A stretch of DNA of 44,171 nucleotides from a virus. How positions within the stretch are numbered: position 1 is the stretch's first letter; every line of letters begins with the position of its first letter. Position numbers and translations under genes: made by a program. The notes below the pieces were generated by a model. The model was not told where the DNA came from, did no database searches, and saw nothing but the letters and a program-made list of their open reading frames with translations. Of this stretch, positions 1-44,171 are shown one piece after another. Location of the stretch: the IMG/VR virus record IMGVR_UViG_3300000265_000005, positions 1 to 44,171 of that record, one strand, 5' to 3'.

Positions 1-30
1 TTTTATGGAAAATAGCTTCTTTAAAGTCGT

Positions 31-47
31 TATAAATATTATAAATA
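31..47 (+). promoter_or_regulatory. Two tandem T4-type late promoter elements (TATAAATA x2)
   Basis: TATAAATA occurs at 31-38 and again at 40-47. This octamer is the T4 late promoter consensus recognised by RNA polymerase carrying the gp55 sigma factor, and a gp55 gene is present at 21974. Initiation from the second copy would start near 53, giving a leader of about 29 nt with a GAAGGA ribosome binding site (65-70) before the ATG at 82. Confidence 0.7.
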
Positions 48-81
48 TGGTGATAGAACAACTAGAAGGAACAGAATTTAA

Positions 82-1308
82 ATGCCAACAATAAACTTTC
101 CATCAGGACCATCTAACAATGATACGTATAATTTAGGTTTACGTACATGGAAATGGAACGGCGAGGCATGGGCTTTACAACCACTAACAGGTGGATTTAC
201 AGGATCAGCAGGCGCTATAGGTTATTCAGGTTCAAAAGGAGATTTAGGATATTCAGGATCAAAAGGTGATCAAGGTGTAATTGGTTACTCAGGATCAAAA
301 GGAGATTTAGGATACTCAGGATCAAAAGGCGATCAAGGTACAATAGGTTATTCAGGATCAAAAGGTGATCAAGGTACACAAGGTGCGATTGGTTACACTG
401 GTTCAATAGGAGTTGGTTATACTGGTTCAACAGGTGTCGTTGCGCCTTTGACTATAGATACAACAAACAATAGAGTTGGAGTAAATGAGACAGCTCCTGA
501 AGTTCCTTTCCATGTAAAAGGTAATATATTAAGAATAGAATCTGATTCAGTTTCAGGTAGAGCAATTGACCTTGACGCTGATAGTGCTTCTGTAGAAGTA
601 AACGATAACTCAAATTGGTTACACTTACAAAGAAATCACAATGGCCAAGTAGCTGTTGGTGCTGGTTCAACTGCTAATTTTTATGCAGCTAATAAAGGAG
701 GTATAGGGGTTCAGCCAGGTAATGCCGGTCTTACAGTTCAAAACGATTCTGTTTCAGACGATACTTTATTAATTCAAAGTACTGAAGATTCAAGTTCAGC
801 AGCTCCTATTATAACACTGAAAAGAAACAGTTCAAGTCCTGCTGACGCAGATTATATTGGACAAATAAAATTCAAAGGTGAAAATGATAATGACCAAGAA
901 GTAATATACGCTAAAATTACAGCAAAAATAGGTGACGCTAGCGATGGCGCTGAAGATGGTATTATAGAATTTGCAAATAAAAATAGTGGATCAAATACAA
1001 TTACAGCAAGACTTACACACGATACTCTAAAATTAATAAATGGTACTGGTTTAGAGGTAGCAGGTGCATTAACAGTAGGTCATGTTATACCAAATGCAAA
1101 TGACACTTATGATTTAGGTGCAAATGGTAATGTTTGGAGAAACATATACACAGGAGATTTACATTTATCTAATGAGACAAAAGATGAAGGTAATGTTGTT
1201 GATGGTACTAAAGGTAATTGGACAATCCAAGAGGGTGCTGAAAATTTATATATCTTAAACAATAAAACAGGCAAAAAATATAAATTTAAATTAGAGGAGA
1301 TAAGTTAA
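82..1308 (+). CDS. Collagen-like tail fibre / virion structural protein
   Basis: A 408-residue protein, probably an exposed tail fibre or whisker subunit. The N-terminus (about 1-37) is a short beta-rich head (NFPSGPSNNDTYNLG type). Residues about 38-118 are a low-complexity Gly-x-x repeat built from GYSGSKGD units, which in phage fibres forms collagen-like trimeric stalks. Residues 120-330 are beta-rich. The C-terminus (DLGANGNVWRNIYTGDLHLS, then GNWTIQEG and GKKYKFKL) resembles the conserved end of many marine T4-like structural proteins. It is preceded by tandem late promoters and a GAAGGA Shine-Dalgarno sequence, and its stop overlaps the start of the next fibre-like gene. The structural role follows from sequence type and position. 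The exact fibre identity and receptor are unknown. Confidence 0.65.
   Translation: MPTINFPSGPSNNDTYNLGLRTWKWNGEAWALQPLTGGFTGSAGAIGYSGSKGDLGYSGSKGDQGVIGYSGSKGDLGYSGSKGDQGTIGYSGSKGDQGTQGAIGYTGSIGVGYTGSTGVVAPLTIDTTNNRVGVNETAPEVPFHVKGNILRIESDSVSGRAIDLDADSASVEVNDNSNWLHLQRNHNGQVAVGAGSTANFYAANKGGIGVQPGNAGLTVQNDSVSDDTLLIQSTEDSSSAAPIITLKRNSSSPADADYIGQIKFKGENDNDQEVIYAKITAKIGDASDGAEDGIIEFANKNSGSNTITARLTHDTLKLINGTGLEVAGALTVGHVIPNANDTYDLGANGNVWRNIYTGDLHLSNETKDEGNVVDGTKGNWTIQEGAENLYILNNKTGKKYKFKLEEIS
223..429 (+). repeat. In-frame collagen-like repeat tract (GYSGSKGD units)
   Basis: Imperfect tandem units of about 24-45 nt encode GYSGSKGD followed by LGYSGSKGD or QG-V/T/A-IG. At least six copies are visible, followed by two GYTGS variants. 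The tract keeps reading frame throughout. Such tracts recombine easily and change fibre stalk length between relatives. Confidence 0.8.
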
Positions 1309-2750
1309 TGGCTATTATATCAAATGGAACAACAATAGTTGATAATGGAAGTTTACAAGTTTCTGGTTTTGACGACAACAAAGTAATTAATGATATTTCT
1401 ACACTTGCATTAAGACAAGCAACACAAGAAAATTTAGTTAATTATAATACTAACTCATCTTCGGTAGATGTATTTCAAGACGCTTCTGGGATTGGTTCAA
1501 CAAGTAATTCTGGTCATCATGTAGATGAATATGTTGCTACTGTTGTTGAATCAGCAGATAGTCCAACAACATTTTCTTATACTGGTTCGGAACAAACTTT
1601 CACACCTTCAGGTAAAACAAAATTTGATGCTTATTTGTGGGGTAGTGCAGGTGGAGCAGGTTTTGAATATTCTGGTACTAGAGGTCTTTCTTCAGGTGGT
1701 GCAGGTGGTTTTACGTCTGGTACTGTTACAATATCTGGTTCGCCTAGTTACAAAATGATTGTTGGTCAAGGTGGTTATTCTCAAAATGTTACTAATGGAA
1801 CTACAGGAACTTCTTTTGGTGGCGGTGGTAGAGGTGCAGTAAGTTCCCATTCAGGAGCAGGTGGTATTGGTGGTGGCTTATCTGGAATATTTTTAACATC
1901 TTTTACTCATGGAAATTCAGTTTTAATTGCAGGTGGTGGAGCAGGTGGAGAAACAGCTGGACCAGATAATGTTCAAGTAGCAGGTAATGGTGGTGGACTT
2001 ACAGGTAATGATGGTGGTTTAAATAGTTCCTCTGGTCACAATGCAGATGGAAATGGTAAAGGTGGAACACAATCAGCAGGTGGAGCTGCAGGTGTTGGAG
2101 ATTATCCTACTGAAACAGCAGGTTCAGCTTTACAAGGTGGAACAGGTGGCCATATGTGTGGCGGTGGTGGCGGAGGTTACTATGGTGGCGGCGGTGGAGA
2201 ACATACAGCTAATCATGGTTCTTCTGGTTCTGGTGGTGGCTCTGGTTATATAGGTCATTCTTCAGTTTCTAATGGAGTAACAACTGCTAGTGAAAATGGA
2301 ACACTTACAGGAACACACAACCCACCACAAACAAGTTCAACTCATTATTCATCAGGTATTGGTGTAGGTGAAGCACAAGATAATGGTGGTAATGGAAAAA
2401 TTGTAATTGTCTCTTATGCTCTTTCAAATAATGCAACAGGTAATTTTATTTCTGGTGCTATTACAGCTTCATCAACAAATGAAATGGGTGCTATAATTAC
2501 TTATCAGGATTTTGAAGGAACTAACGCATTAAACACAGATATTATTTTACAATTATCAGCAGACAATGGTTCAAACTTTACAACAGCTACACTTACTGCT
2601 TTACCAGATTTTTCTACTGGTATTAAAATGGCTAAAGTAAATGACTTATCAGTAACAGCAGGAACACAATTAAAATATAAAATACTATTTGCTAATCAAT
2701 CTAATGGTTCAAAAGTAGCTAGAATTAGAGGAGTTAGCTTACAATACTAA
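1308..2750 (+). CDS. Glycine-rich tail fibre-like structural protein
   Basis: A 480-residue protein whose ATG overlaps the preceding stop (taATG), so the two are probably translationally coupled. Residues about 85-370 form a glycine-rich domain with repeated GGAGG, GGGG and GNGG patches. The segment starting FTPSGKTKFDAYLWGSAGG resembles the glycine-rich domain that opens many phage and bacterial adhesin-like proteins. The last 100 residues are a non-repetitive beta-rich domain ending in VARIRGVSLQY. No signal peptide or membrane segment is seen. The glycine codons are mostly GGT and GGA, the codons read by the two tRNA-Gly genes in this window. It is probably a distal fibre or adhesin subunit; the function is inferred from composition and neighbours. 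Confidence 0.6.
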   Translation: MAIISNGTTIVDNGSLQVSGFDDNKVINDISTLALRQATQENLVNYNTNSSSVDVFQDASGIGSTSNSGHHVDEYVATVVESADSPTTFSYTGSEQTFTPSGKTKFDAYLWGSAGGAGFEYSGTRGLSSGGAGGFTSGTVTISGSPSYKMIVGQGGYSQNVTNGTTGTSFGGGGRGAVSSHSGAGGIGGGLSGIFLTSFTHGNSVLIAGGGAGGETAGPDNVQVAGNGGGLTGNDGGLNSSSGHNADGNGKGGTQSAGGAAGVGDYPTETAGSALQGGTGGHMCGGGGGGYYGGGGGEHTANHGSSGSGGGSGYIGHSSVSNGVTTASENGTLTGTHNPPQTSSTHYSSGIGVGEAQDNGGNGKIVIVSYALSNNATGNFISGAITASSTNEMGAIITYQDFEGTNALNTDIILQLSADNGSNFTTATLTALPDFSTGIKMAKVNDLSVTAGTQLKYKILFANQSNGSKVARIRGVSLQY

Positions 2751-2773
2751 ACGGCGAGGTAGTTAAAAAAAAG

Positions 2774-2781
2774 GATAAATA
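2774..2781 (+). promoter_or_regulatory. Late-promoter-like GATAAATA just upstream of gp13
   Basis: GATAAATA differs from the T4 late consensus by one base. It ends exactly 5 nt before the ATG at 2787, so a T4-type late +1 would fall on the A of that ATG. The overlapping AGGA (2772-2775 region) could instead be a weak, distant ribosome binding site. Confidence 0.4.
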
Positions 2782-2786
2782 TAAAC

Positions 2787-3599
2787 ATGGCAACACCAAG
2801 TACAAGAGAACAATTAAAAGACTACGCTTTAAGGGCATTAGGTCAACCTGTTATAGAGATTAACGTTGATAATGATCAACTAGAAGATAGACTAGATGAG
2901 GCTATGCAATACTATTCTCAATTTCATATGAACGCAATTAAAAGATGTTACTTAAAATATGAGTATACACAAGCTGATTATGATAGAATTGTTACTAACG
3001 GAGACGTAGCAGAATCAATTACAAAAAATTCAGTAACAACAGCATGGAAAGAAGGACAAAATTTTATAGTTGTTCCTGAAACTGTTTTACAAGTTACAAA
3101 TATATTTCCTTTTTCAAGTACAGGAAATCTAAACTTATTTGATGTAAGATACCAAATGAGATTAAATGATCTATATGACTTTTCATCAACATCGGTAGTT
3201 AACTATGATCTTGTGATGAGACAGTTAGACTTTTTAGATCACATTTTAGTTGGTGAAAAACCATTAAGATTTAATCAAAATGATAATAGATTACACGTTG
3301 ACATGGACTGGAAAAATGATTTAAAAGTTGGAGAATTTTTAGTTATAGATTGTTTTAGAAAATTAGATCCATCAACATATACAGATGTATACAATGATCA
3401 GTGGTTAAAAAGATACGTTGTAGCATTATTTAAAAAACAATGGGGAGCAAACCTGTCTAAATTTAATGGCGTCGCCATGATTGGTGGTGTTACTCTTAAC
3501 GGAGGCCAAATATACTCCGAGTCACTAACAGAAATACAAAATTTAGAAACGGAAGTAAGAACAACTTTTGAAGAGCCTCATAACTTTCTAATAGGATAA
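2787..3599 (+). CDS. 13: Neck protein gp13
   Basis: A 270-residue homologue of T4 gp13 (309 residues), one of the two proteins that close the DNA-filled head and form the neck that receives the tail. The N-terminal MATPSTREQLKDYALRALG and the following PVIEINVDNDQLEDRLDEAM are typical of marine T4-like gp13. The acidic helix 'DQLEDRLDEAMQYYSQFH' is the best-conserved part. It begins the neck-terminase-tail order (13-14-15-16-17-18-19-20) that is shared with T4. It lies 6 nt before gp14 and is probably cotranscribed with it. Confidence 0.88.
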   Translation: MATPSTREQLKDYALRALGQPVIEINVDNDQLEDRLDEAMQYYSQFHMNAIKRCYLKYEYTQADYDRIVTNGDVAESITKNSVTTAWKEGQNFIVVPETVLQVTNIFPFSSTGNLNLFDVRYQMRLNDLYDFSSTSVVNYDLVMRQLDFLDHILVGEKPLRFNQNDNRLHVDMDWKNDLKVGEFLVIDCFRKLDPSTYTDVYNDQWLKRYVVALFKKQWGANLSKFNGVAMIGGVTLNGGQIYSESLTEIQNLETEVRTTFEEPHNFLIG

Positions 3600-3604
3600 A
3601 AACT

Positions 3605-4411
3605 ATGGTAGTAATGAATCCATATTTTCAGCACGGAGACGGCATCGGAAATGCTTCAGAGAAATACCTGTATGAAGATTTAATTATAGAAGGATTAAAA
3701 ATATACGGAAACTTAATCTACTATATGCCAAGAGAAATGGTAAATAGAGATTTAGTTTTAGGTGAAGATGTTAATAGTAAATTTAAAAATGCTTTACCTA
3801 TTGAAATGTATTTTGAAACTACTGAAGGATTTGCAGGTCAACAAGAGTTAATTAATAAATTCGGATTAGAAATAAGAGAAGATACAACACTAGTTGTTTC
3901 TAAAAGAAGATTCCATAATAAAATTGATACTAGAGTTGCATTAGGAACACCAGGCAGACCTAATGAAGGAGATATATTATTCTTTCCTTTAATGAATAGT
4001 TTCTTTGAAATTCAATTTGTAGAAGATCAGGAACCTTTCTTTCAATTAGGTAATTTACCTGTTTACAAATTAAGAGTTACACGTTGGGAATATTCAAACG
4101 AAGAAATAGATGTCGGAATAAAAGACATTGATAAAAGAGAAGCAGAAAATTCAGTTAATCTATTAGTAGATAGAGTAAGTTTAGAAAATGAAGAAGGCAC
4201 TGTAAGACTAGAAACAGATAATATATCAGATGGTAGAGCTAACTTCTTATTAAATGAAGAATATGACGCAACAAAAACTACTGTACAAACTCAATCTGAT
4301 TACGCACAAAATTTAGATTTAGATACGGCAGCCGGTTTTGATACAGCGTCTGTAACAGATGACGTATTAGACTTTACTGAAAGAAATCCATTTGGGGAGG
4401 TAGACATTTAA
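3605..4411 (+). CDS. 14: Neck protein gp14
   Basis: A 268-residue homologue of T4 gp14 (256 residues), the partner of gp13 in the head-tail connector. The start region NPYFQHGDGIGNASEKYLYE and the following LIIEGLKIYGNLIYYMPREMV are family-typical. An AGGA lies 8 nt before the ATG at 3605, which supports that start; an in-frame ATG at 3614 would remove only three residues. The C-terminal 60 residues are acidic and less conserved. The stop overlaps the next ATG (taATG at 4409-4413). Confidence 0.88.
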   Translation: MVVMNPYFQHGDGIGNASEKYLYEDLIIEGLKIYGNLIYYMPREMVNRDLVLGEDVNSKFKNALPIEMYFETTEGFAGQQELINKFGLEIREDTTLVVSKRRFHNKIDTRVALGTPGRPNEGDILFFPLMNSFFEIQFVEDQEPFFQLGNLPVYKLRVTRWEYSNEEIDVGIKDIDKREAENSVNLLVDRVSLENEEGTVRLETDNISDGRANFLLNEEYDATKTTVQTQSDYAQNLDLDTAAGFDTASVTDDVLDFTERNPFGEVDI

Positions 4412-4590
4412 TGGAAAGAGATAGACATAGACAATTGCGTGAACACGCTAACAAAGTTCAAAGAGAAAAAAAAGAAATGGAACTATCAAGAGCTTTAAAA
4501 AAAGAAGTAGTTTCTGGTGCTAATGGCACACAAGATTATATAATTAAAGAAGGACCTAATAAAGGTAAAATAGCAGATAAAGGACAATAA
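4411..4590 (+). CDS. Small charged protein between gp14 and gp15
   Basis: A 59-residue reading frame that I do not recognise. It is highly charged: the first 35 residues (MERDRHRQLREHANKVQREK and onward) are a basic, probably helical segment, and the rest is Gly/Lys-rich. It is supported as a gene by a strong GGGGAGG ribosome binding site 10 nt upstream, by an ATG overlapping the gp14 stop, and by a stop overlapping the gp15 ATG (taaTG at 4588-4592). It fills the gap with no spare bases. A minor virion or assembly role is plausible from position only. Confidence 0.7.
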   Translation: MERDRHRQLREHANKVQREKKEMELSRALKKEVVSGANGTQDYIIKEGPNKGKIADKGQ

Positions 4591-5531
4591 TGTTTGGAAC
4601 ACCGTTTTATAACGAAGGATTAAGAAAGATCATAATTGCTTTTGGACAATTGTTTAACAACATTGTTATAGAAAGTAAAGGTAAAGACGGTGCTATATTA
4701 AAAAGAATAAAGGTACCTTTAGCATATGCTCCTAAGGAAAAGTTTTTAGTTCGTTTAGATGAACAAGCAGATTTAGATGATAGATCAATGGCATTAACTT
4801 TGCCTAGAATAGGTTTTGAAATATCAGGACTATCATATGATCCTAGTAGAAAACTAACAAGAGTTCAAAAATATAGAACGGAGAAAACACCATTAAGTAG
4901 AAGTGAATCTGTTTCTAACATGGATAGAGTGTATATGGAAGATGATAGTGGTTACATTCAATTAGAAAAAGCAAATGCGTCAACAGGAAATCCCGAGTAT
5001 CCTTTATTAGAAACGTCTGTATTACAATCAAGTGATTCAAAGGTACAAAGTTTTAACTATACACCTGTACCATATAACATAAGTTTAAATGTTTATTCTT
5101 TTACAGCAACTGCTGAAAATGGTTTACAAATTGTAGAACAAATATTACCTTTCTTTCAACCAGACTATACAGTTACAGTAAATGTTATGCCTAGTCAGAA
5201 TATAAAAAGAGACGTACCTATTATTCTAAACAGTGTAAACTATGAAGACAGTTATGATGGTGCATTTACAAATAGAAGAGCAGTAATATACTCAATGAAT
5301 TTCACTGCTAAAACATATCTATTTGGGCCTACAACTAATCAAGGTGTTATTAAAAAAGTACAAGCAGATTTATATGCCGATACTGTAAACAATCCACCAA
5401 GAGAAGAAAGAATTACAGTTGTACCAGATCCAGTATCAGCTGATGTGAATGATGATTTTGGATTTACAACAACAATAGAAAATTTTACTGACGGTAAAAA
5501 ATATAACGTGAAGACAGGAAGTGATGAATAA
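4590..5531 (+). CDS. 15: Proximal tail sheath stabiliser gp15
   Basis: A 313-residue homologue of T4 gp15 (272 residues), the hexameric terminator that caps the finished tail and joins it to the neck. The N-terminal MFGTPFYNEGLRKIIIAFGQ with LFNNI and the 'VPLAYAPKEKFLVRL' segment match the T4 pattern. The central 'IVEQILPFFQPDYTVTVN' segment is nearly diagnostic (T4 has IVEQILPYFQPHF). The last 60 residues extend beyond T4 and are acidic. The next gene starts 2 nt after its stop. Confidence 0.9.
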   Translation: MFGTPFYNEGLRKIIIAFGQLFNNIVIESKGKDGAILKRIKVPLAYAPKEKFLVRLDEQADLDDRSMALTLPRIGFEISGLSYDPSRKLTRVQKYRTEKTPLSRSESVSNMDRVYMEDDSGYIQLEKANASTGNPEYPLLETSVLQSSDSKVQSFNYTPVPYNISLNVYSFTATAENGLQIVEQILPFFQPDYTVTVNVMPSQNIKRDVPIILNSVNYEDSYDGAFTNRRAVIYSMNFTAKTYLFGPTTNQGVIKKVQADLYADTVNNPPREERITVVPDPVSADVNDDFGFTTTIENFTDGKKYNVKTGSDE

Positions 5532-5533
5532 TT

Positions 5534-5998
5534 ATGGCCAAACTAGAAGACAAGGTAAATGAAATTTTAGGTATTGAAAGTATACCTGAAGCTACACAAC
5601 CAAAAGAATTTAAACCACCTGTGGAAAGACCAAAAGGTGACGTAGAAGTAAAAACAGAAAAAGATATTAATCAAGATTACATTTATAGTAGAGATAGTTA
5701 TTATAATCTAATAGATAAAGGTAATGAAGCTATTGATGGAATATTAGAAATTGCAAAAGAAGGCCAACACCCTAGAGCATATGAAGTTGCAGGTCAATTA
5801 TTAGGACAAGTAGGACAGACAGTAGATAAACTACAAGACTTACAAAAAAAATTAAAAGATTTAAAAGAAGTACCAAAATCTGCTAGTACAAATGTAAAGA
5901 ATGCTCTTTTTGTTGGATCAACTGCCGAGTTGCAGAAAATGTTAAATAGGAAAGATAATGATACAATTGAAAAAAATATTACTCCCAAAAAGGAGTAG
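5534..5998 (+). CDS. 16: Small terminase subunit gp16
   Basis: A 154-residue small terminase (T4 gp16 is 164 residues), which forms a ring that recognises viral DNA and controls the gp17 packaging motor. The N-terminus is an acidic linker. Residues about 55-115 are the central helical hairpin (YNLIDKGNEAIDGILEIAKE ... YEVAGQLLGQVGQTVDKLQD), the oligomerisation coiled coil of this family. The C-terminus is basic and Asn/Lys-rich. The position directly before the large terminase gene confirms the assignment. Confidence 0.88.
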   Translation: MAKLEDKVNEILGIESIPEATQPKEFKPPVERPKGDVEVKTEKDINQDYIYSRDSYYNLIDKGNEAIDGILEIAKEGQHPRAYEVAGQLLGQVGQTVDKLQDLQKKLKDLKEVPKSASTNVKNALFVGSTAELQKMLNRKDNDTIEKNITPKKE

Positions 5999-6001
5999 AA
6001 A

Positions 6002-7633
6002 ATGAGTGAAGCATATTTAGGGAATCCTAACCTTAAAAAGGTTAATACTCCTGTTGAGTATACACAAGATCAGATAGTAGAATACCAGAAATGTGCTGGC
6101 AATCCAATATACTTTATGGAAAAATATATCCGTATTGTATCTCTTGATGAGGGTCTAGTGCCTTTTGCGATGTATGATTTTCAAAAAGACATTGTAAAAA
6201 CAATTCACGATAACAGATTTACTATATGTAAACTACCAAGACAATCAGGAAAATCTACAACAACTATTTCTTATCTATTGCATTATGCATTATTTAATCC
6301 AAACTCTAACATAGCTATACTTGCAAACAAAAGTTCTACTGCTAGAGATATATTAGGTAGACTGCAACTTGCATATGAAAATTTACCAAAATGGTTACAA
6401 CAAGGTGTAATAAACTGGAACAAAGGTAATATAGAATTAGAAAATAAATCTACCATTGTTGCGGCTGCCACTTCTTCAAGTGCTATTCGGGGTGGTTCAT
6501 TTAATATTATCTTTCTTGATGAGTTTGCTTTCGTACCTACTAACATTGCCGAAATGTTTTTTAGTTCAGTTTATCCCACAATATCTGCTGGTACAAAAAC
6601 AAAAATGATTATAGTATCTACACCTTATGGTATGAACATGTACTATAAGATTTGGATGGACGCAATCAATAAAAAAAATGATTACATTCCTATAGAGGTA
6701 CATTGGAGTGAGGTGCCAGGCCGTGATGAAGATTGGAAAATACAAACAATACGTAACACAAGTGAAGAACAATTCCAACAAGAGTTTGAGTGTGAATTTT
6801 TAGGTTCTGTAAATACTTTGATATCAGCTTCTAAAATTAAAGCAACGCCTTACATAACACCTATAAAGTCTGCTCAAGGTGTTGACATATATGAAGACAA
6901 AAAAGAAGGACATACTTATGTGGCTGCCGTTGATGTATCACGTGGTGTAGATAAAGATTATTCTGCCTTTTTAGTATTTGATGTAACTAGTATGCCTTAC
7001 AAAGTTGTAGCAAAATATAGAAGTAACGAAATTAAACCCTTTGTATTTCCTAATATAATATCTAGAGTTTGTTTAGCATATAATCAGGCACACATATTAA
7101 CAGAGGTAAATGATATAGGTCAACAAGTGGCTGACGCCTTACAATTTGAAATTGAGTACCCTAATTTATTAATGACAACACAAAAAGGTCGTGCTGGTCA
7201 GATATTAGGTGCTATGTATAGTGGTCGTGGTTCATCTATGGGTGTTCGTATGACAAAATCTATTAAAAAAGTAGGTTGTTCAAACTTAAAAACACTAATT
7301 GAGGGTGACAAAGTTGTTGTTAATGACTTTAATATTATACAGGAGATGTCAACCTTTACTAAAAGAGGTCAAAGTTGGCAGGCCGAAGACGGTTCCAATG
7401 ACGATTTAATGATGTGTTTAGTCATATTTGGTTGGTTATCTAATCAACCTTATTTTAAGGAGTTGACGAATACCAATGCACGTTTAAAAATGTACGAGGA
7501 ACAAAAGAATTTGATAGAGCAGGACATGGCACCATTTGGTTTTGTAGACAATGGAGTTGATGATCCTGAAGATGAGGAAACAGTGGACGAGTACGGTACT
7601 AGATGGTTTCCTGTCTCTAGAAAAGGGCAATAG
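6002..7633 (+). CDS. 17: Large terminase subunit gp17 (ATPase/nuclease)
   Basis: A 543-residue DNA packaging motor (T4 gp17 is 610 residues). The N-terminal ATPase has Walker A at about 80-86 (RQSGKST) and Walker B at about 170-174 (IFLDEF), followed by the coupling motif region (IIVSTPYG, about 204-210). The C-terminal RNase H-like headful nuclease starts near residue 307; D311 in AAVDVSRGVDKD is the first metal ligand, with the acidic 'LTEVND' and 'DGSNDDLM' segments supplying the others. It packages concatemeric DNA into proheads through the portal. An AAGGAG ribosome binding site lies 5-10 nt before the ATG. Confidence 0.95.
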   Translation: MSEAYLGNPNLKKVNTPVEYTQDQIVEYQKCAGNPIYFMEKYIRIVSLDEGLVPFAMYDFQKDIVKTIHDNRFTICKLPRQSGKSTTTISYLLHYALFNPNSNIAILANKSSTARDILGRLQLAYENLPKWLQQGVINWNKGNIELENKSTIVAAATSSSAIRGGSFNIIFLDEFAFVPTNIAEMFFSSVYPTISAGTKTKMIIVSTPYGMNMYYKIWMDAINKKNDYIPIEVHWSEVPGRDEDWKIQTIRNTSEEQFQQEFECEFLGSVNTLISASKIKATPYITPIKSAQGVDIYEDKKEGHTYVAAVDVSRGVDKDYSAFLVFDVTSMPYKVVAKYRSNEIKPFVFPNIISRVCLAYNQAHILTEVNDIGQQVADALQFEIEYPNLLMTTQKGRAGQILGAMYSGRGSSMGVRMTKSIKKVGCSNLKTLIEGDKVVVNDFNIIQEMSTFTKRGQSWQAEDGSNDDLMMCLVIFGWLSNQPYFKELTNTNARLKMYEEQKNLIEQDMAPFGFVDNGVDDPEDEETVDEYGTRWFPVSRKGQ

Positions 7634-7649
7634 TCTATTTCTAGGTTAT

Positions 7650-7657
7650 TATAAATA
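7650..7657 (+). promoter_or_regulatory. T4-type late promoter upstream of the tail sheath gene
   Basis: A perfect TATAAATA in the 116-nt gap between gp17 and gp18. The expected start near 7663 leaves a leader of about 87 nt that contains a small hairpin (TGTAAG-aaaa-CTTACA, 7681-7696), an AATTAGCTAATT palindrome (7722-7733) and the GAGGAGAA ribosome binding site of gp18. Confidence 0.75.
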
Positions 7658-7749
7658 TCAGTACTGGCTTTAAATATGGATGTAAGAAAACTTACAAAGA
7701 CGTGAATTATAATATATTAATAATTAGCTAATTAAGAGGAGAATAACCT

Positions 7750-9675
7750 ATGGCATTTCAAGTATCACCAGGTGTTCTTGTACAGGAAAAAGATTTAACA
7801 AGAATCATTCCTGCTGTATCTACATCAATTGGCGCCTTTGCTGGCGAGTTCAGAAAAGGTCCTTTAGATCAGATTACATCAATCTCTAGTGAACAAGAGT
7901 TAGTAAGTGTTTTCGGCAAACCGGATAATTCAAATTTTGAATCATTCTTTTCAGCTGCAAACTTTTTACAATACTCTAACGCATTAAGAGTAGTACGAGT
8001 ACAAAATACTGGTTTAGCAAACGCAGCCGTTTCAGGCTCAGCAATTGCTATCAAAAATACACAAGACTACCAGGATAATTACAATGCTGGTCAGGCGACT
8101 GTCGGAGAATGGGCAGCTAGAACAGCAGGAGTTTGGGGCAACGGCCTTAAAGTTTCTGCTTGTCACAGCGCAACAGGCTTCCAAGAGGACGCAAAAACAA
8201 CATTAAACGACTCTGCTATGTCAGTTGGACATACAACAGTAACGTTTACATCGGGAACTGGTTTTGCAGTCGGCGATATCGTTGAGTTTTCAACGAGTGC
8301 TGGTGGAACAGATTACGATGGAAGAAAATATAAAATAACATCTATATCAACTAACGATATAACTTTCGTTAGAGCTGATACACTACAAGGTGGTTTACAT
8401 CAAGTACCAGCTGATGGTGCAAACGTAAGAAGATTTTGGGAGTTCTATGAATTTGTTTCAGGAGCACCAGGAACATCTCCTTACGCTGCTTCAAAAAGCG
8501 GAGTAAATGATGAAATGCACGTTGTCGTTATAGACGAAGATGGTAACATCACAGGAAAAACTGGCGAAGTAATTGAAGTTTACGATAAAGTATCAAAAGC
8601 TTCAGACGCTAAATCACCACAAGGCGATTCAAACTATGTAAGAGACGTAATTTATAATAAATCAAATTACATTTACTGGATGGATCATCATGCTTCAGGA
8701 TCAAACCACGGTTCAGCAGCTGCAGGAATAACTTTCACAGCAGTTGATACACCAAAGACTGATTCTTTAGTTAACGGTGCAAATGGTTCAGCAGCAACAG
8801 CTGGCGAAATCAAAACTGCTTACGAGTTGTTTGAAGACGCAGAAACAGTTGATGTAGGTTTAATCATCGGTGGATCTTGTAACGCTACTCATGTAGACGA
8901 TCTAATATCAATTGCAGAAAAAAGAATGGACGCTATTGCATTCGTATCTCCAGAGAGAACAGATGTTGCCGGTATCACTTCTTCAATCACACAAACACAA
9001 AACGTTATAGGATTTATGAACGGTATCCGTTCTTCATCTTACGTTATGTTAGATAGTGGTTACAAATATATGTACGACAGATATAATGACGTATATAGAT
9101 ATGTACCATTAAACGGTGACATTGCAGGTCTAGCGGCTAGAACTGATTTAATTGCAGATAGTTGGTTTTCACCAGCAGGATTAAACAGAGGTGTTATCAG
9201 AGGTGCTGTTAAGTTAGCATATAATCCAAGTAAATCTCAAAGAGACGAATTGTACAAAGCAAGAATTAACCCAGTGGTTACATTCCCAGGCCAAGGTACA
9301 GTATTGTTCGGAGATAAAACTGGTTTATCTGCTCCTAGCGCATTTGATAGAATCAACGTTAGAAGATTGTTCATTGTTTTAGAGAAGGCAATATCAACTG
9401 CTTCTAAATTCCAACTTTTTGAGTTCAATGATGAATTTACAAGAGCGAATTTCAGAAACATTGTAGAACCTTTTTTAAGAGAAGTACAAGGTAGACGAGG
9501 TATCACAGACTTTTTAGTAGTATGTGATGAAACAAATAACACAGGTGAAGTAATTGATAGAAATGAATTTATTGCTGAGATATTTATTAAACCAGCAAGA
9601 AGTATCAACTTTATTACATTACAATTCATCGCAACACGAACCGGCGTTTCTTTTGAAGAAGTCGCAGGCGGTTAA
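7750..9675 (+). CDS. 18: Contractile tail sheath protein gp18
   Basis: A 641-residue sheath subunit (T4 gp18 is 659). The N-terminus (MAFQVSPGVLVQEKDLTRII with SIGAFAGEF following) and the C-terminal conserved domain (FDRINVRRLFIVLEKAISTA, then NFRNIVEPFLREVQGRRGI) are the inner sheath domains that pack on the tube. Residues about 100-350 form the variable outer domains. About 138 copies surround the tube in T4 and contract at infection. It has its own late promoter, a GAGGAGAA ribosome binding site, and is followed 21 nt later by the tube gene. Confidence 0.95.
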   Translation: MAFQVSPGVLVQEKDLTRIIPAVSTSIGAFAGEFRKGPLDQITSISSEQELVSVFGKPDNSNFESFFSAANFLQYSNALRVVRVQNTGLANAAVSGSAIAIKNTQDYQDNYNAGQATVGEWAARTAGVWGNGLKVSACHSATGFQEDAKTTLNDSAMSVGHTTVTFTSGTGFAVGDIVEFSTSAGGTDYDGRKYKITSISTNDITFVRADTLQGGLHQVPADGANVRRFWEFYEFVSGAPGTSPYAASKSGVNDEMHVVVIDEDGNITGKTGEVIEVYDKVSKASDAKSPQGDSNYVRDVIYNKSNYIYWMDHHASGSNHGSAAAGITFTAVDTPKTDSLVNGANGSAATAGEIKTAYELFEDAETVDVGLIIGGSCNATHVDDLISIAEKRMDAIAFVSPERTDVAGITSSITQTQNVIGFMNGIRSSSYVMLDSGYKYMYDRYNDVYRYVPLNGDIAGLAARTDLIADSWFSPAGLNRGVIRGAVKLAYNPSKSQRDELYKARINPVVTFPGQGTVLFGDKTGLSAPSAFDRINVRRLFIVLEKAISTASKFQLFEFNDEFTRANFRNIVEPFLREVQGRRGITDFLVVCDETNNTGEVIDRNEFIAEIFIKPARSINFITLQFIATRTGVSFEEVAGG

Positions 9676-9696
9676 TTAGTAGAGGAGAAATAAAAA

Positions 9697-10224
9697 ATGG
9701 CAAACATTAATGACTTCAAAGCTAAACTTGCAGGCGGTGGCGCAAGAGCCAATCAGTTCAAGGTTACAATGCCTTTTCCTGGTTACGCACAGGTTGGTGG
9801 AGAAATAGAAGACTTAGCATTTTTATGTACAGCTACATCTATTCCGAGCATGACAGTTGCAAACGTCAATGTTCCTTTTAGAGGTAGAGCAATTAAAATT
9901 GCAGGTGATAGAACAATTCCGGCATGGTCAATTACGGTACTAAACGATACAAATTTCAAAATCAGAAATGCTTTTGAAAGATGGCAGAATGGTATCAATA
10001 ATATGACTGATAACGAGGGGTTAACTAATCCAGTTGACTACCAAGTAGACGCTTTTGTTGATCATCTTGACAGAAATGGTAATAACGTTAAATCGTATAC
10101 TTTGAGAGGACTGTTTCCTACAGAGATCGGTGGTATTGATTTAAGTATGGGCGAAGCAACAGAAATAGAAACTTTTGGTGTGACGTTTGAATATCAGTAC
10201 TTTGAAACAAATACTACAACGTAA
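9697..10224 (+). CDS. 19: Tail tube protein gp19
   Basis: A 175-residue tail tube subunit (T4 gp19 is 163), which stacks as hexameric rings to form the DNA conduit inside the sheath. The start MANINDFKAKLAGGGARANQ followed by FKVTMPFPGY is family-typical, as is the C-terminal RGLFPTEIGGIDLSM with a terminal beta-strand 'TFGVTFEYQYF'. It has a GAGGAGAAA ribosome binding site. A hairpin follows its stop, so sheath and tube probably form one late transcription unit. Confidence 0.93.
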   Translation: MANINDFKAKLAGGGARANQFKVTMPFPGYAQVGGEIEDLAFLCTATSIPSMTVANVNVPFRGRAIKIAGDRTIPAWSITVLNDTNFKIRNAFERWQNGINNMTDNEGLTNPVDYQVDAFVDHLDRNGNNVKSYTLRGLFPTEIGGIDLSMGEATEIETFGVTFEYQYFETNTTT

Positions 10225-10236
10225 TACAAAATTAGG

Positions 10237-10256
10237 AGGCGGCCTAAAAACCGCCT
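10237..10256 (+). terminator. Hairpin after the tail tube gene
   Basis: AGGCGG (10237-10242) pairs with CCGCCT (10251-10256) across an 8-nt loop, followed by TCTT and no long T run. It resembles a weak intrinsic terminator or an mRNA 3'-end stabiliser between gp19 and the gp20 promoter. Confidence 0.5.
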
Positions 10257-10268
10257 TCTTAAAACTAT

Positions 10269-10276
10269 TATAAGTA
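10269..10276 (+). promoter_or_regulatory. Late-promoter-like TATAAGTA before the portal gene
   Basis: TATAAGTA differs from the T4 late octamer at one position and lies after the gp19 hairpin. The expected start near 10282 would give a 22-nt leader with a CAGGAGAT ribosome binding site before the ATG at 10304. Confidence 0.5.
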
Positions 10277-10303
10277 GTAGTAGAACAAACAGGAGATAAT
10301 ATT

Positions 10304-11824
10304 ATGGCAGAGTTTTTTGGATTTAAGATTACACGAGATAAACCTAAATCCGATCCAAAACAAAACTTTAGTACACCACAAGCAGAGGACGGCACACAGG
10401 TAGTCGCTGCTGGAGGGTATTTTGCGTCTCACCTTGACATGGAAGGAAACGCAAAGACTGAAGCGGATTTAATAAGAAGATACAGAGAAATTTCAATACA
10501 TCCAGAATGTGATATGGCGATTGAGGATATTGTCAATGAGGCAATAGTTTCAAACGAAAATAAACAGGCTGTTAGATTAATGACAGATAATGTTCCTTAC
10601 AGTAGGGATATTAAGAGAAGACTTGAAGAAGAATTTACAGAGATATTAAGATTACTACAATTCAACAGTAGAGGCCATGAGTTGTTTAGACGTTGGTATG
10701 TTGATGGTAGAATATACTTTCAAAAGATCATTGATACTGAAACAGGTAAGAAAGGTATTACAGAATTAAAATATCTTGACCCTCGGAAAATCAAAAAAAT
10801 CAGAGAAGTAAGAAAGAGAAGACCTGACGGAGTTGCTCCATCGGCTACGAATTTAGTAGACGAAACTATGGAATACTTTTTGTATAATGAAAGAGGTGTA
10901 GGTGGTGCTAGTTTACAAGGTATTAAAATTGCCGTAGACACTATCGCATTTTGTCCATCAGGATTAATAGATCAAAACAAAAATTTAATTTTATCGTTTT
11001 TACATAAAGCAATTAAACCAGTTAATCAATTAAGAATGATTGAAGACGCTGCTGTTATATACAGAATAGCAAGAGCGCCTGAAAGAAGAATATTCAAAAT
11101 TGATGTTGGTAATTTGCCTAAAATGAAAGCTGAGGCATATTTAAGAGACGTTATGGCAAGATACAGAAACAAACTTGTGTATGACGCAGCTACAGGTGAA
11201 ATAAGAGACGACAGAAATTACATGTCAATGTTAGAAGACTTTTGGTTACCAAGTAGAGAAGGTGGCAGAGGTACTGATATTACTACATTACCAGGTGGTC
11301 AAAATCTAGGAGAAATTACAGACATAGAATACTTTAGAGCAAAACTTTATAGATCATTGAATGTACCTTCAAGTAGATTAGAAGCTTCAACAGGTTTTAA
11401 TTTAGGAAGATCAACAGAAATAACAAGAGACGAATTAAAATTTACTAAATTTGTTCAGAAATTAAGAAAGAAATTTATTGAACTGTTTAATGATATTTTA
11501 AGAACACAATTAGTATTAAAAGGAATCATTGCTGAAGAAGAATGGCCAATGATTAGAGATAATATTTTTTATGATTTTTTACAAGACGGTCACTTTGCAG
11601 AATTGAAGCAGGCTGAAATGTTAAAAGATAGAATACAACTGGCTAACGATGTAAGAGATTATGTTGGTAAGTATTTTTCAGTTGAGTATGTTAGAAAAAA
11701 TATACTAAAACAATCTGATCAAGATATAGAGAAGATTGATAGTCAAATCAAAAAAGAAATTGACGATGGAATTATATCATCACCTGCTGATCAGGTTGTT
11801 GATAGTGAGGATTCGTTCAATTAA
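10304..11824 (+). CDS. 20: Portal vertex protein gp20
   Basis: A 506-residue portal (T4 gp20 is 524), the dodecameric ring at the unique vertex that starts head assembly and passes DNA. Conserved stretches include 'DLIRRYREISIHPECDMAIEDI' near residue 55-75, the 'YLDPRKIKKIREVRKRRP' region, and 'LNVPSSRLEASTGFNLGRST' near 350-380, which is the best-known gp20 signature used for marine phage surveys. It opens the portal-core-protease-scaffold-capsid cluster in the same order as T4. Confidence 0.95.
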   Translation: MAEFFGFKITRDKPKSDPKQNFSTPQAEDGTQVVAAGGYFASHLDMEGNAKTEADLIRRYREISIHPECDMAIEDIVNEAIVSNENKQAVRLMTDNVPYSRDIKRRLEEEFTEILRLLQFNSRGHELFRRWYVDGRIYFQKIIDTETGKKGITELKYLDPRKIKKIREVRKRRPDGVAPSATNLVDETMEYFLYNERGVGGASLQGIKIAVDTIAFCPSGLIDQNKNLILSFLHKAIKPVNQLRMIEDAAVIYRIARAPERRIFKIDVGNLPKMKAEAYLRDVMARYRNKLVYDAATGEIRDDRNYMSMLEDFWLPSREGGRGTDITTLPGGQNLGEITDIEYFRAKLYRSLNVPSSRLEASTGFNLGRSTEITRDELKFTKFVQKLRKKFIELFNDILRTQLVLKGIIAEEEWPMIRDNIFYDFLQDGHFAELKQAEMLKDRIQLANDVRDYVGKYFSVEYVRKNILKQSDQDIEKIDSQIKKEIDDGIISSPADQVVDSEDSFN

Positions 11825-11845
11825 TAAATTAATGGGAGAACAATT

Positions 11846-12214
11846 ATGAGTAGTGAAGTAAAAAACTTTATAGATAAATTAGGTGCCGGTAAAAACGCAG
11901 AAGCCGGTGACGCTTTTAAAGACGCATTAAGAGCAAAAGTAGGTGACGCATTAGACCAGAAAAGACAAGATGTTGCTGGCAATATGTTTAACGCAAGTGC
12001 TTTTAGTGATAAGAAACCTGAAGTAGCAACTCCAGGACAATTCAATCAAGACGGAACAATTACAAATGCTGATGGTACAGTAGGTCAAACCGGTGCAGAA
12101 ATGTCAGCGGCTACGGCTCCTGAAGTAGCAGAACCATCTGCTGATTTAGCACCAGAAGCACCAGCAGTTGATACTCCGATTGAAGCACCAGCAGTTGATA
12201 CACCAGAGGCATAA
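11846..12214 (+). CDS. 67: Prohead core protein gp67-like
   Basis: A 122-residue protein at the T4 gene 67 position, between portal and protease. Residues 1-48 form a helical segment (FKDALRAKVGDALDQKRQDV) that aligns with the start of T4 gp67 (FAEAMAARTIDLIKEEKIAI type). T4 gp67 is 80 residues and continues in an acidic tail; here the C-terminal half is instead an Ala/Pro/Glu-rich linker with two APAVDTP repeats encoded by nearly identical DNA 30 nt apart. The family role is in the prohead core, determining head shape, with cleavage by gp21. The GGGAGAA ribosome binding site is strong. Confidence 0.65.
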   Translation: MSSEVKNFIDKLGAGKNAEAGDAFKDALRAKVGDALDQKRQDVAGNMFNASAFSDKKPEVATPGQFNQDGTITNADGTVGQTGAEMSAATAPEVAEPSADLAPEAPAVDTPIEAPAVDTPEA

Positions 12215-12218
12215 TTAG

Positions 12219-12485
12219 ATGTTAAGAGTAAGCGACATTGTAGAAGAACAAAAACTATTTGACAGTAACGCATTTAAACAATTAACTCCTGTTTTACAAG
12301 ACGCTGTTAAACAAGTATACAAAACTATAGAAGAAGACGATGATATCAATGCTGATAACTTAGCAGAGAAATTTGAACTTGCTGTAGACAATGTTGCTAC
12401 TATTAACGTTATAGAAAAAGAACAATTAGAGGGTTATTTTGATGACGAAATAACTGAACAATTAGAGAAATTAGGAGAAGAATAA
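12219..12485 (+). CDS. Small acidic protein at the gp68 position
   Basis: An 88-residue acidic, helical protein (ending EEITEQLEKLGEE-like) that I do not recognise by motif. It follows the gp67-like gene by 4 nt, and its stop overlaps the next ATG. T4 has prohead core gp68 here (141 residues), so a core or scaffold role is plausible, but length and sequence do not prove homology. A GAGG lies about 10 nt before the start. Confidence 0.6.
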   Translation: MLRVSDIVEEQKLFDSNAFKQLTPVLQDAVKQVYKTIEEDDDINADNLAEKFELAVDNVATINVIEKEQLEGYFDDEITEQLEKLGEE

Positions 12486-12877
12486 TGGCAGATACAGTTA
12501 CAACTCAAACAATATCAGATACATCTGGTATAAAATATGTTGTTAAAATGACTAACGTATCAGATGGTACTGGAGAAACTTTAGTAACAAAAGTAGACGC
12601 TTCAGCATTAACCTTTATGACCGAAGACGGTAGTAGAAAGTTAAGTAAGATATGGTATTCAGTAAATACAAATAATAATAAGGCGGCGATTGAGTTATTG
12701 TGGTCTGGTAGTGTAAACTCTACAATTGTTTTTTTATCTGGAAATGGTCATTGGGATTTAAGAACTTCCGGAAATGAAATTGGTAACAATTCTACAACAC
12801 CTACTGGTGATGTATTGTTATCCACTAAAAATTTTGCAGCTGGCGATAATTATACGATTTTACTAGAGTTTAGATAA
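12485..12877 (+). CDS. Conserved structural-type protein before gp21
   Basis: A 130-residue, beta-rich protein without charged clusters or membrane segments (MADTVTTQTISDTSGIKYVV start). Its stop-start overlap with the previous gene and its place between the core protein genes and the protease suggest a virion or head protein. Similar small proteins sit at this position in marine T4-like phages, to my recollection. A head decoration role is possible but unproven. Confidence 0.6.
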   Translation: MADTVTTQTISDTSGIKYVVKMTNVSDGTGETLVTKVDASALTFMTEDGSRKLSKIWYSVNTNNNKAAIELLWSGSVNSTIVFLSGNGHWDLRTSGNEIGNNSTTPTGDVLLSTKNFAAGDNYTILLEFR

Positions 12878-12884
12878 TAAATCT

Positions 12885-12892
12885 TATAAATA
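12885..12892 (+). promoter_or_regulatory. T4-type late promoter upstream of gp21
   Basis: A perfect TATAAATA 30 nt before the gp21 ATG. The expected start near 12898 leaves a 24-nt leader carrying an AGAGGGAA ribosome binding site. Confidence 0.75.
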
Positions 12893-12921
12893 TAAGGAAG
12901 TTTTAAACATAGAGGGAATTT

Positions 12922-13566
12922 ATGAAATTAATATCCGAAGAAGTACAAAATGCCGAATACATCACTGAAGAAGTGAACGGCAAGAAGAATTATAAAATTA
13001 GAGGTGTCTTCTTACAATCCGAAATAAAGAATAGAAATGGACGTGTCTATGAAAAAGAGATACTTGAAAAGGAAGTAAGTAGATATAACGCAGAATTTAT
13101 TAATAAAAAAAGAGCATTTGGTGAACTTGGACATCCAGACAGTCCAACAGTAAATCTAGAGAGAGTATCACATATGATTACTACTCTTTATCCAGATGGT
13201 ACTAATTTTATTGGTGAAGCTAAGATAATGAACACACCTTACGGTAAGATTGTAAAAGGTCTTATAGATGAAGGCGCTCAATTGGGTGTATCATCTAGAG
13301 GTATGGGTTCTTTGTCACAAAGAGGTGGTGTTAATTACGTAGGTAGAGATTTTTATTTAGCTACAGCCGCCGATATTGTTGCAGATCCGAGCGCTCCAGA
13401 CGCTTTCGTAGAAGGCATAATGGAGAGTAAAAATTGGGTATGGGACAGTGGCGTTCTTGTTGAAAAGGACATTAGTGCCTGGAAAGCAAGTATTGAAAGA
13501 GCTAAAAGCGTTGCCTTAGCAGAAGCTAAAGCAGAGGTTTTTAAGGACTTTCTTAAAAAACTCTAG
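12922..13566 (+). CDS. 21: Prohead core protease gp21
   Basis: A 214-residue serine protease (T4 gp21 is 212) with the herpesvirus assemblin-type fold. It cleaves scaffold, core and capsid proteins after (L/I)xE-type sites as the prohead matures. The catalytic residues are visible: His71 in GELGHPDS, Ser124 or Ser125 in LGVSSRG, and an acidic residue in DIVADPSAPD (about 151-160). The motif order and spacing match the family. It has its own late promoter, and another separates it from the scaffold gene. Confidence 0.93.
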   Translation: MKLISEEVQNAEYITEEVNGKKNYKIRGVFLQSEIKNRNGRVYEKEILEKEVSRYNAEFINKKRAFGELGHPDSPTVNLERVSHMITTLYPDGTNFIGEAKIMNTPYGKIVKGLIDEGAQLGVSSRGMGSLSQRGGVNYVGRDFYLATAADIVADPSAPDAFVEGIMESKNWVWDSGVLVEKDISAWKASIERAKSVALAEAKAEVFKDFLKKL

Positions 13567-13569
13567 TTT

Positions 13570-13577
13570 TATAAATA
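13570..13577 (+). promoter_or_regulatory. T4-type late promoter upstream of gp22
   Basis: A perfect TATAAATA only 4 nt after the gp21 stop. The expected start near 13583 gives a leader of about 50 nt with a strong AAGGAGAT ribosome binding site before the ATG at 13634. It probably raises scaffold and capsid output above that of the protease. Confidence 0.75.
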
Positions 13578-13633
13578 TAACACGAGAATTTATAACTAGT
13601 TAAAGAAAAAATAAATAATAAGGAGATATCTCA

Positions 13634-14824
13634 ATGTCAGAAAACTTAAAGAACATTGAAGCAACAACAGATCAAAATACGGCAGTGGCTGAAAATGCTA
13701 ACCCGAATGCTGATCTACCGAAAAAGAACGCTGTAGCGTCTGAACCAACTCACCTATCAAATGGTGCTGAGGATTTAGGTGCAGCTGTAGTTAAAAATAC
13801 AGATAGCAATCCGGATGCTTCAAAATCAACTAAAGAAGTTTCTGGTCAGGCTCCTCAAAAATCTGAAGGTGCTCCTGAGGCAATGCCTAAATTAGCAGGA
13901 CACAATACGAAATTAGAGTCTACAGAAACAAAAGCTGACGATAAAGAAACAGTTAAAGAAGGCGAAATGCCTGCTGGTCTGAAAAAATACCTTGACAAAA
14001 AAGACGACAAGGAAGCTGATACTAAAAAAGAAGAAGTTGAAGCGAAAAAAGATGACGAGAAAACAGAAACAAAAGAAAAAGACATAGACGTAAAAGAACA
14101 TGTTGACGCTCTTGTTGCTGGAAATGCTGACTTATCGGAAGAATTTAAAGACAAAGCCGCAACTATTTTTGAAACAGCAATTAAATCTAAAGTAAAAGAA
14201 ATCGCTGAAGAAATGGAAACGGATTACAACAAAAGATTCGAGGAAGAAACCTCTACAGCAAAAGCTGAGTTAGTGGAAAAAGTTGATTCTTACCTATCAT
14301 ACGTGGTAGAAGAATGGATGAAAGAAAACGAACTTGCTTTAGAAAGAGGAATCAAAGGCGAAATCGCTGAGGACTTTATCAGTGGTCTTAAAAAATTATT
14401 TGAAGATCATTACATAAATGTTCCAGACGAAAAATATAATGTGCTTGAAGATCAAGCTTCAAAAATTGAAACGTTAGAAAAGAAACTTAACGAATCAATT
14501 GAGAAGAATGTTGAATTAAGTAAGATAGGTAATAAGTACAAAGCGGCTGAAATTTTAGATGAAGCTTCTAAAGACCTTACTGACACTGCTAAAGAAAAAT
14601 TTAACAAACTTGCTGAAGAAGTGGATTATTCAACAGAATCAGATTACAGAGAAAAAGTTAAGACAATTAAAGAGTCTTACTTTAAATCTAAGGACGTTTC
14701 TGGTGACGGTATAGATGAAGTAGCGGCTGGCGAAGGAACTTCTAACGAAGACCTAAGCAATGCGATGGCTGCTTATAGTGCCGCTATAAGTCAAACAAAA
14801 GACATTAAATTGTCTAACAAATAA
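13634..14824 (+). CDS. 22: Prohead scaffold protein gp22
   Basis: A 396-residue scaffold (T4 gp22 is 269), the main internal core of the prohead. It is extremely charged and predicted to be helical and coiled-coil over much of its length, with a Lys/Glu/Asp-rich block at about residues 95-155. Residues about 155-330 resemble the gp22 central domain (SEEFKDKAATIFETAIKSKV and ... YLSYVVEEWMKENELALERG). The roughly 120-residue N-terminal Ala/Asn/Pro-rich extension is longer than in T4. It is degraded by gp21 during maturation. It is followed 22 nt later by the capsid gene. Confidence 0.9.
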   Translation: MSENLKNIEATTDQNTAVAENANPNADLPKKNAVASEPTHLSNGAEDLGAAVVKNTDSNPDASKSTKEVSGQAPQKSEGAPEAMPKLAGHNTKLESTETKADDKETVKEGEMPAGLKKYLDKKDDKEADTKKEEVEAKKDDEKTETKEKDIDVKEHVDALVAGNADLSEEFKDKAATIFETAIKSKVKEIAEEMETDYNKRFEEETSTAKAELVEKVDSYLSYVVEEWMKENELALERGIKGEIAEDFISGLKKLFEDHYINVPDEKYNVLEDQASKIETLEKKLNESIEKNVELSKIGNKYKAAEILDEASKDLTDTAKEKFNKLAEEVDYSTESDYREKVKTIKESYFKSKDVSGDGIDEVAAGEGTSNEDLSNAMAAYSAAISQTKDIKLSNK

Positions 14825-14846
14825 AAATAATAGGGAGATAAAAAAC

Positions 14847-16181
14847 ATGTATTTATCAGAACAATACGAAAAAAAATGGCAGCCAGTTTTAGAGCATCCT
14901 GATTTACCAAAAATCGGTGATTCTTACAAACGTGCCGTTACTGCTACGATCTTGGAAAACCAAGAAAGAGCAATGAAGGAAGACAGCGCATTTATGACTG
15001 AAGCTGCTCCTACAAACAATACTGGTGGAACTTCAAATTGGGATCCAATTTTAATTTCATTAGTTAGAAGAGCAATGCCAAACCTTATCGCTTACGATAT
15101 CGCTGGTGTTCAACCAATGACTGGTCCAACTGGACTTATTTTCGCAATGAGATCAAGATATACTTCAGCAACTGGCGGAGAAGCGCTATTTGACGAAGCT
15201 GATACTGATTACTCATCTAGAAATGCTGCTGGTGATTCAGTTGCACATGACGGTGTTACAGAGCACAGAGGAACAAATCCTTCAGTTCTTAACGACAGTC
15301 CTGCAGGCGAATATACTAGAGGTCAAGGTATGACAACTGCGGCTGCTGAAGCATTAGGTGACGCTACTTCAAATGCATTTGCTGAAATGGCTTTCTCAAT
15401 TGAGAAAACTACAGTAACGGCTAGAAGTAGAGCTCTTAAAGCAGAATACACTATGGAACTTGCTCAAGATTTAAAAGCAATCCACGGTTTAGACGCTGAA
15501 ACTGAATTAGCAAACATTTTATCTGCTGAGATCCTTGCGGAAATCAACAGAGAAGTTGTTAGAGCAGTTTACATCAATTCAGAAAAAGGCGCTGCTACAA
15601 ACACAACTACTGCTGGTGTATTTGATTTAGATACAGACTCTAACGGTAGATGGTCAGTTGAGAGATTCAAAGGTCTTATGTTCCAATTGGAAAGAGACGC
15701 AAACAGAATCGCTCAAAGAACAAGAAGAGGTAAAGGGAACATGATTATTTGTTCTGCTGATGTCGCTTCTGCTCTACAAATGGCTGGTGTTTTAGATTAC
15801 ACGCCTGCTTTAAACAACAATCTAAACGTTGATGACACTGGTTCAACATTCGCTGGTGTATTAAACGGTAGATTTAAAGTATACATTGATCCATATAGTG
15901 CAAACTCAAGCGCAAGCCAATACTACGTTGTTGGTTACAAAGGTACATCACCTTATGACGCTGGTATGTTCTATTGTCCATATGTTCCACTACAAATGGT
16001 GAGAGCAGTTGGTCAGGATACTTTCCAACCAAAAATTGGTTTCAAAACTAGATACGGTTTAGTTGCGAATCCTTTTGCGGAAACTGGTGCTGTTTCAGGT
16101 GCAGTTACAGGAATCACAGATTCAGGTACACCTAACTCAAACAGATACTACCAAAAAGTTAAAGTATCAAACATCATGTAA
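14847..16181 (+). CDS. 23: Major capsid protein gp23
   Basis: A 444-residue HK97-fold capsid protein (T4 gp23 is 521). The probable gp21 cleavage site is after Glu52 (FMTE|AAPTNNTGG); the family consensus is (I/L)xE, so Met replaces the usual aliphatic residue. Conserved regions include WDPILISLVRRAMPNLIAYD, the MTGPTGLIFAMRSRY segment and 'ISPYAGMF'-like 'SPYDAGMFYCPYVPLQM' near the C-terminus. It is shorter than T4 gp23, as in other marine T4-like phages. It has an AGGGAGAT ribosome binding site and is followed by the strongest terminator in the window. Confidence 0.95.
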   Translation: MYLSEQYEKKWQPVLEHPDLPKIGDSYKRAVTATILENQERAMKEDSAFMTEAAPTNNTGGTSNWDPILISLVRRAMPNLIAYDIAGVQPMTGPTGLIFAMRSRYTSATGGEALFDEADTDYSSRNAAGDSVAHDGVTEHRGTNPSVLNDSPAGEYTRGQGMTTAAAEALGDATSNAFAEMAFSIEKTTVTARSRALKAEYTMELAQDLKAIHGLDAETELANILSAEILAEINREVVRAVYINSEKGAATNTTTAGVFDLDTDSNGRWSVERFKGLMFQLERDANRIAQRTRRGKGNMIICSADVASALQMAGVLDYTPALNNNLNVDDTGSTFAGVLNGRFKVYIDPYSANSSASQYYVVGYKGTSPYDAGMFYCPYVPLQMVRAVGQDTFQPKIGFKTRYGLVANPFAETGAVSGAVTGITDSGTPNSNRYYQKVKVSNIM

Positions 16182-16204
16182 TACGTTGTTTAGACGTTTT
16201 ATTA

Positions 16205-16234
16205 AAAAAGGGGGCTTCGGTCCCCTTTTTTTTT
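16205..16234 (+). terminator. Strong intrinsic terminator after gp23
   Basis: An A-rich arm and GGGGGC (16210-16215) pair with GTCCCC (16220-16225) across a stable TTCG tetraloop, followed by nine T residues (16226-16234). This is a textbook Rho-independent terminator closing the head gene block. Confidence 0.93.
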
Positions 16235-16248
16235 GGTCCTAATAATAG

Positions 16249-16256
16249 GATAAATA
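16249..16256 (+). promoter_or_regulatory. Late-promoter-like GATAAATA before the radical SAM gene
   Basis: GATAAATA ends exactly 5 nt before the ATG at 16262, so a T4-type late start would coincide with the ATG. It lies just after the gp23 terminator, where a new promoter would be needed. The overlapping AGGA, 11 nt from the ATG, is the alternative reading as a weak ribosome binding site. Confidence 0.5.
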
Positions 16257-16261
16257 AAAGT

Positions 16262-16978
16262 ATGAGTGATAATAAAATTTTTGAAGGTATGAAATATCGT
16301 CATAATCCTAAATATAATAAAAGATTATTTCAGTCTAGCAAAGTAAATTTAGATTTATCTCATAGGTGTCCTTTAGAATGTTTGCGTTGTGCTAGACAAG
16401 ATAAAGATCAAAACGGAAATTCAATAAAGACTCCAGGTAGAGATATAACAATGGAAGAATTTGATAAGATATCTACTTACTTTGATAGAATACAATTTTG
16501 TGGTCAATATTCAGACCCTATACACCACCCTCATTTTATTGATATGTTAAAGATGATAAAAGAAAAAGGAAAAATAAGTCAAGTACATAATGCCTCATCA
16601 TTTAAATCAGATGAATATTTTGTAGAAGCTTTTAAGGCAAATCCTGATACACAATGGTGGTTTGGTATAGATGGTCTACCTAAACATAGTCATAAGTATA
16701 GAAAAAATCAAGACGGAGAAAAACAGTTTAGAAGATTGTTGTTAGCCAAAGAACACTTAAATAAATTACCTATATGGCAAATGATACTTTTTAGTTATAA
16801 TGAAAATGATTTAGATGAGTGTATAAAAATGGCTGATGAAGCTGGTGTAATATTTAATTTAATTAATTCTTCAAGATGGTATAAAGATGATGGTTCTGAC
16901 CCTTTAATACCTAAAGGCAAAGAAAAGTTACGTATAGAAGAACAAACATTTAATCCAAAGGTTGCAGTAATGCAATAA
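16262..16978 (+). CDS. Radical SAM protein (catalytic half)
   Basis: A 238-residue radical S-adenosylmethionine protein. Residues Cys36, Cys40 and Cys43 in HRCPLECLRC form the CxxxCxxC motif that binds the catalytic [4Fe-4S] cluster. Downstream are a partial barrel with FCGQYSDPIHHPHFIDM (the usual GGEP-like SAM-binding position) and a WWFGIDGLPKH segment. The protein ends just where a SPASM-type auxiliary cluster domain would follow, and that domain appears to be encoded by the next, separate reading frame. The substrate is unknown; family members modify peptides, nucleotides or cofactors. This position, directly after gp23, is otherwise free of T4 homologues. Confidence 0.8.
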   Translation: MSDNKIFEGMKYRHNPKYNKRLFQSSKVNLDLSHRCPLECLRCARQDKDQNGNSIKTPGRDITMEEFDKISTYFDRIQFCGQYSDPIHHPHFIDMLKMIKEKGKISQVHNASSFKSDEYFVEAFKANPDTQWWFGIDGLPKHSHKYRKNQDGEKQFRRLLLAKEHLNKLPIWQMILFSYNENDLDECIKMADEAGVIFNLINSSRWYKDDGSDPLIPKGKEKLRIEEQTFNPKVAVMQ

Positions 16979-16982
16979 ACCT

Positions 16983-17441
16983 ATGACAATAAAATTTAAT
17001 TTTCCACACGTAAGTGAATATGATGAACTAGCAAGGGTTCCTAGTAGAACAAATTTGTATGATGAAAATGGTAATGTTATAACAGATGAACAAAATGGTA
17101 TTAAGTCAGATATAACTATGAAACCTATGTGTTTTAAAGGTGACATGAATCTTGCTGTAGACAATAGAGGTCGTTTATTACCTTGTTGTCATTGTGATAC
17201 AAGAAATATGACAGGCGATAAAGAGTGGAGAAAACTGCTTGAAAAAAGTAAAATAGAAGACTATAATACGTTAGAAGAAATAATAGATAGTGAAGCTTGG
17301 AAAGCATTTTATAAATCACTACAACACAATAGAGGTCCTGTGGCCTGCTGGGATACATGTCGTAGTAATAAAAAGAAAAAAGACAAACAAGAAATGGTTG
17401 TTGCTGAAGGTGGTAAACTAAAAGCATGGGAAAGAAAATAA
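16983..17441 (+). CDS. SPASM-like auxiliary Fe-S domain protein, separate from the radical SAM half
   Basis: A 152-residue protein with cysteines at 50, 68, 69, 71, 122 and 126, arranged as MCFKGDMNLAVDNRGRLLPC, then CHCD, then PVACWDTC. This is the pattern of a SPASM or twitch domain that ligates auxiliary [4Fe-4S] clusters and normally forms the C-terminus of a radical SAM enzyme. It starts 4 nt after the radical SAM stop in the +1 frame and has no visible Shine-Dalgarno sequence, so it is likely translated by reinitiation. Its frame is open only from 16971, leaving about 8 nt of overlap with the upstream frame. The C-terminus is Lys-rich. Confidence 0.7.
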   Translation: MTIKFNFPHVSEYDELARVPSRTNLYDENGNVITDEQNGIKSDITMKPMCFKGDMNLAVDNRGRLLPCCHCDTRNMTGDKEWRKLLEKSKIEDYNTLEEIIDSEAWKAFYKSLQHNRGPVACWDTCRSNKKKKDKQEMVVAEGGKLKAWERK

Positions 17442-17449
17442 TATAAATA
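17442..17449 (+). promoter_or_regulatory. T4-type late promoter, start expected on the next ATG
   Basis: A perfect TATAAATA beginning immediately after the preceding stop and ending 5 nt before the ATG at 17455. With T4 spacing, +1 would be the A of ATG, predicting a leaderless mRNA. No Shine-Dalgarno sequence is visible between them. Confidence 0.65.
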
Positions 17450-17454
17450 GGTAT

Positions 17455-17706
17455 ATGAAGAATTTATTAAGATCAATATTAGGTATATTAGTAGTAATAG
17501 TATGTCTTAAAGTGTTTGCGTTATTTGTATTCTTATGTTATATTGGATTTTTTGTACCCGAACCACAAAATCCTCTAGAAAGTATTGAAGATAAAATAGA
17601 ACAGGTTGAAAAAAAAGAACGTGTTTTAACTGAAAACGAGAAAGAATTAGAAAAGAAATCTACTGAAAAAGAATGGGAAGAAGTAGATAATAATAGTAAT
17701 AAATAG
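17455..17706 (+). CDS. Small membrane protein with coiled-coil tail
   Basis: An 83-residue protein. Residues about 4-34 are a long hydrophobic segment (ILGILVVIVCLKVFALFVFL) that could be one or two tight membrane passes. Residues about 43-75 are a charged Glu/Lys coiled coil (EDKIEQVEKKERVLTENEKE). An N-terminal anchor plus coiled coil recalls inner-membrane spanins or other lysis-related proteins, but no lysis genes are recognisable nearby, so this is only a possibility. It has a perfect late promoter of its own and is followed 4 nt later by a tube-fold protein. Confidence 0.65.
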   Translation: MKNLLRSILGILVVIVCLKVFALFVFLCYIGFFVPEPQNPLESIEDKIEQVEKKERVLTENEKELEKKSTEKEWEEVDNNSNK

Positions 17707-17710
17707 TATT

Positions 17711-18331
17711 ATGACAACACTAAAGAATAGACAACCAACAAAATTAGACTATGCAAGTCCAACACAATTTAAATTTGGTATAGCTAAACTACCAAAGGTA
17801 GAATACTTTTGCACAGCTGCAACATTGCCTGGAATATCTCTAGCCAATACACCAGCACAAGCAACACCACTTAAAGATATACCTTTACCAGGTGATAAGT
17901 TAAACTATGAACAACTTATATGTACATTTTTAGTAGATGAAAATTTAGAAAACTATCAAGAGATACATGGTTGGTTAAGAGGTTTAGGTTTTCCTGAAGA
18001 CAATAAAGAACATCAAAATCTTTTAGTAAGTGGTAATGATAGATTTCCTGGTAGTACAAGTAGTGTATTAGGCCAAGCCGGTCGTACAAAATTTGCACCA
18101 CCAAAAACAGGTGGTCTTTTTTCAGACGCTACGTTAAACGTGTTATCAAACAAAAATAATTCCGTAATAGAAGTTAGATTTAGAGACGTATTTCCTATTT
18201 CTCTAACTGGCCTCTCTTACAACCAACAAGCAACAGATGTTGATTATCTTACGGCAACTGTTACATTTGATTATAAGATATACGATTTTGCTACTAAAGG
18301 TGCAAGTCGGACAACAGTTACAACATCTTAA
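17711..18331 (+). CDS. Tail-tube-fold protein, possibly baseplate tube initiator (gp54/gp48-like)
   Basis: A 206-residue virion protein related in pattern to tail tube proteins. The start PTQFKFGIAKLPKVEYFCTA with 'TLPGISL' matches the first strands of the tube fold. The end FRDVFPISLTGLSYNQQATD then TATVTFDYKIYDF resembles the T4 gp54 end (CIPISVSSPELSYDGDNQIA then FDVTFAYRV). T4 gp54 (320 residues) and gp48 begin the tube on the baseplate; this protein is shorter. An AATAAATA late-like octamer ends exactly 5 nt before its ATG. It is assigned as a tube-fold tail protein with moderate confidence and as gp54 with low confidence. Confidence 0.6.
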   Translation: MTTLKNRQPTKLDYASPTQFKFGIAKLPKVEYFCTAATLPGISLANTPAQATPLKDIPLPGDKLNYEQLICTFLVDENLENYQEIHGWLRGLGFPEDNKEHQNLLVSGNDRFPGSTSSVLGQAGRTKFAPPKTGGLFSDATLNVLSNKNNSVIEVRFRDVFPISLTGLSYNQQATDVDYLTATVTFDYKIYDFATKGASRTTVTTS

Positions 18332-18373
18332 TAAATAAGACTAGTAACAAAATGAAAGAAAAGTGGAGATATA

Positions 18374-18802
18374 ATGGACCTAGAACAATTACAAACAGAA
18401 GCAGATAAAGATTTAAAGATCAACGATATTGAATTAGATATTGAATCTTTAAAAACACCAGCACTACATAACAAATATTTAAAACATTTAACAAAATTTA
18501 AGTTATTATTAACACGTGCTGAAGATGAATATAGATTTGTTAAAAGAGAAAAGTGGGAATACTATACAGGTAAATCTGATCCTCAAGTATACATACTGAA
18601 ACCTTTTAACTTTAAACTACTAAAAGTAGACGTACCACAATATATTGATTCTGATCCCGAGGTACAAAGATTAAATCAAAAAGTAAAATATTTAGAAACA
18701 GTTGTAGACTTTTTAGATAGAACGTTAAGAGGAATAACTAATAGAACGTTTACTATTAAGAACGCAATAGACTGGAAAAGATTTACCAGTGGAGCTGTAT
18801 AG
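18374..18802 (+). CDS. uvsY: Recombination mediator UvsY
   Basis: A 142-residue homologue of T4 UvsY (137 residues), which loads the UvsX recombinase onto gp32-coated single-stranded DNA. The N-terminal 'DLEQLQTEADKDLKINDIEL' and the basic helix 'LTRAEDEYRFVKREKWEYYT' are diagnostic, and the C-terminal helical hexamerisation region (LETVVDFLDRTLRGITNRTF) is intact. In T4 uvsY also neighbours uvsW. Its stop overlaps the GTG start of the next gene. Confidence 0.92.
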   Translation: MDLEQLQTEADKDLKINDIELDIESLKTPALHNKYLKHLTKFKLLLTRAEDEYRFVKREKWEYYTGKSDPQVYILKPFNFKLLKVDVPQYIDSDPEVQRLNQKVKYLETVVDFLDRTLRGITNRTFTIKNAIDWKRFTSGAV

Positions 18803-19362
18803 TGTATTTAACTAACAACAATTGTATTTCCGTATCAAAGTTTGAACCAGATTATTGTAACAAATTAATTGCATTGTGTGATACTTTAAAACTGGAAGAA
18901 GCAGCTATACAAGACGGCAATGGTAAAAATCGTAGTAGTAGTGTTGCGTGGGTTAAACAAAATGATGAGTTGTATCAATCTATAGAAGATGTAATTTTTA
19001 ATCATAATGTAAAAGCAGAATGGAACTTTGATTTAAAAGAATTTGAACCTTTTCAGTATACAATATACGAAGAAGGAGACCACTATGATTGGCACATAGA
19101 TTCACACACTAAGCCTTACCCTAATGGTTTTATTAGAAAGATAAGTTTTACTTTATGTTTAAATGAAGATTACGAAGGAGGAGAATTTGAAATTGCAAGT
19201 TTAAATCCTAAAGGAGTTAATCAAAATATAAAGTTTAAAGATAAATTTACAACAGGTACATTGATATCCTTTCCCTCATTTAGTTGGCATAAGGTACATC
19301 CGGTAACCAAAGGAACAAGAAAGGTTTTAGTAGGTTGGATTGTAGGTCCTCCTTTCGTGTAA
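18802..19362 (+). CDS. 2OG-Fe(II) oxygenase (prolyl-4-hydroxylase / PiuC-like)
   Basis: A 186-residue non-haem iron dioxygenase that would use 2-oxoglutarate and oxygen. The iron ligands are His98 and Asp100 in HYDWHID and His163 in SWHKVHPVTKGTR, with Arg173, ten residues on, binding 2-oxoglutarate; this spacing is classical. Proteins of this class are common in marine T4-like phages, though their substrates are unknown. It starts with GTG overlapping the uvsY stop (taGTG), and its own stop overlaps the uvsW ATG, so the three genes are coupled. Confidence 0.85.
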   Translation: MYLTNNNCISVSKFEPDYCNKLIALCDTLKLEEAAIQDGNGKNRSSSVAWVKQNDELYQSIEDVIFNHNVKAEWNFDLKEFEPFQYTIYEEGDHYDWHIDSHTKPYPNGFIRKISFTLCLNEDYEGGEFEIASLNPKGVNQNIKFKDKFTTGTLISFPSFSWHKVHPVTKGTRKVLVGWIVGPPFV

Positions 19363-20837
19363 TGCCAGATATACGATACATCATAGTTGACAAGATAAAC
19401 GATGTCTATTTAAAAGTAGACGCTGACGCCTCTATACGTAGAGAGTTATCAGAGTATTTTTGTTTTGAGGTGCCAGGTTATAAGTTTGTTCCTGCATATA
19501 GAAACAGAGTATGGGACGGAAAAATAAGATTATTCTCTTATGCAACTGGTCAAATATATGCCGGTTTATATCCTTATATACTTAAATGGTGTGAAGATAA
19601 TAAAATACAAGTAGTAGATGGTACTAAAACAGTTGATACTAAAGTTGATTTAAAATTAGTAGAAGCATTTACAAAAGCATTAAAGATACCTTTTGAAGTA
19701 AGAGATTATCAGAAAGAGGCATTTATTCATGCAACAACAAAGAGTAGATGTTTATTGTTATCTCCAACAGCCTCTGGTAAATCACTTATAGTATATCTAT
19801 TAGTAAGATTTAATATGTTAAGACTAAAAGAAGAAAAGAAAAAGATACTTATTATAGTACCAACAACATCATTAGTAGAACAACTATTCAAAGACTTCAA
19901 GGATTATGGTTGGAATCCAGACAAAAACGTACACAAAATATATCAAGGACATGATAAAGATACTAATAAAAACGTTATTATATCTACATGGCAATCAATA
20001 TACAATCAACCAAAAGTATGGTTTAAACAGTTTGGTATGGTCATAGGTGACGAAGCACACTTATTTAAGGCAGTTTCACTCACAAAGATAATGACCAAAC
20101 TAGAAAAATGTAAGTATAGAATAGGTCTTACAGGTACTTTAGATGGTACTAAAACACATAAGTTAGTGTTAGAAGGATTATTTGGTGTTGTTAATAAGGT
20201 TATATCTACAAGTGAATTGCAAGAGAACAAACAATTAGCCGAATTAAAAATTATATGTTTAGTATTACAACATGACAAAGAAGTAAGACATATGATGAAA
20301 GATAAGAACTACCAAGAGGAGATGGATTACTTGGTACGAAATGAAAAAAGAAACAAATACATTAGAAACTTGGCCTCTAGTTTACAAGGAAATACTTTAT
20401 GTTTATTTCAATACGTTGAAAAACATGGTGACGAACTTGTAAAAATGATAAAAGAAAAGGCAGAGGATAAAAATGTATTCTATGTACATGGAGGAGTAGA
20501 AACAGATGATAGAGAAAAGATTAGAGAAATTACGGAGAAAAGCGACAACGCCATTATTGTTGCTAGTTACGGCACTTTTTCAACCGGAATTAATATACGG
20601 AATTTGCATAACATTATTTTTGCTAGTCCTTCTAAATCTCGCATAAGAAATTTACAAAGTATTGGTAGAGGTTTAAGATTAAAGGACAATGATTCAGCTG
20701 CGACTTTATATGATATAGCAGATGATATAAGTTATAAAGACAAAGAAAATTATACGTTGGCACATTTTCGTGAACGGATAAATATTTACAGTGGTGAAGA
20801 TTTTAATTATGAAATACACAATATAGATTTGAAATGA
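19362..20837 (+). CDS. uvsW: Recombination helicase UvsW
   Basis: A 491-residue superfamily 2 helicase (T4 UvsW is 503) that drives branch migration, unwinds R-loops and helps switch replication mode. The N-terminal ~90 residues are the UvsW substrate-binding domain (VPGYKFVPAYRNRVWDGKIR). Motor motifs follow: Q-like VRDYQKEA, Walker A SPTASGKS, DEAH-box GDEAH, LTGTLDG, and motif VI QSIGRGLR. I chose the ATG at 19362, which overlaps the preceding stop (taATG), rather than an upstream in-frame ATG at 19335 that lies inside the oxygenase gene. Confidence 0.94.
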   Translation: MPDIRYIIVDKINDVYLKVDADASIRRELSEYFCFEVPGYKFVPAYRNRVWDGKIRLFSYATGQIYAGLYPYILKWCEDNKIQVVDGTKTVDTKVDLKLVEAFTKALKIPFEVRDYQKEAFIHATTKSRCLLLSPTASGKSLIVYLLVRFNMLRLKEEKKKILIIVPTTSLVEQLFKDFKDYGWNPDKNVHKIYQGHDKDTNKNVIISTWQSIYNQPKVWFKQFGMVIGDEAHLFKAVSLTKIMTKLEKCKYRIGLTGTLDGTKTHKLVLEGLFGVVNKVISTSELQENKQLAELKIICLVLQHDKEVRHMMKDKNYQEEMDYLVRNEKRNKYIRNLASSLQGNTLCLFQYVEKHGDELVKMIKEKAEDKNVFYVHGGVETDDREKIREITEKSDNAIIVASYGTFSTGINIRNLHNIIFASPSKSRIRNLQSIGRGLRLKDNDSAATLYDIADDISYKDKENYTLAHFRERINIYSGEDFNYEIHNIDLK

Positions 20838-21310
20838 TATCAGATGAAGATTTTAGATTTTTGTTAAAAGAAAGTCATTATGCTAAAAAGATACTAGAGA
20901 TAGGTACCGGTACAGGTAAAAGTACAACTGCTTTAATATCAAACAGAGCAGAGGTACATACTATTGATAAAGACGATATTTTTGAGTATATTGGTATAGA
21001 AGATAAGATACACGGATACCATTGTAAAAGTACTGATTATTGGAAACTATACGATGTTAGAGATTTTGATTTTGTGTTTGTTGACGGATCAATCGGCGTT
21101 TATGATTGTGAAGAAATATTAAAAAGAACTACGGATAATTTTAAAATTGTTTTCCATGATTATTTACCTAATGAAATAAAATATCCTGGAAAAAACAAAG
21201 GTTGGTATAATATGAAAGTATTTAAAGAAACATCTTTATTAGATTATGATATAACAACAAAAACTGGTGGTACTCATTGTGTATTGGCAGAGCTAAAGAA
21301 GGATAAATAA
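20834..21310 (+). CDS. Class I SAM-dependent methyltransferase
   Basis: A 158-residue protein with the Rossmann-type methyltransferase core. Motif I is KILEIGTGTGKSTTAL (about residues 18-33), followed by an acidic end of strand 2 (VHTIDKDD) and a FDFVFVDGS strand 4 motif; HDYLPNEIKYPG resembles the motif seen in small-molecule or protein methyltransferases. No DPPY/NPPY is present, so it is not an obvious DNA amino-methylase. It overlaps the uvsW stop (ATGA). Substrate unknown. Confidence 0.75.
   Translation: MISDEDFRFLLKESHYAKKILEIGTGTGKSTTALISNRAEVHTIDKDDIFEYIGIEDKIHGYHCKSTDYWKLYDVRDFDFVFVDGSIGVYDCEEILKRTTDNFKIVFHDYLPNEIKYPGKNKGWYNMKVFKETSLLDYDITTKTGGTHCVLAELKKDK
21302..21309 (+). promoter_or_regulatory. 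Late-promoter-like GATAAATA overlapping the methyltransferase stop
   Basis: GATAAATA ends exactly 5 nt before the ATG at 21315, the same arrangement as at 2774 and 16249. It overlaps the end of the preceding coding sequence, so codon constraint (GAT AAA TAA) is an alternative reason for its presence. Confidence 0.35.
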
Positions 21311-21314
21311 TCAT

Positions 21315-21743
21315 ATGGAAAATAACATTAAGATTATTAAGTTGGTGAACGGAGACGATATCGTTTGCGTGGTTGACTTTACTAAAAGACAATTAGATCC
21401 AAAAAACAAAACAATCAATATAGAAAAGCCTTTACAAATAAAATACGTGCCACAAATAACAGTGCAAGGTTTTAAGGACTACATTGCATTGATTCGTTGG
21501 ACGGCCTATACTAACGATGAACAAATTACTATACCAAAAGATAAGATAATGACAATTACAAATGCTAATGATAGTATGAGTAAGAGTTATCTTGGTGTTG
21601 TTGATACATATGAGGATATTCCTCTGGCAGATAAAGATATGAAAAAATCTGCCGTCAAATTTACCACAACAGAGAATAAAGAAATTAATAGAATCTTTGA
21701 TGATTCAATATATGATGACGATGATGAAGGAACTTTACATTAG
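21315..21743 (+). CDS. Sm-like (LSm/Hfq-type) small beta-barrel protein, copy 1
   Basis: A 142-residue protein. Residues about 5-80 look like an Sm fold: IKIIKLVNGDDIVCVV (strands 1-2 with the usual 'L.nG..v.g.v' turn), a variable insert, then a closing strand segment ITIPKDKIMTITNAND. The tail is acidic (DDSIYDDDDEG). It shares its pattern with the 101-residue protein at 38564. Sm-like proteins of probable cyanophage origin have been described structurally, to my knowledge, and members of the fold bind RNA as rings. It is followed at once by the structured RNA candidate at 21744. RNA binding is inferred, not shown. Confidence 0.6.
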   Translation: MENNIKIIKLVNGDDIVCVVDFTKRQLDPKNKTINIEKPLQIKYVPQITVQGFKDYIALIRWTAYTNDEQITIPKDKIMTITNANDSMSKSYLGVVDTYEDIPLADKDMKKSAVKFTTTENKEINRIFDDSIYDDDDEGTLH

Positions 21744-21848
21744 AGGAGACCAGGTACCTGGAGCTTCTCCCCAAACGGCTACACCGTTCATTATACATAA
21801 AATCACCAAAAAGTCAATGCTGATTTCGGCACAAACCGAAATTTTTTT
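21744..21848 (+). ncRNA. Candidate structured small RNA with three hairpins and a U tail
   Basis: About 105 nt with no convincing reading frame. Hairpin 1: GGAGA (21745-21749) pairs with TCTCC (21766-21770), enclosing CCAG-GTAC-CTGG (21750-21761, a perfect 12-nt palindrome). Hairpin 2: AACGG (21774-21778) with CCGTT (21784-21788). Hairpin 3: ATTTCGG (21823-21829) with CCGAAAT (21836-21842), then T7. An alternative hairpin GGAG-CTT-CTCC (21760-21770) would compete with hairpin 1. The layout resembles a bacterial regulatory RNA, but a riboregulator or a processed 3' UTR of the Sm-like gene is equally possible. No promoter of its own is obvious. Confidence 0.45.
21823..21848 (+). terminator. Intrinsic terminator before tRNA-Gly
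   Basis: A perfect 7-bp stem, ATTTCGG/CCGAAAT, with a 6-nt loop is followed by a run of seven T (21842-21848). It ends only 2 nt before the tRNA begins. Confidence 0.8.
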
Positions 21849-21850
21849 AA

Positions 21851-21925
21851 GCGGGTGTAGCTCAGTGGTAGAGCGTCTCGTTGCCAACGAGAAGGCCGTC
21901 GGTCCGACCCCGATCACCCGCTCCA
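21851..21925 (+). tRNA. tRNA-Gly (anticodon GCC)
   Basis: A complete cloverleaf. Acceptor GCGGGTG (21851-21857) pairs with CACCCGC (21915-21921); D arm GCTC/GAGC; anticodon stem TCTCG/CGAGA with loop TTGCCAA (anticodon GCC at 21883-21885); T stem GTCGG/CCGAT; discriminator T and encoded CCA (21923-21925). The T loop is TCCGACC, so position 55 is C instead of the near-universal U. It reads GGU and GGC glycine codons, which are common in the fibre genes. Confidence 0.93.
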
Positions 21926-21938
21926 AAAGCTTAAAACA

Positions 21939-21967
21939 TTGACATTTAAACTGAAAGGTGTTATATT
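21939..21967 (+). promoter_or_regulatory. Sigma-70-type promoter of gene 55
   Basis: -35 TTGACA (21939-21944), 17-nt spacer, -10 TATATT (21962-21967). The standard start 7 nt downstream is 21974, which is the A of the gp55 ATG, so the transcript should be leaderless. Confidence 0.85.
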
Positions 21968-21973
21968 AAGACT

Positions 21974-22555
21974 ATGAGTAAAACAAAAAAAGAACACTAT
22001 GTTAACAACAAAGAGTTTTTAGAGGCAATGAATAAGTACAGAAAAGCTGTACGAAGAGCGGCCAGATTAAAAGAAGATAAACCGATGGTAGGAAACTATC
22101 TTGGTTCTTGTTTTTTAAAGATCGCCAATCACTTGTCATACAGACCTAATTTTATAAATTATACTTTTAAAGATGACATGATATCAGATGGTATAGAAAA
22201 CTGTTTACAATATCTTGACAACTTTGATGGTAAAAAATCAAATAATCCGTTTGCTTACTTCACTCAAATAATCTATTATGCGTTTATACGTAGAATACAA
22301 AAAGAGAAAAAGCAAGTAACTATTAAACACAAATTAATCAGCAAGTCTAATTTAGATGACTTTGCTTTGCAACCAGGTGAAGATAGAGAGTTTAAGAATC
22401 AAATGACTGAATATCTACAGAAAAATCTACCAATGGACGCACAAGAAAAGATTGCTGAAGAAATTAAAAATAGTAAAAAGAAACGTAAGAAAAGGACAAG
22501 TAAGAATAGTTTAGATTATTTTTTTGAAAATTATGAAGATAGCCCTACTAAATGA
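21974..22555 (+). CDS. 55: Late-transcription sigma factor gp55
   Basis: A 193-residue homologue of T4 gp55 (185 residues), the minimal sigma factor that directs host RNA polymerase to TATAAATA late promoters together with gp33 and the gp45 clamp. The family pattern is clear: 'YVNNKEFLEAMNKYRKAVRR' near the N-terminus and the region 2-like 'NPFAYFTQIIYYAFIRRIQK' at about 92-115. The C-terminus is basic and ends in the acidic/hydrophobic NSLDYFFENYED, which corresponds to the clamp-binding tail. Its promoter is an early type with a predicted leaderless start. The end overlaps gene 47. Confidence 0.92.
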   Translation: MSKTKKEHYVNNKEFLEAMNKYRKAVRRAARLKEDKPMVGNYLGSCFLKIANHLSYRPNFINYTFKDDMISDGIENCLQYLDNFDGKKSNNPFAYFTQIIYYAFIRRIQKEKKQVTIKHKLISKSNLDDFALQPGEDREFKNQMTEYLQKNLPMDAQEKIAEEIKNSKKKRKKRTSKNSLDYFFENYEDSPTK

Positions 22556-23579
22556 TACACACTTTGGTTGCCGTAATGATTCTCCACACTTTATAAATTA
22601 TCAGAATAAGTTTTATGAGGAACAATTTTTTCCTTATCTTATCAAGAATAATATTAAATGTTTAGTACATTTAGGTGACGTAGTTGATAGACGTAAATTT
22701 ATTAATCATAATACAGCCCATAACTTTAAAAAGATATTTTGGGATAGATTAAGAGAATTAGATATAGAAACTCACGTTATACTAGGTAATCACGATACTT
22801 ATTATAAGAATACAAATGAAGTTAATGCTTTAGAAAATCTTAATGTAGGTAATGAAGTTAAGATATACACTAGAGCCACCGAAATAACTTTAGATGGTCT
22901 TGATGTATTATTAATACCATGGATATGTGAAGATAACATGGAAGATACTCTACATAAACTAGACAACTCTACATCACAAATTGCCTTTGGCCATTTAGAA
23001 GTAAAAGGTTTTGAAATGCACAAAGGAGTTATGAATGAACACGGTCTAGAAAAACAAAACTTTAGAAGATTTGAAAAGGTATTCTCTGGTCACTTTCATA
23101 AGAAATCAGATGACGGACATATCTTTTATCTAGGTACACAATATCAAATTATGTGGTCAGACTATAATTGCCCTAAAGGTTTTCATATATTTGATACAGA
23201 TACCAGAGAACTAGAACGAATAGAGAACCCTTTACCTATATTTAAAAAACTATCATATGACGATACTAAAGAAAACTATGACAATTTAGATTTATCTTCT
23301 TATGAAAATTGTTTTGTAAAACTATTTGTTAACAGAAAAACTAATCCAGAAATGTATGGTAATCTAGTAGAAAGATTTTATAACAACACAAATATACATG
23401 AGTTAATTATAAATGAAGATACAAATGATATAACACAAACTGTTAGAGTTGATACTATAGATCAAGGAGAAGATACACTAACATTTTTAGGTAACTATAT
23501 TGAACAGGTAGATACCGATTTAGATAAAAACAAACTAAAAGAATTTGCAAAAGAATTATATTCGGAGGCCAGTGAGTGA
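22533..23579 (+). CDS. 47: Recombination nuclease subunit gp47 (Mre11/SbcD-like)
   Basis: A 348-residue metallophosphoesterase (T4 gp47 is 339), the nuclease of the gp46-gp47 complex that resects DNA ends for recombination-dependent replication. All metal-site motifs are visible: NDTHFG (about 6-11), HLGDVVDRR, LGNHDT, FGHLEV and SGHFHKK. I chose the ATG at 22533 rather than an in-frame TTG three codons earlier; the start overlaps the end of gene 55 by 23 nt. The stop overlaps the GTG of gene 46. Confidence 0.94.
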   Translation: MKIALLNDTHFGCRNDSPHFINYQNKFYEEQFFPYLIKNNIKCLVHLGDVVDRRKFINHNTAHNFKKIFWDRLRELDIETHVILGNHDTYYKNTNEVNALENLNVGNEVKIYTRATEITLDGLDVLLIPWICEDNMEDTLHKLDNSTSQIAFGHLEVKGFEMHKGVMNEHGLEKQNFRRFEKVFSGHFHKKSDDGHIFYLGTQYQIMWSDYNCPKGFHIFDTDTRELERIENPLPIFKKLSYDDTKENYDNLDLSSYENCFVKLFVNRKTNPEMYGNLVERFYNNTNIHELIINEDTNDITQTVRVDTIDQGEDTLTFLGNYIEQVDTDLDKNKLKEFAKELYSEASE

Positions 23580-25291
23580 TAACATTTAAAAAGATAATGT
23601 ACAAAAACTTCCTATCTACAGGTAATATACCTATAGAAGTTGAGTTAGATAAATCACACACAACACTAATAGTAGGTCAAAACGGATCAGGTAAATCTAC
23701 TTTACTTGACGCCTTATGTTTTGTTTTATTCAACAAGCCATTTAGAATTATAAAAAAAGATCAGATAGTAAACTCAATAAACAATGCTGAATGTATTGTA
23801 GAAATAGATTTTACTGTAGGTCAAAAACAATATAGAATTATACGTGGCATAAAACCTAACATATTTGAAATCTATTGTGATGGTACTCTTTTAAATCAAG
23901 ACGCCAATAGTATAGACTATCAAAAATATCTAGAACAAAATATAATGAGACTTAATTACAGGTCTTTTTTACAAGTAGTGTTATTAGGTGCTTCATCATA
24001 CGAACCATTTATGAAGATGAAACCCAGATACAGACGAGAAGTTGTGGAAGAGATATTAGACATTAGAGTATTCGGACTTATGGATTTAATATTAAGAAGC
24101 CAACAATCAGACCTGGCTAAAAAGGTTATAGAAATGAAACATCGTGCTGATCTAATACAAACCAAGTACGAAACAGAGTTAAATCACTTCAATGCTATCT
24201 CCGACCTTAATATGAACGACCTAGATGGTAAGAAACAGCTGGTCAACAAAAATAAAGAAGATAGTAAAGAGTATAGTAAAAAGATAGAAGAATTAAATGA
24301 ACAAATAGGTTATAAGAAAAAAGATGTAGAAAATAAAGATAAAGTACAAACAAAGGTAGGCCAACTATCTAAACTAGAAGCTAAGATAGAGACTAATCTT
24401 TCTACCCACCAGAAAACATTAGAGTTTTTTGAAAAAAATGATAACTGTCCTACGTGTACACAACCTATAGATCAAGATTTTAAATCAAAAAAGACAGAGT
24501 CAATCAGACAAAAAGTAAAAACTCTATCAGATGGTATGGAAGAAATACTAAATGAAATAGCTAATACAGAATTAAAACTAACAGAAATGAACAAAGTATC
24601 TCAAAAGATACATGAACTAAATATTGATATATCTAAATTTGAAACTTCTTTAGATGAGATAAATAAGTTTAGCAATAGAATACATGAAGAAATAAGATTG
24701 TTAGAAAACAAACAAGTTGATGGTAAAGAGATTGAGGCACAACTAGAAGAACTTAATAAACAGTTAGAAGAAACTAAGGTTGAAAGAGATAGAATAGTTG
24801 AACAAAAAAATTATGTAGATATATTAAGAGAGATACTAAATGACAGAGGTGCCAAGGCACAGATTATACGTAAGTATGTTCCAATAATGAACAACTTAAT
24901 TAATCAACACTTACAGGCAATGGATTTCTTTGTATCGTTTCATCTAGATGAGGAGTTTAATGAAACAGTAAAGAGTAGATTCAGAGATACCTTTAACTAT
25001 AATAACTTTAGTGAGGGTGAAAAAATGAGAATAGACCTTGCATTATTATTTACATGGAGACACATAGCTAAGATGAAAAATAGTACAAACACCAATCTAT
25101 TAATACTAGATGAAATATTTGATGGTAGTTTAGATGGTCAAGGTACAGATGATTTCTTTAAGATCATAACACAACTTACAAAAGAAAACATCTTTATTAT
25201 ATCACACAAAGGAGATATAATGTTTGATAAATTTACTAATATAATTAAATATGAGAAGTATAAAAACTTCACAAGACTACAACCAGCATAG
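23576..25291 (+). CDS. 46: Recombination nuclease subunit gp46 (Rad50/SbcC-like)
   Basis: A 571-residue SMC-type ATPase (T4 gp46 is 560). Walker A is GQNGSGKS (about 34-41). A coiled coil of about residues 170-450 is broken by the zinc hook CPTC (NDNCPTCTQPID). The signature motif NFSEGEKMRIDLAL and Walker B NLLILDEIFDGSLDG lie near the C-terminus. It forms the gp46-gp47 end-processing complex. It starts with GTG, the sequence GTGA overlapping the gp47 stop, so expression is coupled. An AGGAGAT ribosome binding site for the next gene follows its stop. Confidence 0.95.
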   Translation: MITFKKIMYKNFLSTGNIPIEVELDKSHTTLIVGQNGSGKSTLLDALCFVLFNKPFRIIKKDQIVNSINNAECIVEIDFTVGQKQYRIIRGIKPNIFEIYCDGTLLNQDANSIDYQKYLEQNIMRLNYRSFLQVVLLGASSYEPFMKMKPRYRREVVEEILDIRVFGLMDLILRSQQSDLAKKVIEMKHRADLIQTKYETELNHFNAISDLNMNDLDGKKQLVNKNKEDSKEYSKKIEELNEQIGYKKKDVENKDKVQTKVGQLSKLEAKIETNLSTHQKTLEFFEKNDNCPTCTQPIDQDFKSKKTESIRQKVKTLSDGMEEILNEIANTELKLTEMNKVSQKIHELNIDISKFETSLDEINKFSNRIHEEIRLLENKQVDGKEIEAQLEELNKQLEETKVERDRIVEQKNYVDILREILNDRGAKAQIIRKYVPIMNNLINQHLQAMDFFVSFHLDEEFNETVKSRFRDTFNYNNFSEGEKMRIDLALLFTWRHIAKMKNSTNTNLLILDEIFDGSLDGQGTDDFFKIITQLTKENIFIISHKGDIMFDKFTNIIKYEKYKNFTRLQPA

Positions 25292-25299
25292 GAGATAAT

Positions 25300-26040
25300 A
25301 TGGGAAGTACACAAAAAAATGTAATGAAGAAGCCAAAAGTACAGATGAATAAGATTTCTGCTAATGTAAATAAACAGAGTCCTAAGTCATATACAGATAA
25401 GGCTACAGATATGATGAAGAAGAAACCAGAGACAGGTTTTATTACACCAACAGATAACATAGATGATGGTACTTTTAAACTAGTACCACCAAGAGACCCT
25501 AGAATACAATCAGCAATAGCACCTTTTTCAGATGACATGCTAGAAGAACATGGTATCAAGGATAGACAAGAACTATCAGATAAAATGTTTAAGACAATGT
25601 TAAAATATGGTGGTATAGGTCTTACAGCGAATCAGGTAGGATTACCTTTTAACATGTTTGTTTTAGGTGCTCACGATCATATAGAAAAAGGTTTAAAAAT
25701 GGCATGTTTCAATCCATTTATAGTTACTAAAAGTGAGGAAGAAGTAGTAATGAAAGAGGGTTGTTTAACTTTTCCTTTTGTATTCATATCAAAAACTAGA
25801 CCAAGAAAAGTAGTTGTTAAGTATGAAGACGAGAACGGTGCCTTACAAGAAGGCCACCTTGATGGTGTTGTTAGTAGAGTATTCCAACATGAGTACGAAC
25901 ACACGTTAGGCAAGACTTTTATAGATGGTGTATCTAAAATGAAACTAGATATGGCATATAAAAAAGCAGGAAAACAAATGAAAGCCTATGAAAAACATAA
26001 GAAAGCCATGGAAAAAGTAGATAATAGAATGATTCCATAG
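25300..26040 (+). CDS. def: Peptide deformylase with an N-terminal extension
   Basis: A 246-residue enzyme that would remove the formyl group from nascent proteins. All three motifs are present: motif I GIGLTANQ (105-112), motif II EGCLTFP (Cys145 is a metal ligand) and motif III QHEYEH (His197, catalytic Glu198, His201). Ordinary peptide deformylases have HEIDH or HELDH; here it is HEYEH. Phage versions are typically short, but this one carries about 65 extra Lys/Asn/Gln-rich N-terminal residues and a basic C-terminal tail. Marine phage deformylases are known and are thought to support host protein (often D1) synthesis. It has a good GGAGAT ribosome binding site. Confidence 0.9.
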   Translation: MGSTQKNVMKKPKVQMNKISANVNKQSPKSYTDKATDMMKKKPETGFITPTDNIDDGTFKLVPPRDPRIQSAIAPFSDDMLEEHGIKDRQELSDKMFKTMLKYGGIGLTANQVGLPFNMFVLGAHDHIEKGLKMACFNPFIVTKSEEEVVMKEGCLTFPFVFISKTRPRKVVVKYEDENGALQEGHLDGVVSRVFQHEYEHTLGKTFIDGVSKMKLDMAYKKAGKQMKAYEKHKKAMEKVDNRMIP

Positions 26041-26045
26041 TAGGC

Positions 26046-26074
26046 TTGACATTAAGGAAAGTTTATGATAGGAT
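26046..26074 (+). promoter_or_regulatory. Sigma-70-type promoter of the first DruA-like gene
   Basis: -35 TTGACA (26046-26051), 17-nt spacer, -10 TAGGAT (26069-26074). The expected +1 is 26081, the A of the ATG. AGGA inside the -10 could also be read as a ribosome binding site 7 nt before the ATG if transcription began upstream. Confidence 0.8.
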
Positions 26075-26080
26075 TACATT

Positions 26081-27421
26081 ATGACAGCAGTACCAAAAGA
26101 AGACTTTGATATACACGCTAAGCAAGATTTAGAAGGCGTTGAGAAAAAGTGGCAACAGTTTCAAGACGAAAATGATATATCTAATTTAGAAGATATAGAC
26201 GAGAGAGTACTTAAAGAAGCCATAGAAAAAGACCTTGGTTACGTGTCCAAAATGACAGTACAAGAGTATACATTATTTCAAAAGTGGCAAGAAGTACATA
26301 GAAAATATCCTACAACCGAATCAACTACACTGTATGGTACTGAAAAAATATTAACATCACCTGAACAAAGAACTCAAATAGATACAGTTAGAAACAATAT
26401 CTGGATTCCCGAATCACCTGAAGATTATGATAAGTTAGAACCTGTATTAGAATTTACAGATGATAGTACAAAGAATTTCAAAGGCAAAGCAGTAAGAACT
26501 GCCAAACTATCAGAGAACTGGAATACATTAAGAACTTTCCTATCTACTATGAAAAACAATAGTAATATTGGTAGACAGTTATTCTTTAATGTAAATGATA
26601 ATAGATCAGGTAAACATTTAGGTGTCATTTGTATATCTGGTGACTTTATGGATTTAACACCTAGAGACAGTGCTATTGGTTGGGATAGACAGAGTAAAAC
26701 TTTTGGTGGTATGATTAATCATACAGCAATTGGCTCTTCTATTGTACCAACACAACCACTAGGTTACAGTTACACAGGTGGTAAACTATTAGCATATCTA
26801 TGTTTATCAGATGAAGTACAGAGAATATGGCAAGAAAAGTATGGTGACAAACTAGTTGGTGTTACCACAACATCTTTATATGGTAAGGCAAAAGCAAATA
26901 CATTAAGTCAATACGATGGTTTAAAATACTGGAAACGTATGGGTTTTACTATGGGGTCAGTATCATATGAACCACAACCAGAAACTAAAAAACTAATTAA
27001 ACAATGGTTAAAGAAAAATCATACTAGAAAATACTTTGAATGGTATGAGGCAACAAGAGCCAACGGCCAACCATTAAAGAGAGATCATAAGAATAGATCA
27101 TATATGTTTACCTATTCTAAAATGGGTATAGATAAAAAACTAATTAAAACAGATCATGCTAGAGGTATCTATTTTGCAAGATTATATGAAAACACTTATG
27201 AGTATTTAAGAGGTGAAGTAAAAGATGACGGTCTAATATCTAGATTTGATTCGTCTACCGAAGCATTAGTTAAAGTATGGAAAGATAAACATGCCTCTAA
27301 AAGAATTAAAAACTTACTAGCAACCGATAGATTCTCTAAAGAATCACACTTCTATGATGATTTAATATACCTTGATTGGGAACAGTGCAAGGAAAAGTAC
27401 TTAAATCAGGTAGGGAGATAA
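26081..27421 (+). CDS. DUF4338/DruA-like protein, copy 1
   Basis: A 446-residue protein. Residues about 165-292 match what I know of the DUF4338 (DruA) family: GKHLGVICISGDFMDLTPRD, AIGWD (198-202), IVPTQPLGYSYTGGKLLAYL (221-240), a helix ending in QEKYG, then TTTSLYG and SQYDGLKYWKRMGFT. In DruA proteins the equivalent order is an LG-x-L strand, PRDRWIGWD, a conserved 'LASxxL' helix, YG, LLETFVD and a Y/W-rich 'GTCYRAANW' segment. DruA is a component of the Druantia anti-phage system; the biochemical activity is unsettled. The N- and C-terminal thirds are charged and unrecognised. A diverged paralogue is at 42689. The family link is from memory of the motif pattern, so it is moderate. Confidence 0.6.
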   Translation: MTAVPKEDFDIHAKQDLEGVEKKWQQFQDENDISNLEDIDERVLKEAIEKDLGYVSKMTVQEYTLFQKWQEVHRKYPTTESTTLYGTEKILTSPEQRTQIDTVRNNIWIPESPEDYDKLEPVLEFTDDSTKNFKGKAVRTAKLSENWNTLRTFLSTMKNNSNIGRQLFFNVNDNRSGKHLGVICISGDFMDLTPRDSAIGWDRQSKTFGGMINHTAIGSSIVPTQPLGYSYTGGKLLAYLCLSDEVQRIWQEKYGDKLVGVTTTSLYGKAKANTLSQYDGLKYWKRMGFTMGSVSYEPQPETKKLIKQWLKKNHTRKYFEWYEATRANGQPLKRDHKNRSYMFTYSKMGIDKKLIKTDHARGIYFARLYENTYEYLRGEVKDDGLISRFDSSTEALVKVWKDKHASKRIKNLLATDRFSKESHFYDDLIYLDWEQCKEKYLNQVGR

Positions 27422-27497
27422 CGAATCTACCATGAAAAATATAATGTTCTGGTTGTGTTCTTTCAAAAAGTAAGTAAAATCAACGATATTTAATGGC

Positions 27498-27526
27498 TTG
27501 ACTTTTCTGTATTTTCCATATAGGAT
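27498..27526 (+). promoter_or_regulatory. Sigma-70-type promoter of the HExxH-VWA gene
   Basis: -35 TTGACT (27498-27503), 17-nt spacer, -10 TAGGAT (27521-27526). The expected +1 is about 27533, 2 nt before the ATG at 27535 and downstream of an in-frame GTG at 27529. The preceding 75 nt hold no convincing gene. Confidence 0.8.
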
Positions 27527-27534
27527 AAGTGTAT

Positions 27535-29820
27535 ATGAAAAAAAATACCACTACAAATATTAGCCTTGACCAAAAAAGTCAACTAGCTAAACTTATCGCT
27601 ACAGAAAATATAACTATTCAACATAACAATGTACGTACTGCTTCGTTTGATGTAAAAAACAGAGTACTTACATTACCAATATTCAAAACAAAATCGCCAG
27701 ATGTTTATGACATGCTTATCGCCCACGAGTGTGCTCATGCTCTCTTTACTCCTTATAAGTCGTGGGCAAAAATTCAAGATGATGAGCTACGTGCTTATGT
27801 AAATGTTCTAGAAGATTGTAGAATAGATAAAAAAATACAAACACAATATCCTGGTGTAGTTAGAAACTACATTAATGGTTTTGATATTCTTAACAAAGCA
27901 AATTTCTTTGGTACTAAAGACAAAGATATTAATAAAGACTACATGTTAATTGATAAGATCAATATGTTTTATAAGTCTTCAAAAAGACTACCAATATTTT
28001 TCTCTACTTTAGATAATATCTGGATTAATAAAGTTAATGCTTTAAAATCATTTAAAGATGTTGTTGAGTTAGCCAAGAAGATGTTAGATTGGCAGAAAAA
28101 AGAAACTAAAAAACAAGAAAAAAATAGTGACTTTTCTGGTAGTAATCTAGATAAACTTTACAAACAACCAGATGACCATCAAAAACCTGATGAGTCAGAT
28201 AGTGAAGAACAAAATGAAGATCAAGAGTCTGCTGAAAAACAAGATGATGAAAAGCAAGACGGTGATCAAGAAGATGGTAACAACGAGTCGCAACAATCAA
28301 CTACTCATGGTGATGGTGCAGCTACAGTAGATGGTTCAGGTCTAGACTCTAGAAAATTTATTGCTATTACTGATAAGAAGTATCAAGAAAACACAGCAAA
28401 TATTACAGAGACAAAATACGATTACAGTTATGTTACTTTACCAGATACTAATCTAGAAAAAGTTGTTGTTAGAAATAAAACTTTCTTAAAAGAAATGAGA
28501 GAATATATCAAATCAGAAACTTATAATTATGCTAGTACAATTCAATATTTAAACTGGTTGAGAAATGACTTTAAAAAGTATCAAAGTGATAACATGAAAA
28601 CTGTTAACTATCTTGTTAAAGAGTTTGAAATGAAAAAATCTGCTACTGCTTACAAGAGAGCAAGTACTGATAAAACAGGTACTATTGATCCTCTTAAATT
28701 AAAAGATTACAGATTCAGTGATGATATATTCAAAAGATTAACTATCTTACCTACTGAAAAAAATCATGGTATGATGATGTTGTTAGATTGGTCTGGTAGT
28801 ATGTGTGCTGACCTTAAAAAGACTATTGATCAATTAATCAATCTAGTAATGTTTTGTAGAAAAATTAATATACCTTTTAAAGTATATGCATTTACAACTG
28901 AATATTGCCACAAGCAAGGCATAGCTCATAGAGATACCTCTTCAAAAAACTCTGTTTGGAAATACAAAGCAAACGATATGTTTTTAGAGAACTATAATTT
29001 AATTGAAATGGTAGATCATACTCTTAAAAAGAAAGAGTTAGAAGAGTCTCTTATGTATCTTTATAACATGGGTCTATGTTATGACAACCACACTAGAGCG
29101 TCATATTGGGATGCTAAACCACAATACGAGGGTAGTAGATTTCATATGCCTAGTCAATACAGTTTAGGTACTACTCCACTTAACGAAGCTTTAGTTACTT
29201 GTTTAAAACTAGTACCTTTGTTTAAAAAGAAATACAATATTGAGAAGATGACTTTTATTACCTTAACAGACGGTGGTGCCAATTACAGTGGTGATAGTAA
29301 ACTAATTGACGTTGATGGTAAACTTACCAAAAAACATAAAGATGATTTAAGAGGTTCTTTAAATGGTGGTGACAAGTATGTACCAGTTAGAACTGTTATT
29401 AAAGTTGGTAAAAAACAATATGTTAACGAAGATGGCAGATCACAATTAACTAATCAGTTGTTAGGTATGATTCAAAAAGAACATAACATTAAGACAATTG
29501 GTTTCTTTGTATTAAAACAAATTAAATGGTGGACTATTGGTGATTATGTTGAACACTGTAAAACATTTGAGCAAAGAGAAAAAGCTATGGCTGAGATCAA
29601 AAGTAAATTTACTAAAGAGAAGTGTGCCGTTGTAACTCACAAAGGTTATAACAAATATTTCTTACTTAATGGTAAATCTATGGCCGTTCAAAATACTGAC
29701 CTTTCCACGATAAAAGAAGACTCTAAACCAGGTCAAATTAAGAACTTATTCAGTAAAAGTATGAAAGGACGAATCACTTCTAGAACACTTTTAAACAAAT
29801 TCATAGAGGAGGTTGCCTAG
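27535..29820 (+). CDS. HExxH metallopeptidase-like and VWA-domain protein (CobT-like)
   Basis: A 761-residue protein. The N-terminal domain has a zinc-peptidase motif, HECAH (64-68), followed by an acidic helix (LRAYVNVLEDCRIDKKIQ), as in zincins. Residues about 195-270 are a Gln/Glu/Asp-rich linker. From about 412 there is a von Willebrand A domain with the metal-site motif DWSGSM (D418) and a later ITLTDGG. This architecture matches the 'CobT/peptidase' proteins of T4-like cyanophages, which pair with a MoxR/CobS-type ATPase, as here. Cobalt insertion into cobalamin is the classical CobST role, but the peptidase motif points to another substrate. The promoter position favours ATG 27535 over GTG 27529. 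Confidence 0.75.
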   Translation: MKKNTTTNISLDQKSQLAKLIATENITIQHNNVRTASFDVKNRVLTLPIFKTKSPDVYDMLIAHECAHALFTPYKSWAKIQDDELRAYVNVLEDCRIDKKIQTQYPGVVRNYINGFDILNKANFFGTKDKDINKDYMLIDKINMFYKSSKRLPIFFSTLDNIWINKVNALKSFKDVVELAKKMLDWQKKETKKQEKNSDFSGSNLDKLYKQPDDHQKPDESDSEEQNEDQESAEKQDDEKQDGDQEDGNNESQQSTTHGDGAATVDGSGLDSRKFIAITDKKYQENTANITETKYDYSYVTLPDTNLEKVVVRNKTFLKEMREYIKSETYNYASTIQYLNWLRNDFKKYQSDNMKTVNYLVKEFEMKKSATAYKRASTDKTGTIDPLKLKDYRFSDDIFKRLTILPTEKNHGMMMLLDWSGSMCADLKKTIDQLINLVMFCRKINIPFKVYAFTTEYCHKQGIAHRDTSSKNSVWKYKANDMFLENYNLIEMVDHTLKKKELEESLMYLYNMGLCYDNHTRASYWDAKPQYEGSRFHMPSQYSLGTTPLNEALVTCLKLVPLFKKKYNIEKMTFITLTDGGANYSGDSKLIDVDGKLTKKHKDDLRGSLNGGDKYVPVRTVIKVGKKQYVNEDGRSQLTNQLLGMIQKEHNIKTIGFFVLKQIKWWTIGDYVEHCKTFEQREKAMAEIKSKFTKEKCAVVTHKGYNKYFLLNGKSMAVQNTDLSTIKEDSKPGQIKNLFSKSMKGRITSRTLLNKFIEEVA

Positions 29821-29922
29821 ATGGTACTGGTATCAACAGTTATTTTAGGCTTGCTTTCTATGGTAAAACCTGATAGGATAAAGGATAAAAACAACGTAAC
29901 AAAAAGGATAACACTATGTTAA
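29821..29922 (+). CDS. Possible hydrophobic micro-protein (33 aa)
   Basis: ATG directly after the previous stop (TAGATG) begins a 33-codon frame, MVLVSTVILGLLSMVKPDRI and onward, ending inside the next gene's start. A GAGGAGG sequence (29806-29812) lies 8 nt upstream, the best Shine-Dalgarno match in the neighbourhood. Residues 2-15 are hydrophobic and could be a membrane segment. Against it: it overlaps the promoter of the next gene, and the GAGGAGG encodes the conserved-looking EEVA end of the preceding protein. Unrecognised. Confidence 0.35.
   Translation: MVLVSTVILGLLSMVKPDRIKDKNNVTKRITLC
29851..29879 (+). promoter_or_regulatory. Sigma-70-type promoter of the MoxR/CobS-like gene
   Basis: -35 TTGCTT (29851-29856), 17-nt spacer, -10 TAGGAT (29874-29879). 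Start expected near 29886, giving a 30-nt leader with an AAGGA ribosome binding site 8 nt before the ATG at 29916. Here TAGGAT is not placed as a ribosome binding site, which supports its reading as a -10 element. Confidence 0.7.
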
Positions 29923-31130
29923 CACTAAAACAAACACAATTTGTTGAACATGCTTATGCTATGTTTAATAAAAAAGAATTAACTGTAGAGCAGTTAAAGA
30001 AAGCCAATGTAAAATTTGGCTGTAAGTATGCTCCACAATGGTTGATTAAAAATAAAGATTACAAGTTAGGTAAATCTTTATTCAAATTACCTGTAGATGG
30101 TGAGGACGTTTCCGTACCCACAAAATCTGTAGTTAATACTAAAAAGACCACAGCAGTTGCTGAGGAAACTAAAAATGAGGCTGCTTATATTGTTTCATCT
30201 TTAGTTGGCGATATTGTTCCTAAAAAGGATCCTATATTCGTTCCTTTTGGTAACTATACAGATGTAAAATCTATCGTAAAGTCTGGTAGATTCTACCCTA
30301 TATTCATAACTGGTTTATCTGGTAATGGTAAAACTATGGGTGTAATTCAATCTTGTGCTGAGGCTAAAAAAGAATTAATCAGAGTTAACGTAACAATTGA
30401 AACCGATGAGGACGATCTATTAGGTGGTTATAGACTTAAAGATGGCCAAACAGTTTGGCAAAACGGTCCTGTTATTGAGGCAATGGAAAGAGGCGCTCTT
30501 TTATTATTAGATGAAGTTGATTTAGCTTCTAATAAAATCATGTGTCTACAACCAATACTTGAAGGATCAGGTGTGTACGTTAAAAAGATAAACAAGTTTG
30601 TTAAACCTGCTCCAGGTTTCAACATCGTTGCTACTGCCAATACTAAAGGTCAAGGTAGTGAAGATGGTAAGTTTATCGGAACTAACATTCTTAACGAAGC
30701 ATTTCTTGAAAGATTTCCTGTTACATTAGAGCAGAAATATCCAAGTACGGCTATTGAGAAAAAAATATTAACCAATACATTAAAGGCGGCTGGTAAAACA
30801 GACAAAGGTTTTATTGAGAAGTTGACTACATGGGCAGATGTAATCAGAAAAACCTACTTTGATGGTGGTGTAGATGAGATTATCTCAACAAGAAGATTAG
30901 TCCACATAACACAAGCTTATGCTATATTTAATAATAAAGTTAAAGCTATTACAATGTGTACTAATAGATTTGATGATGATACAAAAAATTCGTTTGTAGA
31001 GTTGTATACTAAAGTAGACTCTGGTTCAAGTGTTGAAGACATTATGGAACAGAATAGACAACAGGATATAGCTGCTCAATCGGATCCTGACGAGGATAAA
31101 GATGAGTCGGAAGACTCTGACAATATCTAG
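29916..31130 (+). CDS. MoxR/CobS-like AAA+ ATPase
   Basis: A 404-residue AAA+ protein. The N-terminal ~100 residues are basic with a helix-turn-helix-like start (TLKQTQFVEHAYAMFNKKEL). The ATPase core has Walker A GLSGNGKT (about 132-139), Walker B ALLLLDEVDLA (about 193-203), a sensor-like FNIVATANT, and an arginine-finger helix with FLERF. The C-terminus is acidic and disordered. MoxR-family ATPases work with VWA-domain partners to remodel or activate proteins, and the partner gene lies directly upstream. It is the 'cobS' of T4-like cyanophage annotations, but a vitamin role is not shown. Confidence 0.85.
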   Translation: MLTLKQTQFVEHAYAMFNKKELTVEQLKKANVKFGCKYAPQWLIKNKDYKLGKSLFKLPVDGEDVSVPTKSVVNTKKTTAVAEETKNEAAYIVSSLVGDIVPKKDPIFVPFGNYTDVKSIVKSGRFYPIFITGLSGNGKTMGVIQSCAEAKKELIRVNVTIETDEDDLLGGYRLKDGQTVWQNGPVIEAMERGALLLLDEVDLASNKIMCLQPILEGSGVYVKKINKFVKPAPGFNIVATANTKGQGSEDGKFIGTNILNEAFLERFPVTLEQKYPSTAIEKKILTNTLKAAGKTDKGFIEKLTTWADVIRKTYFDGGVDEIISTRRLVHITQAYAIFNNKVKAITMCTNRFDDDTKNSFVELYTKVDSGSSVEDIMEQNRQQDIAAQSDPDEDKDESEDSDNI

Positions 31131-31182
31131 TTTAGTGTAATCCTTGGTGGTGCTGTAGTGGGCACCACCGTTAAACTAGGAT
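31125..31182 (+). promoter_or_regulatory. Extended RNA hairpin upstream of the bS21 gene
   Basis: Outer stem CTAGTTTA (31127-31134) pairs with TAAACTAG (31172-31179). Inner stem TGGTGGTGC (from 31146) pairs with GCACCACC(G) (31162-31170) across TGTAGTGG. The two stems stack into one long stem with an asymmetric internal loop. No T run follows, so it is not an obvious terminator. It overlaps the AAA+ stop and could control bS21 translation or mark an RNA processing site. Confidence 0.55.
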
Positions 31183-31213
31183 AATTAAAAACAGAAAGGT
31201 AGCCACTAATTAT

Positions 31214-31420
31214 ATGTCTGGAATAAAAATAGATGTAAGAAACGGAAACGTAGAACAAGCATTGCGTGTATTAAAACGTAAGTATCTTAAAGATAATTTT
31301 TTAAAAACTTACAAAGAAAAAATGTATTTTGAAAAACCTTCGGATAAAAAACGAAGAAAAACAAAAGAAATGATTGCTAATAGCAAGAAAGCAAAAAAAT
31401 TACGTGAAAGAAATTTATAG
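31214..31420 (+). CDS. rpsU: Ribosomal protein bS21 (phage-encoded)
   Basis: A 68-residue protein matching bacterial S21 (71 residues in E. coli): IKIDVRNGNVEQALRVLKRK, then LKTYKEKMYFEKPSDKKRRK, ending in a Lys/Arg-rich helix. In E. coli bS21 sits on the 30S platform near the anti-Shine-Dalgarno region of 16S rRNA and helps initiation. Phage copies are known, including in a pelagiphage, and could replace the host protein on ribosomes. The upstream AAAGG is about 14 nt from the ATG, an unusually distant ribosome binding site. It is flanked by the hairpin at 31125 and the structured region at 31421. Confidence 0.92.
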   Translation: MSGIKIDVRNGNVEQALRVLKRKYLKDNFLKTYKEKMYFEKPSDKKRRKTKEMIANSKKAKKLRERNL

Positions 31421-31699
31421 ATTTAACGTTATATTTGATATATATATTATGGTCAAGGCTGCTCGTAAGTCCTTTTGACAGCGTTAAATGAAGCTTATAA
31501 GCTTCGGATACGGACTAACGTTTTTGGTGTTTTTATGGTCCTTAAATAAACGAAAACACCACTTATTGATATTCACTAGGGAACTGGTAGGGATCCTCAG
31601 CCTAGTGAATTTCTATAAGTACATACGTGCTTATATAATAGAAGTTGACCAATAGGTTGCATTTGGCTCCTGTGTTGGCTTCACTAAAAAAAGGAAAAA
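31421..31699 (+). ncRNA. Structured intergenic region: candidate RNA element or leader
   Basis: 279 nt without a supported gene but rich in perfect pairings. GAAGCT-tata-AGCTTC (31490-31505); GGTGTTTT (31526-31533) with AAAACACC (31553-31560); ATTCACTAGG (31571-31580) with CCTAGTGAAT (31601-31610), enclosing CTG/CAG and AGG/CCT; TATAAGTAC (31614-31622) with GTGCTTATA (31627-31635, one G-U). Long-range options: GGTCAA (31451-31456) with TTGACC (31645-31650); ATTTAACG (31421-31428) with CGTTAAAT (31482-31489), competing with CGTTA (31482-31486)/TAACG (31516-31520); and GTCC (31469-31472) with GGAC (31512-31515), which would make a pseudoknot. It is either a stand-alone RNA or the leader of the ParB-like gene (ribosome binding site AAGGAAA just before 31700). 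Confidence 0.55.
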
Positions 31700-32698
31700 A
31701 TGTTAGATATAAACAAACTAACCAGGACTCTTATTGTTTCTCCTGGTTCAAAATACATAGAAACAAAAATAATACCAATAAGTAAGATATACATACCAAA
31801 GACTGCTAAGGGTAAAACTCTTAACAGAGCTAGGAAAAAATATCTTAATCAAGACCACATTAACAAACTAGCAGTAGCTTTAAAGGAAATAGATTACTCT
31901 AAAAGACCACCGATTGTTACAAAAAAACATCAATGGGTTGACGGAGTATTTTATGAATATGAACTTGTTGCTGGTGCTCATAGATTTTCAGCGTTTGGAA
32001 AAATGGGTGTTAATGAGTGGATATTTGATGAATACGAATTAGGAACACAAGGTGTTAAATCTGATTTGGCAATGTCAACTTTACAAATTAGAGAAAACGA
32101 CCATCAACCTGAACTTGCAAGTACAGCTGATGACTTGACTAATATTATGTCATACCTAATTAGTAAAAATCTTATAGGTAATACTGAGCAAGCAATAACG
32201 GACTATCTTACAGAGAATACAACAAACTTACACCATACTACTTTTAAAAAGGTGGTGTTATCAACTGTTAGAAAAAACGGTGCCTATCAAGACATAAGAA
32301 CTTTTCCGTCTAGTGATATACCATCATTTATGGAAAAGAATATCAATAAAGGTGAAAAATACCCTTATGTTTGTGGTGGAAGTCACGATACCAATAGAGA
32401 TAAATTTGGTTGGTCTGTTTTAGAAGGATACGAATATGAGTATCTTACCAATGCATTGAAAAGATTAGATGAAACTGATAAAGCTTCATACTTTTTATTG
32501 CATACTAAAGCACCTACTGAAAAAAGAGGTCTTGATACAAGAAGAAAAGATATGAGAAAATCTTTTGAACAACTTGAAAGAGGTATAGAAAAGGCATACA
32601 AGTATAAAAAGAAACATGGTGAGTGGCCATGGAATATTGAAGCCTTTCTAGGACAAGATGTTAAAAACAAAGAAAGTAATTTCTTAACCACTATCTAA
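31700..32698 (+). CDS. ParB/sulfiredoxin-fold N-terminal domain protein
   Basis: A 332-residue protein. Residues about 20-115 resemble a ParB/Srx nucleotide-binding domain: an 'IPISKIYIPK' strand, a helix DHINKLAVALKE, a 'RPPIVT' strand, and YELVAGAHRFSAFGKMG, where the AGAHR (91-95) sits at the ParB GERR/GxHR motif position. The remaining two thirds are unrecognised and end in a Lys-rich helical region. ParB-like domains can bind and hydrolyse CTP or act as nucleases; nothing here shows which. No ParA or centromere-like sites are seen, so plasmid-type partition is unlikely. The start is supported by AAGGAAA 6 nt upstream. Confidence 0.65.
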   Translation: MLDINKLTRTLIVSPGSKYIETKIIPISKIYIPKTAKGKTLNRARKKYLNQDHINKLAVALKEIDYSKRPPIVTKKHQWVDGVFYEYELVAGAHRFSAFGKMGVNEWIFDEYELGTQGVKSDLAMSTLQIRENDHQPELASTADDLTNIMSYLISKNLIGNTEQAITDYLTENTTNLHHTTFKKVVLSTVRKNGAYQDIRTFPSSDIPSFMEKNINKGEKYPYVCGGSHDTNRDKFGWSVLEGYEYEYLTNALKRLDETDKASYFLLHTKAPTEKRGLDTRRKDMRKSFEQLERGIEKAYKYKKKHGEWPWNIEAFLGQDVKNKESNFLTTI

Positions 32699-32707
32699 AA
32701 TAATTTT

Positions 32708-32741
32708 TATAGGGGTTGTAATTTAAAAAACAATCCCTATA
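32708..32741 (+). terminator. Hairpin after the ParB-like gene
   Basis: TATAGGGGTTGT (32708-32719) pairs with ACAATCCCTATA (32730-32741) over 12 bp with one G-U, loop AATTTAAAAA. No T run follows, so it may stabilise or weakly terminate. Its 3' arm overlaps the late promoter at 32740. Confidence 0.55.
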
Positions 32742-32747
32742 TAAATA
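32740..32747 (+). promoter_or_regulatory. T4-type late promoter upstream of hsp20
   Basis: A perfect TATAAATA. The start near 32753 would give a leader of about 50 nt that folds into a hairpin, GTAGACGCCA (32751-32760) with TGGGTCTAC (32764-32772, one mismatch), followed by an AAAGGAG ribosome binding site (32792-32798). Confidence 0.7.
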
Positions 32748-32803
32748 ACTGTAGACGCCATAATGGGTCTACTAACATTAACTTGCTTAACAAAGGAGAT
32801 AAA

Positions 32804-33253
32804 ATGACTAATAAAGCAATTTCAATTTTCAATCAATTAAGACCACTATCAGTAGGATTTGATGAGGTGTTTGACCAATTCCAAGGAATGTTTGATCACC
32901 AATACGATTCTATAAACACTCCAAACTATCCACCATACAATATAGTTAAGACAGGACCTAATAACTATGCTATTCAGGTTGCTCTTGCAGGCTATGGTAA
33001 GAAGGACGTTGTTGTGTCTTTTGAAGAAAATACCTTAACAATTAAATCTGTTAAAGACGAATCAGAGAAAGAGGTTGAGGACAATGATGGCATGCTACAC
33101 AAAGGTATTGCCAAACGTATGTTTACCAAGTCTTTTACTATTGCCGATGATGTAGAAATCAAAGGTGCTGAACTAAAAGATGGTCTTTTAAGTGTTTCTA
33201 TGGAAAGAATCATACCAGAGAACAAAAAGGCTAGAACAATACAGATAAAATAA
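32804..33253 (+). CDS. hsp20: Small heat shock protein Hsp20
   Basis: A 149-residue alpha-crystallin-type chaperone. The N-terminal 'RPLSVGFDEVFDQF' and the core YNIVKTGPNNYAIQVALAGY followed by KKDVVVSFEENTLTIKSVKD are typical, as is the 'LKDGLLSVSMERIIPENKK' end with the I-x-I-like RTIQIK tail. Hsp20 genes are near-universal in marine T4-like phages, where they may protect or fold virion proteins. I chose ATG 32804 because of its AAAGGAG site; an in-frame ATG 21 nt upstream lies before that site. Confidence 0.92.
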   Translation: MTNKAISIFNQLRPLSVGFDEVFDQFQGMFDHQYDSINTPNYPPYNIVKTGPNNYAIQVALAGYGKKDVVVSFEENTLTIKSVKDESEKEVEDNDGMLHKGIAKRMFTKSFTIADDVEIKGAELKDGLLSVSMERIIPENKKARTIQIK

Positions 33254-33261
33254 ACAAACTT

Positions 33262-33296
33262 AAAGGGAAAGGGAGCATTGACTTCCTTTCTCTTTT
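33262..33296 (+). terminator. Terminator after hsp20, overlapping the next promoter
   Basis: AAAGGGAAAGGGAG (33262-33275) pairs with CTTCCTTTCTCTTT (33282-33295) over 14 bp (two G-U) with a 6-nt loop. The T-rich 3' arm and the following TTATT give a plausible intrinsic terminator. The -35 box of the peroxiredoxin promoter begins in its loop. Confidence 0.7.
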
Positions 33297-33306
33297 ATTA
33301 TATAAT
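33278..33306 (+). promoter_or_regulatory. Sigma-70-type promoter of the peroxiredoxin gene
   Basis: -35 TTGACT (33278-33283), 17-nt spacer, consensus -10 TATAAT (33301-33306). The expected start is near 33313, only about 5 nt before the ATG at 33318, with no Shine-Dalgarno sequence. Confidence 0.82.
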
Positions 33307-33317
33307 GAAAGTATATT

Positions 33318-33869
33318 ATGATTAAGATACCAAAAATAACATTTAAAACTAGAGTTGGTGACCTGAACGAATCAGGAGAATGTAACTTTGAAAACGGCAA
33401 ATGGGTTGATGTAACATCAGCTAATCTCTTTGACAATAAAAGAGTTGTTTTGTTTAGTTTACCAGGTGCTTTTACACCTACATGTACATCACAACAACTA
33501 CCTGGTTTTGAATCAAGTACAAAAGCTTTCAAGATTTCTCACAACATAGATGAAGTTTATTGTGTTTCAGTAAATGATTCGTATGTGATGAATGCTTGGG
33601 CTCATGCTTCAAATATAAAAAACGTTAAGATGATACCAGATGGTAATGGCGAACTAACAAGAGCATTAGATATGTTAGTTACCAAAGAAGCCATTGGTTT
33701 TGGTTATCGTTCTTGGAGATATGCAGCTATAATAAATGACGGTGAGATAGAGAAAATGTTTGTAGAACCTGGTAAAGAGATCAACGATCCTTCGGATCCG
33801 TATGGTGTTTCTTCTCCAGAAAACGTTTTATCTTACTTACAAGTAAAAGAAATTAAAGAGTCAGTTTAA
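33318..33869 (+). CDS. Peroxiredoxin (Prx5-like)
   Basis: A 183-residue thiol peroxidase. The catalytic motif is VVLFSLPGAFTPTCTSQQLP, with the peroxidatic Cys in the PxxxTxxC arrangement, followed by the Prx5-type 'VYCVSVNDSYVMNAWA' segment and a conserved GYRSWRYA Arg. Such enzymes reduce peroxides in the cytosol using thioredoxin or glutaredoxin. In the phage it may protect the infected host or the virus from oxidative damage in sunlit water. It has its own early promoter with almost no leader. Confidence 0.88.
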   Translation: MIKIPKITFKTRVGDLNESGECNFENGKWVDVTSANLFDNKRVVLFSLPGAFTPTCTSQQLPGFESSTKAFKISHNIDEVYCVSVNDSYVMNAWAHASNIKNVKMIPDGNGELTRALDMLVTKEAIGFGYRSWRYAAIINDGEIEKMFVEPGKEINDPSDPYGVSSPENVLSYLQVKEIKESV

Positions 33870-33872
33870 GGC

Positions 33873-33901
33873 TTGACTTTTTATTTGATCTGTAATAGGA
33901 T
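33873..33901 (+). promoter_or_regulatory. Sigma-70-type promoter placing +1 at the tRNA-like gene
   Basis: -35 TTGACT (33873-33878), 17-nt spacer, -10 TAGGAT (33896-33901). The expected start, about 33908, is 1 nt from the first base of the tRNA at 33909, and no useful start codon follows. This promoter probably also drives gp45. Confidence 0.82.
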
Positions 33902-33908
33902 CAATAAT

Positions 33909-33982
33909 GCGGATATAGTATAAAAGTATTATGAGAGATTTCCAATCTTTAGAACTTGGGGCAGTACCAAGTATCCGCTCCA
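33909..33982 (+). tRNA. Aberrant tRNA-Gly (anticodon TCC) in the gp45 leader
   Basis: A cloverleaf can be drawn. Acceptor GCGGATA (33909-33915) pairs perfectly with TATCCGC (33972-33978), then T and an encoded CCA (33980-33982). The anticodon stem is AGAGA/TCTTT with loop TTTCCAA (anticodon TCC); the T stem is CTTGG (33955-33959)/CCAAG (33967-33971). The oddities: the T loop is GGCAGTA in place of TTCRAnn, the D loop lacks the GG pair, and the D stem is very weak. Base by base it aligns with normal bacterial tRNA-Gly(UCC). It may be a decaying gene, a tRNA with a non-canonical elbow, or a tRNA-like regulatory leader of gp45. Confidence 0.65.
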
Positions 33983-34010
33983 TTAAACAATGAAAAAAGG
34001 TGAATATATA

Positions 34011-34673
34011 ATGAACTTGTCAACAGAAACAATTGCTATGTTAAAAAACTTTTCTGATATTAATCAGAATATTTTAATTAAGCCAGGAAATAAAATACAA
34101 ACTATTTCCAATATGAGAAATATTTTAGCAGAAGCTGAAATAAAAGAAAAATTTGATAGCGAATTTGCTATCTATGATCTACCACAATTTTTAAGATCAC
34201 TAGACTTATTTAAAAGTCCTGAACTTAAATTTAATGGTGGTTCTAGCATGACAATCAGTGAGGCTAAATCTAGTAAATCAGTTAAGTATTTCTTTTCTGA
34301 TAAATCTACTGTATTTACACCTAACAAGATTAATATGCCAGATAATCATGTCACATTTACATTAAAGAACGATGACTTAGCAGAATTACACAAAGGTGTT
34401 ACAACGTTAAATCTACCAGATGTATCTGTAATAGGTGATGGTAAAAACATTAAACTTGTTGCAACAGATAAGAAGAATAAATCTTCTAACGAAGTATCTA
34501 CTGTAATTGGCGAATCAGATGTTAAGTTTACTGCTTACTTTAAATCAGAAAACTTTAAAATGATACCAGATGATTACGATGTAGCAATCTCAAAAGCAAA
34601 AATATCCAGTTTCATTTCTAGAGGTAAGAACGTACAATATTGGATCGCATTAGAACCTGATTCAGAATTTTAA
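34011..34673 (+). CDS. 45: Sliding clamp gp45
   Basis: A 220-residue homologue of T4 gp45 (228 residues), the trimeric clamp for the polymerase and also the mobile activator of late transcription through gp55. The N-terminal MNLSTETIAMLKNFSDIN matches T4 (MKLSKDTTALLKNFATIN), which fixes the start at 34011; an in-frame ATG at 33990 would add seven unsupported residues and lies before the AAAGGTG ribosome binding site. The C-terminus 'YWIALEPDSEF' matches T4 'YVVALEADSTHDF'. It follows the tRNA-like element by 28 nt. Confidence 0.93.
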   Translation: MNLSTETIAMLKNFSDINQNILIKPGNKIQTISNMRNILAEAEIKEKFDSEFAIYDLPQFLRSLDLFKSPELKFNGGSSMTISEAKSSKSVKYFFSDKSTVFTPNKINMPDNHVTFTLKNDDLAELHKGVTTLNLPDVSVIGDGKNIKLVATDKKNKSSNEVSTVIGESDVKFTAYFKSENFKMIPDDYDVAISKAKISSFISRGKNVQYWIALEPDSEF

Positions 34674-34966
34674 TGATAGTTAAAAAAACTGAATGGCACT
34701 CTGTTTCCTCCGAGTTTACATACAACGTAGATGACGAGGCAATCATTAAGGAGTTTGGCTCTGTACAACGATTTAAAGAAATCATATCACACCAAGAACA
34801 AGAATTTAAAAGTCCTTTAGAAGCAATAGGTGAAAAACCTAGTGATGAAGAACATGATAAATTTTGGGAGTTTTTAAGTGAACATGATTATGATAGAGAA
34901 GACGATTGGTGGACAGATAGAAAAGGTGGCTATGATGTCACTGTAAAATATGATGAAAAAAAATAA
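34673..34966 (+). CDS. Conserved small acidic protein between gp45 and gp44
   Basis: A 97-residue acidic, Trp-rich protein (a DYDREDDWWTDRKGGYDVT motif near the end) that I do not recognise by function. Its ATG overlaps the gp45 stop (taATG), and gp44 follows 15 nt later, so it belongs to the replication operon. Comparable small proteins sit between 45 and 44 in marine T4-like phages, as I recall. An accessory role at the clamp or clamp loader is only a guess from position. Confidence 0.65.
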   Translation: MIVKKTEWHSVSSEFTYNVDDEAIIKEFGSVQRFKEIISHQEQEFKSPLEAIGEKPSDEEHDKFWEFLSEHDYDREDDWWTDRKGGYDVTVKYDEKK

Positions 34967-34981
34967 AGTGAGGTTTATATT

Positions 34982-35926
34982 ATGGCAGATTTCTTATGGG
35001 TGGAACAATACCGTCCAAAGACTATTGAAGATTGTATCTTACCAGAAGATACAAAGAAAACATTTTTAGAATTTTTAGATAAAAAAGAATTACCTAATAT
35101 GTTATTAACCGGTACTGCTGGTACTGGTAAAACAACTGTAGCACGAGCCTTGTGTGAACAACTAAATTTAGATTATATCATAATTAATGGTTCAGATGAG
35201 GGTCGTCAAATAGATACCTTGAGGCATAAGATTAAAAACTTTGCAACAACAGTATCTTTTAATACAGAATCAAAACACAAAGTAGTCATAATTGACGAGG
35301 CAGATTACATGAACGCCGAGTCTGTACAGCCTGCTTTAAGAAACTTCATAGAAAGTTTTTATAATAACTGTAGATTCATATTTACTTGTAACTATAAGAA
35401 CAAAATCATACCAGCTTTACATAGTCGTTGTACTGTTATTGACTTTAAGGTCACTAATGGTCAAGTTAAGAAGACAGCTATAGCATTTATGCAACGTATG
35501 GAGGGTGTCTTAAAAGAACAAGAGATTGAGTATGATAAGAAGATATTAGCTCAGTTAATTGAGAAACATTATCCAGACTTTAGAAGAACTATAAACGAAC
35601 TTCAAAGGTATTCTGTACGTGGTAAGATTGACAGTGGTATATTATTCAATTTAAAAGAAACAGATTATAAGAATCTTATGAGTTTCTTGAAGAAAAAAGA
35701 GTTTGATAATATGAGAAAGTGGGTAATCCAACATTTAGATATAGACGCTACTGATTTATTCAGAGGTGTATATGATAATCTATCTGGTACCTTGGATCCT
35801 AAATCTGTACCACAAGCAATACTTATTATTGCTGGATATCAATACAAGGCTGCCTTTGTAGCAGACCATGAGATCAATGTAATCGCTTGTTTGACCGAGA
35901 TTATGGCTAATTGTAAGTTTAAATAA
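34982..35926 (+). CDS. 44: Clamp loader ATPase subunit gp44
   Basis: A 314-residue AAA+ clamp loader subunit (T4 gp44 is 319), four copies of which join one gp62 to load gp45 on primer ends. The N-terminal 'LWVEQYRPKTIEDCILP' is the family signature. Walker A is GTAGTGKTT (about 43-51), Walker B VVIIDEAD, and the trans-acting arginine motif is the SRC box in LHSRCTVIDF. Start with good coupling after the small protein; a T4-like late promoter follows its stop. Confidence 0.94.
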   Translation: MADFLWVEQYRPKTIEDCILPEDTKKTFLEFLDKKELPNMLLTGTAGTGKTTVARALCEQLNLDYIIINGSDEGRQIDTLRHKIKNFATTVSFNTESKHKVVIIDEADYMNAESVQPALRNFIESFYNNCRFIFTCNYKNKIIPALHSRCTVIDFKVTNGQVKKTAIAFMQRMEGVLKEQEIEYDKKILAQLIEKHYPDFRRTINELQRYSVRGKIDSGILFNLKETDYKNLMSFLKKKEFDNMRKWVIQHLDIDATDLFRGVYDNLSGTLDPKSVPQAILIIAGYQYKAAFVADHEINVIACLTEIMANCKFK

Positions 35927-35933
35927 CTGGATG

Positions 35934-35941
35934 TATAAATA
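35934..35941 (+). promoter_or_regulatory. T4-type late promoter between gp44 and tRNA-Thr
   Basis: A perfect TATAAATA inside the replication operon, with a start expected near 35947. It would transcribe the small frame at 35998, tRNA-Thr, and possibly gp62 onward late in infection. Confidence 0.65.
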
Positions 35942-35997
35942 CGATCAAGAATGAATATATCATTTACAACATTAAAGATAAAGGTAAGAAAAAAGAA

Positions 35998-36135
35998 GTG
36001 GCAAGAAGAACAATTTTTAGGAAATTTATAGTAAAATTAAGAATGTGGTATGCAGATATCAGAGGACATCATGGAAAACGTTGGGACTATGAGCCGGGTG
36101 ATCACTATATGGGCAGAAACAGATTTAGAAAGTAG
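35998..36135 (+). CDS. Possible small basic protein (45 aa) ending at tRNA-Thr
   Basis: A GTG-initiated 45-codon frame, rich in Arg, Lys, Trp, Tyr and His: MARRTIFRKFIVKLRMWYAD followed by IRGHHGKRWDYEPGDHYMGR. The composition is not that of random AT-rich sequence, and the frame stays open upstream to about 35920 without an ATG. AAAGG lies about 13 nt before the GTG. A late promoter is just upstream. Its stop TAG ends on the first base of tRNA-Thr. I do not recognise a family. The 35951 ATG frame in another phase (26 codons) is less convincing. Confidence 0.45.
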   Translation: MARRTIFRKFIVKLRMWYADIRGHHGKRWDYEPGDHYMGRNRFRK

Positions 36136-36210
36136 CCCTTTTAGCTCAGCTGGTAGAGCAACTGATTTGTAATCAGTAGGTCGTCTGTTCGACTCGGACA
36201 AAGGGCACCA
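36135..36210 (+). tRNA. tRNA-Thr (anticodon TGT)
   Basis: A complete cloverleaf. Acceptor GCCCTTT (36135-36141) pairs with AAAGGGC (36200-36206); D arm GCTC/GAGC; anticodon stem ACTGA/TCAGT with loop TTTGTAA (anticodon TGT); T stem GTCTG/CGGAC with the standard loop TTCGACT; discriminator A and encoded CCA (36208-36210). It reads ACA, the dominant threonine codon in the surrounding genes. Confidence 0.95.
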
Positions 36211-36220
36211 GATTTATATT

Positions 36221-36613
36221 ATGTACGAATTAAAAGACTATTTAAAAGCAATAAACGAATCAAAAGAGAACCTTTTGAACTCCACCGATACGGCCTGGAC
36301 TAAAAAATACCCTCCATACATCATAAATAAGTGTTTATCCATGTTCTATGACACACTAGCACATGCTAATGAAATGAATGGTTATCACTTCTTGGACAAA
36401 GATATACAGTTTACTTTTTTACTAAATAGTATCAGACCAAAGAAACGTTTTGGTGGCCGATGGCTTAAGCAAACAAAACTAAATGACTTGGAATATGTTA
36501 AAGAGTATTATGGCTATAGTAATGAAAAAGCAAAGCAAGCCCTATCTATACTCACAAAAGAACAAATTAATAAGATTAAAGAAGCCACATACAAAGGCGG
36601 GAGAACTAAATGA
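36221..36613 (+). CDS. 62: Clamp loader small subunit gp62
   Basis: A 130-residue homologue of T4 gp62 (187 residues), the single non-ATPase subunit that completes the 44/62 clamp loader. The patterns 'YELKDYLKAINESKENLLNS', 'KYPPYIINKCLSMFYDTLAH' and 'LLNSIRPKKRFGGRWLK' are clear family features. It is shorter than T4 gp62 at the C-terminus, as is usual in marine relatives. The stop overlaps the regA ATG (aaATGA). Confidence 0.9.
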   Translation: MYELKDYLKAINESKENLLNSTDTAWTKKYPPYIINKCLSMFYDTLAHANEMNGYHFLDKDIQFTFLLNSIRPKKRFGGRWLKQTKLNDLEYVKEYYGYSNEKAKQALSILTKEQINKIKEATYKGGRTK

Positions 36614-37050
36614 ATGAAGAAGTTAAGTGGTTGCAAGATAGCATGTTAGAAGTAATGTTAACTCAACCAGATGATTTTTTAAAGGTCAGAGAAACACTTA
36701 CTAGAATAGGTGTCGCAAGTAGAAAAGATAAAACATTATTTCAATCTTGTCATATTCTACATAAACAAGGAAAATATTACATAGTACATTTTAAAGAGTT
36801 GTTTGCTTTAGACGGCAAGAAAGCAACTCTAATCAATAACGATATTCAACGTAGAAATACTATTGCTATATTATTACAAGACTGGAATTTAATAGATATT
36901 GTTGACAAAGAAACAGCAAAATCAAACAAGGCACCATTATCACAAATTAAAGTATTACCATTTAAAGAGAAAAAAGAGTGGATATTATCTGCTAAATATA
37001 ATATAGGTAAGAAAATAGTTAAGGAAGATAATGCAGATACCAAAGTTTAA
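36610..37050 (+). CDS. regA: Translational repressor RegA
   Basis: A 146-residue homologue of T4 RegA (122 residues), an RNA-binding protein that occludes the start sites of early mRNAs, including its own operon in T4. The pattern 'MLEVMLTQPDDFLKVRETLTRIGVAS' and 'LFQSCHILHKQGKYYIVHFK' and 'RRNTIAILLQDWNLIDIV' is diagnostic. The C-terminus is extended by a basic segment. T4 operon order (45-44-62-regA-43) is preserved with insertions. It overlaps the next gene by 20 nt. Confidence 0.93.
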   Translation: MNEEVKWLQDSMLEVMLTQPDDFLKVRETLTRIGVASRKDKTLFQSCHILHKQGKYYIVHFKELFALDGKKATLINNDIQRRNTIAILLQDWNLIDIVDKETAKSNKAPLSQIKVLPFKEKKEWILSAKYNIGKKIVKEDNADTKV

Positions 37051-38512
37051 AGACTATATAACAGAGAACAAACAGACACGTAAGGATAAAGCAATGACAG
37101 TTGCTATCCTAACTATAAACGATTCAGATAAACCTAACAAGGATTCAACTGTTGAACTTATAGAAAAAGCTTGTATCAAACAAAAGATTAAATGTATTAT
37201 AGTCAATACAAAAACAACCATTATCACAGGTAAAGATGAAGATAAGAACACCCTAACGGTGTTTAACTACGATGGTAAGAATGGTGAACATACTTTCGTA
37301 GGTAAAGATACTGCCTGTATAACAAGAGGTGGTGCAGTGGAAGACGAAGCTGGACTATCTTTAATATCTGCCTTTCAAAATTCACAATCATTTATGATGA
37401 ACACAAGAGCTTCTATGCTTACTTGTGATAACAAACTAACATCAGCTTTACTATTTGAAAAGCATGGTATACCTACACCAAGAACAGCATTTATATCTAA
37501 CGAGAAAAACATTAAAACTGGACTAGATTTAATTGGTGGTAAGTTTCCACTTATATTAAAAACACTAACAGGTACACAAGGTGTTGGTGTAGTTAAGATA
37601 GAAAGTTATGAGGGCCTAGTTGCCACTGTACAAGCGATGTGGAAATTAGGTGCTGAACTTTTGATACAAGAATTTATGCCTACAAAATTTGATGTAAGAA
37701 CTTTTGTAGTAGATAATAAAGTTATTGCAAGTACAAAAAGAGTACATAGTAGTTATGACTTTAGATCAAACACCCACAGAGGTGCTGAGGCAATGCCTTA
37801 TATTTTAAACGATGAAGAACACGAATTAGCTTTAAAGGCTTCAAGAGCTTCTAAAGCATATATGGTTGGAGTTGATCATATAGTATTTAAAAATAAACCA
37901 TATATTTTAGAAATCAATGGTAGTCCAGGATCAGGTGCTGACTATCAAGGTTATCAATACAAAGATTACTATTCAGACCCAGAACCATCTGGTAGAATAG
38001 ACGGAGAAAAAATGATGGAGTATCTAGTAGACTATATTTCAGATAGAACTAATTGGGATAGACAATCAATTTTAGAATGTGGTTGGTTAGAAACGGTAGA
38101 ACTAGAAGACGGTATGAAAGTTAGAGCAAAATTAGATACAGGTAACGGTGCCAAAGCATGTGCTTTACACGCCGATGATATTTTAAGTAAAGATAAAATT
38201 GTTAAATGGAAATATAATGGTAAAACTTATAGTAAACCAAGACACGGTATAAGTAAAGTATTCAGAGCAAATGCTGAAGGAGAAGAACCATCTGAAACAA
38301 GACCAACGATTCTTATGGATATTACATTTAATGGTTTCACATATAAAGATGTTGAAGTAGGATTAGACAATAGACCAAGAGCACATTCAGACTTACTTAT
38401 CAATAGAGAATTAATGAGACAAATGAACGTTAGTGTTAACCCTAATAGAACATTTGTATTAAGTAAAAGACTAAAACCGGTTGACAAAGACTACGACAAA
38501 GACGAAGAATAA
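37031..38512 (+). CDS. RimK-like ATP-grasp ligase fused to a RimB-like aspartic protease domain
   Basis: A 493-residue fusion. Residues about 22-340 are an ATP-grasp ligase of the RimK type: PTPRTAFIS, FPLILKTLTGTQGVGVVKIE (ATP-binding loop), LIQEFM, and the metal motif ILEINGSPG. RimK adds glutamates to the C-terminus of ribosomal protein bS6 in bacteria. Residues about 350-480 resemble RimB/DUF785 retropepsin-like proteins: VRAKLDTGNGAKACALHADD (the DTGA-type catalytic Asp motif) and a later 'RAHSDLLINRELM'. The first 12 residues, MQIPKFKDYITE, resemble the T4 capsid-targeting peptide (MKTYQEFIAE) with an (I/L)xE cleavage site. An AAGGAAG ribosome binding site supports the 37031 start, which keeps this peptide. 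Confidence 0.82.
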   Translation: MQIPKFKDYITENKQTRKDKAMTVAILTINDSDKPNKDSTVELIEKACIKQKIKCIIVNTKTTIITGKDEDKNTLTVFNYDGKNGEHTFVGKDTACITRGGAVEDEAGLSLISAFQNSQSFMMNTRASMLTCDNKLTSALLFEKHGIPTPRTAFISNEKNIKTGLDLIGGKFPLILKTLTGTQGVGVVKIESYEGLVATVQAMWKLGAELLIQEFMPTKFDVRTFVVDNKVIASTKRVHSSYDFRSNTHRGAEAMPYILNDEEHELALKASRASKAYMVGVDHIVFKNKPYILEINGSPGSGADYQGYQYKDYYSDPEPSGRIDGEKMMEYLVDYISDRTNWDRQSILECGWLETVELEDGMKVRAKLDTGNGAKACALHADDILSKDKIVKWKYNGKTYSKPRHGISKVFRANAEGEEPSETRPTILMDITFNGFTYKDVEVGLDNRPRAHSDLLINRELMRQMNVSVNPNRTFVLSKRLKPVDKDYDKDEE

Positions 38513-38515
38513 CGC

Positions 38516-38544
38516 TTGCCTTTTGATAGGTAATCGTATATAAT
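38516..38544 (+). promoter_or_regulatory. Sigma-70-type promoter of the second Sm-like gene
   Basis: -35 TTGCCT (38516-38521), 17-nt spacer, consensus -10 TATAAT (38539-38544). The start near 38551 gives a 13-nt leader with a TAGGAGAT ribosome binding site. It probably drives the Sm-like, ferredoxin and polymerase genes. Confidence 0.8.
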
Positions 38545-38563
38545 TAACAACATAGGAGATATT

Positions 38564-38869
38564 ATGGAAGAAGTGAAAATATTAAGACTATCTACAGGCG
38601 AAGATGTAATTGCCAAGGTAGGAGAAAACGATCAAGGCATAAGTTTAAAAAATCCATTCGTGATTATACCTCAACAAAGAGGACCAGGACAACCAATACA
38701 ATTAATGATGTCACTGTACAATGCCTTTGGTAAAAAAGATACGGTAACTGTTAGTAAAGACAAAGTTGTTTTTATGACAGAACCAAAAGATGAGATAAGA
38801 TCATCTTACGAGCAAAACACAAGCTCAATCATAACAAAAAATAGTAAACTTATAACAGAAGCTACGTGA
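38564..38869 (+). CDS. Sm-like small beta-barrel protein, copy 2
   Basis: A 101-residue protein with the same layout as the one at 21315: EVKILRLSTGEDVIAKV at the start against IKIIKLVNGDDIVCVV, a 'LKNPFVIIP' strand against 'IEKPLQIKYVP', and VSKDKVVFMTEPKD against IPKDKIMTITNAND. It lacks the acidic tail. An Sm/Hfq-like RNA-binding ring is the likeliest fold. It overlaps the ferredoxin start by 4 nt and is the first gene after an early promoter. Confidence 0.6.
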   Translation: MEEVKILRLSTGEDVIAKVGENDQGISLKNPFVIIPQQRGPGQPIQLMMSLYNAFGKKDTVTVSKDKVVFMTEPKDEIRSSYEQNTSSIITKNSKLITEAT

Positions 38870-39198
38870 TAACGGTAAATTTTATTAGGACAAATAACGA
38901 AAAAGTCCAAGTAAAAGTACCTGTTGGTTGGACAGTAATGGAGGCGGCTAAAGAAGCATGTCTAGATGAAATTCCTGCTAGTTGTGGTGGTTGTTGTGCT
39001 TGTGGTACTTGTCACGTATATGTAAACAATGCCTGGATTGCCAAATTAGGTGAAATAGATTATAATAGTACTGAACAATGTATGTTAGAATACGAATCTT
39101 CATACAAGAAAGGCAGTAGCAGATTGAGTTGTCAAATACCATTAACAGAGGAACTTGACGGCATAACTTTACATTTACTTGATGATGAACTTTTATAA
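38866..39198 (+). CDS. [2Fe-2S] ferredoxin, adrenodoxin type
   Basis: A 110-residue electron carrier. The cluster ligands are in CGGCCACGTCHVYV (C-x5-C-x2-C pattern, near residues 39-48) plus a distal Cys in RLSCQIPL (about residue 87). The 'VNFIRTNNEKVQVKVPVGWTVMEAA' start is the beta-grasp fold typical of adrenodoxin/putidaredoxin rather than plant-type ferredoxin. It starts with GTG (GTGA overlapping the preceding stop). Possible partners in the phage include the radical SAM enzyme and the dioxygenase, but this is not shown. The end overlaps the polymerase gene. Confidence 0.88.
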   Translation: MITVNFIRTNNEKVQVKVPVGWTVMEAAKEACLDEIPASCGGCCACGTCHVYVNNAWIAKLGEIDYNSTEQCMLEYESSYKKGSSRLSCQIPLTEELDGITLHLLDDELL

Positions 39199-41674
39199 AT
39201 CAGTTATAGAACACAAAGGTAAACTTCTTGTTAGAGGTATACATGATGGCAAAGACTATAAAGAAAAGATAGACTTTGGCCCTACTCTATATTCTTTAAC
39301 ACAAAAAGATAGTAAGTTTAAAACATTAGATAATAGAAATCTAAATCCTATAAAATTTAAAAACATCAATGACGCTAGAAGATTTAGACGTGATGTTGCA
39401 ACTCAAAACTCTCCGATATATGGTCTAGAAAGATTTCATTATCAATACATCAACGAACAATTTCCAGAAAACATCAAGTGGGATAAAAAGTTTATTAAAA
39501 TATTCACAATAGATATTGAGACTACAGTAACAGATGGTTTTCCAGATGTAGAAAACCCTACCGAAGAAATCATTTGTATCACTGTTAAGAATCAAACTAA
39601 CAAACAAATTTTAACGTGGGCTGCTGGAGATTACAAGACAGATAGAACTGATATTACTTTTATTAAATGTAAAAACGAAAACGTTTTACTCATGGAGTTT
39701 ATGAAGTTTTGGCTTAAGAATTATCCAGATGTTGTCACTGGTTGGAATACTAAATTCTTTGACTTACCTTATTTGATGAATAGAATTAAAATGATTGCAG
39801 GTGAAAAGGTTGCAAACAAGATGTCGCCATGGGGTATGGTTGAAAGACAAGAGATTATGGTAAGAGGTAGACCACAAACAACATATACTTTAAAAGGTAC
39901 AGTGATGTTAGATTACCTTGATCTGTATAGATGGTTTATACCTACTAGACAAGAGAGTTATAAACTAGATTATATTGGTGAAGTAGAACTTGGTCAAAAC
40001 AAAAATGAAAACCCTTATGCCACTTTCAGAGAATTTTATGAGAAAGACTTTCAAAAATTTATTGATTATAACATACAAGACGTTGAAATTGTTGACGCAT
40101 TAGAAGATAAACTTGGTTTAATTGAGTTAGCATTAACTGTTGCTTATGAATCTAAAGTAAACTATGATGATATATTTTCACAAGTAAGAGTGTGGGATAC
40201 TTTGATTGCTAATCATCTATTGGCAAAAAACATATGTATACCACCAAGAGAAGAACATAGTAAAGATACAAAATATGAAGGCGCTTATGTAAAAGACCCT
40301 ACAGTTGGCCAGCACAAGTGGGTATGTTCTTTTGATATTAACTCACTATATCCACATATCATTATACAATATAATATTTCTCCTGAAAAGATAATAGGTC
40401 AGGATAATTCTGGTATTTCTGTAAACAAAATGTTAAAACGTAATTTAGATTTATCTCATTTAAAAAATGAAAATGCCTGTGTTACACCTAACGGTGCAAA
40501 GTTTAAAAATGATAGTCAAGGTTTTCTACCTGAAATGATGGAAACAATGTACAATGAACGTGTGATCTATAAGAAAAGAATGATCAAGGCTAAAAAAGAA
40601 TACGAGAAAACAAAAGAACCACATTTACTAAAAGAAATTGCAAGATGTCATAACATTCAATGGGCAAGAAAGATTGCTTTGAACTCAGCCTATGGTGCAG
40701 TTGGTAATCAATACTTTAGATTTTATGATGTAAGACAAGCAAGTGCTATTACAACAGCAGGTCAATTCATTATTAGATTCATTGAAGAAAAGGTCAATGG
40801 TTATATGAATAAGATATTAAAACAAGATGAAGACTTTGATTATATCGTTGCCTCTGATACAGATTCAATCTATGTAACATTAGATAAACTAGTTGAGAAG
40901 ACTTGTAAAGGTAAAGACAATGAACAAATATGTAACTTTATTGATAAGGTTGTTAACAGTAGACTAGAGCCGTATATTGAAAAATGTTTTGATGAATTAT
41001 CTGAATATACAAATGCATTTAAGAACTGTATGGTAATGAAACGTGAAGTAATTGCCAACAAAGGTATATGGGTTGCAAAGAAAAGATATATGTTAAACGT
41101 ATTAGACGATGAGGGTGTAAGACTTTCTGACCCTAAACTAAAGATCATGGGTATTGAGGCAGTTAAATCATCTACACCACAAGTTTGCAGAGGTAAAATT
41201 AAAGAAGCAATCAAAATTATTATGAATAAAGATGAAGATACTTTACAAAAATTTATTGCTGATTTTAAAACAGAGTTTAATACTCTATCTGCTGAAGCTA
41301 TATCTTTTCCTAGATCATGTAACAATATTCAAAAGTATAAAAACCCAGCAACCATATTCAGTAAAGGTACACCAATACATGTAAAAGGTTCATTGATATA
41401 TAATCACAAACTAAAAGAACTTAAATTACATAAACAATATCCTTACATACGAGAGGGTGACAAGATTAAATTTCTAAAACTAATAGAAGCAAACCCATTT
41501 AGATTTGATGTAATCAGTTATATCACAACGTTGCCTAAAGAGTTTGAACTAGACAAATATATAGATCGTGAAACACAATTTGAAAAAACATTCCTTGACC
41601 CTATGCGATTTATATTACAAGCAATAGGCTGGTCACAGGAAAAGAAAGCAAGTTTAGAGGCATTTTTCGGATGA
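39185..41674 (+). CDS. 43: Replicative DNA polymerase gp43 (family B)
   Basis: An 829-residue polymerase (T4 gp43 is 898). The N-terminus aligns with T4 from MNFYKSVI, so I chose the second of two adjacent ATGs at 39185; an in-frame TTG at 39179 and ATG at 39182 are alternatives. Exonuclease motif Exo I is FTIDIETT; the fingers/palm motifs are SFDINSLYPHIIIQYN (motif A), KIALNSAYGAVGNQYFRF (motif B) and ASDTDSIYV (motif C, catalytic DTD). The C-terminal end KKASLEAFFG resembles the clamp-binding tail of T4 gp43 (SLDFLFG). It overlaps the next gene by 4 nt. Confidence 0.96.
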   Translation: MNFYKSVIEHKGKLLVRGIHDGKDYKEKIDFGPTLYSLTQKDSKFKTLDNRNLNPIKFKNINDARRFRRDVATQNSPIYGLERFHYQYINEQFPENIKWDKKFIKIFTIDIETTVTDGFPDVENPTEEIICITVKNQTNKQILTWAAGDYKTDRTDITFIKCKNENVLLMEFMKFWLKNYPDVVTGWNTKFFDLPYLMNRIKMIAGEKVANKMSPWGMVERQEIMVRGRPQTTYTLKGTVMLDYLDLYRWFIPTRQESYKLDYIGEVELGQNKNENPYATFREFYEKDFQKFIDYNIQDVEIVDALEDKLGLIELALTVAYESKVNYDDIFSQVRVWDTLIANHLLAKNICIPPREEHSKDTKYEGAYVKDPTVGQHKWVCSFDINSLYPHIIIQYNISPEKIIGQDNSGISVNKMLKRNLDLSHLKNENACVTPNGAKFKNDSQGFLPEMMETMYNERVIYKKRMIKAKKEYEKTKEPHLLKEIARCHNIQWARKIALNSAYGAVGNQYFRFYDVRQASAITTAGQFIIRFIEEKVNGYMNKILKQDEDFDYIVASDTDSIYVTLDKLVEKTCKGKDNEQICNFIDKVVNSRLEPYIEKCFDELSEYTNAFKNCMVMKREVIANKGIWVAKKRYMLNVLDDEGVRLSDPKLKIMGIEAVKSSTPQVCRGKIKEAIKIIMNKDEDTLQKFIADFKTEFNTLSAEAISFPRSCNNIQKYKNPATIFSKGTPIHVKGSLIYNHKLKELKLHKQYPYIREGDKIKFLKLIEANPFRFDVISYITTLPKEFELDKYIDRETQFEKTFLDPMRFILQAIGWSQEKKASLEAFFG

Positions 41675-42141
41675 AAATAATAGATGATTTTTGGAAGTGG
41701 ATAAAAGGTACAGAGTTAGTTGAACTAGATGACATAGATGTTTCCCAGGATCCTGTTAGACCTGAACTCACTCTAGGTTTTAGAATTACACATGATAGAA
41801 AGATATTAGGATTAAAATACGAAGGTAAGATTATAGCAATTGTTTGTATTGCAGTTTGTCCTGAAGTACCACATACTGTTAGAGAAATGGATTATATGTC
41901 TAGAGTAAAAGACGGAGGTGTTGTTGTTGCATATACTGTATGGTCTAAAAAACGTGGTGCAGGACAAGAGATCATTAATAAACTAGCCACATATGCAAAA
42001 GAAAAACAATTTAAAAGATTAGTTACCTTATCTCCTTTAACGCCAATGGCGACACACTTCCATATTAAGAACGGTGCTAAACAAGTACATATAAATGATG
42101 TAACACAAAACTTTGAATATGATCTCAACAAAAAAGTATAA
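41671..42141 (+). CDS. GNAT-like acetyltransferase
   Basis: A 156-residue protein. The C-terminal half has the features of a GNAT fold: VVVAYTVWSKKRGAGQEIIN (a strand plus the acetyl-CoA loop Q/RxxGxG/A-like 'KRGAGQEII'), then 'LVTLSPLTPMATHFHIKNGA', the usual 'NxxAxxFYxKxGF' segment with N-terminal catalytic strand. The first 60 residues are less typical. Similar small proteins follow the polymerase gene in some marine T4-like phages, to my memory. The substrate is unknown. ATGA overlap with gp43. Confidence 0.6.
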   Translation: MKIIDDFWKWIKGTELVELDDIDVSQDPVRPELTLGFRITHDRKILGLKYEGKIIAIVCIAVCPEVPHTVREMDYMSRVKDGGVVVAYTVWSKKRGAGQEIINKLATYAKEKQFKRLVTLSPLTPMATHFHIKNGAKQVHINDVTQNFEYDLNKKV

Positions 42142-42670
42142 TATAATCTATGCCGATCCTCCATGGCATTTTCAAAATTATAATAATGATAAGGCACAAA
42201 CTAATCCTGCCAATCATTATCCTACAATGAACATGAAAGACATAGAAAATTTACCGATAGGTGACCTAGCAGACAAAGATTGTGTATTGTTTATGTGGTG
42301 TACCGATCCTTTACTACACAAACAAATACCATTGGTAGAGAAGTGGGGCTTTGAGTATAAGACAGTAGGTTTCACGTGGGCGAAAACAAATAAGAATAGA
42401 ATAAACAATTACTTTTTTAAAGGTCCAGGATATTGGACTAGGGCCAACACCGAGACATGTATACTTGCAACAAGAGGTAAACCAAAGAGAGTTGGTGGTA
42501 ATGTAGATAGATTAGTTGTGAGTGAACGTAGAGAACATAGTAGAAAACCAGATAGAATCAGAGACGATATAGTAAAATTATGTGGTGACTTACCACGTAT
42601 AGAACTATTTGCTAGAACTTCTATGCCTGGTTGGGACGTATGGGGAAACCAGGTTGACAAATTTAGTTGA
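42119..42670 (+). CDS. MT-A70 family adenine-N6 methyltransferase
   Basis: A 183-residue protein of the MT-A70 family. The catalytic motif IV is YADPPWHF (about 9-16), and the SAM-related region is LFMWCTDPLLH with a later 'RREHSRKPD' and 'ELFARTSMPGWDVWGNQ', all typical. Members methylate adenine in DNA or RNA; in phages they are thought to protect the genome from restriction. I chose ATG 42119 over an in-frame TTG at 42113. It overlaps the GNAT-like gene by 23 nt. A promoter for the next gene lies in its 3' end. Confidence 0.88.
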   Translation: MISTKKYNIIYADPPWHFQNYNNDKAQTNPANHYPTMNMKDIENLPIGDLADKDCVLFMWCTDPLLHKQIPLVEKWGFEYKTVGFTWAKTNKNRINNYFFKGPGYWTRANTETCILATRGKPKRVGGNVDRLVVSERREHSRKPDRIRDDIVKLCGDLPRIELFARTSMPGWDVWGNQVDKFS

Positions 42671-42682
42671 ACGTGATATAAT
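42654..42682 (+). promoter_or_regulatory. Sigma-70-type promoter of the second DruA-like gene
   Basis: -35 TTGACA (42654-42659), 17-nt spacer, consensus -10 TATAAT (42677-42682). The expected +1 at 42689 is the A of an ATG, so the mRNA should be leaderless. The in-frame ATG at 42683 would lie upstream of the transcript start. Confidence 0.88.
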
Positions 42683-42688
42683 ATGAAG

Positions 42689-43786
42689 ATGAAAACATTA
42701 ACAAATGATCAAGCACTATATTGTGCTAATATATTCAATGACTACTTTGAAAAGTTTAGTCGTATAGATGAGTATATGAGAGATCAAAAGTTATCTCAAA
42801 TAGGAGATGTACCATCTGCTTTGCCTGGCATGGGCCTAGAGGGTACTATATTTTCTAAATTTGATATGTCGCCTAAAGATATGGAATTTGAAATACTAGA
42901 GCCAGATAATGAAACATATGATACATTATTAAACATGACTTCTTCTCATACTAATATGTCAAGTGTACCTGGTAAAAATTTAAAGATTGCAGTAAGAGAA
43001 AAGAATAGTGGTCAGTGGGTAGGTTTTATAAGATGTGGTTCTCCTGTTATAAACATGAAACCAAGAAACGATTTGTTAACTCATGTACCAGAATTAGTAA
43101 GTTTTAATAAGACTTCTATCATGGGATTTGTAATAGTACCAACTCAACCTTTTGGTTTTAATTATCTAGGTGGTAAACTGTTGGCTGCTATATGTTGTAG
43201 TCATACTATAAGAGAAAAATTAAATGACAAATATGGTATGAACTTATCATTGTTTGAAACTACAAGTCTATATGGTAATAGTAAATCATCAAGTCAATAT
43301 GATGGCATGAAACCATATTTAAGATACAAAGGTTTAACTGATAGTGATTTTATACCTTTGATACATGGTAAACCTTTCCACGATCTTGCCTCTTTTGTTG
43401 AACAAAATGTAGGTAAACTTATTAAAGATGACGCCTCTAGTAGAAAGTTAAAACTAACAACTGCCATTATTGGTTTAGTAAAAAGAAGTTTAGACAAAAC
43501 TAATTTAGAAAGATTTAATACAACTATAAGTAATGCTAAGAAACTAACTGAAAGAAAAAGATATTATGTTAGTGACTATGGTATCAAGAACTATCTAGAT
43601 GTAGTAAAAGATAACAAGACAGAGATTATTAAAGGTGAGAATTGGGATAAATTTAACCTAAATAATATCATAGATTGGTGGAAGAAAAAGGCCGAGTCTC
43701 GTTATAATAAACTGAAACAAGAAGATAGATTAAGGAGTGAGTTAGAGGTATGGACACCAGACGCAAAAATAGATATAATAAGATAA
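42689..43786 (+). CDS. DUF4338/DruA-like protein, copy 2
   Basis: A 365-residue diverged paralogue of the protein at 26081. The shared core is IVPTQPFGFNYLGGKLLAAI (149-168; copy 1 has IVPTQPLGYSYTGGKLLAYL), then a helix ending in LNDKYG, then ETTSLYGNSKSSSQYDGMKP against TTTSLYGKAKANTLSQYDGL. The upstream strand QWVGFIRCGSP replaces HLGVICISGDF, and the IGWD-like motif is not evident, so this copy may have lost part of the active site. The C-terminal 130 residues are Lys-rich and unrecognised. I chose ATG 42689 from the promoter position. The stop overlaps the next ATG. Confidence 0.6.
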   Translation: MKTLTNDQALYCANIFNDYFEKFSRIDEYMRDQKLSQIGDVPSALPGMGLEGTIFSKFDMSPKDMEFEILEPDNETYDTLLNMTSSHTNMSSVPGKNLKIAVREKNSGQWVGFIRCGSPVINMKPRNDLLTHVPELVSFNKTSIMGFVIVPTQPFGFNYLGGKLLAAICCSHTIREKLNDKYGMNLSLFETTSLYGNSKSSSQYDGMKPYLRYKGLTDSDFIPLIHGKPFHDLASFVEQNVGKLIKDDASSRKLKLTTAIIGLVKRSLDKTNLERFNTTISNAKKLTERKRYYVSDYGIKNYLDVVKDNKTEIIKGENWDKFNLNNIIDWWKKKAESRYNKLKQEDRLRSELEVWTPDAKIDIIR

Positions 43787-44088
43787 TGGCTATTACAGAG
43801 GAATCATACAAAGACTTAAAAGAGTATTGGGATTTTCAACGTACAAGAGAGTACAATTGGGAAAAACTATGTGAGGTTTGTACTAACGTAGAATCAAACT
43901 TTGCATTTACAAATGGTAAAACTGGTGATGAGTTAAGAGATACATTATGGAATAAGATTGACCAATCCGAATTTGAGAAACCACCTAGAGATTGGGTACC
44001 ACAAGACAAAAAATATAGGTTATGGAACGAGGGTGAGCCTAAACCTTTAAAGATTAAATTTAAAGCAGTTAAAACAATACAAGCTTGA
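43786..44088 (+). CDS. Small unrecognised protein before uvsX
   Basis: A 100-residue protein (MAITEESYKDLKEYWDFQRT start), charged, rich in Trp and Glu, with no motif I recognise and no membrane segment. The ATG at 43786 overlaps the stop of the DruA-like gene (taATG); an in-frame ATG 36 nt upstream is inside that gene and less likely. The uvsX-type promoter overlaps its last codons. It is probably cotranscribed with the DruA-like gene. Function unknown. Confidence 0.6.
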   Translation: MAITEESYKDLKEYWDFQRTREYNWEKLCEVCTNVESNFAFTNGKTGDELRDTLWNKIDQSEFEKPPRDWVPQDKKYRLWNEGEPKPLKIKFKAVKTIQA

Positions 44089-44113
44089 CAACATTGAACG
44101 GATATGTTATAGT
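44085..44113 (+). promoter_or_regulatory. Sigma-70-type promoter of the last (partial) gene
   Basis: -35 TTGACA (44085-44090), 17-nt spacer, -10 TATAGT (44108-44113). The start near 44120 gives a 16-nt leader with an AAGGAG ribosome binding site 5-6 nt before the ATG at 44136. Confidence 0.85.
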
Positions 44114-44135
44114 AAGTGATAATTAAGGAGACAAT

Positions 44136-44171
44136 ATGAGTGATTTTTTAAAAGATGTAATCAAAGAGAGT
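44136..44171 (+). CDS. Start of a gene cut by the window end, probably UvsX recombinase
   Basis: Only twelve codons are visible (MSDFLKDVIKES). The strong promoter and AAGGAG site show that it is a real start. UvsX of T4 begins MSDLKSRLIK, and marine relatives begin similarly; uvsX commonly follows gene 43 in marine T4-like phages. The assignment rests on a dozen residues and gene order, so it is tentative. Confidence 0.5.
   Translation, partial: MSDFLKDVIKES

What the first reader, a model, noticed from the sequence alone, without database searches (positions are those of the whole stretch)
37031..38512. RimK-RimB fusion with a capsid-targeting-like N-terminus: an injected ribosome modifier?
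The ligase (RimK) and the RimB-like aspartic protease are separate proteins in bacteria but fused here. The first twelve residues, MQIPKFKDYITE, copy the layout of the T4 internal-protein targeting peptide (MKTYQEFIAE), which ends in an (I/L)xE site cut by gp21; here the cut would follow Glu12. In T4, proteins with that peptide (IPI-III, Alt) are packed in the head and injected with the DNA. A packaged RimK-RimB enzyme could act on host ribosomes from the first minute.
Basis: partly seen in the sequence, partly recalled or inferred. Interest (0 to 1): 0.72.

Follow-up and report, generated by a model that had tools for sequence, protein, structure and literature searches.

The report
Head-packaged RimK-RimB enzyme of marine phages
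A widespread marine T4-like phage gene encodes a fused protein-tail-adding and protein-tail-cutting enzyme whose first 12 amino acids match the tag T4 uses to load proteins into its head, so the enzyme is probably carried in the virus particle and injected, though its target in the host is unknown.

Summary
The ORF is real (37031-38512, 493 aa): a RimK-type ATP-grasp ligase joined to a RimB-type retropepsin domain with its DTG motif, lying between regA and DNA polymerase in a T4-like marine myovirus.

The N-terminal claim holds up better than expected. Review literature says T4's capsid-targeting sequence (CTS) depends on residues 4 and 7 (targeting) and 8 and 10 (processing). The same register here, F6, Y9, I10 and E12, is what stays fixed: 122 of 127 relatives found with core-only queries keep [FYL]xx[FY][ILVF]xE at the N-terminus, while other positions drift. 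Chance is about 0.2-0.4% per protein. In T4 the pattern picks ipII and ipIII. In cyanophage S-CREM2, with published virion mass spectrometry, it marks 5 of 15 virion-detected non-structural proteins against 1 of 128 others (p = 4e-5). A distant RimK-RimB homologue is recorded as a YerA41 virion protein, though without this tag. Packaging by a CTS and gp21 cleavage after Glu12 is therefore likely (about 0.75).

The ribosome target is unsupported: the protein is far below the S6-ligase cutoff. "Separate in bacteria" is also inexact: RimBK hybrids exist, in reverse domain order. New variant of a known kind.

The parts
37031..38512 (+). RimK-RimB fusion protein, 493 aa
37031..37066 (+). CTS-like N-terminal peptide MQIPKFKDYITE; predicted gp21 cut after Glu12
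   Evidence: Register F6-Y9-I10-E12 equals T4 Y4-F7-I8-E10; conserved in relatives found by core-only queries; F6 and E12 invariant in 27 sequences
37427..37930 (+). RimK-like ATP-grasp domain (aa 133-300); D282, E294, N296 invariant
   Evidence: PF08443 E 4e-38
38081..38464 (+). RimB-type retropepsin domain (aa 351-478)
   Evidence: PF05618 E 2.7e-7; NCBIfam RloA3 match well below its cutoff
38135..38143 (+). DTG catalytic motif of the retropepsin domain (aa 369-371)
   Evidence: DTG or DSG in all fused relatives aligned
36610..37050 (+). regA translational repressor; overlaps the fusion gene's first 20 nt
   Evidence: PF01818 E 6.5e-46
12922..13566 (+). gp21-type prohead protease, predicted to cut the tag; own N-terminus holds AEYITEE
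   Evidence: phrog_207 E 1.2e-76
13634..14824 (+). gp22-type scaffold core, predicted partner of the tag
   Evidence: phrog_237 E 1.4e-82
14847..16181 (+). major capsid protein with predicted gp21 site AFMTE|A after residue 52 (T4: SFLTE|A)
   Evidence: phrog_138 E 1.1e-168
31214..31420 (+). phage bS21 ribosomal protein (context only)
   Evidence: PF01165 E 3.7e-15

Best explanation
The gene encodes an internal head protein of a marine T4-like myovirus: a glutamate-ligase (RimK-type) enzyme fused to a poly-glutamate-trimming retropepsin (RimB-type), carrying a T4-type capsid-targeting propeptide. Shown by sequence: the two domains, the tag-like N-terminus, its selective conservation, and the phage's own gp21/gp22/gp23. 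Inferred: the tag binds the gp22 core and brings the enzyme into the prohead; gp21 cuts after Glu12 during maturation; the mature enzyme leaves the head with the DNA and acts in the first minutes of infection by adding and/or trimming glutamate tails on a host protein. The target is not known; a ribosomal protein is possible but is only one candidate.
For: (1) T4 mutational work, summarised in PMC9026906: residues 4 and 7 target, 8 and 10 allow processing. The same four register positions are the constrained ones here: relatives found with queries lacking the N-terminus keep the motif in 74 of 75 (Mosig type) and 48 of 52 (Melnitz type) cases, over 24 and 22 different peptides. (2) Identity across clades is only 29-34%, yet F6 and E12 are invariant in 27 sequences. 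(3) Melnitz-type genes carry it with no overlap onto regA. (4) Pattern specificity: in T4 only ipII and ipIII among 205 ATG-start proteins of at least 80 aa, plus the small gene 61.1 in the looser scan; with the strict form one ORF in the whole 141-kb Mosig genome and one in the window, both this gene. (5) In S-CREM2, 5 of 15 virion-detected non-structural proteins carry it against 1 of 128 others, p = 3.6e-5. (6) A YerA41 RimK-RimB homologue is recorded as a structural protein, and that phage's virions were analysed by LC-MS/MS. (7) Unfused cyanophage RimK proteins of S-RIM and S-CAM8 lack the tag. (8) gp23 has the matching cleavage site.
Against: No virion proteomics was found for this phage or for Mosig or Melnitz. 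The YerA41 homologue recorded in virions lacks the motif. The gene sits in the replication cluster; the only late-promoter box upstream (35934) is not conserved in relatives. Codons 1-6 overlap regA in the window and in Mosig, which constrains part of the peptide there. The pattern was settled after seeing this family and T4, and was slightly widened for the S-CREM2 test. A second cyanophage, S-SCSM1, gives only one virion hit (NMNAT) and one non-virion hit. S-CREM2's authors note that co-purification is possible. No substrate evidence.
Confidence: 0.7

Rival explanations
1. The tag takes the enzyme into the prohead, but its job is in assembly: it glutamylates or trims a core or capsid protein, or is mere cargo, and does nothing in the new host cell.
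For: RimB cuts internal and terminal poly-Glu (PMC11957791); in T4, IPIII appears to help head assembly.
Against: No poly-Glu target was identified here; relatives can lack the gene (HTVC008M has no RimK at this place), so it is not needed for head assembly in general.
Confidence: 0.15
2. The enzyme is an ordinary cytoplasmic auxiliary enzyme made early; the N-terminal peptide has another role such as binding a partner protein, and resembles a CTS by convergence.
For: Location in the regA-polymerase cluster; no direct virion data.
Against: The same peptide type occurs on unrelated virion-detected enzymes and on the DUF6267 and QZI94748 proteins; constraint falls on the T4 targeting and cleavage positions.
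Confidence: 0.15
3. The N-terminal conservation is forced by the overlap with regA rather than by selection on the protein.
For: The first 20 nt overlap the end of regA in the window and in Mosig.
Against: Y9, I10 and E12 lie outside the overlap; Melnitz has no overlap but keeps the motif.
Confidence: 0.03

Closest known systems
T4 capsid-targeting sequence of IPIII/IPII, cut by gp21
   Same: Aromatic-x-x-aromatic-Ile-x-Glu at the extreme N-terminus, same spacing; phage has gp21, gp22 and a gp23 site of the same type
   Different: Two residues longer; cargo is a two-domain enzyme of about 480 aa; packaging not shown experimentally
Bacterial RimBK hybrid (Desulfotalea psychrophila DP2392; Flavobacteriales, Rhodobacterales), PMC11957791
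   Same: RimB-type retropepsin and RimK-type ligase in one chain
   Different: Domain order reversed (RimB first in bacteria, RimK first here); no CTS reported
Yersinia phage YerA41 QSM00767 (recorded as structural protein)
   Same: RimK-RimB order, homologous over both domains (28.9% identity); recorded as a virion protein
   Different: No CTS-like N-terminus; a different kind of phage; annotated only as glutathione-synthetase-like
Pelagibacter phage Mosig QOI68969 ('putative glutathione synthetase')
   Same: Same domain order, same gene neighbours, CTS-like MQVQPFKNYLEEA
   Different: 31% identity; annotation misses both RimK and RimB
Cyanophage 'ribosomal protein S6 glutaminyl transferase' (S-RIM8/12/32, S-CAM8)
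   Same: RimK-type ATP-grasp
   Different: No RimB domain, no tag, different genome position
T4 Alt
   Same: Packaged enzyme with an N-terminal propeptide that modifies host proteins at once
   Different: ADP-ribosyltransferase, a different enzyme; its propeptide sequence differs

Membership tests
T4-type capsid-targeting sequence | Aromatic residues at targeting positions (4 and 7 in IPIII) | tested here: met
   F6 and Y9; F6 invariant in 27 aligned sequences, position 9 always F or Y
T4-type capsid-targeting sequence | (I/L)xE processing site (8 and 10 in IPIII) | tested here: met
   I10, E12; E12 invariant in 27, position 10 I, L or F
T4-type capsid-targeting sequence | Located at the extreme N-terminus of the translated protein | tested here: met
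   Starts at Met1 with AAGGA upstream; Met22 not conserved
T4-type capsid-targeting sequence | Phage has gp21-type protease and gp22 core | tested here: met
T4-type capsid-targeting sequence | Protein is in the virion, cleaved after Glu | not testable with these tools
   No proteomics for this phage; indirect support only
RimK family alpha-L-glutamate ligases | TIGR00768 above cutoff, ATP-grasp Mg ligands | tested here: met
   150.9 bits against 143.4; D282, E294, N296 invariant; their role as Mg ligands is from general knowledge of RimK
Ribosomal protein S6 ligase (RimK proper) | NF007764 equivalog cutoff | tested here: not met
   103.5 bits against 331
RimB/RloA-type retropepsin | PF05618 above cutoff and DTG motif | tested here: met
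   31 bits against 27; DTG 369-371
RimB/RloA-type retropepsin | NCBIfam RloA3 equivalog cutoff | tested here: not met
   27.7 bits against 210
RimB/RloA-type retropepsin | Cleaves poly-glutamate | not testable with these tools
   needs purified protein
Bacterial RimBK hybrid | RimB domain N-terminal to RimK | tested here: not met
   Order is RimK then RimB

The most novel reading that the evidence does not exclude
Marine T4-like phages carry in the head a self-contained glutamylation writer-eraser, injected with the DNA, that rewrites glutamate tails on a host translation component before any phage gene is expressed; the short N-terminal code also marks a whole set of injected enzymes in marine T4-like phages that can be read directly from genomes.
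Probability: 0.25. Interest if true: 0.85.

Novelty: new variant of a known kind. Interest (0 to 1): 0.64.

Why it matters
Which proteins marine T4-like phages inject is largely unknown. If the N-terminal code holds, head-packaged host-takeover enzymes can be predicted from sequence in very abundant ocean phages, and this gene family gives a testable first case: a packaged enzyme with both a tail-adding and a tail-trimming domain. Isolates with a tagged gene exist (Mosig on Pelagibacter with the fusion, Melnitz on a Methylophilales strain with RimK alone), so one virion proteome would decide it.

Tried and rejected
Conserved late promoter as evidence of late expression: a TATAAATA at 35934 lies upstream of the tRNA-Thr/62/regA/RimK-RimB genes, but most relatives lack it, so it was not used. 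Close relatives of the YerA41 homologue in viral contigs: none found. Bacterial fusions of the same domain order: the one genome scan returned only ATP-grasp partial matches apart from one contig that looks like a phage misplaced in a bacterial assembly, but the scan used a single pattern, so absence is weak. Met22 start: rejected, not conserved. Overlap with regA as the cause of conservation: rejected by Melnitz-type genes. S-SCSM1 as a replicate: direction consistent but too few hits to count. Defence-system assignment: no PADLOC hit.

Full report
What is there. The reported ORF is correct: 37031-38512, plus strand, 493 aa. The window is a 44-kb virus record with T4-like order: neck, terminase, sheath, tube, portal, gp21, gp22, gp23, then gp45, gp44, tRNA-Thr, gp62, regA, this gene, a small DUF6561-like gene, a ferredoxin and DNA polymerase gp43 (gp45, gp44 and gp43 were named by position and by the same order in Mosig). 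Its capsid protein is 86% identical to Pelagibacter phage Mosig and 74% to Methylophilales phage Melnitz. Pfam gives RimK ATP-grasp at aa 133-300 (E 4e-38) and Zn_protease/RimB at aa 351-478 (E 2.7e-7, above the curated cutoff). NCBIfam places it in the RimK family above cutoff, but far below the cutoff of the S6 ligase equivalog. An AlphaFold model (mean pLDDT 77) matches solved RimK chains best; residues 1-20 average pLDDT below 50, with a short helix at 6-9.

Relatives. A search with the whole protein found 78 viral loci: a clade 70-100% identical and a clade about 33% identical that shares the first 12 residues while the following residues differ. Because one search pattern was the N-terminus itself, I repeated the search with core-only queries from Mosig and Melnitz. 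The N-termini read out from those hits keep [FYL]xx[FY][ILVF]xE in 74 of 75 Mosig-type and 48 of 52 Melnitz-type genes, over 24 and 22 different peptides; the positions between vary more freely. In a 27-sequence alignment F6 and E12 are invariant. In Melnitz the gene starts just after the end of regA without overlap, so its motif cannot be explained by the reading-frame overlap seen in the window and Mosig. Cyanophage RimK proteins without a RimB domain (S-RIM8, 12, 32, S-CAM8) start directly with the enzyme and have no tag.

Is it a capsid-targeting sequence? A review of the T4 work states that ten residues of IPIII suffice, that residues 4 and 7 govern targeting and 8 and 10 processing (PMC9026906). 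MKTYQEFIAE and IPKFKDYITE align so that Y4, F7, I8, E10 fall on F6, Y9, I10, E12, the very positions that are kept. The pattern is rare: 0.2-0.4% of proteins would have it near the start by chance. In T4 it picks ipII and ipIII and, in the looser scan, also the small gene 61.1. In the complete Mosig genome the strict pattern has one hit and in the window one hit, both this gene. The phage's own gp23 carries AFMTE|AAPTN where T4 has SFLTE|AEIGG, so the predicted protease specificity agrees.

A test on measured virions. Synechococcus phage S-CREM2 has a published virion proteome with coordinates (PMC10665884). Of its non-structural proteins among ORFs 1-84 and 134-205, the part of the genome I read, 5 of 15 detected in virions begin with the pattern (SAM hydrolase MKDFDSFLEE, APH-like kinase MKRFDAFLTEE, cytidylyltransferase MKNFSSFLTEAD, gp13, gp136), against 1 of 128 not detected; Fisher p = 3.6e-5. 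The virion-detected Cas9-like nuclease has RFASFMAEAA a little further in. The pattern was fixed in two near variants before this test and joined, with the window widened from 16 to 20 residues, for the test. A second phage, S-SCSM1, has too few hits to add weight: the virion NMNAT (MKSFLQFLKEAA) and one non-virion protein. In Melnitz, two neighbouring proteins also carry the tag (MQGFKTFLSEA and MLTLINFSKYITED); the second is DUF6267, whose relatives have a changeable N-terminus of this type ending just before a fixed DKGGKNLHLEH.

Evidence for a relative. Yersinia phage YerA41 encodes a protein homologous over both domains, recorded as a structural protein; that phage's 63 particle proteins were found by LC-MS/MS at 5% FDR (PMC7354516; its protein table was not available to me). 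It lacks this tag, so it supports packaging of the enzyme type, not the tag.

What it does. RimB of Pseudomonas is a retropepsin-like protease that trims poly-glutamate and stimulates RimK; the bacterial RimBK hybrid tested has protease activity but did not glutamylate Pseudomonas S6 (PMC11957791). Here the order is reversed. By analogy the phage enzyme adds and trims glutamate tails. The window also encodes bS21 and a peptide deformylase, so an interest in translation is plausible, but nothing shown here fixes the target. I put packaging at about 0.75, injection with activity in the host at about 0.55, and a ribosomal target at about 0.25.

Novelty. The gene family sits in databases under misleading names, T4 capsid targeting is classical, and virion-associated enzymes in cyanophages have been reported. 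I found no paper in the held library linking a T4-type targeting peptide to marine T4-like phages or a RimK-RimB enzyme to capsid targeting. It is a new variant of a known kind, with a readable code as its wider consequence.

Noticed in passing
L086:12203-14525 (Melnitz) and loci L122-L201: DUF6267 proteins, with relatives in about 400 T4-like phage records, have a changeable N-terminal peptide of the form M..F...[LI].E followed by an almost fixed DKGGKNLHLEH; they look like further capsid-targeted proteins.
   Followed up: partly
L375:7704-10313 (S-CREM2 gp12): A Cas9-like nuclease detected in virions has a tag-like RFASFMAEAA near its N-terminus; an injected Cas9-like nuclease would be odd.
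   Followed up: no
L376 gp160 (128342-129235 of OR473000) and S-SCSM1_97 (93121-93306 of MK867354): Two virion-detected proteins carry a copy of the capsid protein arm just after its cleavage site (GFTGAAAPEGPxAGYDPLM in gp160).
   Followed up: no
window 31, 40, 7650, 12885, 13570, 17442, 32740, 35934: All eight TATAAATA late-promoter boxes are on the + strand and intergenic, although intergenic DNA is 5.4% of the window.
   Followed up: partly
window 26081-27421 and 42683-43786: Two DruA-like (DUF4338) proteins in one phage fragment.
   Followed up: no
window 31214-31420 and 25300-26040: Phage-encoded ribosomal protein bS21 and peptide deformylase.
   Followed up: no
window 16262-17441: Adjacent radical-SAM-like and SPASM-like ORFs, perhaps a split enzyme.
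   Followed up: no
T4 gene 61.1 (NC_000866 18966-19130): Starts MKTFKEFIKED, CTS-like; a possible unrecognised T4 internal protein.
   Followed up: no
L089 (NHEU02000038.1): A contig of the bacterial assembly TMED93 carries an 84%-identical Mosig-type fusion gene; it is probably a phage contig binned with the bacterium.
   Followed up: no
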